A stretch of DNA of 53,369 bases, taken from contig JASJCP010000018.1 in NCBI GenBank assembly GCA_030065935.1, positions 1 to 53,369 on the forward strand, given 5' to 3'. Each line of letters starts with the position of its first letter. Position 1 is the first letter of the stretch. Both the position numbers and the translations under genes were made by a program. The stretch is from Xenococcaceae cyanobacterium MO_167.B27. Lineage in GTDB: Bacteria; Cyanobacteriota; Cyanobacteriia; Cyanobacteriales; Xenococcaceae. Shown here one piece after another: positions 1-53,369 of this stretch. A model generated the notes under the pieces. It did no database searches, was not told the DNA's origin, and worked only from the letters and a program-made list of their open reading frames with translations.

Positions 1-376
1 AGAAAGTGATAAATTAATAATTGAAGTCTAAAAAGCTTCCCTGACAGAGATTACAGGTTTATTCACATTTGAGAGAGGAGGTCAAATACTCTGTTCAAAT
101 TAATATCTGTCTCGTTAACAAGAAACCATAACACCCATCTAAAAAGCTGATATTTCCTTAGCTAGAACAAGAGAGTTAATGACTGTTATCTTAAACAGTA
201 AAACTCTAAATTATACTAATAAAAAAGAAGGAAATTTCTCAGTGAATCTAGCTTGGGTGTTGTTGTTATGGAAGAAAACTATTTAATTATTTAAGCCTAG
301 AAAATAAGATAAATTGCGCCTCGCCTCAAAGTACAATCATGGTGCAGCTATCTACAATAATACACCCCCTGATTAT
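1..376. other. AT-rich leading segment without a recognisable gene
   Basis: All frames are short. A nine-codon open stretch at the very start (ending about base 30) could be the tail of a gene upstream of the window, but nothing supports it. No tRNA, terminator or repeat was recognised. It lies downstream of the oxidoreductase gene on the minus strand. Confidence 0.4.
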
Positions 377-1585
377 TTAGTTGATTATCTTGCTTGGACA
401 GCCTTCTACAATCGCTCTTGTTGAAGCTCTAGAGGCTTCACCAAGCCTATTTGAAACATCACGCCATTTGAATCGAGTATTGAAACTATTCTCTCTGCGC
501 TCTAAAACATCCGCAACACAACTCCCCAAAATCGGTGCAAATTTAAAAGCATGACCACTTCCACCTGTTGCAAGGATGATTCCCTCCATTGAAGGAACAT
601 AATCAATAATGAAGTCTCCATCTAAAGTATCGGTGTAAAGACAAAGGTGTTTTTTACTTAGTTTGGCACTGGCGAGTGAGGGGAATATTTCTACTAAAAA
701 TTCACGACAAGAGCGGACCTGTTCAACTGAAACTTCCCGATTCCCATCTGGGTCTAAAAGAACTCCATCTCCATGATTCGCTACTTTGACAGTTCCGTCA
801 GTCAGAGCGGGAAAACCATACCAACCACTATGGGAAATGTCTGCGGCCCAGACACAAAAAGATGGACTCTCAAATAAAGATTTATTTGAAGGTTCAAAAT
901 AAAAGACAGGTTGTCCAACTACTTGTATTGGGAGCTTGTATTGAGGAAGTAGTTTAACAGACCATGCACCCGCAGCAATGACTACATAGTCTGCATCAAT
1001 AGTTCCTTTCTGAGTCATGACCCCTAACACACGGGATTTATTGGTCAATAAGTGAGCCACCAGAGTATTTTCCTGAAAGTTCACTCCCAGAGATTTACTC
1101 AGTTCATAGAGTTGTCGATTAACGGTAACGCAATCAGCATAGCCACTACGCGGATTAAAGTACCCATCAACGTAGTTCTTGTTGACACTCCATTTAAACC
1201 GCTCCTGGATTTGTCTATCTTGGAGTCGGAGGAGGGAGTATCCTCGATTACTCAGAAAGTGAAAGCTAGAGTATTCAAAACCCCCAGTTTTCATTTCATG
1301 TTTTGATAACAGGAGAAGACCTACTTGATGATAAGCGGGGATTGACCATTGAGCATTCCATGATTCCCACCCACTAAATGCTGCTTCCATCATCTCAACG
1401 TAAAATTCATCTGTACCATAATCGGGACGGATTACTTTACATCGGTCATAAGATGAAGCTTTGGGGTTGGGAATTGTGCCTCGCTCTAAAACCGTCACCT
1501 GATACCCCCGTTTCCTTAATTCAATTGACGTTGTCAGTCCAAAGATTCCTGCTCCGATTATGATCACTGAGTCGCGTTTGGGCAT
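377..1585 (-). CDS. FAD-dependent oxidoreductase, monomeric sarcosine oxidase-like (DAO family)
   Basis: The 402-residue protein begins with the dinucleotide-binding motif GAGIFG (residues 11-16) followed by an acidic end of the second strand (E34), as in DAO-fold flavoenzymes. The stretch KKHLCLYTDT contains Cys315, which aligns with the cysteine that carries covalent FAD in monomeric sarcosine oxidases. It is followed by DGDFIIDYVP and the ATGGSGHAFKFAP motif (339-351) that closes the family's FAD site. Such enzymes oxidise secondary or N-methyl amino acids (sarcosine, N-methyltryptophan, fructosyl amino acids) with O2, giving H2O2. The substrate cannot be told from sequence alone. Length fits the family (about 390-440). 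The gene stands alone, with no one-carbon-metabolism genes beside it. Family assignment is firm; substrate is open. Confidence 0.85.
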   Translation of the reverse strand: MPKRDSVIIIGAGIFGLTTSIELRKRGYQVTVLERGTIPNPKASSYDRCKVIRPDYGTDEFYVEMMEAAFSGWESWNAQWSIPAYHQVGLLLLSKHEMKTGGFEYSSFHFLSNRGYSLLRLQDRQIQERFKWSVNKNYVDGYFNPRSGYADCVTVNRQLYELSKSLGVNFQENTLVAHLLTNKSRVLGVMTQKGTIDADYVVIAAGAWSVKLLPQYKLPIQVVGQPVFYFEPSNKSLFESPSFCVWAADISHSGWYGFPALTDGTVKVANHGDGVLLDPDGNREVSVEQVRSCREFLVEIFPSLASAKLSKKHLCLYTDTLDGDFIIDYVPSMEGIILATGGSGHAFKFAPILGSCVADVLERRENSFNTRFKWRDVSNRLGEASRASTRAIVEGCPSKIIN

Positions 1586-2218
1586 ACGAGAAAGTGCTTT
1601 TGTTCAAGTTAATTATTAAATAGAGAAAACCTGATTGATATCCATACTATAGGTCATAACTCCCTTAGCCCAAATCAATAACAGAGAGCAACAGCAATTT
1701 CATTACTTACATGAGCATATTTAGCGCTAGTTCTGGGATTAGCATAACTACCGCGTTCGCCAATGCTAATTCTCAAGTATCCTTGAAAGATATTCATAAT
1801 TGGTTTACTCATTCCTACTACTGTATCTCACCATGAAAGAGAAACGCTATAATTTGTCAGAATTGGGATTTAAAGATTTAGCGAGGTTTAATCAGGTTTT
1901 AGGTTGTGGCATCGCTATTACTGTACGAAGTAGCTTTTAGCAAGTAGTAAATAGCAAGTAATGTCAGTATTTAAGCTATTGGTCAAAATAATGCGCGTAG
2001 AAGAACCAGAAAACTGGCTAAAAGCTCAGGGTAAACGCATCTTAATTTATTTGACAAATAATTGATTTTCTGCCTTAAAATTATTGGTAATACAAGAGTG
2101 TTTTTGGACTCAATAATGTCATAAACCAAATAAAAAATTAGCTAAAATTTGTTAAATTTAAATGAAATCAATCTCGATTAAATTTAAGTATTGAATGTCT
2201 TAAAAATTGAAAAAAAAA
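1586..2218. other. Degenerate intergenic region with micro-ORFs
   Basis: This 630-base stretch has no full-length gene. A 45-codon frame on the minus strand (1675-1812, starting MSKPIMNIFQGYLRI) and a 35-codon frame on the plus strand (1833-1940) look like debris, and a third fragment around 1990-2063 (EEPENWLKAQGKR) is also unrecognised. A short repeat rich in AAGTAGTAA/CAAGTAAT occurs near 1938-1962 and resembles strings near 32940. It sits next to a decayed transposase, so gene loss is plausible. Confidence 0.4.
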
Positions 2219-2669
2219 TCAAAGATCTGATTTAGAGCCAGAAGCCTGAAGCATTTTTAGTAAATAATTATTATCCATAGCTGCACGATACCGCTTCATT
2301 TTATTACTGGCTTTAGTACTTTTTTCTTGATTTAATAAATTTAAAGCTAACTTTCTTAATAGAGCAAAATTCTCAGGAGCATTATCTTTCCTGATTCTAC
2401 TTTTATCTTCTGAAAAAGTTACGTCTAAACAGAACATGAAGACTATTTTCAATACCCCAATGTCCCCGAATACTTTTACCCTGTATTTTTTTTAGCTTCT
2501 CACTATTTAATAGTCTCTGATAATTATATGTATTGTCTTGCAATGAAGGTAGTTCATGTTTTCTATGTACATGAGTTATGTCAAGTAATTCGTATGGAGA
2601 TATAATAAAAGTGTATAAATCAGATAAAGGAATATCTTTATTAATCAGACAAATAAAATAATCATACAA
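2219..2669 (-). pseudogene. ISAs1-family transposase remnant (frameshifted 3' end)
   Basis: Two overlapping minus-strand frames together spell the C-terminal part of an ISAs1-family (H-repeat-associated) DDE transposase. The first contains RGHWGIENSLH (the conserved HWGIEN block). The second continues LDVTFSEDKSRIRKDNAPENFA and then a typical basic tail. The frame changes between about 2405 and 2452, exactly where the conserved text passes from one frame to the other, so the gene is broken. Full ISAs1 transposases are about 370 residues; only the last 150 or so are left, and no terminal repeats were found. It lies 17 bases downstream of the DNA methyltransferase gene on the same strand. Confidence 0.85.
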
Positions 2670-2686
2670 ATTAATTACTATAGAGT

Positions 2687-3637
2687 TTAGTAATTAGTAA
2701 TTAATAACTCGGTAATTTTTCCTCTATTAGCAGCTTTACTATTGACCATGCGGTTAGCACTAACTCGATGAATATTGTATTGACTATATAGATTCTCAAA
2801 AAAAACATCTTGAACATCGACATTTTGAGGATCGGAATTACTCAGCATAACTTTAGCTTGACATTCTTGATCCAAATATTTATAGTACTGACTTAACTTA
2901 ATTTGACTATCATCATTAAAGCCAGATTTAGCATAAGCAGTAAAGCTAGAGGTTTTACTAATTGGTCTGTAGGGTGGGTCTAGATAAACAAAAGAATTAT
3001 TATCTATATATTGAGTATAAATATCATAATTACCTGAGTGTATAGTGACATTTTGCAGTATCTTAGATATTTTTAGAAGATTATCACTGTTACAGATAGT
3101 AGGATTTTTATATTTGCCTATGGGTACATTAAAATCCCCTTTTTTATTAGTGCGATACAAGCCATTGAAGCAGGTTTTATTTAAAAAAATCATTAAGGAT
3201 ACTCGCTTAATAGATTCTTGAGATAGATTATTGTAATCAAATTCAATTCTTTGCTGGTTATATTCTTGTCTAATTTTGTAAAATATATTTTCTCTCTGCT
3301 GGCTATTACTAGTTAAATATTCTTCTTGTAGCTTCGAGAGGGTCTTAATTAACTCTTGAGAATTATAGCGAATAACTTGATAACTTAAAATCAAGTCTTG
3401 ATTGATATCATTAATGAAAGCCTTTTCTATAGGAAACTTTTGAATAACCTCAAAGAAAACTGCACCACCACCTATAAAGAGTTCAAAATATTTATGAATT
3501 TTTCCTGCTGGTAACTCTAAAGGGTAGAAATTTTCCAATTGTCCTATGAGTTGAGTTTTTCCCCCTACCCATTTAATAAAAGGTTTGGCTAAATTTTTAC
3601 TTGAATTAAGGTTTTCAGAATCTTGTAACTGCTTCAT
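2687..3637 (-). CDS. dam: DNA adenine methyltransferase, Dam/D12 class
   Basis: It transfers a methyl group from S-adenosylmethionine to adenine N6 in DNA. Numbered from an upstream TTG at 3664, the protein shows the D12-class order: KWVGGKTQL near 31, the SAM motif [13 protein letters not shown] near 61-73, the [13 protein letters not shown] block near 161-173 and the catalytic DPPYRP near 229-234. The ATG at 3637 (codon 10 of the longer frame) is the more likely start, giving 316 residues; the family norm is 270-330. The sequence resembles GATC-specific Dam proteins, which is inferred and not shown. The gene is divergent from sdhA with only 44 bases between the chosen starts. The genome is rich in HIP1 (GCGATCGC), which contains GATC, so this enzyme would mark every HIP1 site. 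Confidence 0.85.
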
Positions 3638-3681
3638 TTTTATATAATTGGTTGGTGAATGCAATCAAAACTCACATACTT

Positions 3682-5595
3682 ATGAAACTCGACCCCAAAA
3701 TCCCCCCAGGAAGACTGCAAGATAAATGGAACTATTATAAAGATCATTGTCCTCTAGTGAGTCCAGCTAATAAGAAGAAACACCAAATCCTAATTGTAGG
3801 TACGGGTTTAGCTGGCGCATCAGCAGCAGCAACCTTGGCGGAGTTGGGCTACAACATCAAAAGCTTTTGTATTCAAGACTCTCCCCGTCGCGCCCACAGT
3901 ATAGCAGCCCAGGGAGGAATTAACGCAGCGAAAAACTATCCTAATGATGGTGATACTGTCTGGCGGTTATTCTATGACACTATCAAAGGGGGAGACTATC
4001 GCTCTAGGGAAGCTAATGTATATCGCTTGGCACAGGTAAGTAATAATATTATCGATCAATGTGTAGCTCAGGGTGTTCCTTTTGCGAGGGAATATGGAGG
4101 GTTGTTAGCAAATCGCTCTTTTGGTGGGGCGCAAGTATCCCGTACTTTCTATGCTAAAGGACAAACAGGACAACAATTACTCCTTGGTGCATATAGTGCC
4201 ATGTCGCGACAGATAGCAGCAGGAAAAATTACAATGTATCCCCGTCGAGAGATGTTGGATTTAGTAATAATTGATGGGAAAGCTAGGGGTATTATTGTTC
4301 GTAACCTGGTGACAGGAGAAATGGAAAGGTATGTAGGGGATGCGGTATTACTATGTACTGGGGGTTATAGTAATGTCTATTATCTTTCTACTAATGCTAA
4401 AAACTCCAATGTAACTGCTGCTTGGCGATGTTACAAACGAGGTGCTTTATTTGCTAATCCCTGTTTTACTCAGATACATCCTACCTGTATTCCTGTCTCT
4501 GGAGACTATCAATCTAAGTTAACTCTGATGAGTGAGGGATTACGCAACGATGGTAGAGTTTGGGTACCTAAAAACCCTGGAGATAAACGCCATCCTAATC
4601 AGATCCCTGAAGCAGAAAGAGACTATTATCTAGAAACTCGCTATCCTAGTTTTGGTAACTTAGTCCCCCGTGATGTCGCCTCCCGCAATGCAAAACAAGT
4701 TACAGATGAAGGAAGAGGAGTAGGAAAAACAGGTTTATCTGTGTATCTAGATTTCCGTGATGTTATAGAAAAACAAGGAAAAAACGCGATCGCAGAAAAA
4801 TATGGTAATCTATTTCAGATGTATGAGCGCATCACTGCGGAAAATCCCTATGAAGTACCCATGCGTATCTATCCAGCAGTACATTACATTATGGGTGGCT
4901 TGTGGGTGGACTATAATTTGATGAGTAATATCCCAGGATTGCACGTTTTAGGAGAAGCTAACTTTTCAGATCATGGAGCAAACCGTTTAGGTGCTAGTGC
5001 TTTAATGCAAGGATTAGCAGATGGTTATTTCGTCATCCCTGAGACTCTAGGTAGTTATATTGCAACAACTGATTTACCGCCTATAGATACTAATCATCCT
5101 GCATTTGAGTCAGCAGAAACCGCAGCTACTGATAAAATTAATAAACTTCTGGCTATCGATGGAGAAAAAACAGTATTAGAATTCCATCGTCAGCTAGGAA
5201 AACTACTGTGGGATTATGTAGGGATGTCTCGCAATAAAGAAGGGTTGAAATATGTTTCGGAGAAAATTGCCGAACTCAAAGAAGAATATTGGCAGAATGT
5301 AAAAGTAGCAGGAGATAGTAAAGATTTTAATAAAAACCTCGAATTTGCTGGAAGAGTTGCTGATTTTATCGAATTAGGGCAATTAATGGCACAAGATGCC
5401 CTATCAAGAGAAGAATCCTGTGGGGCGCATTTTCGAGAAGAGTATCAAACCCCAGAAGGAGAAGCCCAACGCAACGATGAAGATTACAGTTATGTTGCAG
5501 CTTGGGAATACCAGGGAGAAGATAAAGAGTCTATTCTACATAAGGAAGAGTTGCAGTTTGAGAATGTAGCATTAACTCAACGGAGCTACAAGTAA
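3682..5595 (+). CDS. sdhA: Succinate dehydrogenase/fumarate reductase flavoprotein subunit
   Basis: This is the FAD-bearing catalytic subunit that interconverts succinate and fumarate. From the ATG at 3682 the product has 637 residues. An in-frame TTG 30 bases upstream is less likely. It shows the FAD-binding VGTGLAG (39-45), the AHSIAAQGG segment whose His72 is the expected covalent FAD attachment site, QIHPTCIP, and the late block [21 protein letters not shown]. That wording matches the longer SdhA/FrdA class found in Bacteroidetes, epsilonproteobacteria and cyanobacteria rather than the alphaproteobacterial type. No iron-sulfur or membrane-anchor subunit gene is adjacent, as is usual in cyanobacteria, where sdh genes are dispersed. 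Divergent from dam. Confidence 0.95.
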
Positions 5596-5700
5596 TAGTC
5601 TTATGCGCCCTTTGTAAATAGATGTTGCAACTCTGTGGAAAATATTTAGAAACTATTATTTAGCTCCTTATCTTAGATAATCTAAATAAATTACAGAATC

Positions 5701-6036
5701 ATGAGGGATTATTATATGGATACAGAACAGCCTAAGTATAAAATGATATGTACCCTAACATTTGGTGATATTTATCTTCAAATTATTGTTTGGCTGATAG
5801 TAATTTTTGTTAGTTTAGCCACTACTTTGGCACTTTGGAGCAGTACTCGCCAAATTTACGCTTTCGCTACAGTAGGGATTATTTTAGTTTTATCTCTCCC
5901 CTTCTTGTTGTTTGCTTTTGTAACTACATTATTCAATAACATCGAATTTACTCCTATAGAAGAAGAATCAACTAGTCGTAAATCTTCTCGTGGCAGAATT
6001 AGCAGTAGTCAAAAACCAGCCCAAGCAGCAGGTTAG
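5701..6036 (+). CDS. Small two-helix membrane protein, unknown function
   Basis: The 111-residue protein has a short cytosolic start, two hydrophobic segments (about residues 25-47 and 53-78) and a Ser/Arg/Lys-rich tail ending KPAQAAG. A second ATG at 5716 would give 106 residues. No family was recognised with confidence, though the layout resembles short conserved cyanobacterial membrane proteins. It lies 105 bases downstream of sdhA in the same direction. There is no evidence that it is an sdh membrane anchor: it lacks heme-ligating histidines. Confidence 0.65.
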   Translation: MRDYYMDTEQPKYKMICTLTFGDIYLQIIVWLIVIFVSLATTLALWSSTRQIYAFATVGIILVLSLPFLLFAFVTTLFNNIEFTPIEEESTSRKSSRGRISSSQKPAQAAG

Positions 6037-6108
6037 AGCTTCTGATGAGGAATGAATTATAAGGAGAAAGGAAAAAAAATTTTCTTTTCTTCTTGTCCTC
6101 GTATTATA

Positions 6109-6160
6109 AGGCTCGCTGTTCACAGCTAAATGGGTTTGGCAGAGGTAGCGAGTCTTTTTT
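6109..6160 (+). terminator. Probable rho-independent terminator
   Basis: GGCTCGCT (6109-6116) pairs with AGCGAGTC (6147-6154) with one G-T pair, and six T residues follow at once (6155-6160). The loop is long (30 bases). It lies about 75 bases after the stop of the small membrane protein gene and would end that transcript. Confidence 0.55.
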
Positions 6161-6198
6161 CGCACTTTCATACCTCTCAGAACCCCCTGTTGACGAGC

Positions 6199-6488
6199 AG
6201 GGCTGTTTCATTCTTGTAAAAGATAGATGGGGGAGAGCGGGAATTGGGGAGAGCGGGGATATTTTGAAGCTCAATATTTAGATTTTTAAGGCATATTAAT
6301 GGAATTATAGTTTTTGTTCATCAACGAATTTTTGCTTATTTAAGTCTCGCTACCAGAATAATTCTCAAAAAAATCAAGACTAAATTCTGCTCATGAATCA
6401 GCTAATTTAAGTTGATTTACCCATTTCCCTAAATCCCCACCTCCCTAAAATTTAAAATCGTTAACTTATCTCACTTTGAAACAGCCCT
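6199..6488. repeat. MITE-like element with 12-bp terminal inverted repeats
   Basis: AGGGCTGTTTCA at 6199-6210 is repeated exactly in inverse orientation as TGAAACAGCCCT at 6477-6488, enclosing 290 bases with no gene. Just outside each end stands CTGTTGAC(G/A)AG (6188-6198 and 6491-6501), a near-direct repeat that could be the duplicated target or part of the ends. Each end can also fold a small hairpin with this flank (CCCTG/CAGGG on the left, GCCCT/AGGGC on the right). The interior includes a G-rich repeat (GGGGAGAGCGGG, twice, near 6230-6255). This fits a non-autonomous transposon remnant; the parent family is unknown. Confidence 0.55.
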
Positions 6489-6536
6489 AACTGTTGACAA
6501 GGGCTTCTAAACTTAAATATCTCAGAATAAATTTTG

Positions 6537-7799
6537 ATGATGCAGCCCGTCGATCTCGTAATTCTCTCAAATGCAGTAGGAGAAGTAGTGACTTGGGTAC
6601 GCCCTGTAGTTAAAACTTTACGTCATGAGTTGGGGGCGGATTCATCTCAAGTTAGGATATCAGTAATTTTATCTCCTTGTCCCCATAGTACAGGAAAAGA
6701 AGTTGCGATCGCCAAAAGTTATCCAGAAGTAGATCGAGTACAAGCAGCAGAAGATTTTTTCCATTTTCTGTTATGGGGGAAAACCGCCGAAAATTGGCAA
6801 TGGCGACAACAAGGAATCGTAATTTTTTTGGGTGGAGATCAATTCTATACTCTAGTCATTGGTAAAAGATTAGGTTATCAAACTCTAGTTTATGCAGAAT
6901 GGGATGCTCGCTGGTATCGCTACATAGATGCTTTTGCGGTGATGACTCCAGAGGTTATAACCAAAGTACCGAAACCATATCATCATAAATGTACTGTTGT
7001 CGGCGATCTCATTGCAGATGTCGTATTAGAAGTTAAATCTATTTCTAACTCCCCAGAAAAATTAGATACTAACTCTCCTATTATTGGATTGTTACCAGGC
7101 TCAAAACCTGCTAAACTGATGCAGGGTATTCCTTTGTGTATGGCGATCGCTGATGTAATTCATAACATCGATCCTTCCATAAAGTTTATCATTCCTGTTG
7201 CTCCCACCTTAGATATATTAACCCTAGAGCAATACGCCAATCCTCAATTTAATCCTTTGAATGAAACATTTGATAGAGTTAGTGGTCAATTAATCACTAA
7301 TAAAAATCAATCTTACTTACTGACTGCTCAAGGGACAAAAATTCAACTAATCACCCAGTTTCCTGCTTATGAGTTTTTGGTACAGTGTCAATTGTGTATC
7401 ACTACAGTAGGAGCAAACACAGCAGAATTAGGAGCTTTAGGGATTCCTGCGATCGTTTTGTTACCCACTCAACAGCTAGATGCTATGCGCTCTTGGGATG
7501 GCATTCCAGGTATTTTAGCCAACTTACCAGTAGTAGGGACGAGTTTTGCCAAGTTGATTAATTGGTTAATTCTACGACAAAAAAAATTATTTGCTTGGCC
7601 TAATATTTGGGCAAAATCAGAAATCATGCCAGAAATTGTCGGAAAAATAGTTCCTAGAGACATTGGGGAAATGACCTTAGATTTTTTAGCTAACCCTGCT
7701 AAACTCCAGCGCATACACCATCTATTATTACAAAATCGTGGTACTGATGGGGCTGCCAAAAAGATAGTACAAATTATTATACAAAGATTATATGGATGA
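6537..7799 (+). CDS. Lipid-A-disaccharide synthase-related glycosyltransferase-fold protein
   Basis: About 420 residues from the ATG at 6537 (another ATG follows at once, and a TTG precedes it). It has the two-domain GT-B look of LpxB-like proteins: an N-terminal SNAVGEVVTWVRP segment, a central IIGLLPGSKPAKL nucleotide-sugar-domain opening near residue 180, and the late TTVGANTAELGALGIPAIVLLPTQQLD block that corresponds to the donor-binding region. Cyanobacteria carry such LpxB-related proteins besides true LpxB. This one lacks neighbours from the lipid A pathway, so its substrate is unknown. It could be a related sugar transferase acting on an envelope lipid. The gene is monocistronic by context. 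Confidence 0.6.
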   Translation: MMQPVDLVILSNAVGEVVTWVRPVVKTLRHELGADSSQVRISVILSPCPHSTGKEVAIAKSYPEVDRVQAAEDFFHFLLWGKTAENWQWRQQGIVIFLGGDQFYTLVIGKRLGYQTLVYAEWDARWYRYIDAFAVMTPEVITKVPKPYHHKCTVVGDLIADVVLEVKSISNSPEKLDTNSPIIGLLPGSKPAKLMQGIPLCMAIADVIHNIDPSIKFIIPVAPTLDILTLEQYANPQFNPLNETFDRVSGQLITNKNQSYLLTAQGTKIQLITQFPAYEFLVQCQLCITTVGANTAELGALGIPAIVLLPTQQLDAMRSWDGIPGILANLPVVGTSFAKLINWLILRQKKLFAWPNIWAKSEIMPEIVGKIVPRDIGEMTLDFLANPAKLQRIHHLLLQNRGTDGAAKKIVQIIIQRLYG

Positions 7800-8098
7800 C
7801 AGTTAAACTTACTGTAATAAACAAAAGTAAAATAATCCTATATACTATGTACAGGTAGGAGAAATACAAGTTTGTGGTGATTCAGTATCTTGGCTTAAAC
7901 ATACAAAACTACTCGCTCTGAGGATATAAATTAAGTAAAAACACTGAAATATCTTGAAATAAACAGACAAAAAAATGTATGACAGATCACCACAGTGTTA
8001 GTTGATGAATTACTATAATTTGTTTGATTAAAATTTTAATTCAATTAGGTCAGCAATTTAAGAAAACTTAACGCTATCAAATAGAATAATTATTATTA

Positions 8099-9133
8099 AT
8101 GATGAACACTAAAAACTTTTTTCTACTAAAAATCGGTTTAGGAGCAGGACTATTTTTGGCTCACTTTGGATTATATAACAACTCAGCATATGCTGTATCT
8201 TTGAAGTATCGTACAACTAATTCCAGCCTAGAAAATCTTTTAACTACTGACTTTGATGTAGAAGAAGAATATACATTGATCCCCTTGAGTGAGTCATTGT
8301 CTATTTGGGATGAAATAAAATCAGAGAATCTGCCATTAACAGAAGCTATTGCATTTCAGATAGAAACATATCAAGAGCAGCCAGAGAAACTATTAACGTC
8401 ACTGATTACATCATTACAAGGATTAGAATTTGACCAAAATATAGGGGATTCTGGTGAAAATACAGTTCAAATCTTATCTCAAACAGGTTACGAAGATATC
8501 TATCAAGATATTTATGACTTTGAAACTGAATTAACCAATGATTTTCAACAGCAGCCAGAAAACAATCTACAAAGGCGTGCAGACAATAGGCAACCTTCAG
8601 ACTTTTTTGAGCCAAGTATTTTAAGCTACACCTACACATCCGATAGGTCGATAACTAACTATTTAGAAAATACCACGAGTCAAATTTCTACACTACGTTC
8701 TCTATCTCAAGAGTCTACAATACCACTCACTACTTCTTCTTACTACACTGGAAGTACTAGTTCATCACAGCAAGGTTATTCGGTTCAGAATCTTTCAAAC
8801 CTCAATGGTGGAATAACAGGGCTCCAAAGTCAATACGGAGTTTCCAATAATTTTTCCCTTCCCTCTAGAGAAATAGCAATTGAAACCACAAATTTTAACA
8901 ATATTAAACTACCATCCATTCAAAAAACACCAGAGCAAATAAAATTAGAGGAAAAATTAGAAAAACAGCGTGAACAAATGGAAAAAAGAATAGAAAAGTT
9001 AAAAGAAAAGCTAGAAAAAGACCGAGAAAAAAGAGAGCAACAACGAGCTAAAGAACAAGAAAAGAGAGCTAGAGAACAACAAAAAAGGTTAGCACAAATG
9101 AGAAAATTACAAGAGAAATCACGCAATAGGTAG
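8099..9133 (+). CDS. Secreted or periplasmic protein with C-terminal charged coiled coil
   Basis: The 344-residue protein starts with a signal peptide (positive NTK start, hydrophobic core about residues 10-22, AYA before residue 34). The middle is low-complexity and rich in Ser, Thr, Gln and Asn. From about residue 280 to the end it is an almost pure Lys/Glu/Arg/Gln heptad repeat (EEKLEKQREQMEKRIEKL and onward), predicted to form a long helix or coiled coil. No catalytic motif or known family was recognised. The 300 bases upstream contain no other gene and probably hold its promoter. Confidence 0.6.
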   Translation: MMNTKNFFLLKIGLGAGLFLAHFGLYNNSAYAVSLKYRTTNSSLENLLTTDFDVEEEYTLIPLSESLSIWDEIKSENLPLTEAIAFQIETYQEQPEKLLTSLITSLQGLEFDQNIGDSGENTVQILSQTGYEDIYQDIYDFETELTNDFQQQPENNLQRRADNRQPSDFFEPSILSYTYTSDRSITNYLENTTSQISTLRSLSQESTIPLTTSSYYTGSTSSSQQGYSVQNLSNLNGGITGLQSQYGVSNNFSLPSREIAIETTNFNNIKLPSIQKTPEQIKLEEKLEKQREQMEKRIEKLKEKLEKDREKREQQRAKEQEKRAREQQKRLAQMRKLQEKSRNR

Positions 9134-9230
9134 TTTACATTAGTTATAAAATGGTTGAGATGTTAATTGCGCTCTTGCTAATTATTAATTATTAATTGTT
9201 GCAATAAATATCTAGCTAGCTAGTAGAAAC

Positions 9231-10193
9231 TTAAGGGTGTACACTGCCATCAGGCATAATAGTACCTTTGAGATTAATCCCACTTAGGACACTATTTTTG
9301 AGATTAGCTCCTCTTAAATCTGCCCCTCTAAGATAGACATCAATCAGGCTAGCATTCTCTAAATCAACTTGTCTAAGATCGGTCTTATATAACAGTGCAA
9401 ATCTTAAATTAGCTTTGGTTAGATTTACTCCTGATAAAATTGCTCCACTAAGATTAGCAGAACTTAAATCAACACGACTAGGTTGGTTAAATCCTGCTAA
9501 GTTTAATTCAGATATAGTAGCTAAACTGCTACTTACTTCTTTCAATATAGCTCCTGTCAGGCTAGCAGCACGTAAGTTAGCATTACGAAAATTAGCTCCT
9601 TTGAGAGTAGCTTGGCATAAATTTGCTTTCCGTAGATTACTTTCACTTAAGTCAGCTTTATTGAGATTAACTTGGGTCAAATCCGCACCATTGAGATTAG
9701 CACCACTTAAATCAGCACGACTCAGATTAGCAGAACTTAAATCTACTCCACTCAGATTAGCACCACTTAAATCAGCACGACTCAGATTAGCACCACTGAG
9801 ATTAGCAAGACTCAGATTAGCACCACTGAGATTAGCATCACTGAGATTAGCATTAGTCAGGATGGCTTGATTAAGATTAGCATCACTCAAATCAACTCTT
9901 ACTAAACTAGCTTGATGAAAATTAACCCAACTAAGATCGGCTTTCCCTAAATCCGCAGCCTTTAAATTAGCTTCTACTAATTTAGCTCCAATTAATCTAG
10001 CATGAACCAAATCGGAACGGCTAAGATTGGCTCTAGTTAAATTTGTCCCACTAAGATTAGTCCAATCAAGCTCAGTACGACTTAGATCAATTTCTTCTAA
10101 ATCCGCTTGAATAATCTCTGCTTGACTAAGATCGACCCGACTAAAATCCCTTTGTCCTGTTTTATAAAGCCATAGTAGTTCTTCGCCATTCAT
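9231..10193 (-). CDS. Pentapeptide-repeat protein
   Basis: The 320-residue protein is built almost entirely of A(D/N)LXX pentapeptides (ANLSG, ADLSG, ANLSR and similar) from about residue 20 to the end. The only interruption is a short stretch near residues 215-240 (KEVSSSLATISELNLAGF). Such sequences fold as a right-handed quadrilateral beta helix. The start has a short non-repeat cap, NGEELLWLYKTGQRDF, common in cyanobacterial members. No signal peptide is evident, so it is probably cytosolic. Function is unknown. At DNA level the gene is a run of imperfect 15-base repeats, so the opposite strand also stays open; that reverse frame is not a gene. Confidence 0.85.
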   Translation of the reverse strand: MNGEELLWLYKTGQRDFSRVDLSQAEIIQADLEEIDLSRTELDWTNLSGTNLTRANLSRSDLVHARLIGAKLVEANLKAADLGKADLSWVNFHQASLVRVDLSDANLNQAILTNANLSDANLSGANLSLANLSGANLSRADLSGANLSGVDLSSANLSRADLSGANLNGADLTQVNLNKADLSESNLRKANLCQATLKGANFRNANLRAASLTGAILKEVSSSLATISELNLAGFNQPSRVDLSSANLSGAILSGVNLTKANLRFALLYKTDLRQVDLENASLIDVYLRGADLRGANLKNSVLSGINLKGTIMPDGSVHP

Positions 10194-10254
10194 TTAAATA
10201 GAATATGTGTACTAATAGTTATTTCGTAAAAACCCAACCCTTAGAGTTCCCCAT

Positions 10255-11127
10255 CTAAGTTATAAAGTAACTATTCCTATCCACTTTCGAGATACAAGAG
10301 TCTGTCTCTGCTACTAGCTGATCTAACTGTTGCTGCATCTTTTTTACCACTAGTTCATAACAAGAATTTACATAATTGCGATCGCGACTTGGTTGAGAGC
10401 CAGATTGGGAGTCGTATTTCTCAAACCAGATAGGAGGACAAACTCTCAGCCTAATGGGTACAGGTAAAGGAATATTGGGTAGTGGTCCAATAGCAATTCC
10501 CCAAGGAAGACCCAGATAAATCGGGAAAACTTGAGGGTCAAGATTGAATAGCCAAGGCATTCCCCAGCGATGTAACTGTTTAGCTTGCTCATAAAAATCA
10601 GCTAACACAATTAGAGTATCGTGCGCCCCTGTAGAAATAATGGGGATAATGGGTACTTTGTATTTTAGAGCAAGTTTGATAAAGCCTTTGCGTCCTGCAA
10701 AATTAATTTTATTTCTTTGAGAATGAGGACGAAATACATCTTGTGCGCCCCCTGGATAGACCAGAACACTAGCATTACTTTCTAGGGCTGCGATCGCCAT
10801 TTTGGGATGAGCTACGATTGCTCCTGTTTTTTCTGCTAACTGTGCAAAACTGGGATTAATTTTCCAAACGTGGGGGTGCATTAGACCATAGGTAGGGCGA
10901 TGAGTCCCGAAATGTCTAAACCAGTCATACATCGCCATAATCATATCTGGTGTAGCCATTCCCCCATTATGAGAACCAACTAGAAGCACTGGGTTTTTAG
11001 GAGGTATGTGTTCCCAACCATCACTTTGCACTCGAAAATAATACTTATAAAACCATCTCCAAAAGGGCATCAAACCCTGGATAGTTTCAGGATTTCTGGC
11101 TTTTAAAGACCAACCACGATGATTAAT
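10255..11127 (-). CDS. Lysophospholipid/diacylglycerol acyltransferase-family protein, probable ATT start
   Basis: The protein has acyltransferase features: SHNGGMATPD (a histidine-to-aspartate acceptor motif with unusually wide spacing), PGGAQDVFRP, a long KGFIKLALKYKVPIIPI strand-helix unit and HDTL. These resemble the DGAT2/LPLAT-like group that includes cyanobacterial slr2103-type acyltransferases. That assignment is by memory of motifs. The first ATG is at 11073, but coding-like text continues upstream in frame (NHRGWSLKARNPETIQGL) as in relatives. A strong AAGGAG lies 7 bases before an ATT at 11127-11125, and no ATG, GTG or TTG precedes it before the in-frame stop. Initiation at ATT would give 290 residues. 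Membrane-associated lipid acylation is the expected role. Confidence 0.7.
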   Translation of the reverse strand: MNHRGWSLKARNPETIQGLMPFWRWFYKYYFRVQSDGWEHIPPKNPVLLVGSHNGGMATPDMIMAMYDWFRHFGTHRPTYGLMHPHVWKINPSFAQLAEKTGAIVAHPKMAIAALESNASVLVYPGGAQDVFRPHSQRNKINFAGRKGFIKLALKYKVPIIPIISTGAHDTLIVLADFYEQAKQLHRWGMPWLFNLDPQVFPIYLGLPWGIAIGPLPNIPLPVPIRLRVCPPIWFEKYDSQSGSQPSRDRNYVNSCYELVVKKMQQQLDQLVAETDSCISKVDRNSYFIT

Positions 11128-11205
11128 TTTTTTGCTCCTTTAACTGTATAAATCTTATTCCTTTTAATGTCACAGGTCGAGGTAATTGTCAATTATCAAA
11201 ACCTT

Positions 11206-11793
11206 CTACCAAGTTAGATAAGGTAAATTAGATGCTGTGGTTTGAATTGCTGATTCATTTTGAACTAATTGACCACAGTTATCCCATGTACCTTTAATAA
11301 ACATCTGTTTTGAAGCAGGGTTCATAGCTACTGCTGCGGTTAAATCTCCACAAACTACGGTCATGGTTTCGAGATTAATTTGTATATTAATCTCAGGATT
11401 ATCTTGAAGTAAATTCTGTATTTGTTGAACTATATCTGCTGATGCAGTTACACAAGGAACACCAATAGCAGTACAGTTACCCAAGAAAATTTCCGCAAAG
11501 CTTTCCCCAATAATAGCTTTAATCCCCCATCGAGATAGAGACTGGGGTGCGTGTTCACGGGATGAACCACAACCAAAGTTAGCATTTACCACCAAAATAT
11601 TAGCGTTTTGATATTGAGATAAGTCAAAAGGATGTTCTCCTTGTGCTTGGGTGCGGTCATCAGCAAAAGCTTGTTCTCCCAAACCATCAAAGGTAACACA
11701 GCGTAAAAAACGAGCAGGAATAATACGGTCTGTGTCAATATCATTACCTACTACTGGAACTCCCTGACCAATAATTTGTTTAATTTGACTCAT
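11206..11793 (-). CDS. leuD: 3-isopropylmalate dehydratase small subunit
   Basis: LeuD pairs with LeuC to isomerise 2-isopropylmalate to 3-isopropylmalate in leucine biosynthesis. The 195-residue protein has the LeuD signatures [15 protein letters not shown] near the start and [12 protein letters not shown] in the middle, which bind the substrate's distinguishing side chain. Length is normal for the short LeuD type. leuC is not adjacent. The final residues (SNLPYLTW) run slightly past the usual end. It lies 79 bases upstream of the acyltransferase gene on the same strand. Confidence 0.95.
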
Positions 11794-11860
11794 AATTTCT
11801 GGTGATAAAAATTAGAACGTTGCTGAAACAAGGTATGAAGTCAATAATAATATGGTTCGT

Positions 11861-12040
11861 AGCTATCAGCTATTAGCTGTTAGCTTTTTCAAATCATACT
11901 CGCTCTTGAGCAACACCGAAAATTGAAACAGCACATCCATTGAAGAATGTGCTGCATAAATTATCAATTATCAGTTCAACACTAAGTTAAATCACTAGCA
12001 TCAGCTTGATAACTGTTTACTGTTTACTGATAACTGATTA
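11861..12040. repeat. Short-sequence repeat patch between leuD and ftsH
   Basis: The spacer holds imperfect short tandem repeats: AGCTATCAGCTATTAGCTGTTAGCT at 11861-11885 (split here as AGCTATCAGC and TATTAGCTGTTAGCT) and AACTGTTTACTGTTTACTGATAACTGATTA near 12011-12040. Such heptad-like repeats are common in cyanobacterial spacers. No coding capacity is seen. Confidence 0.5.
11929..11954 (-). terminator. Probable terminator of ftsH
   Basis: CAGCACAT (11929-11936) pairs perfectly with ATGTGCTG (11947-11954) around a 10-base loop. On the minus strand the hairpin is followed by TTTCAATTTT. It lies 90 bases past the ftsH stop. Confidence 0.6.
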
Positions 12041-12043
12041 AAC

Positions 12044-13894
12044 CTAAGCCAAAGCTGCCATTTTTACATCGTTGTTAGACAGAATCTCTTGTAATTCATC
12101 TGCATCAACTGTTTCTTTTTCTACTAGCATTTCAGCTAATTGATCGAGAATGTAACGGTTTCCTACCAAGACATCTTTAGCACGACGATAAGCTTGATCT
12201 ACTAAGTTACGGACTTCTTCGTCAATAGCAGCAGCAGTTTCATCGGAGAAATCGCGGTCAGAAGCAATATCTCTACCGAGGAAAACATTACCGTTTTGAC
12301 GGCCGAGAGCAACAGGTCCTAAGCGATCACTCATTCCGAAACGAGTTACCATTTGACGCGCCACTCTAGTGACTTGCTGTAAGTCGTTAGAAGCACCAGT
12401 AGTTACTTCTTCATCACCGAAAATAATTTCTTCAGCAATACGACCACCTAAAGCAACGGCCATTTGGTTTTGCAGATAAGAACGAGAATATAAACCAGAT
12501 TCCATACGGTCTTCGCTAGGAGTGAACCAAGTCAAACCACCAGCACGTCCGCGAGGGATAATGCTGATTTTTTGTACGGGGTCATAATCTGGCATTAACG
12601 CACCGACTAAAGCGTGTCCTGCTTCGTGATAAGCTACCAATTCTTTGCGTTTTTCACTCATTACGCGGTTTTTCTTCTCTGGTCCTGCTAAGACGCGATC
12701 GATCGCATCATTAACTTCATCCATCGAAATTTCGGTGAGATTACGACGGGCTGCTAAGATAGCTGCTTCGTTGAGTAAGTTGGCTAAATCTGCACCAGTA
12801 AACCCAGGAGTACGACGAGCAATTTTATCTAAATCAACATCTTTTCCTAAAGTTTTACCGCGAGCATGGACTTTGAGGATTTCAGTACGTCCATTGTAAT
12901 CAGGGCGATCTACTACTACTTGACGGTCAAAACGACCAGGACGCATCAGAGCAGCATCAAGGACATCAGGACGGTTAGTAGCAGCGATGATGATGATACC
13001 TGTATTACCTTCAAAACCATCCATCTCAGTTAGTAACTGGTTGAGGGTTTGTTCTCTTTCGTCGTTACCGCCTCCTAAACCAGCACCCCGTTGACGACCA
13101 ACTGCGTCAATCTCATCGATAAATACGATACAAGGAGCATTAGCTTTAGCTTGTTCAAAGAGGTCACGGACACGAGAAGCACCCACCCCAACGAACATTT
13201 CGACGAATTCTGAACCAGAAATACTGAAGAAAGGTACACCAGCTTCCCCTGCGACAGCTTTAGCTAGAAGGGTTTTACCTGTTCCAGGAGGACCCACTAA
13301 GAGAACTCCTTTAGGAATTTTTGCCCCAATAGCTGTGAAGCGGTCTGCGTTTTTGAGGAAATCTACTACTTCAGTAAGCTCTAGTTTGGCTTGTTCGATA
13401 CCTGCTACATCACCAAAGGTTACTTGGGTTTTAGGCTCCATTTGGACTCTGGCTTTAGATTTACCAAAGTTCATCGCCTGAGAACCAGGGCCACTTTGCG
13501 CTCTTCTGAGTAAGAAAAACAACCCAACAAGTAAGAGAATAGGGAAGAAAAGACTGCTTAAGGCTCTAAACCAGAATCCCTCATCACCTTGGGGTAAAAC
13601 CGCAATATCTACCTGATTTTCCATCAAAATATCTATAAGTTGTGGGTCATTGGGTAGATTGACTAAGACGGGGTTGCCTTCTTGGTCGGTTACTAGGGCT
13701 TTAGTGCGGTCAGCACTGATTTTTACAGTTTCAACTTTGTTATTCTCAACTTGGTCAATTAGTGTGCTGTATGCCCAAGTTTGACGAGCTTGAGGTTGTT
13801 GATCTAGAAAGGCTGTACCGAGGGCTACCACTACTATGGCAAGTAGTACGTATAGTCCTGCGTTCCGCCATTTTTTATTATTGTTTTTGCTCAC
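12044..13894 (-). CDS. ftsH: ATP-dependent zinc metalloprotease FtsH
   Basis: Membrane-anchored AAA+ protease that degrades damaged membrane and soluble proteins; in cyanobacteria the paralogs include those that remove damaged D1. The 616 residues contain two membrane helices (about 11-30 and 109-129) bracketing a small lumenal or periplasmic domain, Walker A GPPGTGKT (201-208), Walker B IVFIDEID (256-263), the second region of homology ending RPGRFDR (318-324) and the zinc site HEAGH (423-427). All catalytic residues are present. Length and the [11 protein letters not shown] start recall the 616-residue FtsH3-type paralog, which is tentative. Single gene, divergent from msrA across a 262-base spacer. 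Confidence 0.97.
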
Positions 13895-14156
13895 GCTGAT
13901 AGTCTCCCTTTGGCTGAGAATTAAATATCTACTATCGAGATTGTTATTTTTATTGTGACATCTGGAGTTATTTCAGCTTAAAACTGTTGGTTGTTCCAGA
14001 AAAGATATTATCTACACATTGGTTGTTGTTAACTTATGTTAACGTTTCTCAGGAAATCTTGGCTAGTTTTTTACAAGAACCCTTAATGAAACTTTGATTC
14101 ACGCTACATTGAAGAGAGTGTAAACAAAATTAACAAAGCTTACAATTAATCATCCT

Positions 14157-14804
14157 ATGGTACTATTCGGTTTCGGAAAAAAAGCAACTATGCCATCTCC
14201 AGAACAGGCTTTACCTGGAAGAGATGAACCAATGCCAGTTCTTGATAAACATTATGTTAATGGAAATCCTCTTAAGCCACCTTTTCCAGAAGCTATGGAA
14301 ACAGCGATGTTTGGCTTAGGTTGCTTCTGGGGTGCAGAAAGAAAGTTTTGGCAACAAGAAGGCGTTTATACTACAGCAGTGGGTTATGCTGCTGGTTACA
14401 CTCCTAACGCTACTTACAGAGAAGTCTGTACAGGAATGACTGGTCACAATGAAGTAGTTTTTGTGGTGTATGACCCTCAAAAAATCAGTTACGAAGAGTT
14501 ATTAAAAGTATTCTGGGAAAGTCACGATCCTACTCAGGGAATGCGTCAAGGAAATGATGTAGGTACTCAATATCGTTCTGGTATCTATACTTACACTGAG
14601 ACGCAAAAACAACTAGCGGAAACTTCTAAAGCTCTTTATGAGAAAGAGTTAGCTAAGGCTGGTTACAAGGAAATCACTACAGAAATTTTAGATGCGCCAG
14701 AGTTTTACTACGCAGAAGATTATCATCAACAGTATCTAGCAAAGAATCCTAACGGTTATTGTGGTTTGGGTGGTACTAAGGTTTGTTACCCTGCTAGCAA
14801 TTAG
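14157..14804 (+). CDS. msrA: Peptide-methionine (S)-S-oxide reductase
   Basis: Repairs methionine-S-sulfoxide in oxidised proteins. The 215-residue protein shows the active-site [12 protein letters not shown], the conserved [47 protein letters not shown] and a C-terminal cysteine in [15 protein letters not shown] that can act in recycling. The 50-residue N-terminal extension before the catalytic core is usual in cyanobacterial and plant MsrA. No signal peptide. A HIP1-containing hairpin terminator lies downstream. Confidence 0.95.
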
Positions 14805-14912
14805 CAATGATGAGGGATGAGGAGTAAGGAAAGAAAAGTATTGATTTTTGCTAGGGAAAATCACTTTATTCTTCAGCCTCACCCTTAGCGAGAAAATGTT
14901 TAATTAATTTTT

Positions 14913-14948
14913 GCGATCGCATCATGCCAGGAAATGCGATCGCTTTTT
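14913..14948 (+). terminator. HIP1-based hairpin terminator
   Basis: GCGATCGCAT (14913-14922) pairs perfectly with ATGCGATCGC (14934-14943) around an 11-base loop, followed by TTTTT. Both arms contain a HIP1 octamer. It lies between the convergent msrA and hicB genes, so it could end both transcripts. Confidence 0.75.
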
Positions 14949-14970
14949 CGTAATATTATATTTTTCCTGT

Positions 14971-15294
14971 CTAACTTATTTTGTCATTGATGAGACGGTT
15001 TAAACTGATGTTTTTTTCAGCAGCTTCGATAGCCAACATACGATGACGTTCTGGAGTTATTCTAATTTGAAATTTACCACTATATTCTTTGTTTGAAAAA
15101 GGAACTGGTATTTCTTCTTTATTAGTTTCCATGTCAGCAATAATATCTTTTACAAGATTCATAATACCTTCTAGTGCTTTTAGAGGTGTTTCATCTAAAT
15201 AGGAAAGACTAGGAAATTCAGCACATAATCCCACAAATTCTTCATCTTCCGTGGACCAGATAGTTCTGTAAGTATAGTGTTTGTAGTTAATCAC
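14971..15294 (-). CDS. hicB: HicB-family antitoxin
   Basis: The protein has the HicB layout: a degraded RNase-H-like partner-binding domain (RTIWSTEDEEFVGLCAEFPSL, DETPLKALEGI) followed by a C-terminal ribbon-helix-helix segment (KFQIRITPERHRMLAIEAAEKNISLNRLI) that should bind the operator. A frame opens at 15318, but the likely start is the GTG at 15294, which overlaps the stop of hicA (GTGATTAA) and has a GGAG upstream. This gives about 107 residues. It would neutralise the upstream HicA and repress the operon. Confidence 0.85.
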   Translation of the reverse strand: MINYKHYTYRTIWSTEDEEFVGLCAEFPSLSYLDETPLKALEGIMNLVKDIIADMETNKEEIPVPFSNKEYSGKFQIRITPERHRMLAIEAAEKNISLNRLINDKIS

Positions 15295-15541
15295 TTGCTT
15301 TTTGCTCCAATTTAGCAATCGCTTCTAAAACTTGTTTAACTTGATAAGGTTTTGCTTTTCCTTTTTTGTTTTGGATGTTAACGCGGGGATTACCTCGCCA
15401 AGGGGTTTTATAGATATAGTGACTTGTTGCTTTTTGTCTAGGTTCACCAAAGTAGTGATCACAAATTTTAACCAAATCGCTAAACCTCACATTTTGGGGG
15501 TTGTTTTTGATTTGGGCAATAAGCTTTTTAATTTGTGTCAT
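15287..15541 (-). CDS. hicA: HicA-family mRNA-interferase toxin
   Basis: The 84-residue protein matches the HicA/YcfA double-stranded-RNA-binding-like fold: KNNPQNVRFSDLVKICDHYF, then SHYIYKTPW, where the histidine after Ser is the expected catalytic residue, and the end KAKPYQVKQVLEAIAKLE. HicA toxins cleave mRNA. Here it is a little longer than many family members, with an inserted GNPRVNIQNKKG in place of the usual short turn. It precedes and overlaps hicB, the standard gene order. Confidence 0.85.
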   Translation of the reverse strand: MTQIKKLIAQIKNNPQNVRFSDLVKICDHYFGEPRQKATSHYIYKTPWRGNPRVNIQNKKGKAKPYQVKQVLEAIAKLEQKASD

Positions 15542-15555
15542 GTTAACTAATTACA

Positions 15556-15577
15556 ATAGTATCAATAATGATACTAT
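15556..15577 (-). promoter_or_regulatory. hicAB operator palindrome
   Basis: ATAGTATCA (15556-15564), a 4-base centre and TGATACTAT (15569-15577) form a perfect 9-bp inverted repeat 15 bases upstream of the hicA start. A further AGTATCA half-site stands at about 15589-15595. The ribbon-helix-helix end of HicB is the obvious candidate binder. Confidence 0.75.
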
Positions 15578-15692
15578 TTTGACGAAAAGTATCAAGATAT
15601 TTATGTAGTAGATATTTACTTGCACCCCATTGCGGACAAAGCTATTTGACTTAACCAAAGGCTAATCATTTTCAGTAAAATATTGTTAATTT

Positions 15693-16799
15693 GTGAAATT
15701 TCCAATGCCCAAACTCAGTTTAGGAACAAGACTATTTTTTTCTCACTTACTGGTGATGATTGTGGGTTTAGGCTGTTTTGCGATCACAGCTAAAGTTTCC
15801 TCGCCCCGAATGTTTATCGTGCGTTTGGAACAGTTAGAGCAAAGAGGGATCTTTACAGTGCGATCGGCAAGGACTTATCTTGTAGAGGGTTTTAATAATG
15901 CTTGGAATCGTAGTGCCTTATTATCTTTAGTTATAGGAGTTAGTGCAGCAGGGGGAATCAGTTACTTAGCATCTCAAAGAATTATGCGCCCTCTCAAACA
16001 AATGAAAGAAATTACCCAAGAGTTTGCTGGTGGAAATTTAAAAGAAAGAATGCCTGAGAGCGAAATTCCCGAGTTAAATCAATTGGGAGTGAGTTTCAAT
16101 TCTATGGCTAGTAGTCTTGAAGATGTAGAAAAACACAGAAGAGAATTAATTAGCGATTTAACCCATGAATTACGGACACCCTTAACAGTAGTACGAGGGT
16201 ATTTAGAAGAATTAGCAGATCAGCGTATTGAACCTTCCGAAGAATTATATTTAAGATTAATCAGAGAAACCAGGAGATTAGAACGATTAATTCACGATTT
16301 ACAAGAACTTTCTAAAGCAGAAGCAGGTTATCTATCAATCAACTTGGGAAAAGTGAATTTAATTCCTTTACTAGAATCTTTAGTAACCAGATTTAAAGAT
16401 CAGCTTTTAGAAGAAGGCCCAGAATTAAGCTTATCCTATCCTCAAGACTTACCCTGTGTCTATGCAGATCTTGACCGCACAGAACAGATATTGGTTAATC
16501 TTTTAGGAAATGCCATTCGCTACACAGAAAAAGGTTTTATTTCCGTTACTGCGACTAGAGACAACCGTCAGGTATGGATTGCGATTAAAGATACAGGAAT
16601 AGGTATTGCGGATGCAGATTTACCTTACATTTTTGAGAGATTTTGGCGTGCTGATCGTTCTCGATGTAGTTATTCTGGGGGTACAGGAATCGGTTTGGCA
16701 ATCACTCATCGCTTGGTAGAATTACAGGGTGGCAATATTGAAGTAACAAGTAAATTGGGAGAAGGAAGTACCTTTCGTTTTTCTCTTCCCCTAGCCTAG
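15693..16799 (+). CDS. Sensor histidine kinase, orphan
   Basis: Starts at a GTG (an ATG follows at 15705). The 368 residues comprise a membrane helix (about 13-33), a short outer loop of about 40 residues, a second helix (75-93), a HAMP linker (93-146), a dimerisation/phosphoacceptor helix with H158 in DLTHELRTPL, and a full HATPase domain (NAIRY N-box, DTGIGI, GGTGIGLAI). The small outer domain leaves little room for a ligand pocket, so sensing may occur within the membrane. No response regulator gene is adjacent. The signal is unknown. Confidence 0.85.
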   Translation: MKFPMPKLSLGTRLFFSHLLVMIVGLGCFAITAKVSSPRMFIVRLEQLEQRGIFTVRSARTYLVEGFNNAWNRSALLSLVIGVSAAGGISYLASQRIMRPLKQMKEITQEFAGGNLKERMPESEIPELNQLGVSFNSMASSLEDVEKHRRELISDLTHELRTPLTVVRGYLEELADQRIEPSEELYLRLIRETRRLERLIHDLQELSKAEAGYLSINLGKVNLIPLLESLVTRFKDQLLEEGPELSLSYPQDLPCVYADLDRTEQILVNLLGNAIRYTEKGFISVTATRDNRQVWIAIKDTGIGIADADLPYIFERFWRADRSRCSYSGGTGIGLAITHRLVELQGGNIEVTSKLGEGSTFRFSLPLA

Positions 16800-16910
16800 T
16801 AAAGACAGGCATAACAACTAATTACTGTGAGTCTAGATCATAGAACTGTTATGATACTAAGTTGGGTTGTCATAGGGCTAAGAACTGAATCGAAATAATT
16901 AGACAATATT

Positions 16911-17383
16911 TAACATTGATTTACATAAATGGTTAGTGGCTTTAGTTAAACCAGAATATCCTTGGTACTATGAAGGAAGTTTTGATCGGGTGCGCCACAA
17001 TATGCTTTAAGGCATTTAAGACGAGCCTGGGATGATTGTTTAAAAAAGCTAAATTACCACCACGCTTCAAGAAAAAAGATAAGTCGGATAGTTTTACGCT
17101 AGATGGCTCAATAACTGTAGAACGTAACAGAATTAAAGTCCCTAGAATCGGCTGGTTAAAAACCTATGAAAGATTACCGACCTGTATTCAACCCAAATCA
17201 GTAACTATTAGTAAAAGAGTGTCGAAGTGGTTTATTAGTTTTAAATTATAAATAACTCCCAAAAATCTAGCTCCCTTGGATAAACGGGGCTTACAAGCTC
17301 CCGACGCAGGTTCGGGAGACAGCCCCTCGCCAATAGGGATAGATTTAGGAATTTTAAGATTTGCCACATTAGAGATTAATTGA
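16911..17383 (+). pseudogene. IS200/IS605-family TnpB remnant
   Basis: Successive plus-strand frames spell TnpB in order: DLHKWLVALVKPEYPWYYE, then YALRHLRRAWDDCLKK one frame over, then RFKKKDKSDSFTLDGSITV and RIKVPRIGWLKTYERLP, SKWFISFKL, a TAA stop, and on in the same frame to GIDLGILRFATLE with the first RuvC aspartate. It ends at a stop at 17381. At least two frame changes and one nonsense codon make it inactive, and the zinc-ribbon half is missing. No intact TnpA or element ends were recognised around it. Confidence 0.85.
17286..17326. repeat. Strong nested palindrome inside the tnpB remnant
   Basis: GGGGCT (17286-17291) pairs with AGCCCC (17321-17326), and inside it CTCCCGA (17298-17304) pairs with TCGGGAG (17312-17318). 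The element is G+C-rich in an AT-rich setting and reads in frame within the linker before the GIDLG motif. It looks like a REP-type palindrome inserted into, or coopted by, the transposase gene. Confidence 0.6.
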
Positions 17384-17425
17384 TATTAGAGTAAGCAATA
17401 AATTAACGTTATCGAAGACCTCACT

Positions 17426-17866
17426 TTAAGCCCATATTCTCCCTATTTGACGGGGTGAAGAAGCATCTTCAAGGACTTTCGATATGTAGCGAAGCAATGT
17501 ATAGCCTAATTGTGCTTCCGTTTTATTATCTTTCGCTATTTTCCTATCCATGATCTTTAAACACTGTGCAATATCATAAGAGTTATTTTCCTTAAGTATT
17601 GCCTTCATATCATCCTTTAATTTCAGATCGTCCAACTTTTCTGAGTCTTGAGAAATGTGACTTTCTATATAATTTTCTATGGTTATTAGACAATGTAATG
17701 TTTTCTTGTTAATTTCTTCTTCTGATGCTGATGAAGCACTCCTTATTTTATTGTGTAACTCCTCGATATATTCCATGAACTGCTCCACAACAGAAACTTC
17801 TTCTTCAACAGGCTGAGCTACTGATTTAACCTTGTCTGAAACAGGTTTTGACTTTACAGACTTTTT
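17426..17866 (-). pseudogene. Frameshifted C-terminal extension of the PatA/PatG-like protease
   Basis: This reading frame continues the upstream protease after a one-base shift at the A5 run (17862-17866, read on the minus strand). Removing one A would join GMYGWKVNEK to SVKSKPVSDKVKSV and on through VEEEVSVVEQFMEYIEELHNK. An independent start at 17788 (ATG) would give 120 residues. The extension is hydrophilic, helical-looking and rich in Lys, Glu and Ser, ends with a stop at 17426, and matches no family I recognise. It may be a C-terminal arm of the protease or a separate small gene that became fused. Confidence 0.5.
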
Positions 17867-19604
17867 CGTTAACCTTCCAACCGTACATCCCGCGAGTATT
17901 TAATGGTTGAATAAGAGGAACAACCTGACCAGAAAAAAGGGTGACAGTTTCACCTGTCAAATATGCTGGGACGGAAATCCGCTCAATGTAATTGTCATCC
18001 TCCTTGTCCAGAACTTGCCCAGCGAGAAACTCTTGTAGAAACTGATAAACTGCTAAAGCCAAAGGGGCTTGTGGCTTAATGGCATAAATGGGTGTTAGTT
18101 CCAAATTTAGCGTCCAAATCAGTGATGCAGCCTCGAAAATATTGTTTTCTAGATAGTTTGCCATCTGTCTGGCATCATAGGGATTAGCTGGAACTTCAAT
18201 CGCATCAGGTGAGACTTTCGGCGTAGCATGACGACCAGTAGCAGGCAGACCGTTATCTGACCAGACCATAGGCATAAGCTGCTTAAAGCTATCTCGCCGA
18301 GCCTCTGTTCCGAAGTCGTAACCAAGGGTTCCTAGGGCATAAACTAAGGACATTGGTGCGTTACTCGGGGTAACTGACGACGCTACTGTGCCTCCGTTGC
18401 ACCCACAGTCCGCAGAAGGGACAACATTAGACGAAGTTGCTACATTATTAGACGTGACACTCATTGGATTTTCCGAATGCTGAATAGTTGTTGGAATAGA
18501 TGATTCTGAGATAGATGATTCTGAGTTTGTTGTTTCCGCTGCCTGGATGCCAATTTCTGACGACTGGAGGGCGGATTCTCGTAAACTAGGAGCAATAGCC
18601 TCACTCGGTTCTATTTGGTTTATTGGGTCAGTTTCTTCTGGCGTAGAGTCTTTAGCCTCACTCGGTTGGATGACGACTTCTTCTGATTTCTGGTCAGACA
18701 CTTCTGTTAATCCTCCTTTTGTAATTAGGGTATAAGCCCCAGGGATGTTAAGACTTCCTGCTAAAAAACGACGGCAATCTTCGACTATTTCTGGATTGCA
18801 AGGCAGTGCTGTTTTAAGGATTGCCTCACGGATAGCATGGGGATTGGGCTTTTCTCCCTGCGCTAGTTGAATACTAAGTAGCAGGGCAACAATGCCTGAT
18901 ACTATGGGCGTTGCGAAACTGGTGCCACTTCTTGGGACAATTCCGCCACCAGGTTCTGCACCTAAGATTTTTTCTCCCGGAGCTAGGATGCCTTGATGTT
19001 GATAAATCTTGCCCCAGTTACTATAATCGATGGGCAATCCTTGGGCATTCATGGCACCGACAGCTAACACTGAGGGTAAAGCAGCAGGAACGTGAAGACA
19101 ATCACAGGCATCGTTTCCCGCAGCAGCGACAATCAGAACGCCCTCATCATTACAAAACTGAACTGCATTCGCTAAAATCGGATCGGCATCTCCTGATTGA
19201 CTCAGTTGACCACCACTGATGTTAATCACATGGGCTCCAGCCTCAACTGCTTGGTTAATCGCTCGTGCGAGATCCATCTGGGAAAGCTTTCCCCTTTGGC
19301 TATCTGAGAACACCGGAACAATTAGCCCACGACATCCAGGTGCAATACCAGGAACAGGGCTATCTTGTTGACCAAATATGATGCTAGCAATATGGGTTCC
19401 ATGACCCGACATCAAACCACTGCCAGCATCATCTGATACCAGTGTCGGCAAGCGAGAAAGGTTAGCTCCATCAAAGCAGGGATGAGACTGGTCAACGGTT
19501 CCATCTAACAGGGCAACGCATATCCGAGGATCACCAACAGTTTGAGTCCAGATAGACTCTATTCCAGGTAATTCGACCACTTGAGTCATATTAGCTCCTG
19601 TCAT
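17826..19604 (-). CDS. PatA/PatG-like subtilisin protease with cyanobactin-type C-terminal domain
   Basis: The 592-residue frame opens with an S8 subtilase: Asp34 in ALLDGTVD, His68 in SGHGTH, the oxyanion Asn164 in AAAGND, and Ser229 in SGTSFATP, so the triad is complete. Phrases such as GDPRICVALLDG and DQSHPCFDGANL match the cyanobactin proteases PatA/PatG closely. A low-complexity Ser/Glu-rich linker (about 300-405) ends in CGCNGG. The second domain (about 418-577: LVYALGTLGYDFGTEARRDSF, NPYDARQMANYLE, EAASLIWTLNL, TPIYAIKPQ, LFSGQVVP) resembles the non-protease domain of PatA/PatG. There is no signal peptide. The last 15 residues follow a frameshift. No precursor peptide, heterocyclase or prenyltransferase gene was seen within the window. 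Confidence 0.8.
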   Translation of the reverse strand: MTGANMTQVVELPGIESIWTQTVGDPRICVALLDGTVDQSHPCFDGANLSRLPTLVSDDAGSGLMSGHGTHIASIIFGQQDSPVPGIAPGCRGLIVPVFSDSQRGKLSQMDLARAINQAVEAGAHVINISGGQLSQSGDADPILANAVQFCNDEGVLIVAAAGNDACDCLHVPAALPSVLAVGAMNAQGLPIDYSNWGKIYQHQGILAPGEKILGAEPGGGIVPRSGTSFATPIVSGIVALLLSIQLAQGEKPNPHAIREAILKTALPCNPEIVEDCRRFLAGSLNIPGAYTLITKGGLTEVSDQKSEEVVIQPSEAKDSTPEETDPINQIEPSEAIAPSLRESALQSSEIGIQAAETTNSESSISESSIPTTIQHSENPMSVTSNNVATSSNVVPSADCGCNGGTVASSVTPSNAPMSLVYALGTLGYDFGTEARRDSFKQLMPMVWSDNGLPATGRHATPKVSPDAIEVPANPYDARQMANYLENNIFEAASLIWTLNLELTPIYAIKPQAPLALAVYQFLQEFLAGQVLDKEDDNYIERISVPAYLTGETVTLFSGQVVPLIQPLNTRGMYGWKVNEKVCKVKTCFRQG

Positions 19605-19984
19605 TTTCTTAGGTAAGTAGTTGGACAGAATTATTTGTATATAATTTCAGTTTCCAAGCCTAACACAGCAAGAAGAAGAAATTAATGCAGAATTAATTTT
19701 GTCTAGGTAAGCTATTTCACACTTAACCTGACGATAAAATCGGCTGAAATAATTGAAAATTCGATGTACTCGATCCAATTTAAATGCGTCTAAACTTACT
19801 TAGCTGTTAATTGCTACTACAAAATTATTGTAAATATACCCCTGTTATTACCAGTAAAGTTTGCAAGTTTAACAAATTTTCTGCGATCTCCTACCGCTAA
19901 TCAGCAGTTAGGAATGAGGACTAAATAAAGTACATAAGTGCTAATTTTATAGCGATCGCGCTTTCTTTCACTACATGGGAATCA
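19605..19984. other. Intergenic spacer, no gene seen
   Basis: I searched both strands for a short precursor-peptide gene upstream of the PatA/PatG-like protease and found none: stops are frequent and no frame exceeds about 30 codons. The spacer is AT-rich and has one HIP1 site near 19953. It should hold the protease promoter. Confidence 0.5.
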
Positions 19985-20554
19985 CTACCCTAATTTTTTA
20001 CCTAAGAACAAGCGACGAGAATCTTGAACCCAAAAATCATTCCAACTCGACTCTATTCCTAATACTTTATAGCCACTACTGACATAGAGTTTTTGGGCTG
20101 AACTATTTTTGTGCAAAACGTGCAGCCTAGTTTCTCGATATCCCCAATTCCAAGCTATTTGCTCGCATTTTGTTAGTAGTTTCTTTCCGACTCCCTGACG
20201 ACGGTAAGAATCTTTAACTGCTAGGTTAGAAATATAAGGATATTGGGGTTTAGGCGACCAAAAAGACGAATTGAGGGCAATTTCTACTGTGCCAATAATT
20301 TCACTACCACTATTAGATTTGCTAAAAGCAACTAAACAGCAGTAGAGAGGAGGATGATAGCGCAGACGATAGCGCAAGTCTTCTTTAATAGTTAGTTTCA
20401 GAAGTGGATACATCCAACTCAATATTTGAGGAAAACTGTAAAAGCTAGAAACCAAAACCTCTGTTAAGCCAGCAATATGCTTAGTTTCTGCGGAATTAAT
20501 AATCAATGTTTCTGATTGCTGTTTCAGATTGTTGGTTGTTGATTTATCCTGCAT
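19985..20554 (-). CDS. GNAT-family N-acetyltransferase
   Basis: The 189-residue protein has the acetyl-CoA fold order: IIGTVEIALN (beta 3), ISNLAVKDSYRRQGVGKKLL with the R-R-Q-G-V-G pyrophosphate loop (motif A), CEQIAWNWGY, then LHVLHKNSSAQKLYVSSGYKVLG (motif B). An insertion of about 35 residues (YPLLKLTIKEDLRYRLRYHP) before the core is common in cyanobacterial and plastid GNATs. The substrate is unknown. A single gene divergent from the cyclase across 148 bases. Confidence 0.85.
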   Translation of the reverse strand: MQDKSTTNNLKQQSETLIINSAETKHIAGLTEVLVSSFYSFPQILSWMYPLLKLTIKEDLRYRLRYHPPLYCCLVAFSKSNSGSEIIGTVEIALNSSFWSPKPQYPYISNLAVKDSYRRQGVGKKLLTKCEQIAWNWGYRETRLHVLHKNSSAQKLYVSSGYKVLGIESSWNDFWVQDSRRLFLGKKLG

Positions 20555-20702
20555 TAAACAAGAGACTAGGGGGAGCTTGTTTCACTTATTGTAATTGTTT
20601 ATGGGTTGCAATGCACTTTTTGCTTTGGCTTTGGGCATATTAAGAAAGTGTTATTGACTTAGTAACTAGTATTTTGCCCACTTTCACCTATAGTAGTGTT
20701 TA

Positions 20703-22460
20703 ATGTCAAAATTACAATCTATCAAATTAGATAGCTTATCTTGGGAAAATATTTGTCAAAACATTGTTGATATTATTGGAAAAGTTCTCAGAGTCGATAT
20801 TGTAATTTTGTTTTATGATGGACTACAACAATTTCGCAAACAATACTTTGTATATCAAAAATCTACTTCTCAAGCTTTAGATGGAGAACTGCTCAAATTA
20901 ACAGTACAGTTGACGGAAGAAATTACGGTAATCAATGATCTGACTACCGATGTATGGTGGCAACAAAAATGTCAAACTGACCTTAAAGTAAATTCCGCCT
21001 ATAAACAAGCTAATATTCGTTCCAGTATTTCGATTCCTTTAGTAAGTCAAGAAGATTTAAATGCCATATTAACTCTACACCACTGTCATCAAGTCCGTTC
21101 TTGGCAACCTGAAGAATTAAATATAGCGATGATGATGGCAGATCAAGCGGTTTATGCCCTCGACCAAGTTCGAGCTTATGAAACAATGAAGGCTTTAGCT
21201 CAAAGAGAAGCAACGATTAACCACATTACTACGGCGATTCGTTCTAGTTTAGAGCCTCAACTCATCTTTAACACTATTGTTCAAGAATTAGGTCAAGCTC
21301 TAAAGGTGGATAGTTGTTCTCTGTCTCTCTGGACAAAATGCGATCGCTTTGTGCGATGTGTCGCCCTTTACAATCCCCTAGAAACAAGACTCATTCCCCA
21401 AGAAACCAAAAATTGGCAAAGAGCTACTATTTCTCTTGTCCCCATTGCGGAAAATCCTATCTTACAGAAGTTATTAGCCACCAATACAACTGTATATATT
21501 GACGATCTGATCCAACATCAAGATTTAGCTAGATACGAACTACCTTGGCATTCTACTTCCAGAGCCTTATTAGTTGTACCTTTGATCATAGATAGAGAGA
21601 TTATGGGGAGTCTTACCCTCAGACAGTCAACAGAAGCTCGTACTTGGTGTCAGTCAGAAATTGAGTTAGCAGAAGCGGTAGCTGCTCAAGCTGCGATCGC
21701 AGTTCAACAAGCAAGACTCTATGAAACTACCAGAAGACAAGCTAAACAACTACAAGCTAGCGAAAAACGAGTCAAACAACTCAATACTTATCTTACAGAG
21801 TCTATACTCAAGCGTTTTTTACCAGAGGCGATCGTCAATAAAGCAGCGATTGGAAAGTTAGCTCTCGACTTAAACCCAGAGCCTTATAGTGTCACCATAT
21901 TATTTTCTGATTTAGTCGGCTTTACTCACTTATGTAGTCAACTAGAATCATCTATTCTTTCAGAGTTACTCAATGAATATCTGGAAGCCATGACCACAGC
22001 TATATTTGAGCGGGGCGGTACAGTAGATAAATTTATCGGAGATGGAATTATGGCTCTATTTGGCGCACCAGAAAAGTTATCCTGTCGAGAACAAGCTATC
22101 AGATCAATTAATACCGCCAAACAGATGCAAATTGCTTTGATGAAGCTGAATCAAACATGGCAAGATAAAGGGATTTTCGACCAAGGAAATATCCCCTATC
22201 TAAAACTGCGCTCTGGTATTCATCAGGGTTTAGCTGTTGTGGGAATGTTTGGGGGAAAACAAAGAAAAGACTATACAGCAATTGGAAAAGCTGTTAATAT
22301 TGCAGCCCGACTTCAAGAAGCAGCCCAACCTAATGGCATTTTAGTTTCAGAAGCAGTATTAGATTGTTTAACCACCCCAGAAATTCAAGCAATTAACCCT
22401 AAAAGAGTAGAACACCAGTTAACTAACTATAATTTTTTGAGTTATTCTATTCCAATTTAA
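20703..22460 (+). CDS. GAF-GAF class III adenylate cyclase
   Basis: Makes cAMP (predicted). The 585 residues hold two GAF domains (about 15-155 and 185-338), a short coiled-coil linker (340-365) and a class III cyclase domain (about 393-580). Metal-binding aspartates are D403 (FSDLVGFT) and D447 (KFIGDG). K443 and the Thr of DYTAIG (T525) are the residues that favour ATP over GTP in comparable cyanobacterial enzymes. N532 and R536 (VNIAAR) stabilise the transition state. The protein has no membrane segment, so it is a soluble homodimeric sensor. A close recQ follows 7 bases after the stop, implying one transcript. A cyclic-nucleotide-domain kinase occurs 26 kb away in this window. Confidence 0.85.
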   Translation: MSKLQSIKLDSLSWENICQNIVDIIGKVLRVDIVILFYDGLQQFRKQYFVYQKSTSQALDGELLKLTVQLTEEITVINDLTTDVWWQQKCQTDLKVNSAYKQANIRSSISIPLVSQEDLNAILTLHHCHQVRSWQPEELNIAMMMADQAVYALDQVRAYETMKALAQREATINHITTAIRSSLEPQLIFNTIVQELGQALKVDSCSLSLWTKCDRFVRCVALYNPLETRLIPQETKNWQRATISLVPIAENPILQKLLATNTTVYIDDLIQHQDLARYELPWHSTSRALLVVPLIIDREIMGSLTLRQSTEARTWCQSEIELAEAVAAQAAIAVQQARLYETTRRQAKQLQASEKRVKQLNTYLTESILKRFLPEAIVNKAAIGKLALDLNPEPYSVTILFSDLVGFTHLCSQLESSILSELLNEYLEAMTTAIFERGGTVDKFIGDGIMALFGAPEKLSCREQAIRSINTAKQMQIALMKLNQTWQDKGIFDQGNIPYLKLRSGIHQGLAVVGMFGGKQRKDYTAIGKAVNIAARLQEAAQPNGILVSEAVLDCLTTPEIQAINPKRVEHQLTNYNFLSYSIPI

Positions 22461-22467
22461 GGAAAAT

Positions 22468-24609
22468 ATGATTTCTCGTTTTAGTTCCCTAGAAGCAGCT
22501 TTAAAACATTTCTTTGGTTACGATCGCTTTCGAGTTGGACAAAAGCAAATTATTCAAGATGCTATTGCAGAGAGAGACTTACTAATTATTATGCCTACAG
22601 GTGGGGGAAAGTCTCTCTGTTTCCAGTTACCAGCTTTACTCAAATCAGGTTTAACTATTGTAGTCTCACCCTTGATCGCTTTGATGCAAGATCAGGTAGA
22701 TGGGCTACAAGATAATGGTATTGGTGCAACTTTTCTCAATAGTACTTTAACTTATGAACAAGAGCGCTCGCGTCAACAAGCAATTCTCGAAGCTAAAATC
22801 AAGTTACTTTATATCGCTCCAGAAAGATTATTAAATTCTAGGTTTGCTGGTTTTTTAGCTAATATTGTTAACAATGTAGGGGTAAGCGCGATCGCTATTG
22901 ACGAAGCTCATTGTGTTTCAGAGTGGGGACATGATTTTCGTCCTGAATACCGACAACTGAAACAGTTACGCAGACAATACCCCCAGATACCGATATTAGC
23001 TCTAACTGCTACTGCTACCAAAAGAGTGCAAGAGGATATTATTGAACAGTTAGAATTACGCCAACCTAGTATTCATCTTGCTAGTTTTAATCGTCCCAAT
23101 CTCCACTACGAAGTAAAAACCAAAGAAAAAAATAGCTACTATCAATTACTTAAAGAGATACGTCAACATTCAGGATCGGGGATAGTCTATTGTCTAAGTC
23201 GTCGTCGGGTAGAAGAAGTTGCGTTGAAACTGAGAAACGATGATATATATGCTCTACCTTATCATGCAGGAATGAGTGATCGTGATCGTTCAGAGAATCA
23301 AACTCGGTTTCTACGGGATGATGTTAGGGTAATTGTCGCTACTATTGCTTTTGGGATGGGGATAAATAAACCTGATGTGAGGTTTGTATTTCATTATGAC
23401 ATTCCTAAAAGTTTAGAGAGCTTTTATCAAGAGTCAGGAAGAGCAGGAAGAGACGGAGAAATAGCCAAATCTATTTTGTTTTTCAACTTTGGGGATATCA
23501 AAAAAATCGACTATCTCATTGAACAAAAACCCGATCCTAAAGAACAAAGAATTGCTCATCAACAACTTAATCAAGTAATAGATTATGCAGAGGGTAATGA
23601 TTGCCGTCGTACCATTATTTTGCGCTATTTTGGCGAAAGATTTAACGGCAATTGTGGTAAATGTGATAATTGTCTCAACCCCAAACCTGTAGAAGATTGG
23701 ACAATAGAAGCGCAAAAGTTTCTCTCTTGTGTAGCTCGTTGTCGAGAAAGATTTGGCATGGCTCATATTATAGATGTAATAAGGGGTTCAAAGAAACAAA
23801 AAATTTACAAATACGGACATCATCTCTTATCTACTTACAGTATTGGGAAAGATAAAAGTGTAGCAGAATGGAAAATGTTAGGGCGTTCTCTTCTACATCA
23901 AGGCTTATTAGGAGAAACCAATGATGGCTATCGTATTCTGAGATTAAATAAACGTAGTTGGGAGATTCTGAGAAAACAGCGATCGGTTAAAATTGCTGTT
24001 AGTAACCAACATAAATCCCGTGGTGATACAGTATATAATCCTCGCCAAGGAGAAGCGGAAGTTCTCTACGAAAAACTGAAAGTATTACGAAAACAAATTG
24101 CCGACTTACAGTCTGTTCCTCCCTACGTAATTTTTGCTGATTCTAGTTTAAAATTAATGGCACAACTCCAGCCCAAAAATTATAATGAATTTGCCAAAAT
24201 TTCTGGAGTTAATGAATACAAGTTACAACAATATGGAGATAAATTTTTGTCTGTGATTCAGGATTTTGTGCGATCGCAAGAATTACCCAAACCATTACCA
24301 TCGAAAAGCCAAATGCAGACATTACAACTCCATCAACAAGGTTTAACGGTAACAGAAATTGCCCAAGAAAGAGGTTTTGCAGTAAGTACAATTTGCACTC
24401 ATCTCAGCGAACTGCTAGAAATGAATCAACCAGTAGCATTCAATAAATTAGTAGCTGCTGATATTCAAAAAATCATTTTAGAAGCTATTAATAAACATGG
24501 AGATAAATCCCTAAAAACTCTTAAAGAAGCATTGGGAGAATCTTACAGTTACAACGAAATTAAATTAGTAGTAGGGTGGTGGCGCAGTCAAAGGAAGGAT
24601 GAAGGATGA
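22468..24609 (+). CDS. recQ: ATP-dependent DNA helicase RecQ
   Basis: A 3'-5' helicase for recombination and fork repair. The 713 residues show Walker A MPTGGGKS (42-49), the DEAH box (145-148) followed by CVSEWGHDFRPEY, the ATATKRV motif III, the QESGRAGRDG motif VI, the zinc cluster with four cysteines (DCRR, CGKCDNC), the RQC winged helix, an HRDC domain (about 530-610) and an extra C-terminal helix-turn-helix (LHQQGLTVTEIAQERGFAVSTI). That last domain occurs in many longer bacterial RecQ proteins. Translation is served by AAGGAAAAT before the ATG. Probably co-transcribed with the upstream cyclase. Confidence 0.95.
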   Translation: MISRFSSLEAALKHFFGYDRFRVGQKQIIQDAIAERDLLIIMPTGGGKSLCFQLPALLKSGLTIVVSPLIALMQDQVDGLQDNGIGATFLNSTLTYEQERSRQQAILEAKIKLLYIAPERLLNSRFAGFLANIVNNVGVSAIAIDEAHCVSEWGHDFRPEYRQLKQLRRQYPQIPILALTATATKRVQEDIIEQLELRQPSIHLASFNRPNLHYEVKTKEKNSYYQLLKEIRQHSGSGIVYCLSRRRVEEVALKLRNDDIYALPYHAGMSDRDRSENQTRFLRDDVRVIVATIAFGMGINKPDVRFVFHYDIPKSLESFYQESGRAGRDGEIAKSILFFNFGDIKKIDYLIEQKPDPKEQRIAHQQLNQVIDYAEGNDCRRTIILRYFGERFNGNCGKCDNCLNPKPVEDWTIEAQKFLSCVARCRERFGMAHIIDVIRGSKKQKIYKYGHHLLSTYSIGKDKSVAEWKMLGRSLLHQGLLGETNDGYRILRLNKRSWEILRKQRSVKIAVSNQHKSRGDTVYNPRQGEAEVLYEKLKVLRKQIADLQSVPPYVIFADSSLKLMAQLQPKNYNEFAKISGVNEYKLQQYGDKFLSVIQDFVRSQELPKPLPSKSQMQTLQLHQQGLTVTEIAQERGFAVSTICTHLSELLEMNQPVAFNKLVAADIQKIILEAINKHGDKSLKTLKEALGESYSYNEIKLVVGWWRSQRKDEG

Positions 24610-24693
24610 AGAAAGTTTTGATAAAACCACTTTTTCAACATTCAATCAATTACCTAAATACTATCAATTAAGTAACTAGTAAAAATCCTGGTC

Positions 24694-25047
24694 ATGGAAC
24701 TAGAAAAAATAACTTACGAAATAATTGGCTGTTGCATGAAAATACACAACACATTAGGCAACGGATTCCAAGAAGTAATATATCAAAGATGCCTAAACAT
24801 AGAACTAAAAAGAACAGGATTAAAATTCGGTAGAGAAGTATCACAAAACATCTTTTATGAAGGAATCCATGTAGGAACAAGAAGAGCAGACTTCACAGTA
24901 GAAGACCAAGTAATAGTCGAATTAAAAGCAGTAATAAACCTAGAAAACGTCCACCTAGTCCAAGCCAAAAACTACGTAGTAGCCTATAACTTTCCCGTTG
25001 GCTTACTCATAAACTTTGGGCGGTTATTTATCCTCACCAATTTGTAA
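24694..25047 (+). CDS. GxxExxY protein (PD-(D/E)XK-like)
   Basis: The 117-residue protein carries the family motif GFQEVIY (GxxExxY), the N-terminal CCMKIHNTLGNG, and DFTVEDQVIVELKAV, which resembles the D-(E/Q)-x-K core of restriction-like nucleases. Its end GLLINFGRLFILTNL departs from the usual C-terminus, because the last 64 bases lie over the 3' end of the convergent glycosyltransferase gene. It may be a slightly truncated copy that uses the neighbour's sequence for its stop. Function is unknown, with nuclease-like activity suspected for the family. It is 84 bases downstream of recQ. Confidence 0.75.
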   Translation: MELEKITYEIIGCCMKIHNTLGNGFQEVIYQRCLNIELKRTGLKFGREVSQNIFYEGIHVGTRRADFTVEDQVIVELKAVINLENVHLVQAKNYVVAYNFPVGLLINFGRLFILTNL

Positions 25048-26846
25048 ACTGAATGTTGACTTAATTGTTGATAGTCTTCAGGTTGGAGTTTAGCAATTTT
25101 TCTTAATTCCTTTTCCCGACCAATTACCAAACTAGTTTCAGACTGAATAGTATCTTTATTACTATCCCAATACTCTTTATAGCGAGATTTTTTTCTAAAG
25201 AATAAAATTGGTTTATGGCTATAAAAAACTAAGCTAGGCTTCTTAAAGCCCACCATAAAAATAAGTTCATCTGGCTGATGAAACTGATTAATATCCTGAG
25301 CAATTTCTCTCAACGGTAACTGGCGATGAGTGTCAACAAAAAAAGAAACAGGAACTAATACCAAACTAATAAAAAGTAAAAATCCCATTAAATTAGCAAC
25401 GATCGCCCAACCCCAATATTTTATTTTAGTTAAACAGAATGCGATCGCAACTCCCATTAAACCCCAAACTACTGCACCTCTTACAGTCAATCCTGTAGCA
25501 GCAACTACACGACTTAATTTAGGAATAGCTGGATCGTGACCAATAAAATTCGGACTTACATAAAAAGCAATTGCTAATAACAAAGCCAACAATAAATTAG
25601 CTATAACACTAATTAATAAACCTCTGTCTATTTTGGGTTTTATAGACTGTGCTTGATTTATAGCATCACTCCATAATAAAGCCACTAAAATTGCAGCAGC
25701 AGGAATTAAAGGCAATACATAACTGGGTAGTTTTGTAACAGAAATGCTAAAAAAAACAAAGATACAAACAAACCACCAAAAAGCAAATATTTTAAGGTGA
25801 TACTGTCTAGGTTGCTTGCGCCAATGATTATATTGCCACCAACGCGATCGCATAATACCTAGAGGTAAATAAACCGACCAGGGAGCAAATAAAGCAAGAA
25901 CAATTATAAAATAAAAATACCAAGGAGCATCATGACCATTTACCACATCAGTAAAGCGTTCAAAGTTATGATAACCAAAGAAAGAATTAATATATGCTTG
26001 ACCATTTTCTAGAATTACCAGCACATACCAAGGAACAGTAATAACTAAAAATATAGCTAGACCCCAAAGTAGCTTTATCTCTCTCACTACTGACCAAAAC
26101 TGATTTACATAAACCAAAAAACAAAAAATAATTAATCCTGGTAAAACAATTCCTACAGGACCTTTTGCCAATACGGCTAATCCAGTTAGAATATAAAACA
26201 ATAAATACCATTTATTAGGTAGCTCTAATTGTTCGTTAATTACTGCACTTAAATTATTGAAAATTAACTGATTATTTTTTTTCTCAGAAGTATATCCCAA
26301 AAAGAAACAAAACAAAGCACTTCCCATACAGCCACTTAATAGCATATCGGAAACCCCTGTACGTCCCCAGATAATTGTCTGAAGATTCAACCCCATTAAG
26401 GCACTACCAATCCAAGCAGCAACCCATAGTTGTCTCTGTTTTTTTGCTTCACTACCATCCTTACTGTTAAAGTTAGTAAATCCAAAATATCTCAGAGTAT
26501 AAAAACCTAATATAATTAAGGCAATACCGGCAATTGCAGAAGGTAGGCGTACCGCCCATTCATTAACTCCTATTAGCTTATAACCAACCGCCATCAACCA
26601 ATAAGTAAGAGGTGGTTTATCAAAGCGAGTTTCTTCATTAAAATAAGGTGTAATCCAATTTCCTGTTACCGTCATTTGACGGGCTGCTTCTGCAAATAAA
26701 GGTTCAGTTTCATCTACTAAACTAGTACTTCCAAGATGCCATAAAAAAACGATCCAACTAACTATTAAGAGCCAGATTACGGAAAATATCCCATAGATAT
26801 GACTATATTTTATGGGCGAATGCCACCAGCGTTTAAGAATCTCCAA
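24984..26846 (-). CDS. Glycosyltransferase family 39 (ArnT-like) membrane protein
   Basis: The 620 residues contain about ten to twelve hydrophobic helices. The first outer loop has the dolichyl/polyprenyl-phosphate-mannosyltransferase-type text VDETEPLFAEAARQM and RFDKPPLTYWLM, in which the Asp-Glu pair is the expected catalytic/metal site. Such enzymes move a sugar from a polyprenyl-phosphate carrier to lipid A, a lipid or a protein on the outer side of the membrane. The acceptor is unknown. A soluble C-terminal domain of about 100 residues follows. The 3' end overlaps GxxExxY convergently by 64 bases. The 5' end faces a methyltransferase gene across 52 bases. Confidence 0.85.
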   Translation of the reverse strand: MEILKRWWHSPIKYSHIYGIFSVIWLLIVSWIVFLWHLGSTSLVDETEPLFAEAARQMTVTGNWITPYFNEETRFDKPPLTYWLMAVGYKLIGVNEWAVRLPSAIAGIALIILGFYTLRYFGFTNFNSKDGSEAKKQRQLWVAAWIGSALMGLNLQTIIWGRTGVSDMLLSGCMGSALFCFFLGYTSEKKNNQLIFNNLSAVINEQLELPNKWYLLFYILTGLAVLAKGPVGIVLPGLIIFCFLVYVNQFWSVVREIKLLWGLAIFLVITVPWYVLVILENGQAYINSFFGYHNFERFTDVVNGHDAPWYFYFIIVLALFAPWSVYLPLGIMRSRWWQYNHWRKQPRQYHLKIFAFWWFVCIFVFFSISVTKLPSYVLPLIPAAAILVALLWSDAINQAQSIKPKIDRGLLISVIANLLLALLLAIAFYVSPNFIGHDPAIPKLSRVVAATGLTVRGAVVWGLMGVAIAFCLTKIKYWGWAIVANLMGFLLFISLVLVPVSFFVDTHRQLPLREIAQDINQFHQPDELIFMVGFKKPSLVFYSHKPILFFRKKSRYKEYWDSNKDTIQSETSLVIGREKELRKIAKLQPEDYQQLSQHSVYKLVRINNRPKFMSKPTGKL

Positions 26847-26898
26847 GGGAATTACAAGAATAAACTTAATTTTTCACTATAGTTATAGTAGAGCATTT

Positions 26899-27636
26899 AT
26901 GAAAAACTGGTACAGAGAAAACCTTGCTTATATTCACGATGTTGGTTTTAGTGACTTTGCACTTAAGTCTTTTCCTGATATTCTCAACACTCTCCACAAC
27001 CATAATATAAATCAGGGTTTAATTGTTGAATTAGGTTGTGGTAGTGGCTTATTGGCTCATAAACTGGTAGCAGCTAATTATGATATTTTAGGCATTGACA
27101 TTTCTCCATCAATGATTAATATAGCTCGCCAAAGAGTACCACAAGCAGAATTTAAAGTAGCATCGCTTTTTAAAACTACAATTACCCCTTGTCGTGCTGT
27201 TATTTCTGTTAGTGAATGTCTTAATTATCTCTTCGATCCTGATAATAACCATCAAAGCTTGACTCATCTTTTTGAAAGAGTCTATCAAGCACTAGAATTA
27301 GGAGGTGTGTTTATTTGTGATTTTTTAGAACCAGGAGAAATTATACCTAATAAAACTCAAAAATTTCGAGAAGGAAAAGACTGGGTTGTAATGGTTGAAA
27401 AAGAAGAAGAGCCACACAAGCAAAAATTAACTCGTCGGATTATTACTTTTCGCAAAGTAGGAGAATATTACCGACGAGATGAAGAAGTACATCAAGTACA
27501 ATTATATTCAGCCAAAGAAATTTCAGACCTAATGTCTCAACTTGGCTTTAAAGTAGAAATAAAACATAGCTACGGGACATTTAAACTACCAGATAATCAT
27601 GCTGTAATTGTTGCTTACAAACCTAATTTCAAATGA
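26899..27636 (+). CDS. Class I SAM-dependent methyltransferase
   Basis: The reading frame opens at 26812, but that part overlaps the divergent GT39 gene, so the ATG at 26899 (MKNWYRENLAYIHDVG) is the probable start, giving 245 residues. It has the SAM motif I LIVELGCGSGLLAHKL, the acidic strand-2 end GIDISPSMINIARQ, and a motif II/III region AVISVSECLNYL. The layout matches small-molecule methyltransferases. The acceptor is unknown. Single gene. Confidence 0.8.
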   Translation: MKNWYRENLAYIHDVGFSDFALKSFPDILNTLHNHNINQGLIVELGCGSGLLAHKLVAANYDILGIDISPSMINIARQRVPQAEFKVASLFKTTITPCRAVISVSECLNYLFDPDNNHQSLTHLFERVYQALELGGVFICDFLEPGEIIPNKTQKFREGKDWVVMVEKEEEPHKQKLTRRIITFRKVGEYYRRDEEVHQVQLYSAKEISDLMSQLGFKVEIKHSYGTFKLPDNHAVIVAYKPNFK

Positions 27637-27651
27637 GCCTGTAACTACTTA

Positions 27652-28596
27652 TTATTTATTGAGAGTAATTTGTTGATAAGCAGTTTTTAGATTACTAGGA
27701 TATAAACCTTTAAATCTATATTCTTTATAAGAAGCCGGTATCTCTTCAGCACTGTTTATAGCTTCCTCTTCTGATAACCCTAGCTGTTTCCATTTCATAG
27801 CCATCAATTCTAGCTCGTATAAATAATTTTTTAGTTCTGTTAGGGAAGTCCGATTACTTATTGTGCCATGTCCAGGGACAAAAGTTGCATCTCCATAATT
27901 TGCTGTTAAATCTACTAAAGTATCTTGCCATTTGTTAATATTTCCATCTGCGATATAAGGAAACCTTTTATTAAACAAAATATCGCCAGCAAAGATTACT
28001 TTAGCATCAGGAACATAAACTATGATATCTGTCCCGCCAGAATGTCCTTCTACTGCTTTTAATTCTATCATGCGATCGCCTAACCAAATCTTGCTATCAT
28101 CAGTAACAATTAGATCGGGAGGAATAGGATTAGGATCGTATTCGAGGTTTTTAGCTAACATATCTTCCCGAATTGTTCCTCGACCGACAATAGGAATTTC
28201 TTGAGCTTTTATTGCTTTATTACCCCCTGTATGATCAAAATGAAAATGAGTATTTACTACATACTTAACTGGTAAATTGGTTAAGTTTTTCACTTCCGAT
28301 AGTAACAAGTTTCCTAAAGCTTCATTTTGAAAAGGATCGATCACCAAAACCCCATCATCTCCAATCACAATTCCTGCATTACAAATAGCAATATTTTCAT
28401 TTTCTGGAGGATAATCTGTATCAGAGATTAAAGCATAAATACCATCTCCTACTTGTTCCAAACTGAGTAAAGCCGTTTCTAAAGTTAGGGGTTTTTTTTG
28501 CGCCGTAGTGTAATTTTGCCATGCAACAATAATCAACAAACTCATTAAAGCACTAACCAAAAACTTTAGTCCTTTGTGCCATCTATTATCTTTCAT
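27652..28596 (-). CDS. Secreted or membrane-anchored metallo-beta-lactamase-fold hydrolase
   Basis: The 314-residue protein has an N-terminal hydrophobic segment (about 11-26) that is a signal peptide or anchor. The metal site is THFHFDHTGG (H117, H119, D121, H122), with GHSGGTD and PGHGTIS supplying the later ligands. The domain matches the class B-like MBL fold. It is more like SoxH/quinoprotein-associated hydrolases than classical beta-lactamases. Substrate unknown. Convergent with the methyltransferase, with 15 bases between the stops. Confidence 0.8.
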   Translation of the reverse strand: MKDNRWHKGLKFLVSALMSLLIIVAWQNYTTAQKKPLTLETALLSLEQVGDGIYALISDTDYPPENENIAICNAGIVIGDDGVLVIDPFQNEALGNLLLSEVKNLTNLPVKYVVNTHFHFDHTGGNKAIKAQEIPIVGRGTIREDMLAKNLEYDPNPIPPDLIVTDDSKIWLGDRMIELKAVEGHSGGTDIIVYVPDAKVIFAGDILFNKRFPYIADGNINKWQDTLVDLTANYGDATFVPGHGTISNRTSLTELKNYLYELELMAMKWKQLGLSEEEAINSAEEIPASYKEYRFKGLYPSNLKTAYQQITLNK

Positions 28597-28768
28597 AAGA
28601 ACTAAATTTTGCGAAGGTAGTCTTTAATTCTAAAAGATACTTAATTAGTTTGCTCATTAAGTTAAAATTTTTAATTCAAACTTGCCATAAAATAAATCTT
28701 AATTAATCCAGCTTAGTTATCCTAAAATAGTTGGACATTTTTTAAACTTCACACAGCAAATAGTAACT

Positions 28769-29641
28769 ATGACACAAGCAAAAATAGGCATCATTGGTGG
28801 TAGCGGTTTGTATAAAATGGATGCTCTCAAAGATGTAGAAGAAATTAAACTCGATACCCCGTTTGGCTCACCTTCCGACGCTTTTATTGTGGGTAAACTA
28901 GAAGGTACTACTGTCGCCTTTTTAGCTCGTCACGGAAGAAATCATCATTTACTCCCTTCAGAATTACCTTTTCGCGCCAATATCCACGGAATGAAACAGT
29001 TAGGGGTTGAGTATATTATCTCTGCTTCTGCGGTAGGCTCTCTCAAAGCACAAGTCAAACCCTTAGATATGGTTGTCCCAGATCAATTTATTGACCGCAC
29101 CAAAAACCGTATTTCAACCTTCTTTGGGGAAGGAATAGTAGCTCATATCGCTTTCGGCGATCCTGTATGTGGTAATTTAGCAAATGTTGTGGCTGATGCG
29201 GTAGCTTCTCTAGAATTACCAGAAGTAAATCTCCACCGTAGTGGGACTTATGTATGTATGGAAGGACCAGCTTTCTCCACCAAAGCAGAATCTAATATGT
29301 ATCGCAGTTGGGATGCAACAGTTATCGGAATGACCAACTTACCAGAAGCTAAATTAGCCAGGGAAGCAGAAATCGCTTATGCTACTCTCGCCCTAGTGAC
29401 TGATTACGACTGTTGGCATCCCGATCATGATAGCGTCACTGTAGAGATGGTCATAGGCAATTTACAACGTAATGCGGTTAATGCACAAAAAGTAATTCAA
29501 GAGACTGTAAAAAGACTCAGTAGCAACCCCCCAGAATCTTCCGCTCATTCTGCTTTGAAATACTCTATTCTCACTCCTCTAGATAAAGCTCCCACAGAAA
29601 CTAAAGAAAAACTACAGCTACTATTGCAGAAATATTGTTAG
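28769..29641 (+). CDS. mtnP: S-methyl-5'-thioadenosine phosphorylase
   Basis: Phosphorolyses methylthioadenosine to adenine and methylthioribose-1-phosphate in methionine salvage. The 290 residues show the nucleoside-phosphorylase pattern [39 protein letters not shown] and [17 protein letters not shown], with [14 protein letters not shown] near the end. All are canonical. Length is normal. Alone on the plus strand, without mtnA/mtnK nearby. Confidence 0.95.
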
Positions 29642-29671
29642 GTAATAGCTTACACGGAGATAGGACGGTTC

Positions 29672-29732
29672 GCGTTTCCACCCCGACTTATAAGAGAGGT
29701 TCGCTCGTTCCTCGCGAGCGGGGTGGAAACGC
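29672..29732. repeat. Long palindromic hairpin after mtnP
   Basis: GCGTTTCCACCCC (29672-29684) pairs perfectly over 13 bp with GGGGTGGAAACGC (29720-29732), with a 35-base loop that itself contains CGCTCG/CGAGCG. It is very G+C-rich for its surroundings. It may act as a terminator-like structure for mtnP, although it lacks a T run, or be a dispersed palindromic repeat. Confidence 0.65.
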
Positions 29733-29846
29733 TCCGCTCCCCATTTCAATGCCCGCGACTTTTACAGTTTTGAAACCAAATTTTTATTCTTATTAAATTC
29801 CAATGTAAATCCCTTGTTATTAACAAACAATTTTTAAATTTATTAC

Positions 29847-30197
29847 TCAAATCCATTGATAAAATTCGAGGATATTGCTTTCTGTGTCTTCAACTTGAAA
29901 GATTTTTGTTCCATTTACCTCTTGTAGAGGAAGTATTGTCTTCAAACCTACTTTGATTAGTCGTTCATACAAACTATCAACATCATTTACTTCAATAGTA
30001 GGCACTGTGTTGTTACCATATTGAACTTTCTCACCAGTTACTGTGGAATCAAAAAGACCAAATAGAAATCCTTCAATATTGAAGAATACAAAACGATCTG
30101 TTTCTAGGTAAGGCTCACGTTCAAATATGATGTTTTGATAAAGGTTAAGAGCGCGAGGGCGATCTTTTACAGAAACATATAATGAATTTACTTTCAT
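29847..30197 (-). CDS. VOC (glyoxalase/bleomycin-resistance-fold) family protein
   Basis: The ATG at 30197 (MKVNSLYVSVKDRPRALNLYQ) gives 116 residues; a longer frame upstream overlaps the next gene and looks non-coding. Features of the vicinal-oxygen-chelate fold are the beta-alpha opening SLYVSVKDRPRALNLYQNI, FVFFNIEGFLFGLFD and the end ESNILEFYQW, where the last glutamate is a usual metal ligand. Substrate unknown. Downstream of the coiled-coil gene on the same strand with 31 bases between. Confidence 0.75.
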   Translation of the reverse strand: MKVNSLYVSVKDRPRALNLYQNIIFEREPYLETDRFVFFNIEGFLFGLFDSTVTGEKVQYGNNTVPTIEVNDVDSLYERLIKVGLKTILPLQEVNGTKIFQVEDTESNILEFYQWI

Positions 30198-30228
30198 GGT
30201 GAAGTACTCAAATATTTTTCTTGTTCCG

Positions 30229-31140
30229 TTATTTATTAGCTTTCTGAAATTTTGGCAATTTAACACCAGCAATAGATTTAGATGGCTTTTCTGTAGATGT
30301 TTTAGCAATTTCTGGTGCTGGCCAGTCTGGAATTTGCGGTGTCTCTAAAGATTCGGAATCTGGAGATTTTTCCACAATTTTATCAGTTTCAGAATTGGTA
30401 AGATTTGGTAACATATTATTTATTCTCAACTCTTCAGAATTATCAGACCAAGGTTGAATCGGTTGATGGTTGATTTGAGAGAGAAGTTTAATTGAAGGCA
30501 ATTTCTCTAAAGGCTTTTCTATAGCATTATATTTTTCTAGGACTGCTTTATACTGTAGTGTCTTTTGTTGTTGACGATACAGACGAAATTCTAATTCTTT
30601 TTTTTGCTCTGTTAGGCTTAATAGTTCAGAGTTTTTTTGATTGTAATTTTCTTGAATAATAGCGCACTCTCTTTCCAATTTTGCTGCTTGCTGTTGAGAG
30701 GTTTGGAGTTGTTGAGATAAATTTTCGATTAAAACTTGTTGACTCTTAATTTCTTGCTGTTCTTTTTCTAGCTGTTGTAACAAGTCAGCAACTTCTTCTT
30801 GGCTATGGTGTAATTTTTCTGTTTGCTCTGTAATAGTGAATTCTTTTTGTCGAGATAGTTCGGTTTGTTTCTGTACTTGATTGGTTACATCAATCAGATT
30901 TTGTTCTAAGTTGAAGACTTTTTTAAGTAATTTACGATTATGTTCTCGCAATTTATGCGCCAATTGTTGCCAATCTATCTTATTGTGTGAAGCATCTGAA
31001 GCTTGAGTTGTTTCTTCAGTAGAAGCTAGTGATTTTGGCTCAGAATCAGACTGGATTTGCTCTTGAGATTGTAAAGAATCTTGAGAGTTAGAATTAGATG
31101 CTGAGTCGGAAGAGAAAATGTTATCGGTAGCGTCGTTCAT
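30229..31140 (-). CDS. Coiled-coil protein of unknown function
   Basis: The 303-residue protein has an acidic, Ser/Gln-rich N-terminus (1-50), a long heptad region from about 58 to 205 rich in Gln, Glu, Leu and Lys (EQNLIDVTNQVQKQTELSRQ and onward), and a proline-containing tail ending KLPKFQKANK. No signal peptide, membrane segment or catalytic motif. The layout recalls cyanobacterial scaffold proteins, but nothing more specific can be said. Confidence 0.65.
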   Translation of the reverse strand: MNDATDNIFSSDSASNSNSQDSLQSQEQIQSDSEPKSLASTEETTQASDASHNKIDWQQLAHKLREHNRKLLKKVFNLEQNLIDVTNQVQKQTELSRQKEFTITEQTEKLHHSQEEVADLLQQLEKEQQEIKSQQVLIENLSQQLQTSQQQAAKLERECAIIQENYNQKNSELLSLTEQKKELEFRLYRQQQKTLQYKAVLEKYNAIEKPLEKLPSIKLLSQINHQPIQPWSDNSEELRINNMLPNLTNSETDKIVEKSPDSESLETPQIPDWPAPEIAKTSTEKPSKSIAGVKLPKFQKANK

Positions 31141-31737
31141 GGTGATTCAACTAGATAAGTTGCTGAGTTGCCAGAGAATACAAGGTCTGAAAGTTCTTAT
31201 CATTCATAAAAGCCCAAAACCAGATTGTTTCGGCTTAATTACCTGAAATTTTAGCTATAAATACTTATTAAAATCGCGATTGTTAATTTTAAATTTATTT
31301 TGCTCTAGATATAGCTTATACCTCAAAGCATGAATTGCCAAGCTGAATCTAATTACATCGACATGAATAAAATTCGATTAACTGGTTGAGATGGGAGCGT
31401 ATCCGCAATTCATAAATTACGGATACAGTAGTTACTAGTAATCCCAAATCAAAAAATGTTAACCACATATTTTTATTGTCTTGACAAACAGCGTTAGCTC
31501 TTAATAAATGGGGTGTCCCATTATTTTTTTTCACTGGTATAACTTCACCTTGTTTCACATAATTATTTTTAAGCTAGTTAACAACAGAAAAAATACTTCT
31601 GGCTCATATTATGTCAAGAAAAAAAAGGAAGAAAGCAAGAACTTTTTTAAAATTTTATCTCTCGTTCGTAACATTTAGTATAGATTCTTAATCTATTGCC
31701 ACTCTTTAGTTAATCCTTGCGATACTAGGTTCAATGT
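31141..31737. other. Gap with a doubtful small ORF
   Basis: A 69-codon minus-strand frame (31349-31558, starting MKQGEVIPVKKNNG, with a hydrophobic stretch MWLTFFDLGLLVTTVSVIY) has no recognised homolog and no clear ribosome site. It could be a single-pass membrane peptide or chance. The rest is AT-rich with no structure that I could identify. Confidence 0.35.
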
Positions 31738-32856
31738 CTATTTTCCTAAAGTCAGTTCTTCTTTTTTACCCAAAATCCCTTGAGGTCGCCACACCATCAA
31801 AATCATCAAAATTAGCCCGATGACCATAATCCTGAATGCTCCTAACTGAGAGCTATCAAACCAGCCTAGTCTTGGCAGATAAAAGCGAGTTAAAGCATCA
31901 TAAGCCCAGAAAATAATCACTCCTAACAAACTACCAGCATTACTTCCTGCTCCTCCTAATACCACCATTGTCCAAGCATTAAAAGTTACTAGGGGTTCAA
32001 AGTTACTAGGAAATACGGTAGTGAGTTGCCAAGCATAAAAAGCTCCTGCTATACCAGCGATCGCACCTCCTAGCATAAAGGCTTGTAGCTTATACCAAAA
32101 TACGTTTTTTCCTAAAGCTCTGGGTATTTCTTCATCTTCTCGAATTGCTTTAAGTACCCTCCCCCAAGGGGATTTAACTAATAATTCTAATCCCCAGTAA
32201 ATTAAAGCTAGAGTCAAAAGCACTAACAGCATTAACCCTGCTTTGTAGTTGTAGTTGGACAAGGCAATGCAACCATTTATATAAATTGTCATAATCAGGG
32301 CAAAGCCAATAGTACCCCAGATAACAATACTGATGGGTTTTTTGGGTTGATAACTTTTACCTTTAATATTTGTGGCTTCTCGCCACTGATTTTTTAACCC
32401 TAGCCATAATTGGGTAAGAGCGAAAATTCCTACCAGAGTTAGTAAGCCAATGATGATTATTTTACCCATTAGTCCTGGTTCGTAATTGCCCAGGGGAAGA
32501 GGGAATCTTTGTACCCCAAAAGCTCCTCTAGTTAACCATTCTTCATTTAGAGCTATAAGACGGATTAATTCTGATACACCAATAGTGACAATTGCTAAAT
32601 AGTCTTCTCTTAGTCTGAGAGTGGATAATCCGATCGCTAATCCTAACACAGAGGCGATCGCTCCTCCTAAAATTACAGCAATGATCAGTGGTACTCCCAC
32701 AGAGCTTAATAGTACTGTAGTGTATGCTCCTACCGTCATGAAAGCAACATGACCAAAGTTTATTAACCCAGTAAAACCCCATTGTAAATTTAAGCCTAGG
32801 GCAAATATGGCAAATAATCCTGCTGAAATCGTTAAGAAAACTAGATAACCAACCAT
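31738..32856 (-). CDS. natD: Branched-chain/neutral amino acid ABC transporter permease
   Basis: The 372 residues form about nine or ten membrane helices with the LivM-family opening GLNLQWGFTGLINFGHVAFM, the loop LRLREDYLAIVTIGVSELIRL and the cytosolic coupling region GRVLKAIREDEEIPRALGKN, followed by VVLGGAGSNAGSLLGVI. The sequence resembles cyanobacterial NatD (neutral amino acid uptake), whose partners NatA, B, C and E are usually scattered, as here. LivM or an aromatic amino acid permease are alternatives. No binding protein or ATPase is adjacent. Confidence 0.8.
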   Translation of the reverse strand: MVGYLVFLTISAGLFAIFALGLNLQWGFTGLINFGHVAFMTVGAYTTVLLSSVGVPLIIAVILGGAIASVLGLAIGLSTLRLREDYLAIVTIGVSELIRLIALNEEWLTRGAFGVQRFPLPLGNYEPGLMGKIIIIGLLTLVGIFALTQLWLGLKNQWREATNIKGKSYQPKKPISIVIWGTIGFALIMTIYINGCIALSNYNYKAGLMLLVLLTLALIYWGLELLVKSPWGRVLKAIREDEEIPRALGKNVFWYKLQAFMLGGAIAGIAGAFYAWQLTTVFPSNFEPLVTFNAWTMVVLGGAGSNAGSLLGVIIFWAYDALTRFYLPRLGWFDSSQLGAFRIMVIGLILMILMVWRPQGILGKKEELTLGK

Positions 32857-33465
32857 AAAATTCTGTTATTAAAATACTTAGTCTGTTGTTTCAGCCGATT
32901 GTATCTTATCTTAAGGATGAAGGATGAGGGATAAGGGATGAGCAAGTAATAAGTAACAAGTAGTAACAATCAATCCCCCTCACCCTCTCGGGAGGAGACT
33001 TAATATATCTAGGTAATTAGCCAGAAGATCGACTTTGTTGTGAAGTCTCCGAACCGCCCCACACCCCACACCCCACACCCCCAATCGCGAAGCGACGAGT
33101 TGGGTCTCCCCATTCTCTATCCCTCTTAATCCCGCCCTAACTACTTAATAAAAATCCCCAACCTGAAACAGGCTGAGGGTGCAAGTAGGAGAAATCAATG
33201 TTGACAAGAAAAAAATTGAGAAGGTTTAGCAGTAATTAATAATTGTTAATTTATGTAAATAATATTAGCAATATTATTACAAACAGTAAACTAAAATTGA
33301 CAAAGCATTACTAATACTATCCATTAAAACAATTTATAACAAAGTGCCAAGAGGCTTCATAGCAAACCAAGAAGATAATGATCTAAGCTTTCTCTAATAA
33401 AGCTTTCGGAAAAGCTGCTTATTGTTCTACAAAATAACTAGTTATATAAAATATTATCTCAGAGA
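32857..33465. other. Repeat-rich intergenic region
   Basis: This 600-base spacer carries the purine repeat AAGGATGAAGGATGAGGG (32916-32940 region), a string GTAATAAGTAACAAGTAGTAAC (32945-32967) and about three tandem copies of the heptamer CCCCACA (33057-33080). Further on lies an AT-rich stretch with TAATATTAGCAATATTA (about 33259-33275), a short perfect inverted repeat. No gene is seen. Confidence 0.5.
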
Positions 33466-33678
33466 ATGGCTACTAGAAGTCAACAGATGGAGCAAAAGGG
33501 ACATAAAAAGAAAAAATGGCTCGGTTTGGGGTTGGGGTTGCTGGTGGGTATGGGGAGTAGCGCGATCGCCATACCCATGGTAGTACAAAAGCTCAATGAG
33601 ACAATTCCTGAGTCAGTTTCGGATGTAACAACTTATGCTCGTCCTAGTACTATTACGATCAAGGCTACAGAGAACTAG
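33466..33678 (+). pseudogene. Truncated N-terminus of a penicillin-binding protein (class A-like)
   Basis: The 70-residue frame has a basic start, a signal-anchor helix (about 18-40: WLGLGLGLLVGMGSSAIAIP) and then PESVSDVTTYARPSTITIKATEN, which ends where class A penicillin-binding proteins of cyanobacteria read TLTIKAADGT and continue into the transglycosylase domain. The remaining 600 or more residues are absent, and an inverted gene begins 9 bases later. I read it as a gene cut at the left boundary of the metal-resistance island. A free-standing membrane peptide is less likely. Confidence 0.6.
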
Positions 33679-33686
33679 TCTGCCTT

Positions 33687-33977
33687 TTATTTATGTATAT
33701 TTTTGATTTTTTTGTTAATTTGCAGCCACATGATAATTCCAGTAATGGCTATAGAGAGAACCCCAAAAGCATTAAGTAGAGGATAAATAAGCTCTAAATC
33801 TATAATGCCAAATTTACCTCGGTGTAATTCCAAAAGCCAGAGAAAGTCTTCGCTTTTACCTGTAATTACTGCTACCTGAAACAGCGAACCTGTAATTGCC
33901 GTTAAAAATATAGGCAAAAACATAATTGGGGCAAGAATATAGTGTAGATAACGTAAACGAGCCTTATTAATTGCCAT
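33687..33977 (-). CDS. Small PepSY-TM-like membrane protein
   Basis: The 96 residues have helices at about 10-32 and 62-84 with the motif LHRGKFG between them, and RLRYLHYILAP at the start. This matches a short form of PepSY-associated transmembrane proteins, which often carry an LHxG-type loop. It lacks the extracytoplasmic PepSY domain. It is the last of four closely spaced minus-strand genes led by merR. Confidence 0.6.
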   Translation of the reverse strand: MAINKARLRYLHYILAPIMFLPIFLTAITGSLFQVAVITGKSEDFLWLLELHRGKFGIIDLELIYPLLNAFGVLSIAITGIIMWLQINKKIKNIHK

Positions 33978-34007
33978 AGGAAAATAATTAATATGTTTTA
34001 AACGAGC

Positions 34008-34568
34008 TTACTTTGCTATCTCATATCCTTGAATTTGGTTATATTTTTTAATCTGTTCGGCAGATAAAAGCGGGTTAATTTGTAGGTGGGCTTGTAAATG
34101 TGTTTTTCTTAATTCTCCGTAGAGTCGTGCTAATTCGCCCGTTTGTTTTTCTAGTTCAGTATTGGTGATTTTTCCTGAAGCAAATGCTTCGCTAAGTTCC
34201 CGTTCTTTACTGACTATAGTTTTTCCGATACTTTTGGCTTGAGACTGCATTTGATCGAAGGCTACTTCAATTTCCTCTATTTGTTGGGAGGAGAGATTTA
34301 ATTGAGAGCTTAAATCTAAAACATGACGCAGACCAGGGTAGCCGTTAAGTTCAGCCGTCCGAGCATAGCCAGCACCTTTACCATTAAGCAGATTATCAAC
34401 TTCTTCCGAACTCAAACCTCGCACGGGAGAATCCAATTGCTCTGCATAAGGGGAACGAAAATTGTTATGTTGTTCGCTATGTTGATGTTGTTGAGCAAGG
34501 ACTGTCGTGACACTGACGAGAGAAATAGCAATTCCTATAAGAAAATATTTAATTATTCTTTTATTCAT
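34008..34568 (-). CDS. Periplasmic Spy/CpxP-like heavy-metal resistance protein
   Basis: The 186 residues begin with a signal peptide (helix about 8-25, cleaved near VLAQ). The mature start QQHQHSEQHNN is His-rich and could bind metal. The remainder is all-helical (LDLSSQLNLSSQQIEEIEVAFDQM and a long EKQTGELARLYGELRK helix), as in ZraP/CpxP/Spy proteins with their LTxxQ-type repeats (LNLSSQQ, LLSAEQ). It probably buffers metal in, or protects proteins of, the periplasm. Third gene in the merR-led cluster. Confidence 0.7.
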   Translation of the reverse strand: MNKRIIKYFLIGIAISLVSVTTVLAQQHQHSEQHNNFRSPYAEQLDSPVRGLSSEEVDNLLNGKGAGYARTAELNGYPGLRHVLDLSSQLNLSSQQIEEIEVAFDQMQSQAKSIGKTIVSKERELSEAFASGKITNTELEKQTGELARLYGELRKTHLQAHLQINPLLSAEQIKKYNQIQGYEIAK

Positions 34569-34602
34569 TTCTAATAAATAGATGAAGTGATGATTTGAGG
34601 AA

Positions 34603-34935
34603 CTATCTATGCAGCCATTTTTTTAATCCAAACAGCAAGAATGGACTGGCAATTAATAAGGTAAAAATAGATTCTCCAAATCCTATAATAAAGGTTGCAG
34701 TAGACTCTTCTTGTATAGCTTGTATTTCTGTAGTATTTGAATTTTCTGTTTTACTTTCTGGAGTTTCTACTACCTGTTTTTCTAATGTAGAATTGCCTTC
34801 GGGGACGACAGTTTGAGTATCAATATTGGGCTTTTGATTTGTTTTGGTTTCAGTTGTTGATGGTGTTATTTTAGGTTCTGGAATAGATTTCTTATGGGTT
34901 ACTCCATTGTGAGCAATTAAAGACAGAAAACTCAT
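34603..34935 (-). CDS. Small tail-anchored protein, unknown
   Basis: The 110 residues are Thr/Ser/Glu/Pro-rich and end in one hydrophobic helix (about 82-104) followed by KKWLHR. The start MSFLSLIAHNGVTHKK is only weakly hydrophobic. No known family was recognised. Position between merR and the Spy-like gene (33 bases after merR) suggests a role in the same metal response. Confidence 0.55.
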   Translation of the reverse strand: MSFLSLIAHNGVTHKKSIPEPKITPSTTETKTNQKPNIDTQTVVPEGNSTLEKQVVETPESKTENSNTTEIQAIQEESTATFIIGFGESIFTLLIASPFLLFGLKKWLHR

Positions 34936-34968
34936 TTTTTTCTTGAATGGATAACGATGAAAGATGGG

Positions 34969-35418
34969 TTAATTTGCTGAGGATTGGGCAGTAACATCTA
35001 ATGTCACGCTAGAAATCAAGGGACACACTTCTTGAGAGTCCGATTCAGGATTGGGGTTATTAATCCAGCTTGTGCGATATTCTTCTAGCTCCTGCTTAAA
35101 CAGGCTCATCTTCTTAATTTGAATCTCTAGCTGCTCGATCTTGTTATCTAGTAATCCTTGCACCAAACTACAGGGTTTTTCACCGCGATCTCGTACATCG
35201 AGAATGGTTTTAATTTCTTCAAGTGTAAAGCCAATAGCCTGGGCTTTTTTTATAAACTCTACCTGCTTACTCGCATTCTGACTGTAGTAACGATAGCCGT
35301 TATCTCCTCTTTGTACTGGTTGCAGGAGTCCTAAATCGCTGTAGTAGCGTAAAGTCCCCACAGCTAGACCTGTTTGTTTAGCCAGTTCGCCAATTTTGAG
35401 ATTTGTTGATTTGCTCAT
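34969..35418 (-). CDS. MerR-family metal-responsive regulator
   Basis: The 149 residues start with a MerR winged helix (IGELAKQTGLAVGTLRYYSDLGLLQP, then NGYRYYS) and a long dimerisation helix. Cys83 (EKPCSLVQ) and Cys132 (EVCPLIS) lie close to the positions of metal-ligand cysteines in CueR/ZntR/MerR proteins. The end after Cys132 is longer and ends AQSSAN. The class (Cu, Zn, Hg, Cd) cannot be assigned by eye. It is preceded by an ideal MerR-type promoter and would regulate itself and the copA operon. Confidence 0.85.
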   Translation of the reverse strand: MSKSTNLKIGELAKQTGLAVGTLRYYSDLGLLQPVQRGDNGYRYYSQNASKQVEFIKKAQAIGFTLEEIKTILDVRDRGEKPCSLVQGLLDNKIEQLEIQIKKMSLFKQELEEYRTSWINNPNPESDSQEVCPLISSVTLDVTAQSSAN

Positions 35419-35451
35419 GATTGTTTCGGTGTCTCTAAACCATCTTTATTT

Positions 35452-35482
35452 ACTGTAACTCTCTAGTTAGCTAGAGAGTCAA
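35452..35482 (-). promoter_or_regulatory. MerR-type promoter and operator of the merR operon
   Basis: On the minus strand TTGACT (35482-35477, -35) and TACAGT (35457-35452, -10) are separated by exactly 19 bases, the over-long spacer typical of MerR-activated promoters. A perfect palindrome occupies it: ACTCTCTAG TTAG CTAGAGAGT (35458-35479 on the plus strand). It lies 34 bases upstream of the merR start. The related box at 47777-47798 shares all but two symmetric base pairs and a centre base. Confidence 0.85.
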
Positions 35483-35484
35483 GA

Positions 35485-38400
35485 CTATGCTTGTGGAAGT
35501 TGTTTGCGAGGAGAACGTTTCTTTCTACGTAACCCTTTCAATCCCTGAGTAATGTCATCAACAAAGGTATAAACGATGGGAATCACAATTAGAGTCAGCA
35601 GGGTAGAGACAGTCAATCCCCCTAAAATTACTGTAGCAATAGGTGAATAAGCATCCATGCCAGTTTCGGGATAAAAAGCCAACCGCACGATCACAATCAT
35701 GGTAGTTAGCGTGGTCATAAAGATTGCTTTGAGTCGCACTGGTCCAGCTTGGCGTATGGCTTCTGCTCTGGGAACACCCTCTTGTCGCTTGGTTAAAATC
35801 AACTCCAGTAAAAGAATAGCTGCGGAAACGGAAATACCAGAGAGAATAATAATTCCCAAAATGGAAACAGTTGAAAGGGTTTGTTTTGCCAATAATAATG
35901 CGCCAAATACTCCAATTAACTGTAAAGGAATAGATAGCATCATTACTAATGGTTGGATAAACGAGCCAAACTGAATAACTAGGATTAGGTAAATCAATAT
36001 TATGGAAACGATTAAACCTTTGAGGAGACGATCAAATTCAATCATCATATCGGTCATATCGCCCATAGAATCTAAGCCGTAACCAGGAGGGAAATCAAGC
36101 TCTGCTCCCGCCCGCATAGCGATCGCCATTGATAAATCCATTGAGGCGGGACTTGACTTACGATAGTAACCATTAACGTAAACTACCCGCTTGCCGTTAA
36201 CGTGTTCGATTAGAGTAGGACCATATTCTCTTTTTAAAGTAGCAACGGTACTTAAGGGTACTTGCTGTCCGTTAGGTGTAGTAATATAGGTCGATGCTAA
36301 ATTCTGAGAGAAAAGGCGATCGCTTTCTTGGTAACGGACTAAAATGGAATTCTGTCTCAGATTAGGTCGATTATAGTATTTACGAGTAAATCCGCCATTG
36401 AGAGCGTAACGAGCTTGTTCGGCTACTTCTTCAATGTTTAAGCCCAATTCCTGGGCGCGACGACGATCTACTTGTAATTGATATTCTGGTTGAGATAAAG
36501 CTGAACTAGTATGAGCCATTACTAGCCCTGGAGTATCTTGAGCAATCTCTAATACTTGGTTTGCCAGTCTATGTAATAGGTCTAAATCTTCTCCATATAC
36601 CGCAATTTGAATCGGTGCAGCAGAAGTAGCCATTACATCTACACCCATTTCTTTAATAGCAATACGCCTTAAACCAGGAATGGTGCGACGGGCTTTAGCT
36701 TCTACCCCATCCATAACCTGCCAAATATCCCGTTCTCGTTCGTTTAAATCTTTAAGAGTGACGATTGCTGAAGCTGTATTAACGCTACCCATACTGTAGC
36801 CACTAAAGTAGGTACTGTTGCGAGTAATTTCAAAGCCAACATTAGAGGAAACTTTTTCGATTTCGGGTTGTTCAAGTAAGATTGACTCAAACTGTTGGGC
36901 AACTTGGTCTGTTTTACTAAAAGATGCTCCTGCTTCTAATTCGATGGTAGCAACAAATTGCCCCGAATCTCCCAAGGGCATCATTTCTTGAGGAATCAAC
37001 GGATAAAGGGCAAAAGCTAAAACAATGGTCGCAGCAGCGATCGCTAGAGTGACTTCCCGATTTTTTAGGCAGATATCTAATAACCAGCCATAACCCTTTT
37101 CTAATGCCTGAAAACTGTAACGGAAAGGAGATAGTAACCACTGTAACCATGTCTTGCGATTTCCTTTTCGTTCCCCAATGGGTTTGAGGAAAAAAGCAGC
37201 CAATAGGGGAATTAAAGTAATAGAAACGATTAACGAGGCGATAAAGGCAAATACCATAGGCAATATTAGCCCTTCAAACATCAACCCCGTCAAGCCTCCT
37301 GAAAGAATAGTAGGGATTAAGGCTGCAATCATTACACAGCTAGCAGCAGCACTGGCTAAAAATACTTCTCCCGTACCCTGAATGGCTGCCTGTCGGGGTG
37401 TTTTACCTTCTTTAAGCTTGCGATCAATCGAGTCAATAACAATAATCGAATCATCTACTAATTTCCCAATTGCCATCATCATCCCTACCAAAGTTGAAGA
37501 GTTGAGGGACATTGAAATGGGAATAAAGGGTAGCATGGAAAGAGCGAGAGTAGTAGGAATAGAAATCATCACAATCGCTGTTGCCCGAAAATCCTCTAAA
37601 AATAGCAGGATAACTAACCCCGCCAATGCCACACTAATTAGTAATTCTCCCGTAGTGCTATCTTTAATCAACTCTACTAAAAAGGAGTTGTCATAAGCTT
37701 CTTCAAACTCTAACCCTGGATACTGCGCCTTAATTTTTTCCAGTTCTTTTCTAACCCTAGCAATTACTTGAGGAGAACTAGAGTCGGGTTTTTGAATTAC
37801 GTTAACTGCTAAAGCGGGTTCACCGTTGTAACGATAGGCACTGCGACGCTCTTCATAGGTATCTTTTACCTCGGCAACATCTCTAACATAGACAATCTGT
37901 CCTCCCATTTCTAAAATAGGATAATTCCTTACTACCTGGGCATTGAGAGCGCGGTCGTCCGCCCGTACTAAAATTTCCTTTTCTCCTTGAGTTAATACAC
38001 CTGCACCCTTACTGACATTATTAGCATCGATCGCATCCCTTAATTGAAGAATAGAAAGTCCGTAAGCTGCTAGTTTCTGGCGATCGACAATTACCTGTAG
38101 CTGTCGCCGATATCCCCCCGTAATGTAAACCGATTGTACATCCTGAACTTGAGTCAGGCGATCGACCAATGTATTATCGGCAAATTCCCTTAACTTCACT
38201 AAATCCCAACCTTCTCCCTTGAGTGCCAAAGTTAAAACGGGACGGTTTAAAGGATCGATGGGTAGCACCCAATAGGAACGGGTATTGATGCCATCTAGGG
38301 GCAAGTCTTCCTCCGCCGATTTCATTACGCTTTGAACATCCCGAACTGCCTTATCAACATCTCCACCCCAAGCAAACTGCACCGTTACCAGAGATAAATC

Positions 38401-38664
38401 CTGTTGGGAACTAGAACGCACGAAACGTACCCCATCCAGAACAGTCATGCGTTGCTCGATGGGTTTACTGATATAGGTTTCTACCTCCATCGGCGAAGAA
38501 CCAGGAGTCCTGGTAATTACTGCTACCAAGGGACTCTGAACGTAGGGCATCATCCGCACGGGAATGATAATTAAGGTTAGGACAGAAAGAATCAGCACCC
38601 CAATATAGAGGGCTACAGTAATAACGGGGTTGCGGATTGACCAACGGGTGAAAAAAATTTTCAT
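35485..38664 (-). CDS. RND-family efflux permease
   Basis: The 1059 residues have the RND layout: an N-terminal helix (about 13-35), a large periplasmic loop, helices 2-6, a second large loop and helices 8-12 (two-fold repeat). TM4 reads GKLVDDSIIVIDSIDRKLKEG, with the two aspartates of the proton relay of hydrophobe/amphiphile exporters (HAE-type), not the variant typical of CusA metal pumps. Metal or organic substrate therefore stays open. It follows the lipoprotein and adaptor genes (52 and about 590 bases) on the same strand. No outer-membrane partner gene was seen. Confidence 0.9.
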   Translation of the reverse strand: MKIFFTRWSIRNPVITVALYIGVLILSVLTLIIIPVRMMPYVQSPLVAVITRTPGSSPMEVETYISKPIEQRMTVLDGVRFVRSSSQQDLSLVTVQFAWGGDVDKAVRDVQSVMKSAEEDLPLDGINTRSYWVLPIDPLNRPVLTLALKGEGWDLVKLREFADNTLVDRLTQVQDVQSVYITGGYRRQLQVIVDRQKLAAYGLSILQLRDAIDANNVSKGAGVLTQGEKEILVRADDRALNAQVVRNYPILEMGGQIVYVRDVAEVKDTYEERRSAYRYNGEPALAVNVIQKPDSSSPQVIARVRKELEKIKAQYPGLEFEEAYDNSFLVELIKDSTTGELLISVALAGLVILLFLEDFRATAIVMISIPTTLALSMLPFIPISMSLNSSTLVGMMMAIGKLVDDSIIVIDSIDRKLKEGKTPRQAAIQGTGEVFLASAAASCVMIAALIPTILSGGLTGLMFEGLILPMVFAFIASLIVSITLIPLLAAFFLKPIGERKGNRKTWLQWLLSPFRYSFQALEKGYGWLLDICLKNREVTLAIAAATIVLAFALYPLIPQEMMPLGDSGQFVATIELEAGASFSKTDQVAQQFESILLEQPEIEKVSSNVGFEITRNSTYFSGYSMGSVNTASAIVTLKDLNERERDIWQVMDGVEAKARRTIPGLRRIAIKEMGVDVMATSAAPIQIAVYGEDLDLLHRLANQVLEIAQDTPGLVMAHTSSALSQPEYQLQVDRRRAQELGLNIEEVAEQARYALNGGFTRKYYNRPNLRQNSILVRYQESDRLFSQNLASTYITTPNGQQVPLSTVATLKREYGPTLIEHVNGKRVVYVNGYYRKSSPASMDLSMAIAMRAGAELDFPPGYGLDSMGDMTDMMIEFDRLLKGLIVSIILIYLILVIQFGSFIQPLVMMLSIPLQLIGVFGALLLAKQTLSTVSILGIIILSGISVSAAILLLELILTKRQEGVPRAEAIRQAGPVRLKAIFMTTLTTMIVIVRLAFYPETGMDAYSPIATVILGGLTVSTLLTLIVIPIVYTFVDDITQGLKGLRRKKRSPRKQLPQA

Positions 38665-38715
38665 AGGGTGGAGACTTAGGAAGAATTAGATAGCTTTGCT
38701 AGATAGAAAATCAAA

Positions 38716-39150
38716 CTATTTCACTTCAAAGGTAAATTCTTGTTGAGCCTGATATTGAGAGTCTTTAACGCTGGCAACTACGTTCCAAGTTCCCTGCATT
38801 CCAAAATAAGTAGTAGCTTTAAAACGTCCTGGTTCATCTGCGAGTTGAACTTCTACCTTGCCAATCATGTCTTCCATACCGTCCATTGGCATAGTCGCGC
38901 TGACATCTAAGCTTTCTACTTTTACTGGATTGCCATTGCTATCTACCACTTCTAAAATCATTTCCGCATTACCCATCGGAATTTCTGTTTGAGGATCGGG
39001 GCTGACTAAATTTACAGTAGCGGTACTGGCTTGTTTATTTTGTGCCTTTTCCGTTGGAGCAGTAGAGGTGACGTTATTATCACTTTGAGCGGGACTACAA
39101 GCGATCGCTAAAATACTCAAAGGAAGTAAGATTAAGATTAGTTTTTTCAT
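38716..39150 (-). CDS. Lipoprotein with FixH/YtkA-like domain
   Basis: The 144 residues carry a lipoprotein signal (LSILAIACSP, Cys near 18). The rest is one domain: LVSPDPQTEIPMGNAEMILEVVD, SLDVSATMPMDGMEDM, GRFKATTYFGMQGTWNVVASVKD. This matches the last 100 residues of the adjacent adaptor and the YtkA/FixH-like beta fold. Met-rich turns (ATMPMDGMEDM) are candidate Cu(I) ligands. It sits between adaptor and permease, so it probably serves the same efflux complex. Confidence 0.75.
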   Translation of the reverse strand: MKKLILILLPLSILAIACSPAQSDNNVTSTAPTEKAQNKQASTATVNLVSPDPQTEIPMGNAEMILEVVDSNGNPVKVESLDVSATMPMDGMEDMIGKVEVQLADEPGRFKATTYFGMQGTWNVVASVKDSQYQAQQEFTFEVK

Positions 39151-39256
39151 GGTTGGTGCTTTCTGTTAATAGATAAAAATTTGCATTGGTAAACTGTCCC
39201 TGGCTGGAATAGTTTGTTTTATGGACTGAGGGGAAAACTTTGGCAGCTTTGAGTCG

Positions 39257-41050
39257 CTACTGAACTTTGATGGTAAACTCTTGCTTACCTTTATTTTTGG
39301 GGTCTTTAACCTGGGCGGTAATCGTCCAGTCCCCTTTCATACTGAGATAGGTATCCGCTTTAAACCTACCTGGCTTACCGTCTGGCTGAACTTCTACTGG
39401 GGCGGTCATCGGTGCCATATTTTTCATGGGCATGGACGCGCTCATCTCTAGGTCTTTAATATCTAATGGTTGACCTTGAGCATCCTTAACTTCGATTACC
39501 AGTTGAGCATCACCCATTGTCACTTTATTATTGTCGGGACTGACTAACTGGATTTGAATGTCTTGAGTAGCAGCTTTATTAGTTGCGATAGGTTGTTCGG
39601 ACTGGTTAATTACCACTACGGTCGCATTTTCTACCAAGCGATTCTGTCCCGAAGTTACTACTGCTTGTCCCGACTCTAAACCACTGGTAACTTCTACCCT
39701 GTCCCCTGTTGATATTCCCAAAGTAACTGGTTGGGCTGTTACCGTATCTCCTTCCACTATCCAAACTGAAGGCTGGTCTTGAAATTCCACTACCGCAGCT
39801 TGAGGGATAGTAATCGCATTTGGTTTACGGGCGGTGACAATCTTCATTTCGAGGAACTTACCAGAAAGTAATTGTCCGTCGGGATTATCGATAACCGCTT
39901 CTACCGTTACCGTGCGAGTTTGATTGTTAGCTTGGGGAAAGATGCTGGTAATTTTACCTTTAATGGGGGGAATATTACTGCCAGGAACATTAGCAATCAC
40001 TGTTGTCCCAGGGCGAATATTAACCACATCTCTTTGAGCGACGTTAGCCTGTAAGCGAACCCGATTGTAGTTGCCGATTTTAACAATGCTCATACTCGGT
40101 TGAACCACTACTCCAGGATCGACGTTACGTTCTTGTACTATTCCTGAAATGGGAGAAGTAATGGTCGTGTAACCCTGCATCACTTTGGCAGTATCGACTT
40201 TAGCTTTAGCCTGATTAACTTTGGCGCGGTTATTAGTTACCTGAGCTTCCATCCGCGCCAATTTTACCCATGCTTGCTTGAGAGCAGCTTTTTTACTTCT
40301 GACTTCGCTATCGACTATATCAAACTCATCTTGGGAAATCACCCCATCCTTAACCAGTTTCGCGAATCGGTCTTTTTTCAAGTTTAGATAGGCTAAATCA
40401 GCTTCAATTTGCTCGATCGCGCTTTTTTGTTCGTCCACCTCAATGTTGCTCATTTCCAGAGCAGTTTCCATTGTATTCGCTTCTGCTATTGCCTCTGCAA
40501 CTCCTGTTGTCAACTCAGAAGCATCTAGAATCGCTATGGGCTGTCCTGCGGTAACGCGGTTGCCTGGATAGACTGAGTAGTTAGTTAGTTGTCCCGCTAC
40601 ACGGGGATAAACTATAATTTCTTCATAGGGTTTAATCGTTCCTGTATAGCTAACGCTGGCTTCTAACACCTGGGGTTTGACAGTTTCTACTCGCACAGGA
40701 TTGGGATTAAACGAACCATCTACCGCCATCATCTCATCGTGAGACATACTGCCATGATCCATTTCTTCCATCCCTGCCATCGAGCTAGAAGGTTTGAGGT
40801 GGTTGGTCAACACCAAAATATTTCCTGTCAGCAGAGCGAAAACTCCAAGTCCTAAAAGGGTTTTACCTAGTTTAAAACTAGAGGTTGATTCTTGCTGAGG
40901 AGCGGTTTCTGTTATTTTTTCTAGCTCGACAGTTGAAGGATACGTAACCTCTTCGGTTACGCGATCAGATTTTAAAGAATCTTCTGGCGAGTTCTCATTG
41001 TCATCTGACATTGAACCTTGAGTTTTTGTAGGATTTGCGGTCATGGGCAA
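39257..41050 (-). CDS. RND periplasmic adaptor fused to a FixH/YtkA-like domain
   Basis: The 597 residues begin with a charged region, an anchor helix (63-83), and a Met/His/Asp cluster (91-108: MAGMEEMDHGSMSHDEMM). The membrane-fusion core follows: barrel/lipoyl half TIKPYEEIIVYPRVAGQL, a long hairpin helix, TTITSPISGIVQERNVDPG, and the beta-barrel (PGTTVIANVPG). The last 110 residues (about 488-597) repeat the FixH/YtkA-like domain of the downstream lipoprotein. Such fusions are unusual in length (typical adaptors are 350-420). The Met/His cluster resembles copper-binding stretches. First gene of the adaptor-lipoprotein-permease cluster. Confidence 0.85.
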   Translation of the reverse strand: MPMTANPTKTQGSMSDDNENSPEDSLKSDRVTEEVTYPSTVELEKITETAPQQESTSSFKLGKTLLGLGVFALLTGNILVLTNHLKPSSSMAGMEEMDHGSMSHDEMMAVDGSFNPNPVRVETVKPQVLEASVSYTGTIKPYEEIIVYPRVAGQLTNYSVYPGNRVTAGQPIAILDASELTTGVAEAIAEANTMETALEMSNIEVDEQKSAIEQIEADLAYLNLKKDRFAKLVKDGVISQDEFDIVDSEVRSKKAALKQAWVKLARMEAQVTNNRAKVNQAKAKVDTAKVMQGYTTITSPISGIVQERNVDPGVVVQPSMSIVKIGNYNRVRLQANVAQRDVVNIRPGTTVIANVPGSNIPPIKGKITSIFPQANNQTRTVTVEAVIDNPDGQLLSGKFLEMKIVTARKPNAITIPQAAVVEFQDQPSVWIVEGDTVTAQPVTLGISTGDRVEVTSGLESGQAVVTSGQNRLVENATVVVINQSEQPIATNKAATQDIQIQLVSPDNNKVTMGDAQLVIEVKDAQGQPLDIKDLEMSASMPMKNMAPMTAPVEVQPDGKPGRFKADTYLSMKGDWTITAQVKDPKNKGKQEFTIKVQ

Positions 41051-41244
41051 AGTTTCAGGTTAAAGTCGTATCTTTAAACCAAGATGACACAAGAGTATTA
41101 AATCAGTATGAAATCTCTTTTTATTTTCTTTTTGATACACATAAGTATCAGAATAAATAGCTGTGTTCGTATTAATTAGTGCACATTTTTCTTCGTAGAG
41201 AAGTTATGCGGTTATCCTTATCACTCTTTAAATTTATAAATTAT

Positions 41245-41544
41245 TTATTTTGTAATAGGAACAAGATCGATTTTTACCTCTCGATTTAAAGCATTAGCAA
41301 TACGCCCCAACATTGAAAGAGAATGTCCTTCATAATCTGCATCTTCCAAACGAGAAATGACTGACTGCGTAGTATTAATCATCTTGGCGAGTTCTTTCTG
41401 ACTTAATCCTGCTTCGGTACGAGCATCGTAAATCAACTGTGCCACATGAGCGTTAATAGTTGCTTGTTCGCATAACTCTCGTAATTCAGAGTCATCGCCT
41501 ATCATATTATCGAGAATTTTAATTCCATCGCTTGTTTTAGCCAT
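41245..41544 (-). CDS. higA: HigA-like XRE antitoxin
   Basis: The 99 residues have the helix-turn-helix GLSQKELAKMINTTQSVISRLED, followed by HSLSMLGRIANALN as in XRE/HigA proteins. It would bind the operon promoter and neutralise the preceding toxin. It starts within the last 8 bases of the toxin gene, so the two are translationally coupled. Confidence 0.85.
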   Translation of the reverse strand: MAKTSDGIKILDNMIGDDSELRELCEQATINAHVAQLIYDARTEAGLSQKELAKMINTTQSVISRLEDADYEGHSLSMLGRIANALNREVKIDLVPITK

Positions 41545-41932
41545 TATTAGTTATTTCTCCTGTATAGGTATATTTTTCTGGGTTTTGTTCAAACTTCTTT
41601 TTTCTTCTAATTGCTAGCTCAATATCCTTACTTGGCACGGCTGATGTTTTTTTAATAATAGAGTGATTAAGGACTGCAATATCTTTTCCATTAAAGAAAT
41701 AAAGTATTCGATATTGAGTATTCATGTGTTTAGCTCTTAATTCGTATATGCCATCACGCAAGTAATCTGCTGCTGGTCTGCGTAATTCATGCCCCGTACT
41801 ACTCAACTGACGAATTCTACCAACACATTTAGCAAATCCTTTGCGGTTTTTGCTCTTTAAATTATTGAGCCAGTCAATTACGGGAACATCACCTTCTTTT
41901 TCTTGATAAAACAGTATTGAAGTTGTTGGCAC
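41537..41932 (-). CDS. higB: HigB/Gp49-like RelE-superfamily toxin
   Basis: The 131-residue product of a GTG start has the Gp49/HigB pattern: PVIDWLNNLKSKNRKGFAKCVGRIRQL, the basic DGIYELRAKHMNTQYRILYFF and VLNHSIIKKTS, ending in the IRRKKKF helix. These are ribosome-dependent RNase toxins. The toxin-first order and overlap with the XRE gene are typical of higBA. A 57-codon unrecognised frame (41878-42051, minus) partly overlaps its start and could be debris from an older gene. Confidence 0.85.
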   Translation of the reverse strand: MPTTSILFYQEKEGDVPVIDWLNNLKSKNRKGFAKCVGRIRQLSSTGHELRRPAADYLRDGIYELRAKHMNTQYRILYFFNGKDIAVLNHSIIKKTSAVPSKDIELAIRRKKKFEQNPEKYTYTGEITNNG

Positions 41933-42096
41933 AGTATATGGATATTTTCGATAGCAATATTGCGATATTTAATTATATACTTTCCATCTAATAATTTTTG
42001 AGTAATTAAGCGATCGCACGTTCTTAATTCATCCTGATTTAACAATCTCATGGCATTATAAAGAGTTGTTTATAATCAGATAGCATATAGTCATAA

Positions 42097-42783
42097 ATGA
42101 GAATATTGCTAGTTGAAGATGAACCAGATTTAGGGGCTGCGATTAAGCAGAGTTTAAACCACAGTAATCACGTTGTAGATTGGGCATTAGACGGTCTTGA
42201 TGCTTGGGATTATTTCAAGCTGAAAGAATATCATCTGGGAATTTTTGACTGGCTATTACCTGGAATATCGGGAATAGAATTAACCAAGCGGATTCGGCAA
42301 CAGCAAAAGCCTTTACCCATAATGATGCTGACCGCAAAAGACAGCATGGAGGAAAAAATAGCTGGCTTAGATGCAGGAGCAGATGATTATCTAGTTAAAC
42401 CTTTTGATATGCCCGAACTGCTAGCAAGATTGAGGGCTTTGCAAAGAAGAACTCCCCAATTACAACCCCGACGGTTACAGGTGGGCAACCTTAGCTTAGA
42501 TTACGCTACCAATACCTTTTGGTTGCAAGAAGAATCGGGAGAAAAGCAGGTATTGCTCACAAAAAAAGAATTCCAGTTACTAGAGTATTTTATGCAGCAC
42601 CCCGAACAAATCGTTACCAGCGAACAGCTATTGGATCGCTTATGGGAATTTGGTGCAGAACCACCCAGTAATGTAGTAGCAGCCCAGATATGTTTGTTAA
42701 GGCGCAAGTTAACCAAGTATGGATGCCATGAGATGTTAGAAACCGTCTACGGCTTGGGTTATCGTTTCAAGCCTCCAGCATAA
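42097..42783 (+). CDS. OmpR-family response regulator, RppA/NrsR-like
   Basis: The 228 residues have a receiver domain (acidic D9/D11, phosphoacceptor D51 in IFDWLLPG, T79 and K101 in LVKPFD) and an OmpR winged helix (VLLTKKEFQLLEYFMQHPE, VVAAQICLLRRKL, ETVYGLGYRFKPP). It is closest in memory to cyanobacterial RppA/NrsR, which control redox or nickel responses. It is followed 28 bases later by the kinase gene, a normal two-component operon. Target promoters were not recognised. Confidence 0.85.
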   Translation: MRILLVEDEPDLGAAIKQSLNHSNHVVDWALDGLDAWDYFKLKEYHLGIFDWLLPGISGIELTKRIRQQQKPLPIMMLTAKDSMEEKIAGLDAGADDYLVKPFDMPELLARLRALQRRTPQLQPRRLQVGNLSLDYATNTFWLQEESGEKQVLLTKKEFQLLEYFMQHPEQIVTSEQLLDRLWEFGAEPPSNVVAAQICLLRRKLTKYGCHEMLETVYGLGYRFKPPA

Positions 42784-42811
42784 TGGGAAATCTTTGAGTT
42801 AACCTTTTGAT

Positions 42812-44161
42812 GTGAAGCAAAACCGACTTTTTTCGCGATCGCGCTGGCGACTGGCTAGCTGGTATGCAGCAATACTTAGTATAGTTCTATTGATTTGCGC
42901 TTTAGGGGTGTACGAAGCAGTTGCCCACGCCCATCGAATTACCATCAACCAGGAATTAAAATCGGTAGCGGGAACTCTACACGATAGCCTATTACCCGTT
43001 CTTGAGCAGCCAGGAAAAATAGAACCTGAAGTAAAAGAGTTATTACCTAATACCTGCCTCGTCGAAACAGACTGTTACAATTCTGACCGTTTTCAATCTT
43101 TGCGGTTAGGAGTAATCGGGCAAGATAAATATTATCTACGTTTGTTTGCTCTTTCGGGCGATTTGGTAGCAGTAGCAGGGATGCAGCCCGAACTACCCCA
43201 GGTATTTGATCGCGAGAAATGGAAAACTTTAATTGATGCTGAGGGTATTCGCTATCAACAAATTTCTTTTCTTCTACACACTCAACAGGGTAAGAACTGG
43301 GGTTATCTTCAAGTTGGCAGAAGTCTCCAGGATTTTGATACTTATCTTGCTAATGTCAGATGGGTACTGTTACTAGGAGTACCTTTAGTTGTGTTATTGG
43401 TAGCAGGTGCTAGCTGGTGGTTATCGGGATTAGCCATACGTCCAATTTATCAGTCCTATCAGCAAATGCAGCAGTTTACAGCCGATGCTGCCCACGAACT
43501 AAGAACTCCTTTGGCAGCCATTCAAGCAACGGCTCAATCGAATCTCATGCTGCCCAATCTATCTGAGAGTAAAGCAAAAGATACCCTAAAAAACATAGTC
43601 AAACAGAACAAGCGGTTATCTTATTTGGTAGCAGATTTATTGACCCTGTGTCGAATTGATGGAGAAATAAGCAGCAACACCTCTAATAAAAAAAGAGAAA
43701 AAGTTACTCTGGCAAACTTAATTATTGAGGTAGAAGAAGATTTAGCAGCTTTGGCAATGGCTTCAGAAATTGAGCTTAGTTCCCAGATAAAAGTATCTCA
43801 ACCTGTAGAGATAATGGGCGATCGCCAACAGCTATATCGTCTAATTACTAATTTGGTTACTAACGCGATTCAATACACCCCAGCAGGAGGGCAAGTCACG
43901 ATCGGTCTGACAGAAGAACATCATCAGGCGGTCATTTCTGTTCGAGATACGGGTATTGGTATTGCTAAAAACGAACAAAAGCGTATCTTTGACCGTTTCT
44001 ATCGCGTAGATAAAGCTCGTTCCAGAAGTAAAGGTGGCTCTGGACTTGGATTAGCTATTGCCAAGGCGATCGCCTTGGCTCATCAAGGTAGTATTCAGGT
44101 TGAAAGCAAGATTGGGAAGGGAAGTATCTTAACAATTAGACTACCTAAAAAAACTAATTAG
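42812..44161 (+). CDS. Sensor histidine kinase, RppB/NrsS-like
   Basis: A GTG start gives 449 residues. Helices at about 16-38 and 184-206 bracket an extracytoplasmic domain of about 145 residues with two cysteines (C82, C88). There is no clear HAMP. The phosphoacceptor H228 is in AAHELRTPLAAIQ, followed by N-box NLVTNAIQYTP, DTGIGI and GGSGLGLAI. The outer domain with its cysteine pair could bind a metal. The tail overlaps the convergent cupredoxin gene by 8 bases. Confidence 0.85.
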   Translation: MKQNRLFSRSRWRLASWYAAILSIVLLICALGVYEAVAHAHRITINQELKSVAGTLHDSLLPVLEQPGKIEPEVKELLPNTCLVETDCYNSDRFQSLRLGVIGQDKYYLRLFALSGDLVAVAGMQPELPQVFDREKWKTLIDAEGIRYQQISFLLHTQQGKNWGYLQVGRSLQDFDTYLANVRWVLLLGVPLVVLLVAGASWWLSGLAIRPIYQSYQQMQQFTADAAHELRTPLAAIQATAQSNLMLPNLSESKAKDTLKNIVKQNKRLSYLVADLLTLCRIDGEISSNTSNKKREKVTLANLIIEVEEDLAALAMASEIELSSQIKVSQPVEIMGDRQQLYRLITNLVTNAIQYTPAGGQVTIGLTEEHHQAVISVRDTGIGIAKNEQKRIFDRFYRVDKARSRSKGGSGLGLAIAKAIALAHQGSIQVESKIGKGSILTIRLPKKTN

Positions 44162-44663
44162 GTTCTTGTACTTTGACAACTCCTCTAAACATATTCATAC
44201 CACAGTGAAAGGTATATTCTCCTGCTTGAGTAGGAGTAAATTCTACAGAAGTTGTTTTGTTTAGTTGTAAGTCAAGGGCTTTATGAAAATCAGGTAATAA
44301 GACTTTTTCTAAGCAACTACTAGGATCTTTACGCAGGAAATTCAGCCGTACAGGTTGACCTGAATTGACCACAATCCTATCAGGTTTATAGCCTCCATCA
44401 ACCAGGATTTCTAGTTCTTGAATACCTTGACTGGTAATAGTTCGTTGAGATTTAGTTTTACTGAATAAAAACCACCAACCTTCAGCTCCAATCAACCCTA
44501 AACCTCCTAATGTTACTAATAGTTTTAAAGATAAAGGTTGTTCAATACGATAAAATTTCGATGTTGATTTTACTTGAGCATGAGAAACTTGTGCCGAAGC
44601 AAATATTAAACCCAAACTCAAGAGAAAAGTGAAAAGCATTTTCTTTTGATTCATTTTAATCAC
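44154..44663 (-). CDS. Cupredoxin-domain protein
   Basis: The 169 residues contain a signal peptide or anchor (9-28), a second hydrophobic stretch (45-67) and a C-terminal cupredoxin-like beta sandwich (about 84-169). Candidate copper ligands are C117 (SSCLEK), H127 (PDFHKAL), H153 and C154 (TFHCGMNMFRG) and M156/M158. The pattern matches Cupredoxin_1-type proteins. It lies 57 bases downstream of copA and would handle copper at the membrane. Confidence 0.8.
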   Translation of the reverse strand: MIKMNQKKMLFTFLLSLGLIFASAQVSHAQVKSTSKFYRIEQPLSLKLLVTLGGLGLIGAEGWWFLFSKTKSQRTITSQGIQELEILVDGGYKPDRIVVNSGQPVRLNFLRKDPSSCLEKVLLPDFHKALDLQLNKTTSVEFTPTQAGEYTFHCGMNMFRGVVKVQEPN

Positions 44664-44720
44664 CTAATAATTAACTACAAAATCAGTGATACGCCTAGAT
44701 TATTGGGTAATTGTCATGAG

Positions 44721-46994
44721 TTATACAGTGATTTTGGGTTTGAAATTACGCAATCTCAAAGCATTGGTCACTACAGAAACCGAACTAAAAGCCATCGCTC
44801 CACCAGCAATCATTGGATTGAGTAACCAGCCTAAGAAGGGATATAAAATACCTGCTGCAATGGGAATACCTGAGACGTTGTAAATGTAAGCAAAAAAGAG
44901 ATTTTGACGAATATTTTTCATAGTGGCATGACTCAGTTGAATCGCCGTCACAATTCCCCATAAATCACCAGAAATTAAGGTCAGATCGCTAGCAGCCATT
45001 GCCACATCTGTACCTGTACCGATCGCAATGCCAACATCCGCTTGGGCTAAGGCTGGAGCGTCATTAATGCCATCTCCTACCATAGCTACAATTTTATGTT
45101 TCTGTTTACGGCTTGGTCTTTCCTGTTGAATTTGTTTAATAGTACTGGCTTTTTGATCGGGACGCACTTGGGCAAAAACTCTTTTAATCCCGACTTCAGA
45201 GGCGATCGCTTCTGCGGTTTTTGGGTTATCTCCTGTTAACATCACTACCTCTAAACCCATTCTTTGTAAGGCTTTAACCGCTTCAACTGAAGAAGGTTTG
45301 ATTGCATCAGCGATGCCAATTAATCCCTCAATTTTGCCATCAATAGCAATTAAAGCAGTAGTTTTCGCTTCACTTTCCCATTGTTGACGGGTTGAGTCTA
45401 AGGTTTGGGTATCAATATTTAAAGCATTCATCCAGCGTTGGGTACCAATTTGGATGAACTTTCCTAAGACATTTCCCTGTACACCCATTCCAGCTACAGC
45501 TACAAAATTAGTCACTTTAGGTAGAGGTATTTTGATTCCTTGAGATTGGGCATAATTAACCACTGCTTCTGCTAAAGGATGTTCGGAATTTTTCTCTATG
45601 GCAGCTGTCATTTCTAACAATTCAATTTCATTATTATTAGCTGTACCTTTTACCGTAATGTAGTTAGTAACACTAGGTTGTCCTTGGGTAATTGTGCCTG
45701 TTTTATCACAAACAATGGTGTTGAGTTTATGCGCTAGTTCTAAACTATCTGCTCCTTTAATTAAGACCCCATTTTCTGCCCCTTTTCCTGTACCCACCAT
45801 AATCGAGGTCGGAGTAGCTAAACCCAAGGCGCAAGGACAGGCAATAATTAAAACTCCTACCGTCGTAATCATGGCAAGGGTGACATTGCCCATGACATTA
45901 AACCAAATAATAAAAGTTAGGATCGCAATAGCTATTACTGCTGGGACAAACCATCCCGTTACCCGATCCGCTAATTGTTGAATAGGGGCTTTACTGCCTT
46001 GGGCATCTTGCACTAATTGAACAATCTGGGCTAAGACTGTATCTTTGCCTACTTTGGTAGCTTTAAATTTAAAACTTCCCGTCTTATTAATTGTTGCTCC
46101 AATCACCTCATCCCCTGGTTTCTTTGTAACAGGAATCGGTTCGCCTGTGACCATTGATTCATCGATGGCGGATTCCCCTTCAATTACTTCTCCATCTACG
46201 GGGATTTTTTCTCCTGGACGGACGACAATTACATCTTCTACTACTACTTGTTCAATCAGAATATCACTCTCTTGTCCATGACGAATCACTCTGGCAGTTT
46301 TTGCCTGTAAACCCATTAATTTACGGATGGCTTCTGAAGTTTGTCCTTTGGCACGATTTTCCAATAATCTTCCTAAGAGAACGAGGGTAATAACGACGGA
46401 GGCTACTTCATAATAAACTGCGACTTCAAGCCCTTGAGATTCTAAAACCTGGGGAAATATAGTTACAAATAGAGAATAAAAGTAGGCTACAGCAGTTCCT
46501 AAAGCCACTAAGGTATCCATGTTCGCAGAATGACGTTTAAAAGCTTTCCATCCCCCTACAAAGAAGGCTTTGCCAACCCAAAACTGTACGGGAGTTACTA
46601 AAATGAACTGCACCCAAAAATTCTGTAACCATGCAGGAACCCAAGAGAGTTCTAGACCTGTCATCATGGGCAAAACGCCAATTATTAGCAGTCCACTAAT
46701 AATAGAACCGACGATGACTTTACGAGTTATCTCTTTTTGTTCGGCAACTCTGGCTTTTTTCTCCGCATCTTCTTCTTGCTCTGATTCAGCAACAGCAGCA
46801 TAACCCGCCTCCGTTACTGCTTCTTGAATACGGGTTAAGTTAGTTTTTTGAGGATTATAGGTCACTGTAGCTTGAGAGAGAGCAAAGTTCACATTACATT
46901 TAGTTACTCCTGACACTTCTTGAATCGCTTGTTCAATGCTAGAAGCACAAGAAGCACAGCTCATACCTTTTAATCTTAGATTCCGTGTTTCCAT
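44721..46994 (-). CDS. copA: Copper-translocating P1B-type ATPase
   Basis: Pumps Cu(I) out of the cytosol. The 757 residues have one N-terminal heavy-metal domain with C13-x-x-C16 (MSCASCAS), eight membrane helices, the CPC motif in [13 protein letters not shown], the phosphorylation site DKTGTITQG, the SEHPLAEAV histidine, [16 protein letters not shown], and late helix residues [11 protein letters not shown] (Tyr-Asn) that select Cu(I). Length is normal. Second to last in a run of four minus-strand genes led by the Met/His-rich secreted protein and its MerR-type box. Confidence 0.95.
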
Positions 46995-47092
46995 AATTTT
47001 CTCCCGTGCTGGTTGGGGATTAGTTTGTTTAGAGGGTCAGATTAACTCTCTCCTTGGAGTTCCCATCTCTATTTCACTATTGTCAATAAAAA

Positions 47093-47398
47093 TTAAATAG
47101 GCTGTCCAATACCTAGAGCTTGTAATTGTTCTGTGTTGGGTTTTCCTGTTAACACTAAACGACCATTGACAGCGATCGCTGGTACTCCATTGACTCCATA
47201 TTGCTCTGCTTTAGCCCAATCCGTTTTTTTTCCTAGGTCATAAACTGATATCTGACAACTAGAACAAGCTAACTCCCGTACCATTTTGACGGTGAGGGAC
47301 GCTGGGGAAACCCCAGCTTGTCCAATCACCGTGTTGACGGTTTCATCGCAGAGGGGACAGTCAGCAGTAAAAATTTCGATTTGACGCTTGTTCATCAT
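47093..47398 (-). CDS. Small thioredoxin-fold protein, two CxxC motifs
   Basis: The 101 residues begin with IEIFTADCPLCDETV (C14-x-x-C17), the usual place for a thioredoxin/glutaredoxin active site, carry a second pair ACSSCQI (C45-x-x-C48) and the cis-proline loop GVNGVPAIAVNGRLV. It has no signal peptide. It may be a thiol reductant or a Cu(I)/Hg carrier that feeds CopA. The gene is 22 bases downstream of the secreted protein gene and 98 bases upstream of copA. Confidence 0.75.
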   Translation of the reverse strand: MMNKRQIEIFTADCPLCDETVNTVIGQAGVSPASLTVKMVRELACSSCQISVYDLGKKTDWAKAEQYGVNGVPAIAVNGRLVLTGKPNTEQLQALGIGQPI

Positions 47399-47419
47399 TT
47401 CACCTCACGTTACTATGGG

Positions 47420-47731
47420 CTACAAATTCTCTGCACTGACGGTTGCCAAATTATTCGGGTCATACATTCTGCCGTATTGGGAGTGGTGTCCCCAACCATC
47501 CCTTCCATGCCTACCTTGATCCATCATCGAACCCTGTTGAGCCATCCATTGCTGGTGACGTTGATAAGTTTTGGAACCAGCAGATGTACCCCAACAAGGA
47601 GCAAAATTAGATTCGGATGTGGATTCTGAGAAAATATTTTGTGCAAAAAGAGAAGTAGAACTAAGTGCTAGTAAAGGGACACTAGCTAGAGCAGCATTTT
47701 TAATAGATTTATTGGTCAGGTTGATTTTCAT
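47420..47731 (-). CDS. Small secreted His/Met-rich protein
   Basis: The 103 residues have a signal peptide (hydrophobic core about 14-28, cleavage near LFAQ). The mature part holds one cysteine (FAPCWGT) and a His/Met/Gln/Gly-rich region (QRHQQWMAQQGSMMDQ, then DGWGHHSQYGRMY), suited to bind copper or silver. No family was recognised. It is the first gene of the copA transcript, below the MerR-type palindrome. Confidence 0.65.
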   Translation of the reverse strand: MKINLTNKSIKNAALASVPLLALSSTSLFAQNIFSESTSESNFAPCWGTSAGSKTYQRHQQWMAQQGSMMDQGRHGRDGWGHHSQYGRMYDPNNLATVSAENL

Positions 47732-47776
47732 TTTCCTTGCTCCTATTAGTCAATTTTTCTTCTACTTTTATGCTAG

Positions 47777-47798
47777 AGTCTCTAGTTAACTAGAGACT
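47777..47798 (-). promoter_or_regulatory. MerR-type operator upstream of the copA operon
   Basis: AGTCTCTAG TTAA CTAGAGACT is a perfect 9-bp inverted repeat, 46 bases upstream of the 47731 start. It matches the merR promoter palindrome (ACTCTCTAG TTAG CTAGAGAGT) at all but the second and penultimate bases and one centre base. The flanking -35 and -10 hexamers on the minus strand (TAAAGT, then CTAGCA or TAGCAT) are weak, which is normal for an activator-dependent promoter. Confidence 0.75.
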
Positions 47799-47855
47799 TT
47801 AGCGAATGCAATAAAAGTTAACTTGTTTACCTTACCCACCAATAGATTGAAATGC

Positions 47856-48185
47856 TTAAGCATCAATCATCAAATTACCCATCATGCCTAAATCTTCATG
47901 GTCGAGAATATGGCAGTTATAAACAGTTTTGCCAGCAAAATCGCGGAAGGGGATACGAATGCGGACAGTTTCACCCCTTCTTACTAGCACTGTATCCCGC
48001 CAAGCGGGTAATGATTCTGGTTGACCGTTACGACTAATAAATTGAAAAGAATTGACGTGAATGTGAAAAGGATGATCCATTACTCCCGTATTGGTTATTT
48101 CCCAATCCTCCACTGCATTTAGTTTGACTTGGGTATGAATGAGATCGCTCCGATACGGTTCGCCATTAATTTTTAAATTATAAAC
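47856..48185 (-). pseudogene. Truncated multicopper oxidase (C-terminal part only)
   Basis: The open frame reads LKINGEPYRSDLIHTQVKL, DWEITNTGVMDHPFHIHVN and FAGKTVYNCHILDHEDLGMMG. These contain the HxH copper motifs (HPFHIH and CHILDHEDLGMM) of a laccase-like multicopper oxidase. The frame is closed by a stop at 48186, so the first 350 or so residues are missing. The remaining ATG starts at 48113. It lies next to the copper operon, so it was probably a periplasmic cuprous oxidase; as it stands it is a remnant. Confidence 0.85.
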
Positions 48186-48285
48186 TTATTACTTTACCTA
48201 CATCTGTAATCTTCCTTTAAGAAAGCTGTAATTTGACCTTTTGCATGAATGCCTTTTGCCTTGTCTTCACCAGGGTTGATGAGAC

Positions 48286-49707
48286 TTATGCAATAGTGGA
48301 GGCTTGGGAATTTTCACTATTGGTTGGCAAACAGATTTTAAAACAAGTCTTACCTGGTTCGGATTCTACAGAAATTGACCCGCGATGGCGATTTTCTACG
48401 ATGCGCCTCACAAGTTCTAAACCTAAACCTGAGCCTTTTCCTATGGGTTTGGTGGTAAAAAATGGTTCAAAAATACGAGATTGAATTGTCTCAGGAATAC
48501 CTGTTCCAGAGTCAGTGATTTTTACTATGATATGCTCCCATTTATTGACAGTAGTAATTTCAATTGTGCCTTTTCCATCCATAGCATCGATCGCGTTATC
48601 AATTAGATTCGTCCAAACTTGATTCAGTTCACTACCATAAGCTGGTATTTGGGGTAGAGTGCGATCGTAAACCCGATTGACTTTAATACCCTGTTTTAAT
48701 TTGTGGGATAACAGTTGCAGGGTATCTTCTATTCCTTGATGAATGTCTATCCGTTGTTTTGCACCTTGATCTAGATGGGAATAAGAGCGCATCGACTTGA
48801 CTAACTCAGAAACTCTTTCTGCACCTCGTAATCCTGACTGAATCATCATCATCACATCAAAAGACAAAGCTAGCCAACGTATTCCCATGTCTCTTAATTC
48901 TGTGGAATCGTCGCGCCACCTTGATAGAAGCTCCTCTAAAAGCTCGGGTTGAATATTGGCTGCTGCTAATGGTTCGACTAATTTTCCTGCATCTTTGACT
49001 CCATAGTCTTCTAACCAGTCAAGCAATGCGTCTTCGCGATCCATCAGGGTTAAGGATTCTAAACGATTATTCAGCAGGAAAGAATAACCATCCTCTCTAG
49101 CTTTCTGCCATTTTTCTGTATGGTCTTTTTCTACATTACGCTGTCCATAGACTAAATTCATGCGCTCTAATTCCAAGATTGCTGGAATCAAATCTTGCAG
49201 AGAACGAATTACCGCAGCAGCAGGATTGTTAAGTTCGTGAGCTAAACCAGCAGCTAAAGTTCCTAGTGCTGCCATTTTTTCACGATTGCGGATGAATGAT
49301 TCTAATCCTCTGAGTCTCTTTTGTACTGTCTGGAATATGGTTCTTTCAAAGTTACGGCATTCGTGAAGTATGATGAGAAATTCCTCTCCAGTGATTTCGT
49401 AGAGGCGACAATCAGTTAAAGCTCTTAGGGTAACAGGTACTAGATCGCCAGTGAGAATCTGGATTTCACCAAAGAAAGCTGGAGCTTGATGCTGTCCTAC
49501 AGGTATTTCTATGCCTTCGCTAAATCTAGTAATACCAATATCACCTGAAAATAGCAGAAAAAATCCTCTATGGATGTCTCCTTCTTTGACTAATATTTCT
49601 CCTTTTGTTAGCTTGATTGATTCAGCGCGATCGCATATCCAATTAAGACGAGATTCGGGAAGTTGTTGAAATAACTCCAGTTTTAAAAGTTCCTCGACAC
49701 ACAGCAC
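48286..49707 (-). CDS. Cyclic-nucleotide-domain sensor histidine kinase
   Basis: The 473 residues have an N-terminal CAP-type cNMP-binding domain (about 5-125, with GDIHRGFFLLFSGDIGI and a FFGEIQILTG phosphate-cassette-like loop), then a phosphoacceptor domain with H157 (GLAHELNNPAAAV) and an HATPase domain (NLIDNAIDAMDG, DSGTGIPE, GSGLGLELVRRI). There is no membrane helix. The cassette lacks the clear R-A of high-affinity cAMP sites, so the ligand is uncertain. It could respond to cAMP or be a redox-like sensor. Upstream of a P450 gene on the same strand (20 bases), no regulator adjacent. Confidence 0.85.
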   Translation of the reverse strand: MLCVEELLKLELFQQLPESRLNWICDRAESIKLTKGEILVKEGDIHRGFFLLFSGDIGITRFSEGIEIPVGQHQAPAFFGEIQILTGDLVPVTLRALTDCRLYEITGEEFLIILHECRNFERTIFQTVQKRLRGLESFIRNREKMAALGTLAAGLAHELNNPAAAVIRSLQDLIPAILELERMNLVYGQRNVEKDHTEKWQKAREDGYSFLLNNRLESLTLMDREDALLDWLEDYGVKDAGKLVEPLAAANIQPELLEELLSRWRDDSTELRDMGIRWLALSFDVMMMIQSGLRGAERVSELVKSMRSYSHLDQGAKQRIDIHQGIEDTLQLLSHKLKQGIKVNRVYDRTLPQIPAYGSELNQVWTNLIDNAIDAMDGKGTIEITTVNKWEHIIVKITDSGTGIPETIQSRIFEPFFTTKPIGKGSGLGLELVRRIVENRHRGSISVESEPGKTCFKICLPTNSENSQASTIA

Positions 49708-49727
49708 AATTAAATATCCCCTAAAAG

Positions 49728-51092
49728 CTACTCTATTTTATTTTTTAATACCATTTTAAAGGAAGCTGGAGGAGCAATAGTTAAACCACGACGCACTGGT
49801 AACATAGGGCTTTTACTAGCCAAATCTAATTGAAAGCGTGATAATACTGTGGCTGCTACTAACTTCATTTCTAATAATGCCAAAGCTGACCCCAAACAGC
49901 GACGATTTCCTCCACCAAATGGCATATATTCATAAGGAGTATAATTTTTTTGGACAAATCTTTCTGGGTTAAATTGCTTTGAATTGGCGTATAAATCTTC
50001 TCTATGATGAAGGGAATAAATAGAAATCATCAACCAGGTTTTAGGATCAAACTCGTAGTCCATAACTGACATTGGTTGTTTCAAAATGCGCCCAAAAGTA
50101 CCAGCTACTATGGGGTAAATGCGTAGGGTTTCTGAAATTACTGCATCTAAATAGGTCAAATTATTTATTTCTTTGTAGTCGGGATTTTCTCCTAGAGAAT
50201 CTAATTCAAAGCGTAACTTTTCTTGAACTTCTGGAAGATAATGAACCCAATAAAAAAGCCAAGCTAAAGCAGAAGCAGTGGTTTCGTGTCCCGCAAACAG
50301 TAAAGTTATTAATTCATCGTGCAATTCTTCATCTGTCATTCCCTCGCCATTTTCGTCTTTTGCTGATAACAATAAACTGAAAATATCTCTAGGCTCTGAT
50401 TTTCCAGAAGCTAATAATTCTCGTCGTTCTTTGATTTCTGCATAAATTAATTGTCTAATTTCTGCTTTTAACAGTAAAAAACGACCCCAAGGACTATATT
50501 TTCCCCAATCTTTTTGTAGAAATCGGAAAAATATCAAGCTCGAACTTAAAGGAGTATTAAATGTTTCTAAAAGTCTTGTTAATAATTCTCGCAAGCGATC
50601 GTATCTTGCTCCAGAATCAATACCAAATACTACACTCAAAATCACTCTTAAAGTAATTTCTTGCATTACACGACGAACTTTAAAAGATTGATTTACCTGC
50701 AAGCGATCGCATAATTTGTTAGTGATAGATACTATTTTTTCGCTGCATTCTTGTAAAGATTCGCCATGAAAAGAAGGCATTAATAAACGTCGGCGATTTT
50801 TGTGTGCTTTCCCATCTAATAACAGTAAAGAATTATCTCCTACTAAGAAAGCTAAACCTTTATTACCCCTACCGACTTCAAATTTATCTGGAGAAGCCGT
50901 AAAAATATCCTCGATCGCCCGAGGATTGCTAGTCATAACTGTTGGCGGAGCATTTTTAAATTTAATTTGATAAAAATCTCCATATTCTCTGTTCCGTCTC
51001 TCCATAAAATCAAGAGGGCGCAAAATAGCATTTATTCGGCGCATAGTTAAGCGCAAACCAGAAGCAGCTTTAATTGTGGGTATCTGTTGCAT
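49728..51092 (-). CDS. Cytochrome P450, CYP110-like
   Basis: The 454 residues have all key P450 elements: the I-helix AGHETT (267-272), the K-helix ExxR (E321-R324), PERF and the heme-thiolate loop FGGGNRRCLG (Cys399). Length and the soluble N-terminus match cyanobacterial CYP110-type enzymes, which oxidise fatty acids, alkanes or terpenes. That choice of substrate is inferred. No redox partner is adjacent. Last gene before an HTH protein; same strand as the sensor kinase and possibly co-transcribed. Confidence 0.9.
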   Translation of the reverse strand: MQQIPTIKAASGLRLTMRRINAILRPLDFMERRNREYGDFYQIKFKNAPPTVMTSNPRAIEDIFTASPDKFEVGRGNKGLAFLVGDNSLLLLDGKAHKNRRRLLMPSFHGESLQECSEKIVSITNKLCDRLQVNQSFKVRRVMQEITLRVILSVVFGIDSGARYDRLRELLTRLLETFNTPLSSSLIFFRFLQKDWGKYSPWGRFLLLKAEIRQLIYAEIKERRELLASGKSEPRDIFSLLLSAKDENGEGMTDEELHDELITLLFAGHETTASALAWLFYWVHYLPEVQEKLRFELDSLGENPDYKEINNLTYLDAVISETLRIYPIVAGTFGRILKQPMSVMDYEFDPKTWLMISIYSLHHREDLYANSKQFNPERFVQKNYTPYEYMPFGGGNRRCLGSALALLEMKLVAATVLSRFQLDLASKSPMLPVRRGLTIAPPASFKMVLKNKIE

Positions 51093-51162
51093 TACTAGAA
51101 GGGTTGACTATTTCAACTAAGCCGATCTTAGCGAATTACCCAAGTTATTGTTCAAGTGTCAA

Positions 51163-51585
51163 TCAAGAACAAGAAATTACCTCAACATCAAATAAAGTCT
51201 CGATCCACACCCTTGCACCATACATCCGCTTATCAGGGCTATAAACAACACGACATCCTCCTGGTATTTCTACTTCATGCCCATACTGGTTAGTCTTTCC
51301 TTTTTTTACCGTAATGACTGCTTGTTTCTGATGGTGTTTTTGATTCTGTTTAATTTTATGAGTGTTAACGTGGATAATTGTTTTGGCTGGCTTTCTAGGA
51401 TTGCACCAACGGGGAGCAGGACCTCTCTTACCTTTCTGAATTATGGGTTTGTCTTTGAATAAAGGAATCAACCACATCTTTCCTATCTTGTAAGCCCCTT
51501 CTACTCTTCCTTGAATCAAAAGTACTCTTAACCTTGCGGTAGATATGTTTAAAATTTTAGCTGCTTCTGTAGTACCTACTATCAT
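51163..51585 (-). CDS. Excisionase/HTH_17-like DNA-binding protein
   Basis: The 140 residues open with an excisionase-type winged helix (GTTEAAKILNISTARLRVLLIQGRVEGAYKIGKMWLIP), then a basic region (GKRGPAPRWCNPRKPAK, KIKQNQKHHQKQ) and a beta-rich end. It could be a regulator of a mobile element or of a nearby gene. No partner integrase is seen. Confidence 0.65.
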   Translation of the reverse strand: MIVGTTEAAKILNISTARLRVLLIQGRVEGAYKIGKMWLIPLFKDKPIIQKGKRGPAPRWCNPRKPAKTIIHVNTHKIKQNQKHHQKQAVITVKKGKTNQYGHEVEIPGGCRVVYSPDKRMYGARVWIETLFDVEVISCS

Positions 51586-51636
51586 TTAACTCTAACGGTA
51601 TCGTAATAGTTTTTTATCTGATACTCCTAATCTTAA

Positions 51637-52078
51637 ATGAAAATTATCCGTCTTCTACTAAAAAATTCTGGCAAAAACTTCTTTTTAGCAGCTATATCGA
51701 GCTTTTTAAGTGGTGGTAGTAGTGCTGGTGTTATTGCTGTGATTAATTATGCGATCGCCAACTTAAATAGTCTGCCTGTTGAGACACCTTGGCTTTTTGT
51801 GTAAGTCTGCTAGTGTTTCAAACTGCTACTTCGATTTTGATGAGTCGTTTATCGCAAGAAATTATTTACGATTTACGTCTCAATATGACTCAACGTATTC
51901 TTGATTGTCCGTTACAGCATTTGGAAACTGTTGGTGCGCCTAAGCTATTAGCAACTTTAACAGCAGAATTAATGCGATCGCCAATGCTTCTGGCACAATC
52001 TCAGGATTAGTAGTAATTGCTATCCGTCACGATGACCGATATTTTGAGCAATGCGATCGCCAGTTTACCGACTTTTAA
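51637..52078 (+). pseudogene. Cyclic-peptide-type ABC exporter remnant
   Basis: The first frame (51637-51804) reads MKIIRLLLKNSGKNFF and SSFLSGGSSAGVIAVINYA, the N-terminus of SyrD/PvdE-like transporters. After a shift in a T5 run near 51794 the second frame (51789-52010) reads LSQEIIYDLRLNMTQRILDCPLQHLETVGAPKLLATLT, which continues the same protein. A third frame ends AIRHDDRYFEQCDR, which resembles the very C-terminus, SHDxRYF, of the ATPase domain. The 350 or more residues between are missing. It is therefore frameshifted and deleted internally. Confidence 0.75.
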
Positions 52079-52787
52079 TCTTAACTCTCTTATCAACGAA
52101 GCGACGGAAGAGGCGGTAGGTAGTGCGGACTAAATCCAAAACAAAATAGGGTAATCGCAATCTATGCCAAGAAAAGAGCGGTAGATATAGCCAATAGTAA
52201 GCTTTTTTTAAATCTTTCCAGGCTAAACAAGGTTCTTGCTTTAAAAAATCTGACACATCTACCACTATTCCCCTACCCTTTAACATCATTACATTGCGTC
52301 CATGAACGTCATGAGGATGTAAACCGCGACGACTCGCATATTCTAAAGCGAGATCGATATCTTCGATTACCCGTCGAGGAATTTTTAAACCCTTATTCAT
52401 AGAGTCGTATAGGGTTATTCCGTATAGTCTTTTAAGAACCAAGAAATTATTTTCCGCATAAAAACATTCTGAGAAAGCAGGATGAGAACCCAAACGACGA
52501 TACACTTCTAACTCTTCTTTCCAGCCCAAGCGTCCAGGCGCGTAAACTTTTACTACTAAATCAGAATAGTCTGAATGGTATAATACACCTGCATAATTCC
52601 CTGTCCCCAAAATTTGCCAAGGTTCTGGAACTTGATGGACTACGACAGGGTTATAAGGCTCAATACTCTCAATTTTGAGATTGGGAATTAGCTCTTGATG
52701 GATAATGTCGATCAATCGCTTTAAATCTTCTGGGTTCTGACAGGATTGACTCTCACCAACAAAACCACTTTGGCGGAAAAATGACAT
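52065..52787 (-). CDS. Serine/threonine protein kinase-like protein
   Basis: The 240 residues have kinase-fold elements: G-loop GTGNYAGV (61-68), K80 in LVVKVY, E93, a catalytic loop HPHDVHGRNV (D160, N165) and a metal Asp in GIVVDVSD (D177). The C-lobe is short and ends with two basic helices, resembling RIO-like or bacterial atypical kinases more than Hanks types. The substrate is unknown. The 3' end overlaps the ABC pseudogene by 14 bases. Confidence 0.75.
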   Translation of the reverse strand: MSFFRQSGFVGESQSCQNPEDLKRLIDIIHQELIPNLKIESIEPYNPVVVHQVPEPWQILGTGNYAGVLYHSDYSDLVVKVYAPGRLGWKEELEVYRRLGSHPAFSECFYAENNFLVLKRLYGITLYDSMNKGLKIPRRVIEDIDLALEYASRRGLHPHDVHGRNVMMLKGRGIVVDVSDFLKQEPCLAWKDLKKAYYWLYLPLFSWHRLRLPYFVLDLVRTTYRLFRRFVDKRVKIKSR

Positions 52788-52991
52788 ATGCGGTTTAGCT
52801 TTATTTTTAATGAGGATAGTTCATAGCTTTATATTAAAGGTTAAATGTAAATAAATAATTAATAATTTAATACTATTTACATTCAGGCAATGGCAAATCA
52901 CCCAATTAAACAGAGTTGTTGAAAAGCAAATAAGGGCAAAATTAGCAACAAAGACTTGATATTTGAGAACTTTTCAGAATTTTATTAGCAG

Positions 52992-53141
52992 CTAAATTTG
53001 GTAAGCTTGAGCTTGCATTTGCCACAGATGGGCATATTCACCCTATTTTTGTAATAATTGTCGGTGAGTCCCTTGTTCTATTAGTTTACCAGCTTTTAAA
53101 ACCATAATTTTATCGCACATAGATACGGAAGCAAGACGATG
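52992..53141 (-). pseudogene. C-terminal piece of an ABC exporter ATPase
   Basis: Reading on the minus strand from the IS end gives HRLASVSMCDKIMVLKAGKL, then IEQGTHRQLLQK, a TAG, and GEYAHLWQMQAQAYQI to a stop. This is the H-loop and tail of an MsbA-type ABC ATPase. The nonsense codon and the insertion at the H-loop mean it is dead. The upstream part may continue beyond the insertion, outside this window. Confidence 0.8.
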
Positions 53142-53144
53142 ATT

Positions 53145-53174
53145 GACATACTCACCCGCCCTGAAGGTGCGGGG
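53145..53174 (-). repeat. Right-end hairpin of an IS200/IS605-family element
   Basis: CCCGC (53155-53159) pairs with GCGGG (53169-53173), with CCT-AGG pairing inside, just beyond the tnpB stop. It is followed by GAGTATGTCAA on the minus strand. This is the form of the imperfect palindromes at IS605-type right ends. It also covers the expected 3' part of the guide-RNA-like transcript made from such elements. Confidence 0.7.
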
Positions 53175-53183
53175 ATTCTGGGG

Positions 53184-53369
53184 TCAAGCAACACTAGCTA
53201 TCGAGGATAGTCTTACAGTGTCTAGCCCAAGAGAAGATGCGGATTCTCTTTGCAAATTTACTGCTGCGTTTAAGTCTCTTGGAATGTCTTTTGTATTGCA
53301 GCTTGGACAATCCCATTCTCTATCTTTAAGACTCAATTCTTTATTGATATACCCACAACAAGAACAGGT
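53184..53369 (-). CDS. tnpB: TnpB of an IS200/IS605 element, partial
   Basis: The visible C-terminus has the zinc ribbon CSCC (CxxC) and DCPSC, followed by [19 protein letters not shown] and a stop at 53184. The last RuvC block reads PRDLNAA where relatives often read DRDLNAA; the final aspartate is kept. TnpB is an RNA-guided nuclease that protects the element's presence. The gene runs out of the window. The element has split an ABC ATPase gene. Confidence 0.85.

Follow-up and report, generated by a model that had tools for sequence, protein, structure and literature searches.

A PatA-type protease gene with an out-of-frame arm is probably a deletion-fused remnant of a peptide-maturation locus in a Xenococcaceae cyanobacterium

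Introduction

Is a cyanobactin-type protease that stands apart from any recognizable cluster, and that is followed by a long open stretch in another frame, a new kind of enzyme or a damaged gene? The window analysed here (the whole 53,369-nucleotide contig JASJCP010000018.1 of Xenococcaceae cyanobacterium MO_167.B27) raises this question on its minus strand. An earlier note, made from the sequence alone, described an orphan PatA/PatG-like protease whose highly charged arm could be joined to it by removing one A from a run of five, and left the choice between a stand-alone protease with a new C-terminal arm and a recently broken gene.

Results

The protease lacks the second half of its C-terminal domain

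The reading frames, triad motifs, A5 run (17866-17862) and second open frame of 146 codons were found as the earlier note had described them, including the ORF at 17426-17788 (minus strand). The protease ORF at 17826-19604 (minus strand) reads as 592 amino acids, the last 13 codons of which are an out-of-frame read into the arm gene. The 5′ part of the patA-type gene proper (17867..19604, minus strand; 579 codons and one base) contains the whole subtilase domain, the linker and the first ~40% of the C-terminal DUF, with no internal stops. Its product matched TIGR03895 with 597.3 bits, above the curated cut-off of 421.05 and thus within the PatA/PatG-type proteases, and matched the Pfam families S8 (121 bits) and PatG_D (52 bits). 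D34, H68 (HGTH) and S229 (GTSFATP) are present, which we take to be the full catalytic triad.

The match covered positions 1-480 of the 606 in the TIGR03895 profile, and the absence of the last ~126 was the first hint that the gene had been cut, not extended. In a structure comparison run with the intact Okeania relative described below, the closest solved chains were PatA-type proteases, and structure 4uvq (PatG-DUF) aligned to residues 461-715 of that protein. The homology of the window protease to the Okeania protein ends near residue 568, inside the DUF, so that no complete C-terminal DUF is encoded. On sequence comparison, the tail that is missing makes up the later half of the PatA/PatG DUF. 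The second cyanobactin-protease domain that the earlier note had seen is therefore present as a PatG_D region, but incomplete. The window protein shares the subtilase domain, linker and PatG_D region with the PatA-type N-terminal cyanobactin proteases (TIGR03895; PDB 4h6w, 4h6v and 3zxx); it differs from them in lacking the second DUF half and in its place in the tree, on a different branch from the PatA proteins of PatG-bearing clusters. Five Streptomyces plasmid records contained S8 peptidases ~50-54% identical across roughly half of the query, indicating that the protease domain has relatives outside the cyanobacteria.

Intact relatives continue into a DUF tail and a conserved gene order

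The nearest relative, in genome G026, was 78% identical to the window protease, and a scan of named genomes added Okeania sp. SIO1I7 (locus L071, 80%) and Nostoc sp. TH1S01 (L072, 76%), both metagenome-assembled genomes (MAGs). The DUF tail (137-156 residues after MYxW; YYDLRNLG...CWDV...) is absent from the window and was present in all eight relatives, including that of G026, that were matched by a narrow RGMYxW motif among 29 loci (L016-L044). It was kept to its end in 25 of the 26 other fetched loci when these were tested with the Okeania protein, the exception being L129. In the Nostoc locus, three genes come after the intact protease gene: one for a short peptide with LPKQVAPVQR, a PatB-like one, and one of ~206 aa whose product ends in ...PRQIGRIWS. 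The same gene order is common to L045, L046, L047, L071 and L072.

The arm corresponds to the 3′ end of a patC-position gene

The arm frame (17426..17866, minus strand) runs uninterrupted through 146 codons, from 17866 to its stop codon at 17426, and ends QIGRIWA-stop; relative to the Nostoc gene it lost the start codon and the first ~26 codons. In a two-sequence comparison, it was 42% identical to the product of the ~206-aa Nostoc gene over 180 columns (E 6e-37). A protein search of 27 family genomes, 388 class genomes and plasmids with the arm returned the window itself as its sole match, and the L072 homolog gave three further weak matches among 291 genomes (E 0.0008-0.009). The 315-aa gene of L045 was first taken as the arm homolog for its QIGRIWA end; its similarity outside the shared end was marginal (score 60, with 3 of 500 shuffles as high), and L072 now carries the case. 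Given the lack of class matches and the weak likeness to L045, the identity of the arm rests mainly on one Nostoc MAG and the C-terminal motif. On this sequence evidence, the arm is the 3′ part of the gene in the patC position of relatives and no new domain. Matches of the arm in Pfam and NCBIfam (CENP-Q, arsC_related and others) were all under the curated cut-offs and were set aside, and the idea that the GRIW tail is a regulatory or signal-peptide element was dropped for want of evidence.

The patC-position gene is hypervariable, coding for 57, 58, 80, 206 and 315 aa in L046, L047, L071, L072 and L045, respectively. In all five loci it stands after patB, and its products end (Q/I)(I/V)G(R/C)IW(A/S/C)-stop, a GRIW[A/S/C]-type C-terminus that reads GCIWS in L071. 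The relatives' arm gene thus resembles PatC/TenC/TruC (TIGR04447) both in following a PatB-like gene and in its tail; in contrast, the arm and its homologs lack the GLEDYGFWW part. TIGR04447 matched neither L045's gene nor any of five solo-type sequences (those of L046, L047, L071 and L072, and the arm), and we therefore speak of a PatC-position gene and not of PatC. Five loci with a second PatA/G-type protease (L119, L121, L123, L124 and L126) have ORFs ending FRRGRIW[S/A/C], and TIGR04447 matched all five ORFs taken, one from each. No GRIW-tailed ORF was found in the other 17 solo loci, save two short GKVW-type ORFs (L049 and L114) taken as chance. The PatC-type protein of L121 (11185-12699, minus strand; 504 aa) carries Laminin_G_3/ConA-like lectin domains ahead of its TIGR04447 tail, and PatC proteins seem to combine a constant GRIW tail with N-terminal payloads that vary.

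A deletion relative to Nostoc sits exactly at the A5 run

Alignment of the DNA placed window 19552-17867 on L072 10038-11726, window 17866-17818 on L072 12949-12997, and window 17707-17426 on L072 13201-13491. At the junction (17866..17867, minus strand), L072 11726 is joined to L072 12949, and 1222 bp are absent relative to L072; in Nostoc this stretch codes for the DUF tail, the short peptide and the PatB-like protein, and it includes the arm gene's first 26 codons. Identity on the protease side was 77.5% to L072, ending at 17867, and 84% to L071, ending at 17865; the exact breakpoint is set by L072, and two extra protease-side bases are possible by L071. The deletion coincides with the A5 run aacgAAAAAgtc (17862..17866, minus strand), which aligns with the codons AAA AAG in the patC-position gene of Nostoc, where five A's are likewise present (TCT AAA AAG). 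The earlier suggestion of a recently broken gene agrees with this deletion. The absence of a precursor, which it had also pointed out, is real but secondary, since the precursor-like peptide and the PatB-like gene of L072 sit in the deleted interval.

Because both parental frames are preserved up to the joint and the Nostoc gene also has five A's, the frame mismatch is attributable to the deletion itself. A one-base assembly error at the run, hiding a continuous DUF-truncated fusion of the PatA-type and PatC-position proteins that works as one protein, is quite unlikely in our judgement. A one-base change would indeed join the frames, neither of which has stops, and the two kinds of gene do share loci; however, the present length of the run is the one expected from Nostoc, the fused protein would still be missing over half of the DUF, and the arm is unmatched in any other of the 388 class genomes and is a separate gene in L072. 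Removal of one A, as the earlier note had proposed, is thus not needed. Slippage on five A's, programmed or transcriptional, is unlikely. A programmed frameshift was rejected: the arm frame would need +1 at a five-base run, and L072 has two separate genes.

No full set of partners of an active cluster was found in the genome

The genome of the window (G000) is a draft of 282 contigs, 98.6% complete. It had one PatA/G-type match at E<=1e-40, that is, no second such protease, and three weaker subtilase matches (E 1.6e-18 to 2.5e-12). YcaO, or heterocyclase D, an optional gene, was absent from the genome; PatB had no match in it, and precursor gene E had none with two precursor models, nor any in the window by a leader-motif scan. 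Of the genes of an active cyanobactin cluster, a second protease, a precursor E and the optional heterocyclase D thus had no match in this genome. According to the accessible part of a review, active clusters always carry both proteases A and G, while genes B and C are conserved and non-essential (PMC4663559). Of the latter two, the genome has no match to B and retains the 3′ remnant of the C-position gene, so that the earlier statement that no other cyanobactin gene is seen held for the precursor and the heterocyclase but not for the arm.

The draft state of the genome, with its many contigs, could in principle have allowed the 1.2 kb to be dropped or misjoined in assembly. We consider such a misassembly very unlikely, as the DUF tail (in a search made without a positive control), PatB and the precursors were not found elsewhere in this nearly complete genome. 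A stand-alone RiPP-like or regulatory protease with a genuinely new C-terminal arm is extremely improbable: the catalytic domain is intact and shows no visible decay, but the arm is out of frame and homologous to the 3′ part of a separate downstream Nostoc gene, and relatives continue into the DUF tail at this point.

The flanks of the remnant

The similarity to relatives extends past the arm into the conserved 3′ flank of the patC-position gene (17376..17425, minus strand), where window 17449-17376 matches Okeania L071 12989-13066 with 77% identity. A degraded TnpB-like fragment (16915..17371, plus strand), which we assign to the IS200/IS605 type, adjoins the arm remnant; longer TnpB-like ORFs elsewhere in this genome, on contigs C94 and C121, match it at 79-82%, and its own ORF had no Pfam match. 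Downstream peptide genes of the L045/L072 type were not found in the window by the leader-motif scan, nor a methyltransferase of that type among the neighbouring ORFs tested by Pfam. Upstream of the L045, L071 and L072 proteases lies a divergent AAA_35 or NB-ARC-type gene (identified by Pfam for L071 and L045, and by sequence resemblance alone for L072); upstream of the window protease there is a GNAT acetyltransferase gene instead. Rfam gave no match on the window. Farther along, the window encodes a HicB-family protein (PF05534; 14971-15541, minus strand), and an adjoining short ORF without a Pfam match may be its HicA partner.

Most solo-locus proteases share a branch of their own

We call a locus solo when no second PatA/G-type protease occurs in the fetched stretch (~12-22 kb; for the window, the whole 53-kb contig), with the proviso that at some of them a PatG may lie just beyond, since their stretches reach the contig end (e.g. 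L047, L072 and L111). In a quick tree of 49 protease domains, 22 solo-locus proteases, the window's included, fell on one branch (SH-aLRT 88). The other branch (SH-aLRT 100) held 22 proteases, 16 from PatG-bearing loci and six of unknown status, and the solo protease of L115 sat on a long branch outside the solo branch.

At the genome level, where up to four candidates were scored per genome, a single PatA/G-type match (E<=1e-40) was found in 11 of the genomes with solo loci (G026, G120, G098, G160, G059, G116, G232, G124, G043, G068 and G255). Three genomes from the genus of the window strain, 76-81% complete, gave no match at this threshold. Genome-wide absence of a second such protease is not general, because eight solo-locus genomes (G190, G141, G099, G107, G221, G246, G203 and G284) have further matches elsewhere. 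A YcaO search covering eight genomes found none in G000, G026 and G098, nor in two genomes with a second PatA/G-type match, G183 and G272; YcaO lay on other contigs in G120 and G190, and in G141 on C3 and on C5, 267 kb from the solo locus.

Genes for patatin-like phospholipases (PF01734) recur near solo-PatA loci (L049:12130-13254, L113:3116-4270 and L116:11899-13050), and similar ORFs were seen in L071 and L117. LCM-type methyltransferase genes (PF04072), possible modifying enzymes, stand near the peptide genes (L048:10198-11055, L072:14113-14967 and L113:5243-6100), with similar ORFs in L045, L047 and L049.

Relatives carry small peptide genes with a shared leader

Besides the window, there are 22 solo loci, and 21 of these have small ORFs that begin with M..LPxQxxPVxR or a near variant of it; L129 had no convincing one. 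Many of the leader peptides contain G(V/L/I/M)(E/D)(A/P)S ahead of amphipathic or Cys-rich cores. Thirteen cores, hand-picked as amphipathic-type, measured 21-42 residues and were mostly amphipathic, 10 of them exceeding 95% of their own shuffles and three not; other cores are Cys-rich. Anacyclamide/piricyclamide precursors (TIGR04446) share the LPxQxxPVxR start and the GVEAS-type site with these peptides, which match that model below threshold; the solo-locus peptides differ from them in their amphipathic or Cys-rich cores and in having no further PatA/G-type protease within the stretches fetched.

A model built from 11 such peptides found matches at E<=0.001 in 21 of the 291 order genomes. 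Every one of these 21 belongs to the set of 87 genomes that have a PatA/G-type protease (hypergeometric 1.5e-12), an association that is partly circular because five genomes gave seeds and the 87 include PatG-bearing loci, some peptides of which also match. Thirty-seven of its 40 matches lay <=6 kb from a PatA/G-type match, and the other three were on contigs without one. A broader model matched 37 of the 291 genomes at E<=0.01, 31 of which belong to the 87 and the rest being G007, G010, G060, G182, G184 and G233. In G007, a Cys-rich LPVQAQPVMR peptide gene (L131:8897-9190, contig C160) stands near a transposase-like ORF, in a 15-kb stretch without a PatA-type protease. Next to the solo-PatA locus of L130, Cys-rich peptide genes that are nearly identical to one another (MNLPIQSQPINRQVTA...) lie in tandem (11544-12422); part of one is masked.

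Discussion

Our analysis suggests, with high probability, that the window feature is a deletion-fused and probably non-functional remnant of a solo-PatA-type peptide-maturation locus. A deletion of ~1.2 kb would have fused the patA-type gene, within its DUF-coding part, to the patC-position gene at codon ~27; in Nostoc L072 the latter lies three genes downstream of the protease. Lost in this way would be the end of the DUF, a single LPxQxxPVxR peptide gene, the PatB-like gene and the beginning of the arm gene, and the two frames would have been left out of register. The predicted product consists of an intact subtilase domain, half a DUF and 13 junk residues, and the arm, having lost its start, is probably not made. 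We infer that this was a single and recent event and that biological function was lost. The protease domain could still be able to cut, although the genome searches turned up no substrate for it. Counting only positions at which Nostoc and G026 are identical, 12 replacements fall on the window lineage against 31 on Okeania, and dN/dS between window and Okeania is 0.24, somewhat higher than for other pairs (0.13-0.16). This pattern, together with the intact frame, fits a recent break or residual selection.

Judged by its gene content, the solo branch looks like a variant form of cyanobactin-type peptide maturation that has no PatG next to the protease. PatA-like enzymes are reported, in the available part of one paper, to cleave after G(L/V)E(A/P)S (PMC10885120). 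From this published rule and the precursor sequences, the enzyme of the intact relatives most likely cuts after G(V/I)(E/D)(A/P)S, which would free small unmodified or lightly modified peptides. We lean, by a modest degree of belief, towards regarding these relatives as a distinct system, in which a lone PatA-type protease without PatG beside it, and often with none in the genome, would mature unrelated small peptides (amphipathic bacteriocin-like or Cys-rich) that share the LPxQxxPVxR leader and often G(V/I)(E/D)(A/P)S, some loci adding PatB-like and hypervariable GRIW-tailed helpers; the window would be a recently broken copy of it. As the accessible part of the review states that A and G always occur together in active clusters (PMC4663559), a separate branch of loci with no PatG beside the protease, and with amphipathic and Cys-rich precursors, would widen the uses of these leaders and proteases, if the products are made. 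No description of PatG-less solo-PatA loci was found in the portions of the open PMC literature covered. The intact relatives thus raise the question of what a PatA-type protease produces without PatG for ring closure.

For the window itself, an apparent new protease domain becomes a worked example of ordinary operon decay, and a warning that out-of-frame extensions should not be read as sequencing errors. The partial text of one report describes the piricyclamide cluster of Microcystis aeruginosa NIES-843 as inactivated through insertions that hit pirA and a frameshift that hit pirG (PMC3428304). As far as that text goes, in both cases rearrangement has silenced a cyanobactin-type cluster, and mobile elements and a frameshift are present; the window differs from NIES-843 in the fusion, by deletion, of its patA-type and patC-position genes and in belonging to a locus type that has no PatG close by. 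A PatA-type gene without most of the protease domain and with the DUF kept was also observed in a same-genus genome (L050, G001:C222, ~9093-10340), where it is 36% identical to the Okeania protein across residues 226-715 of the latter and is possibly another decayed copy.
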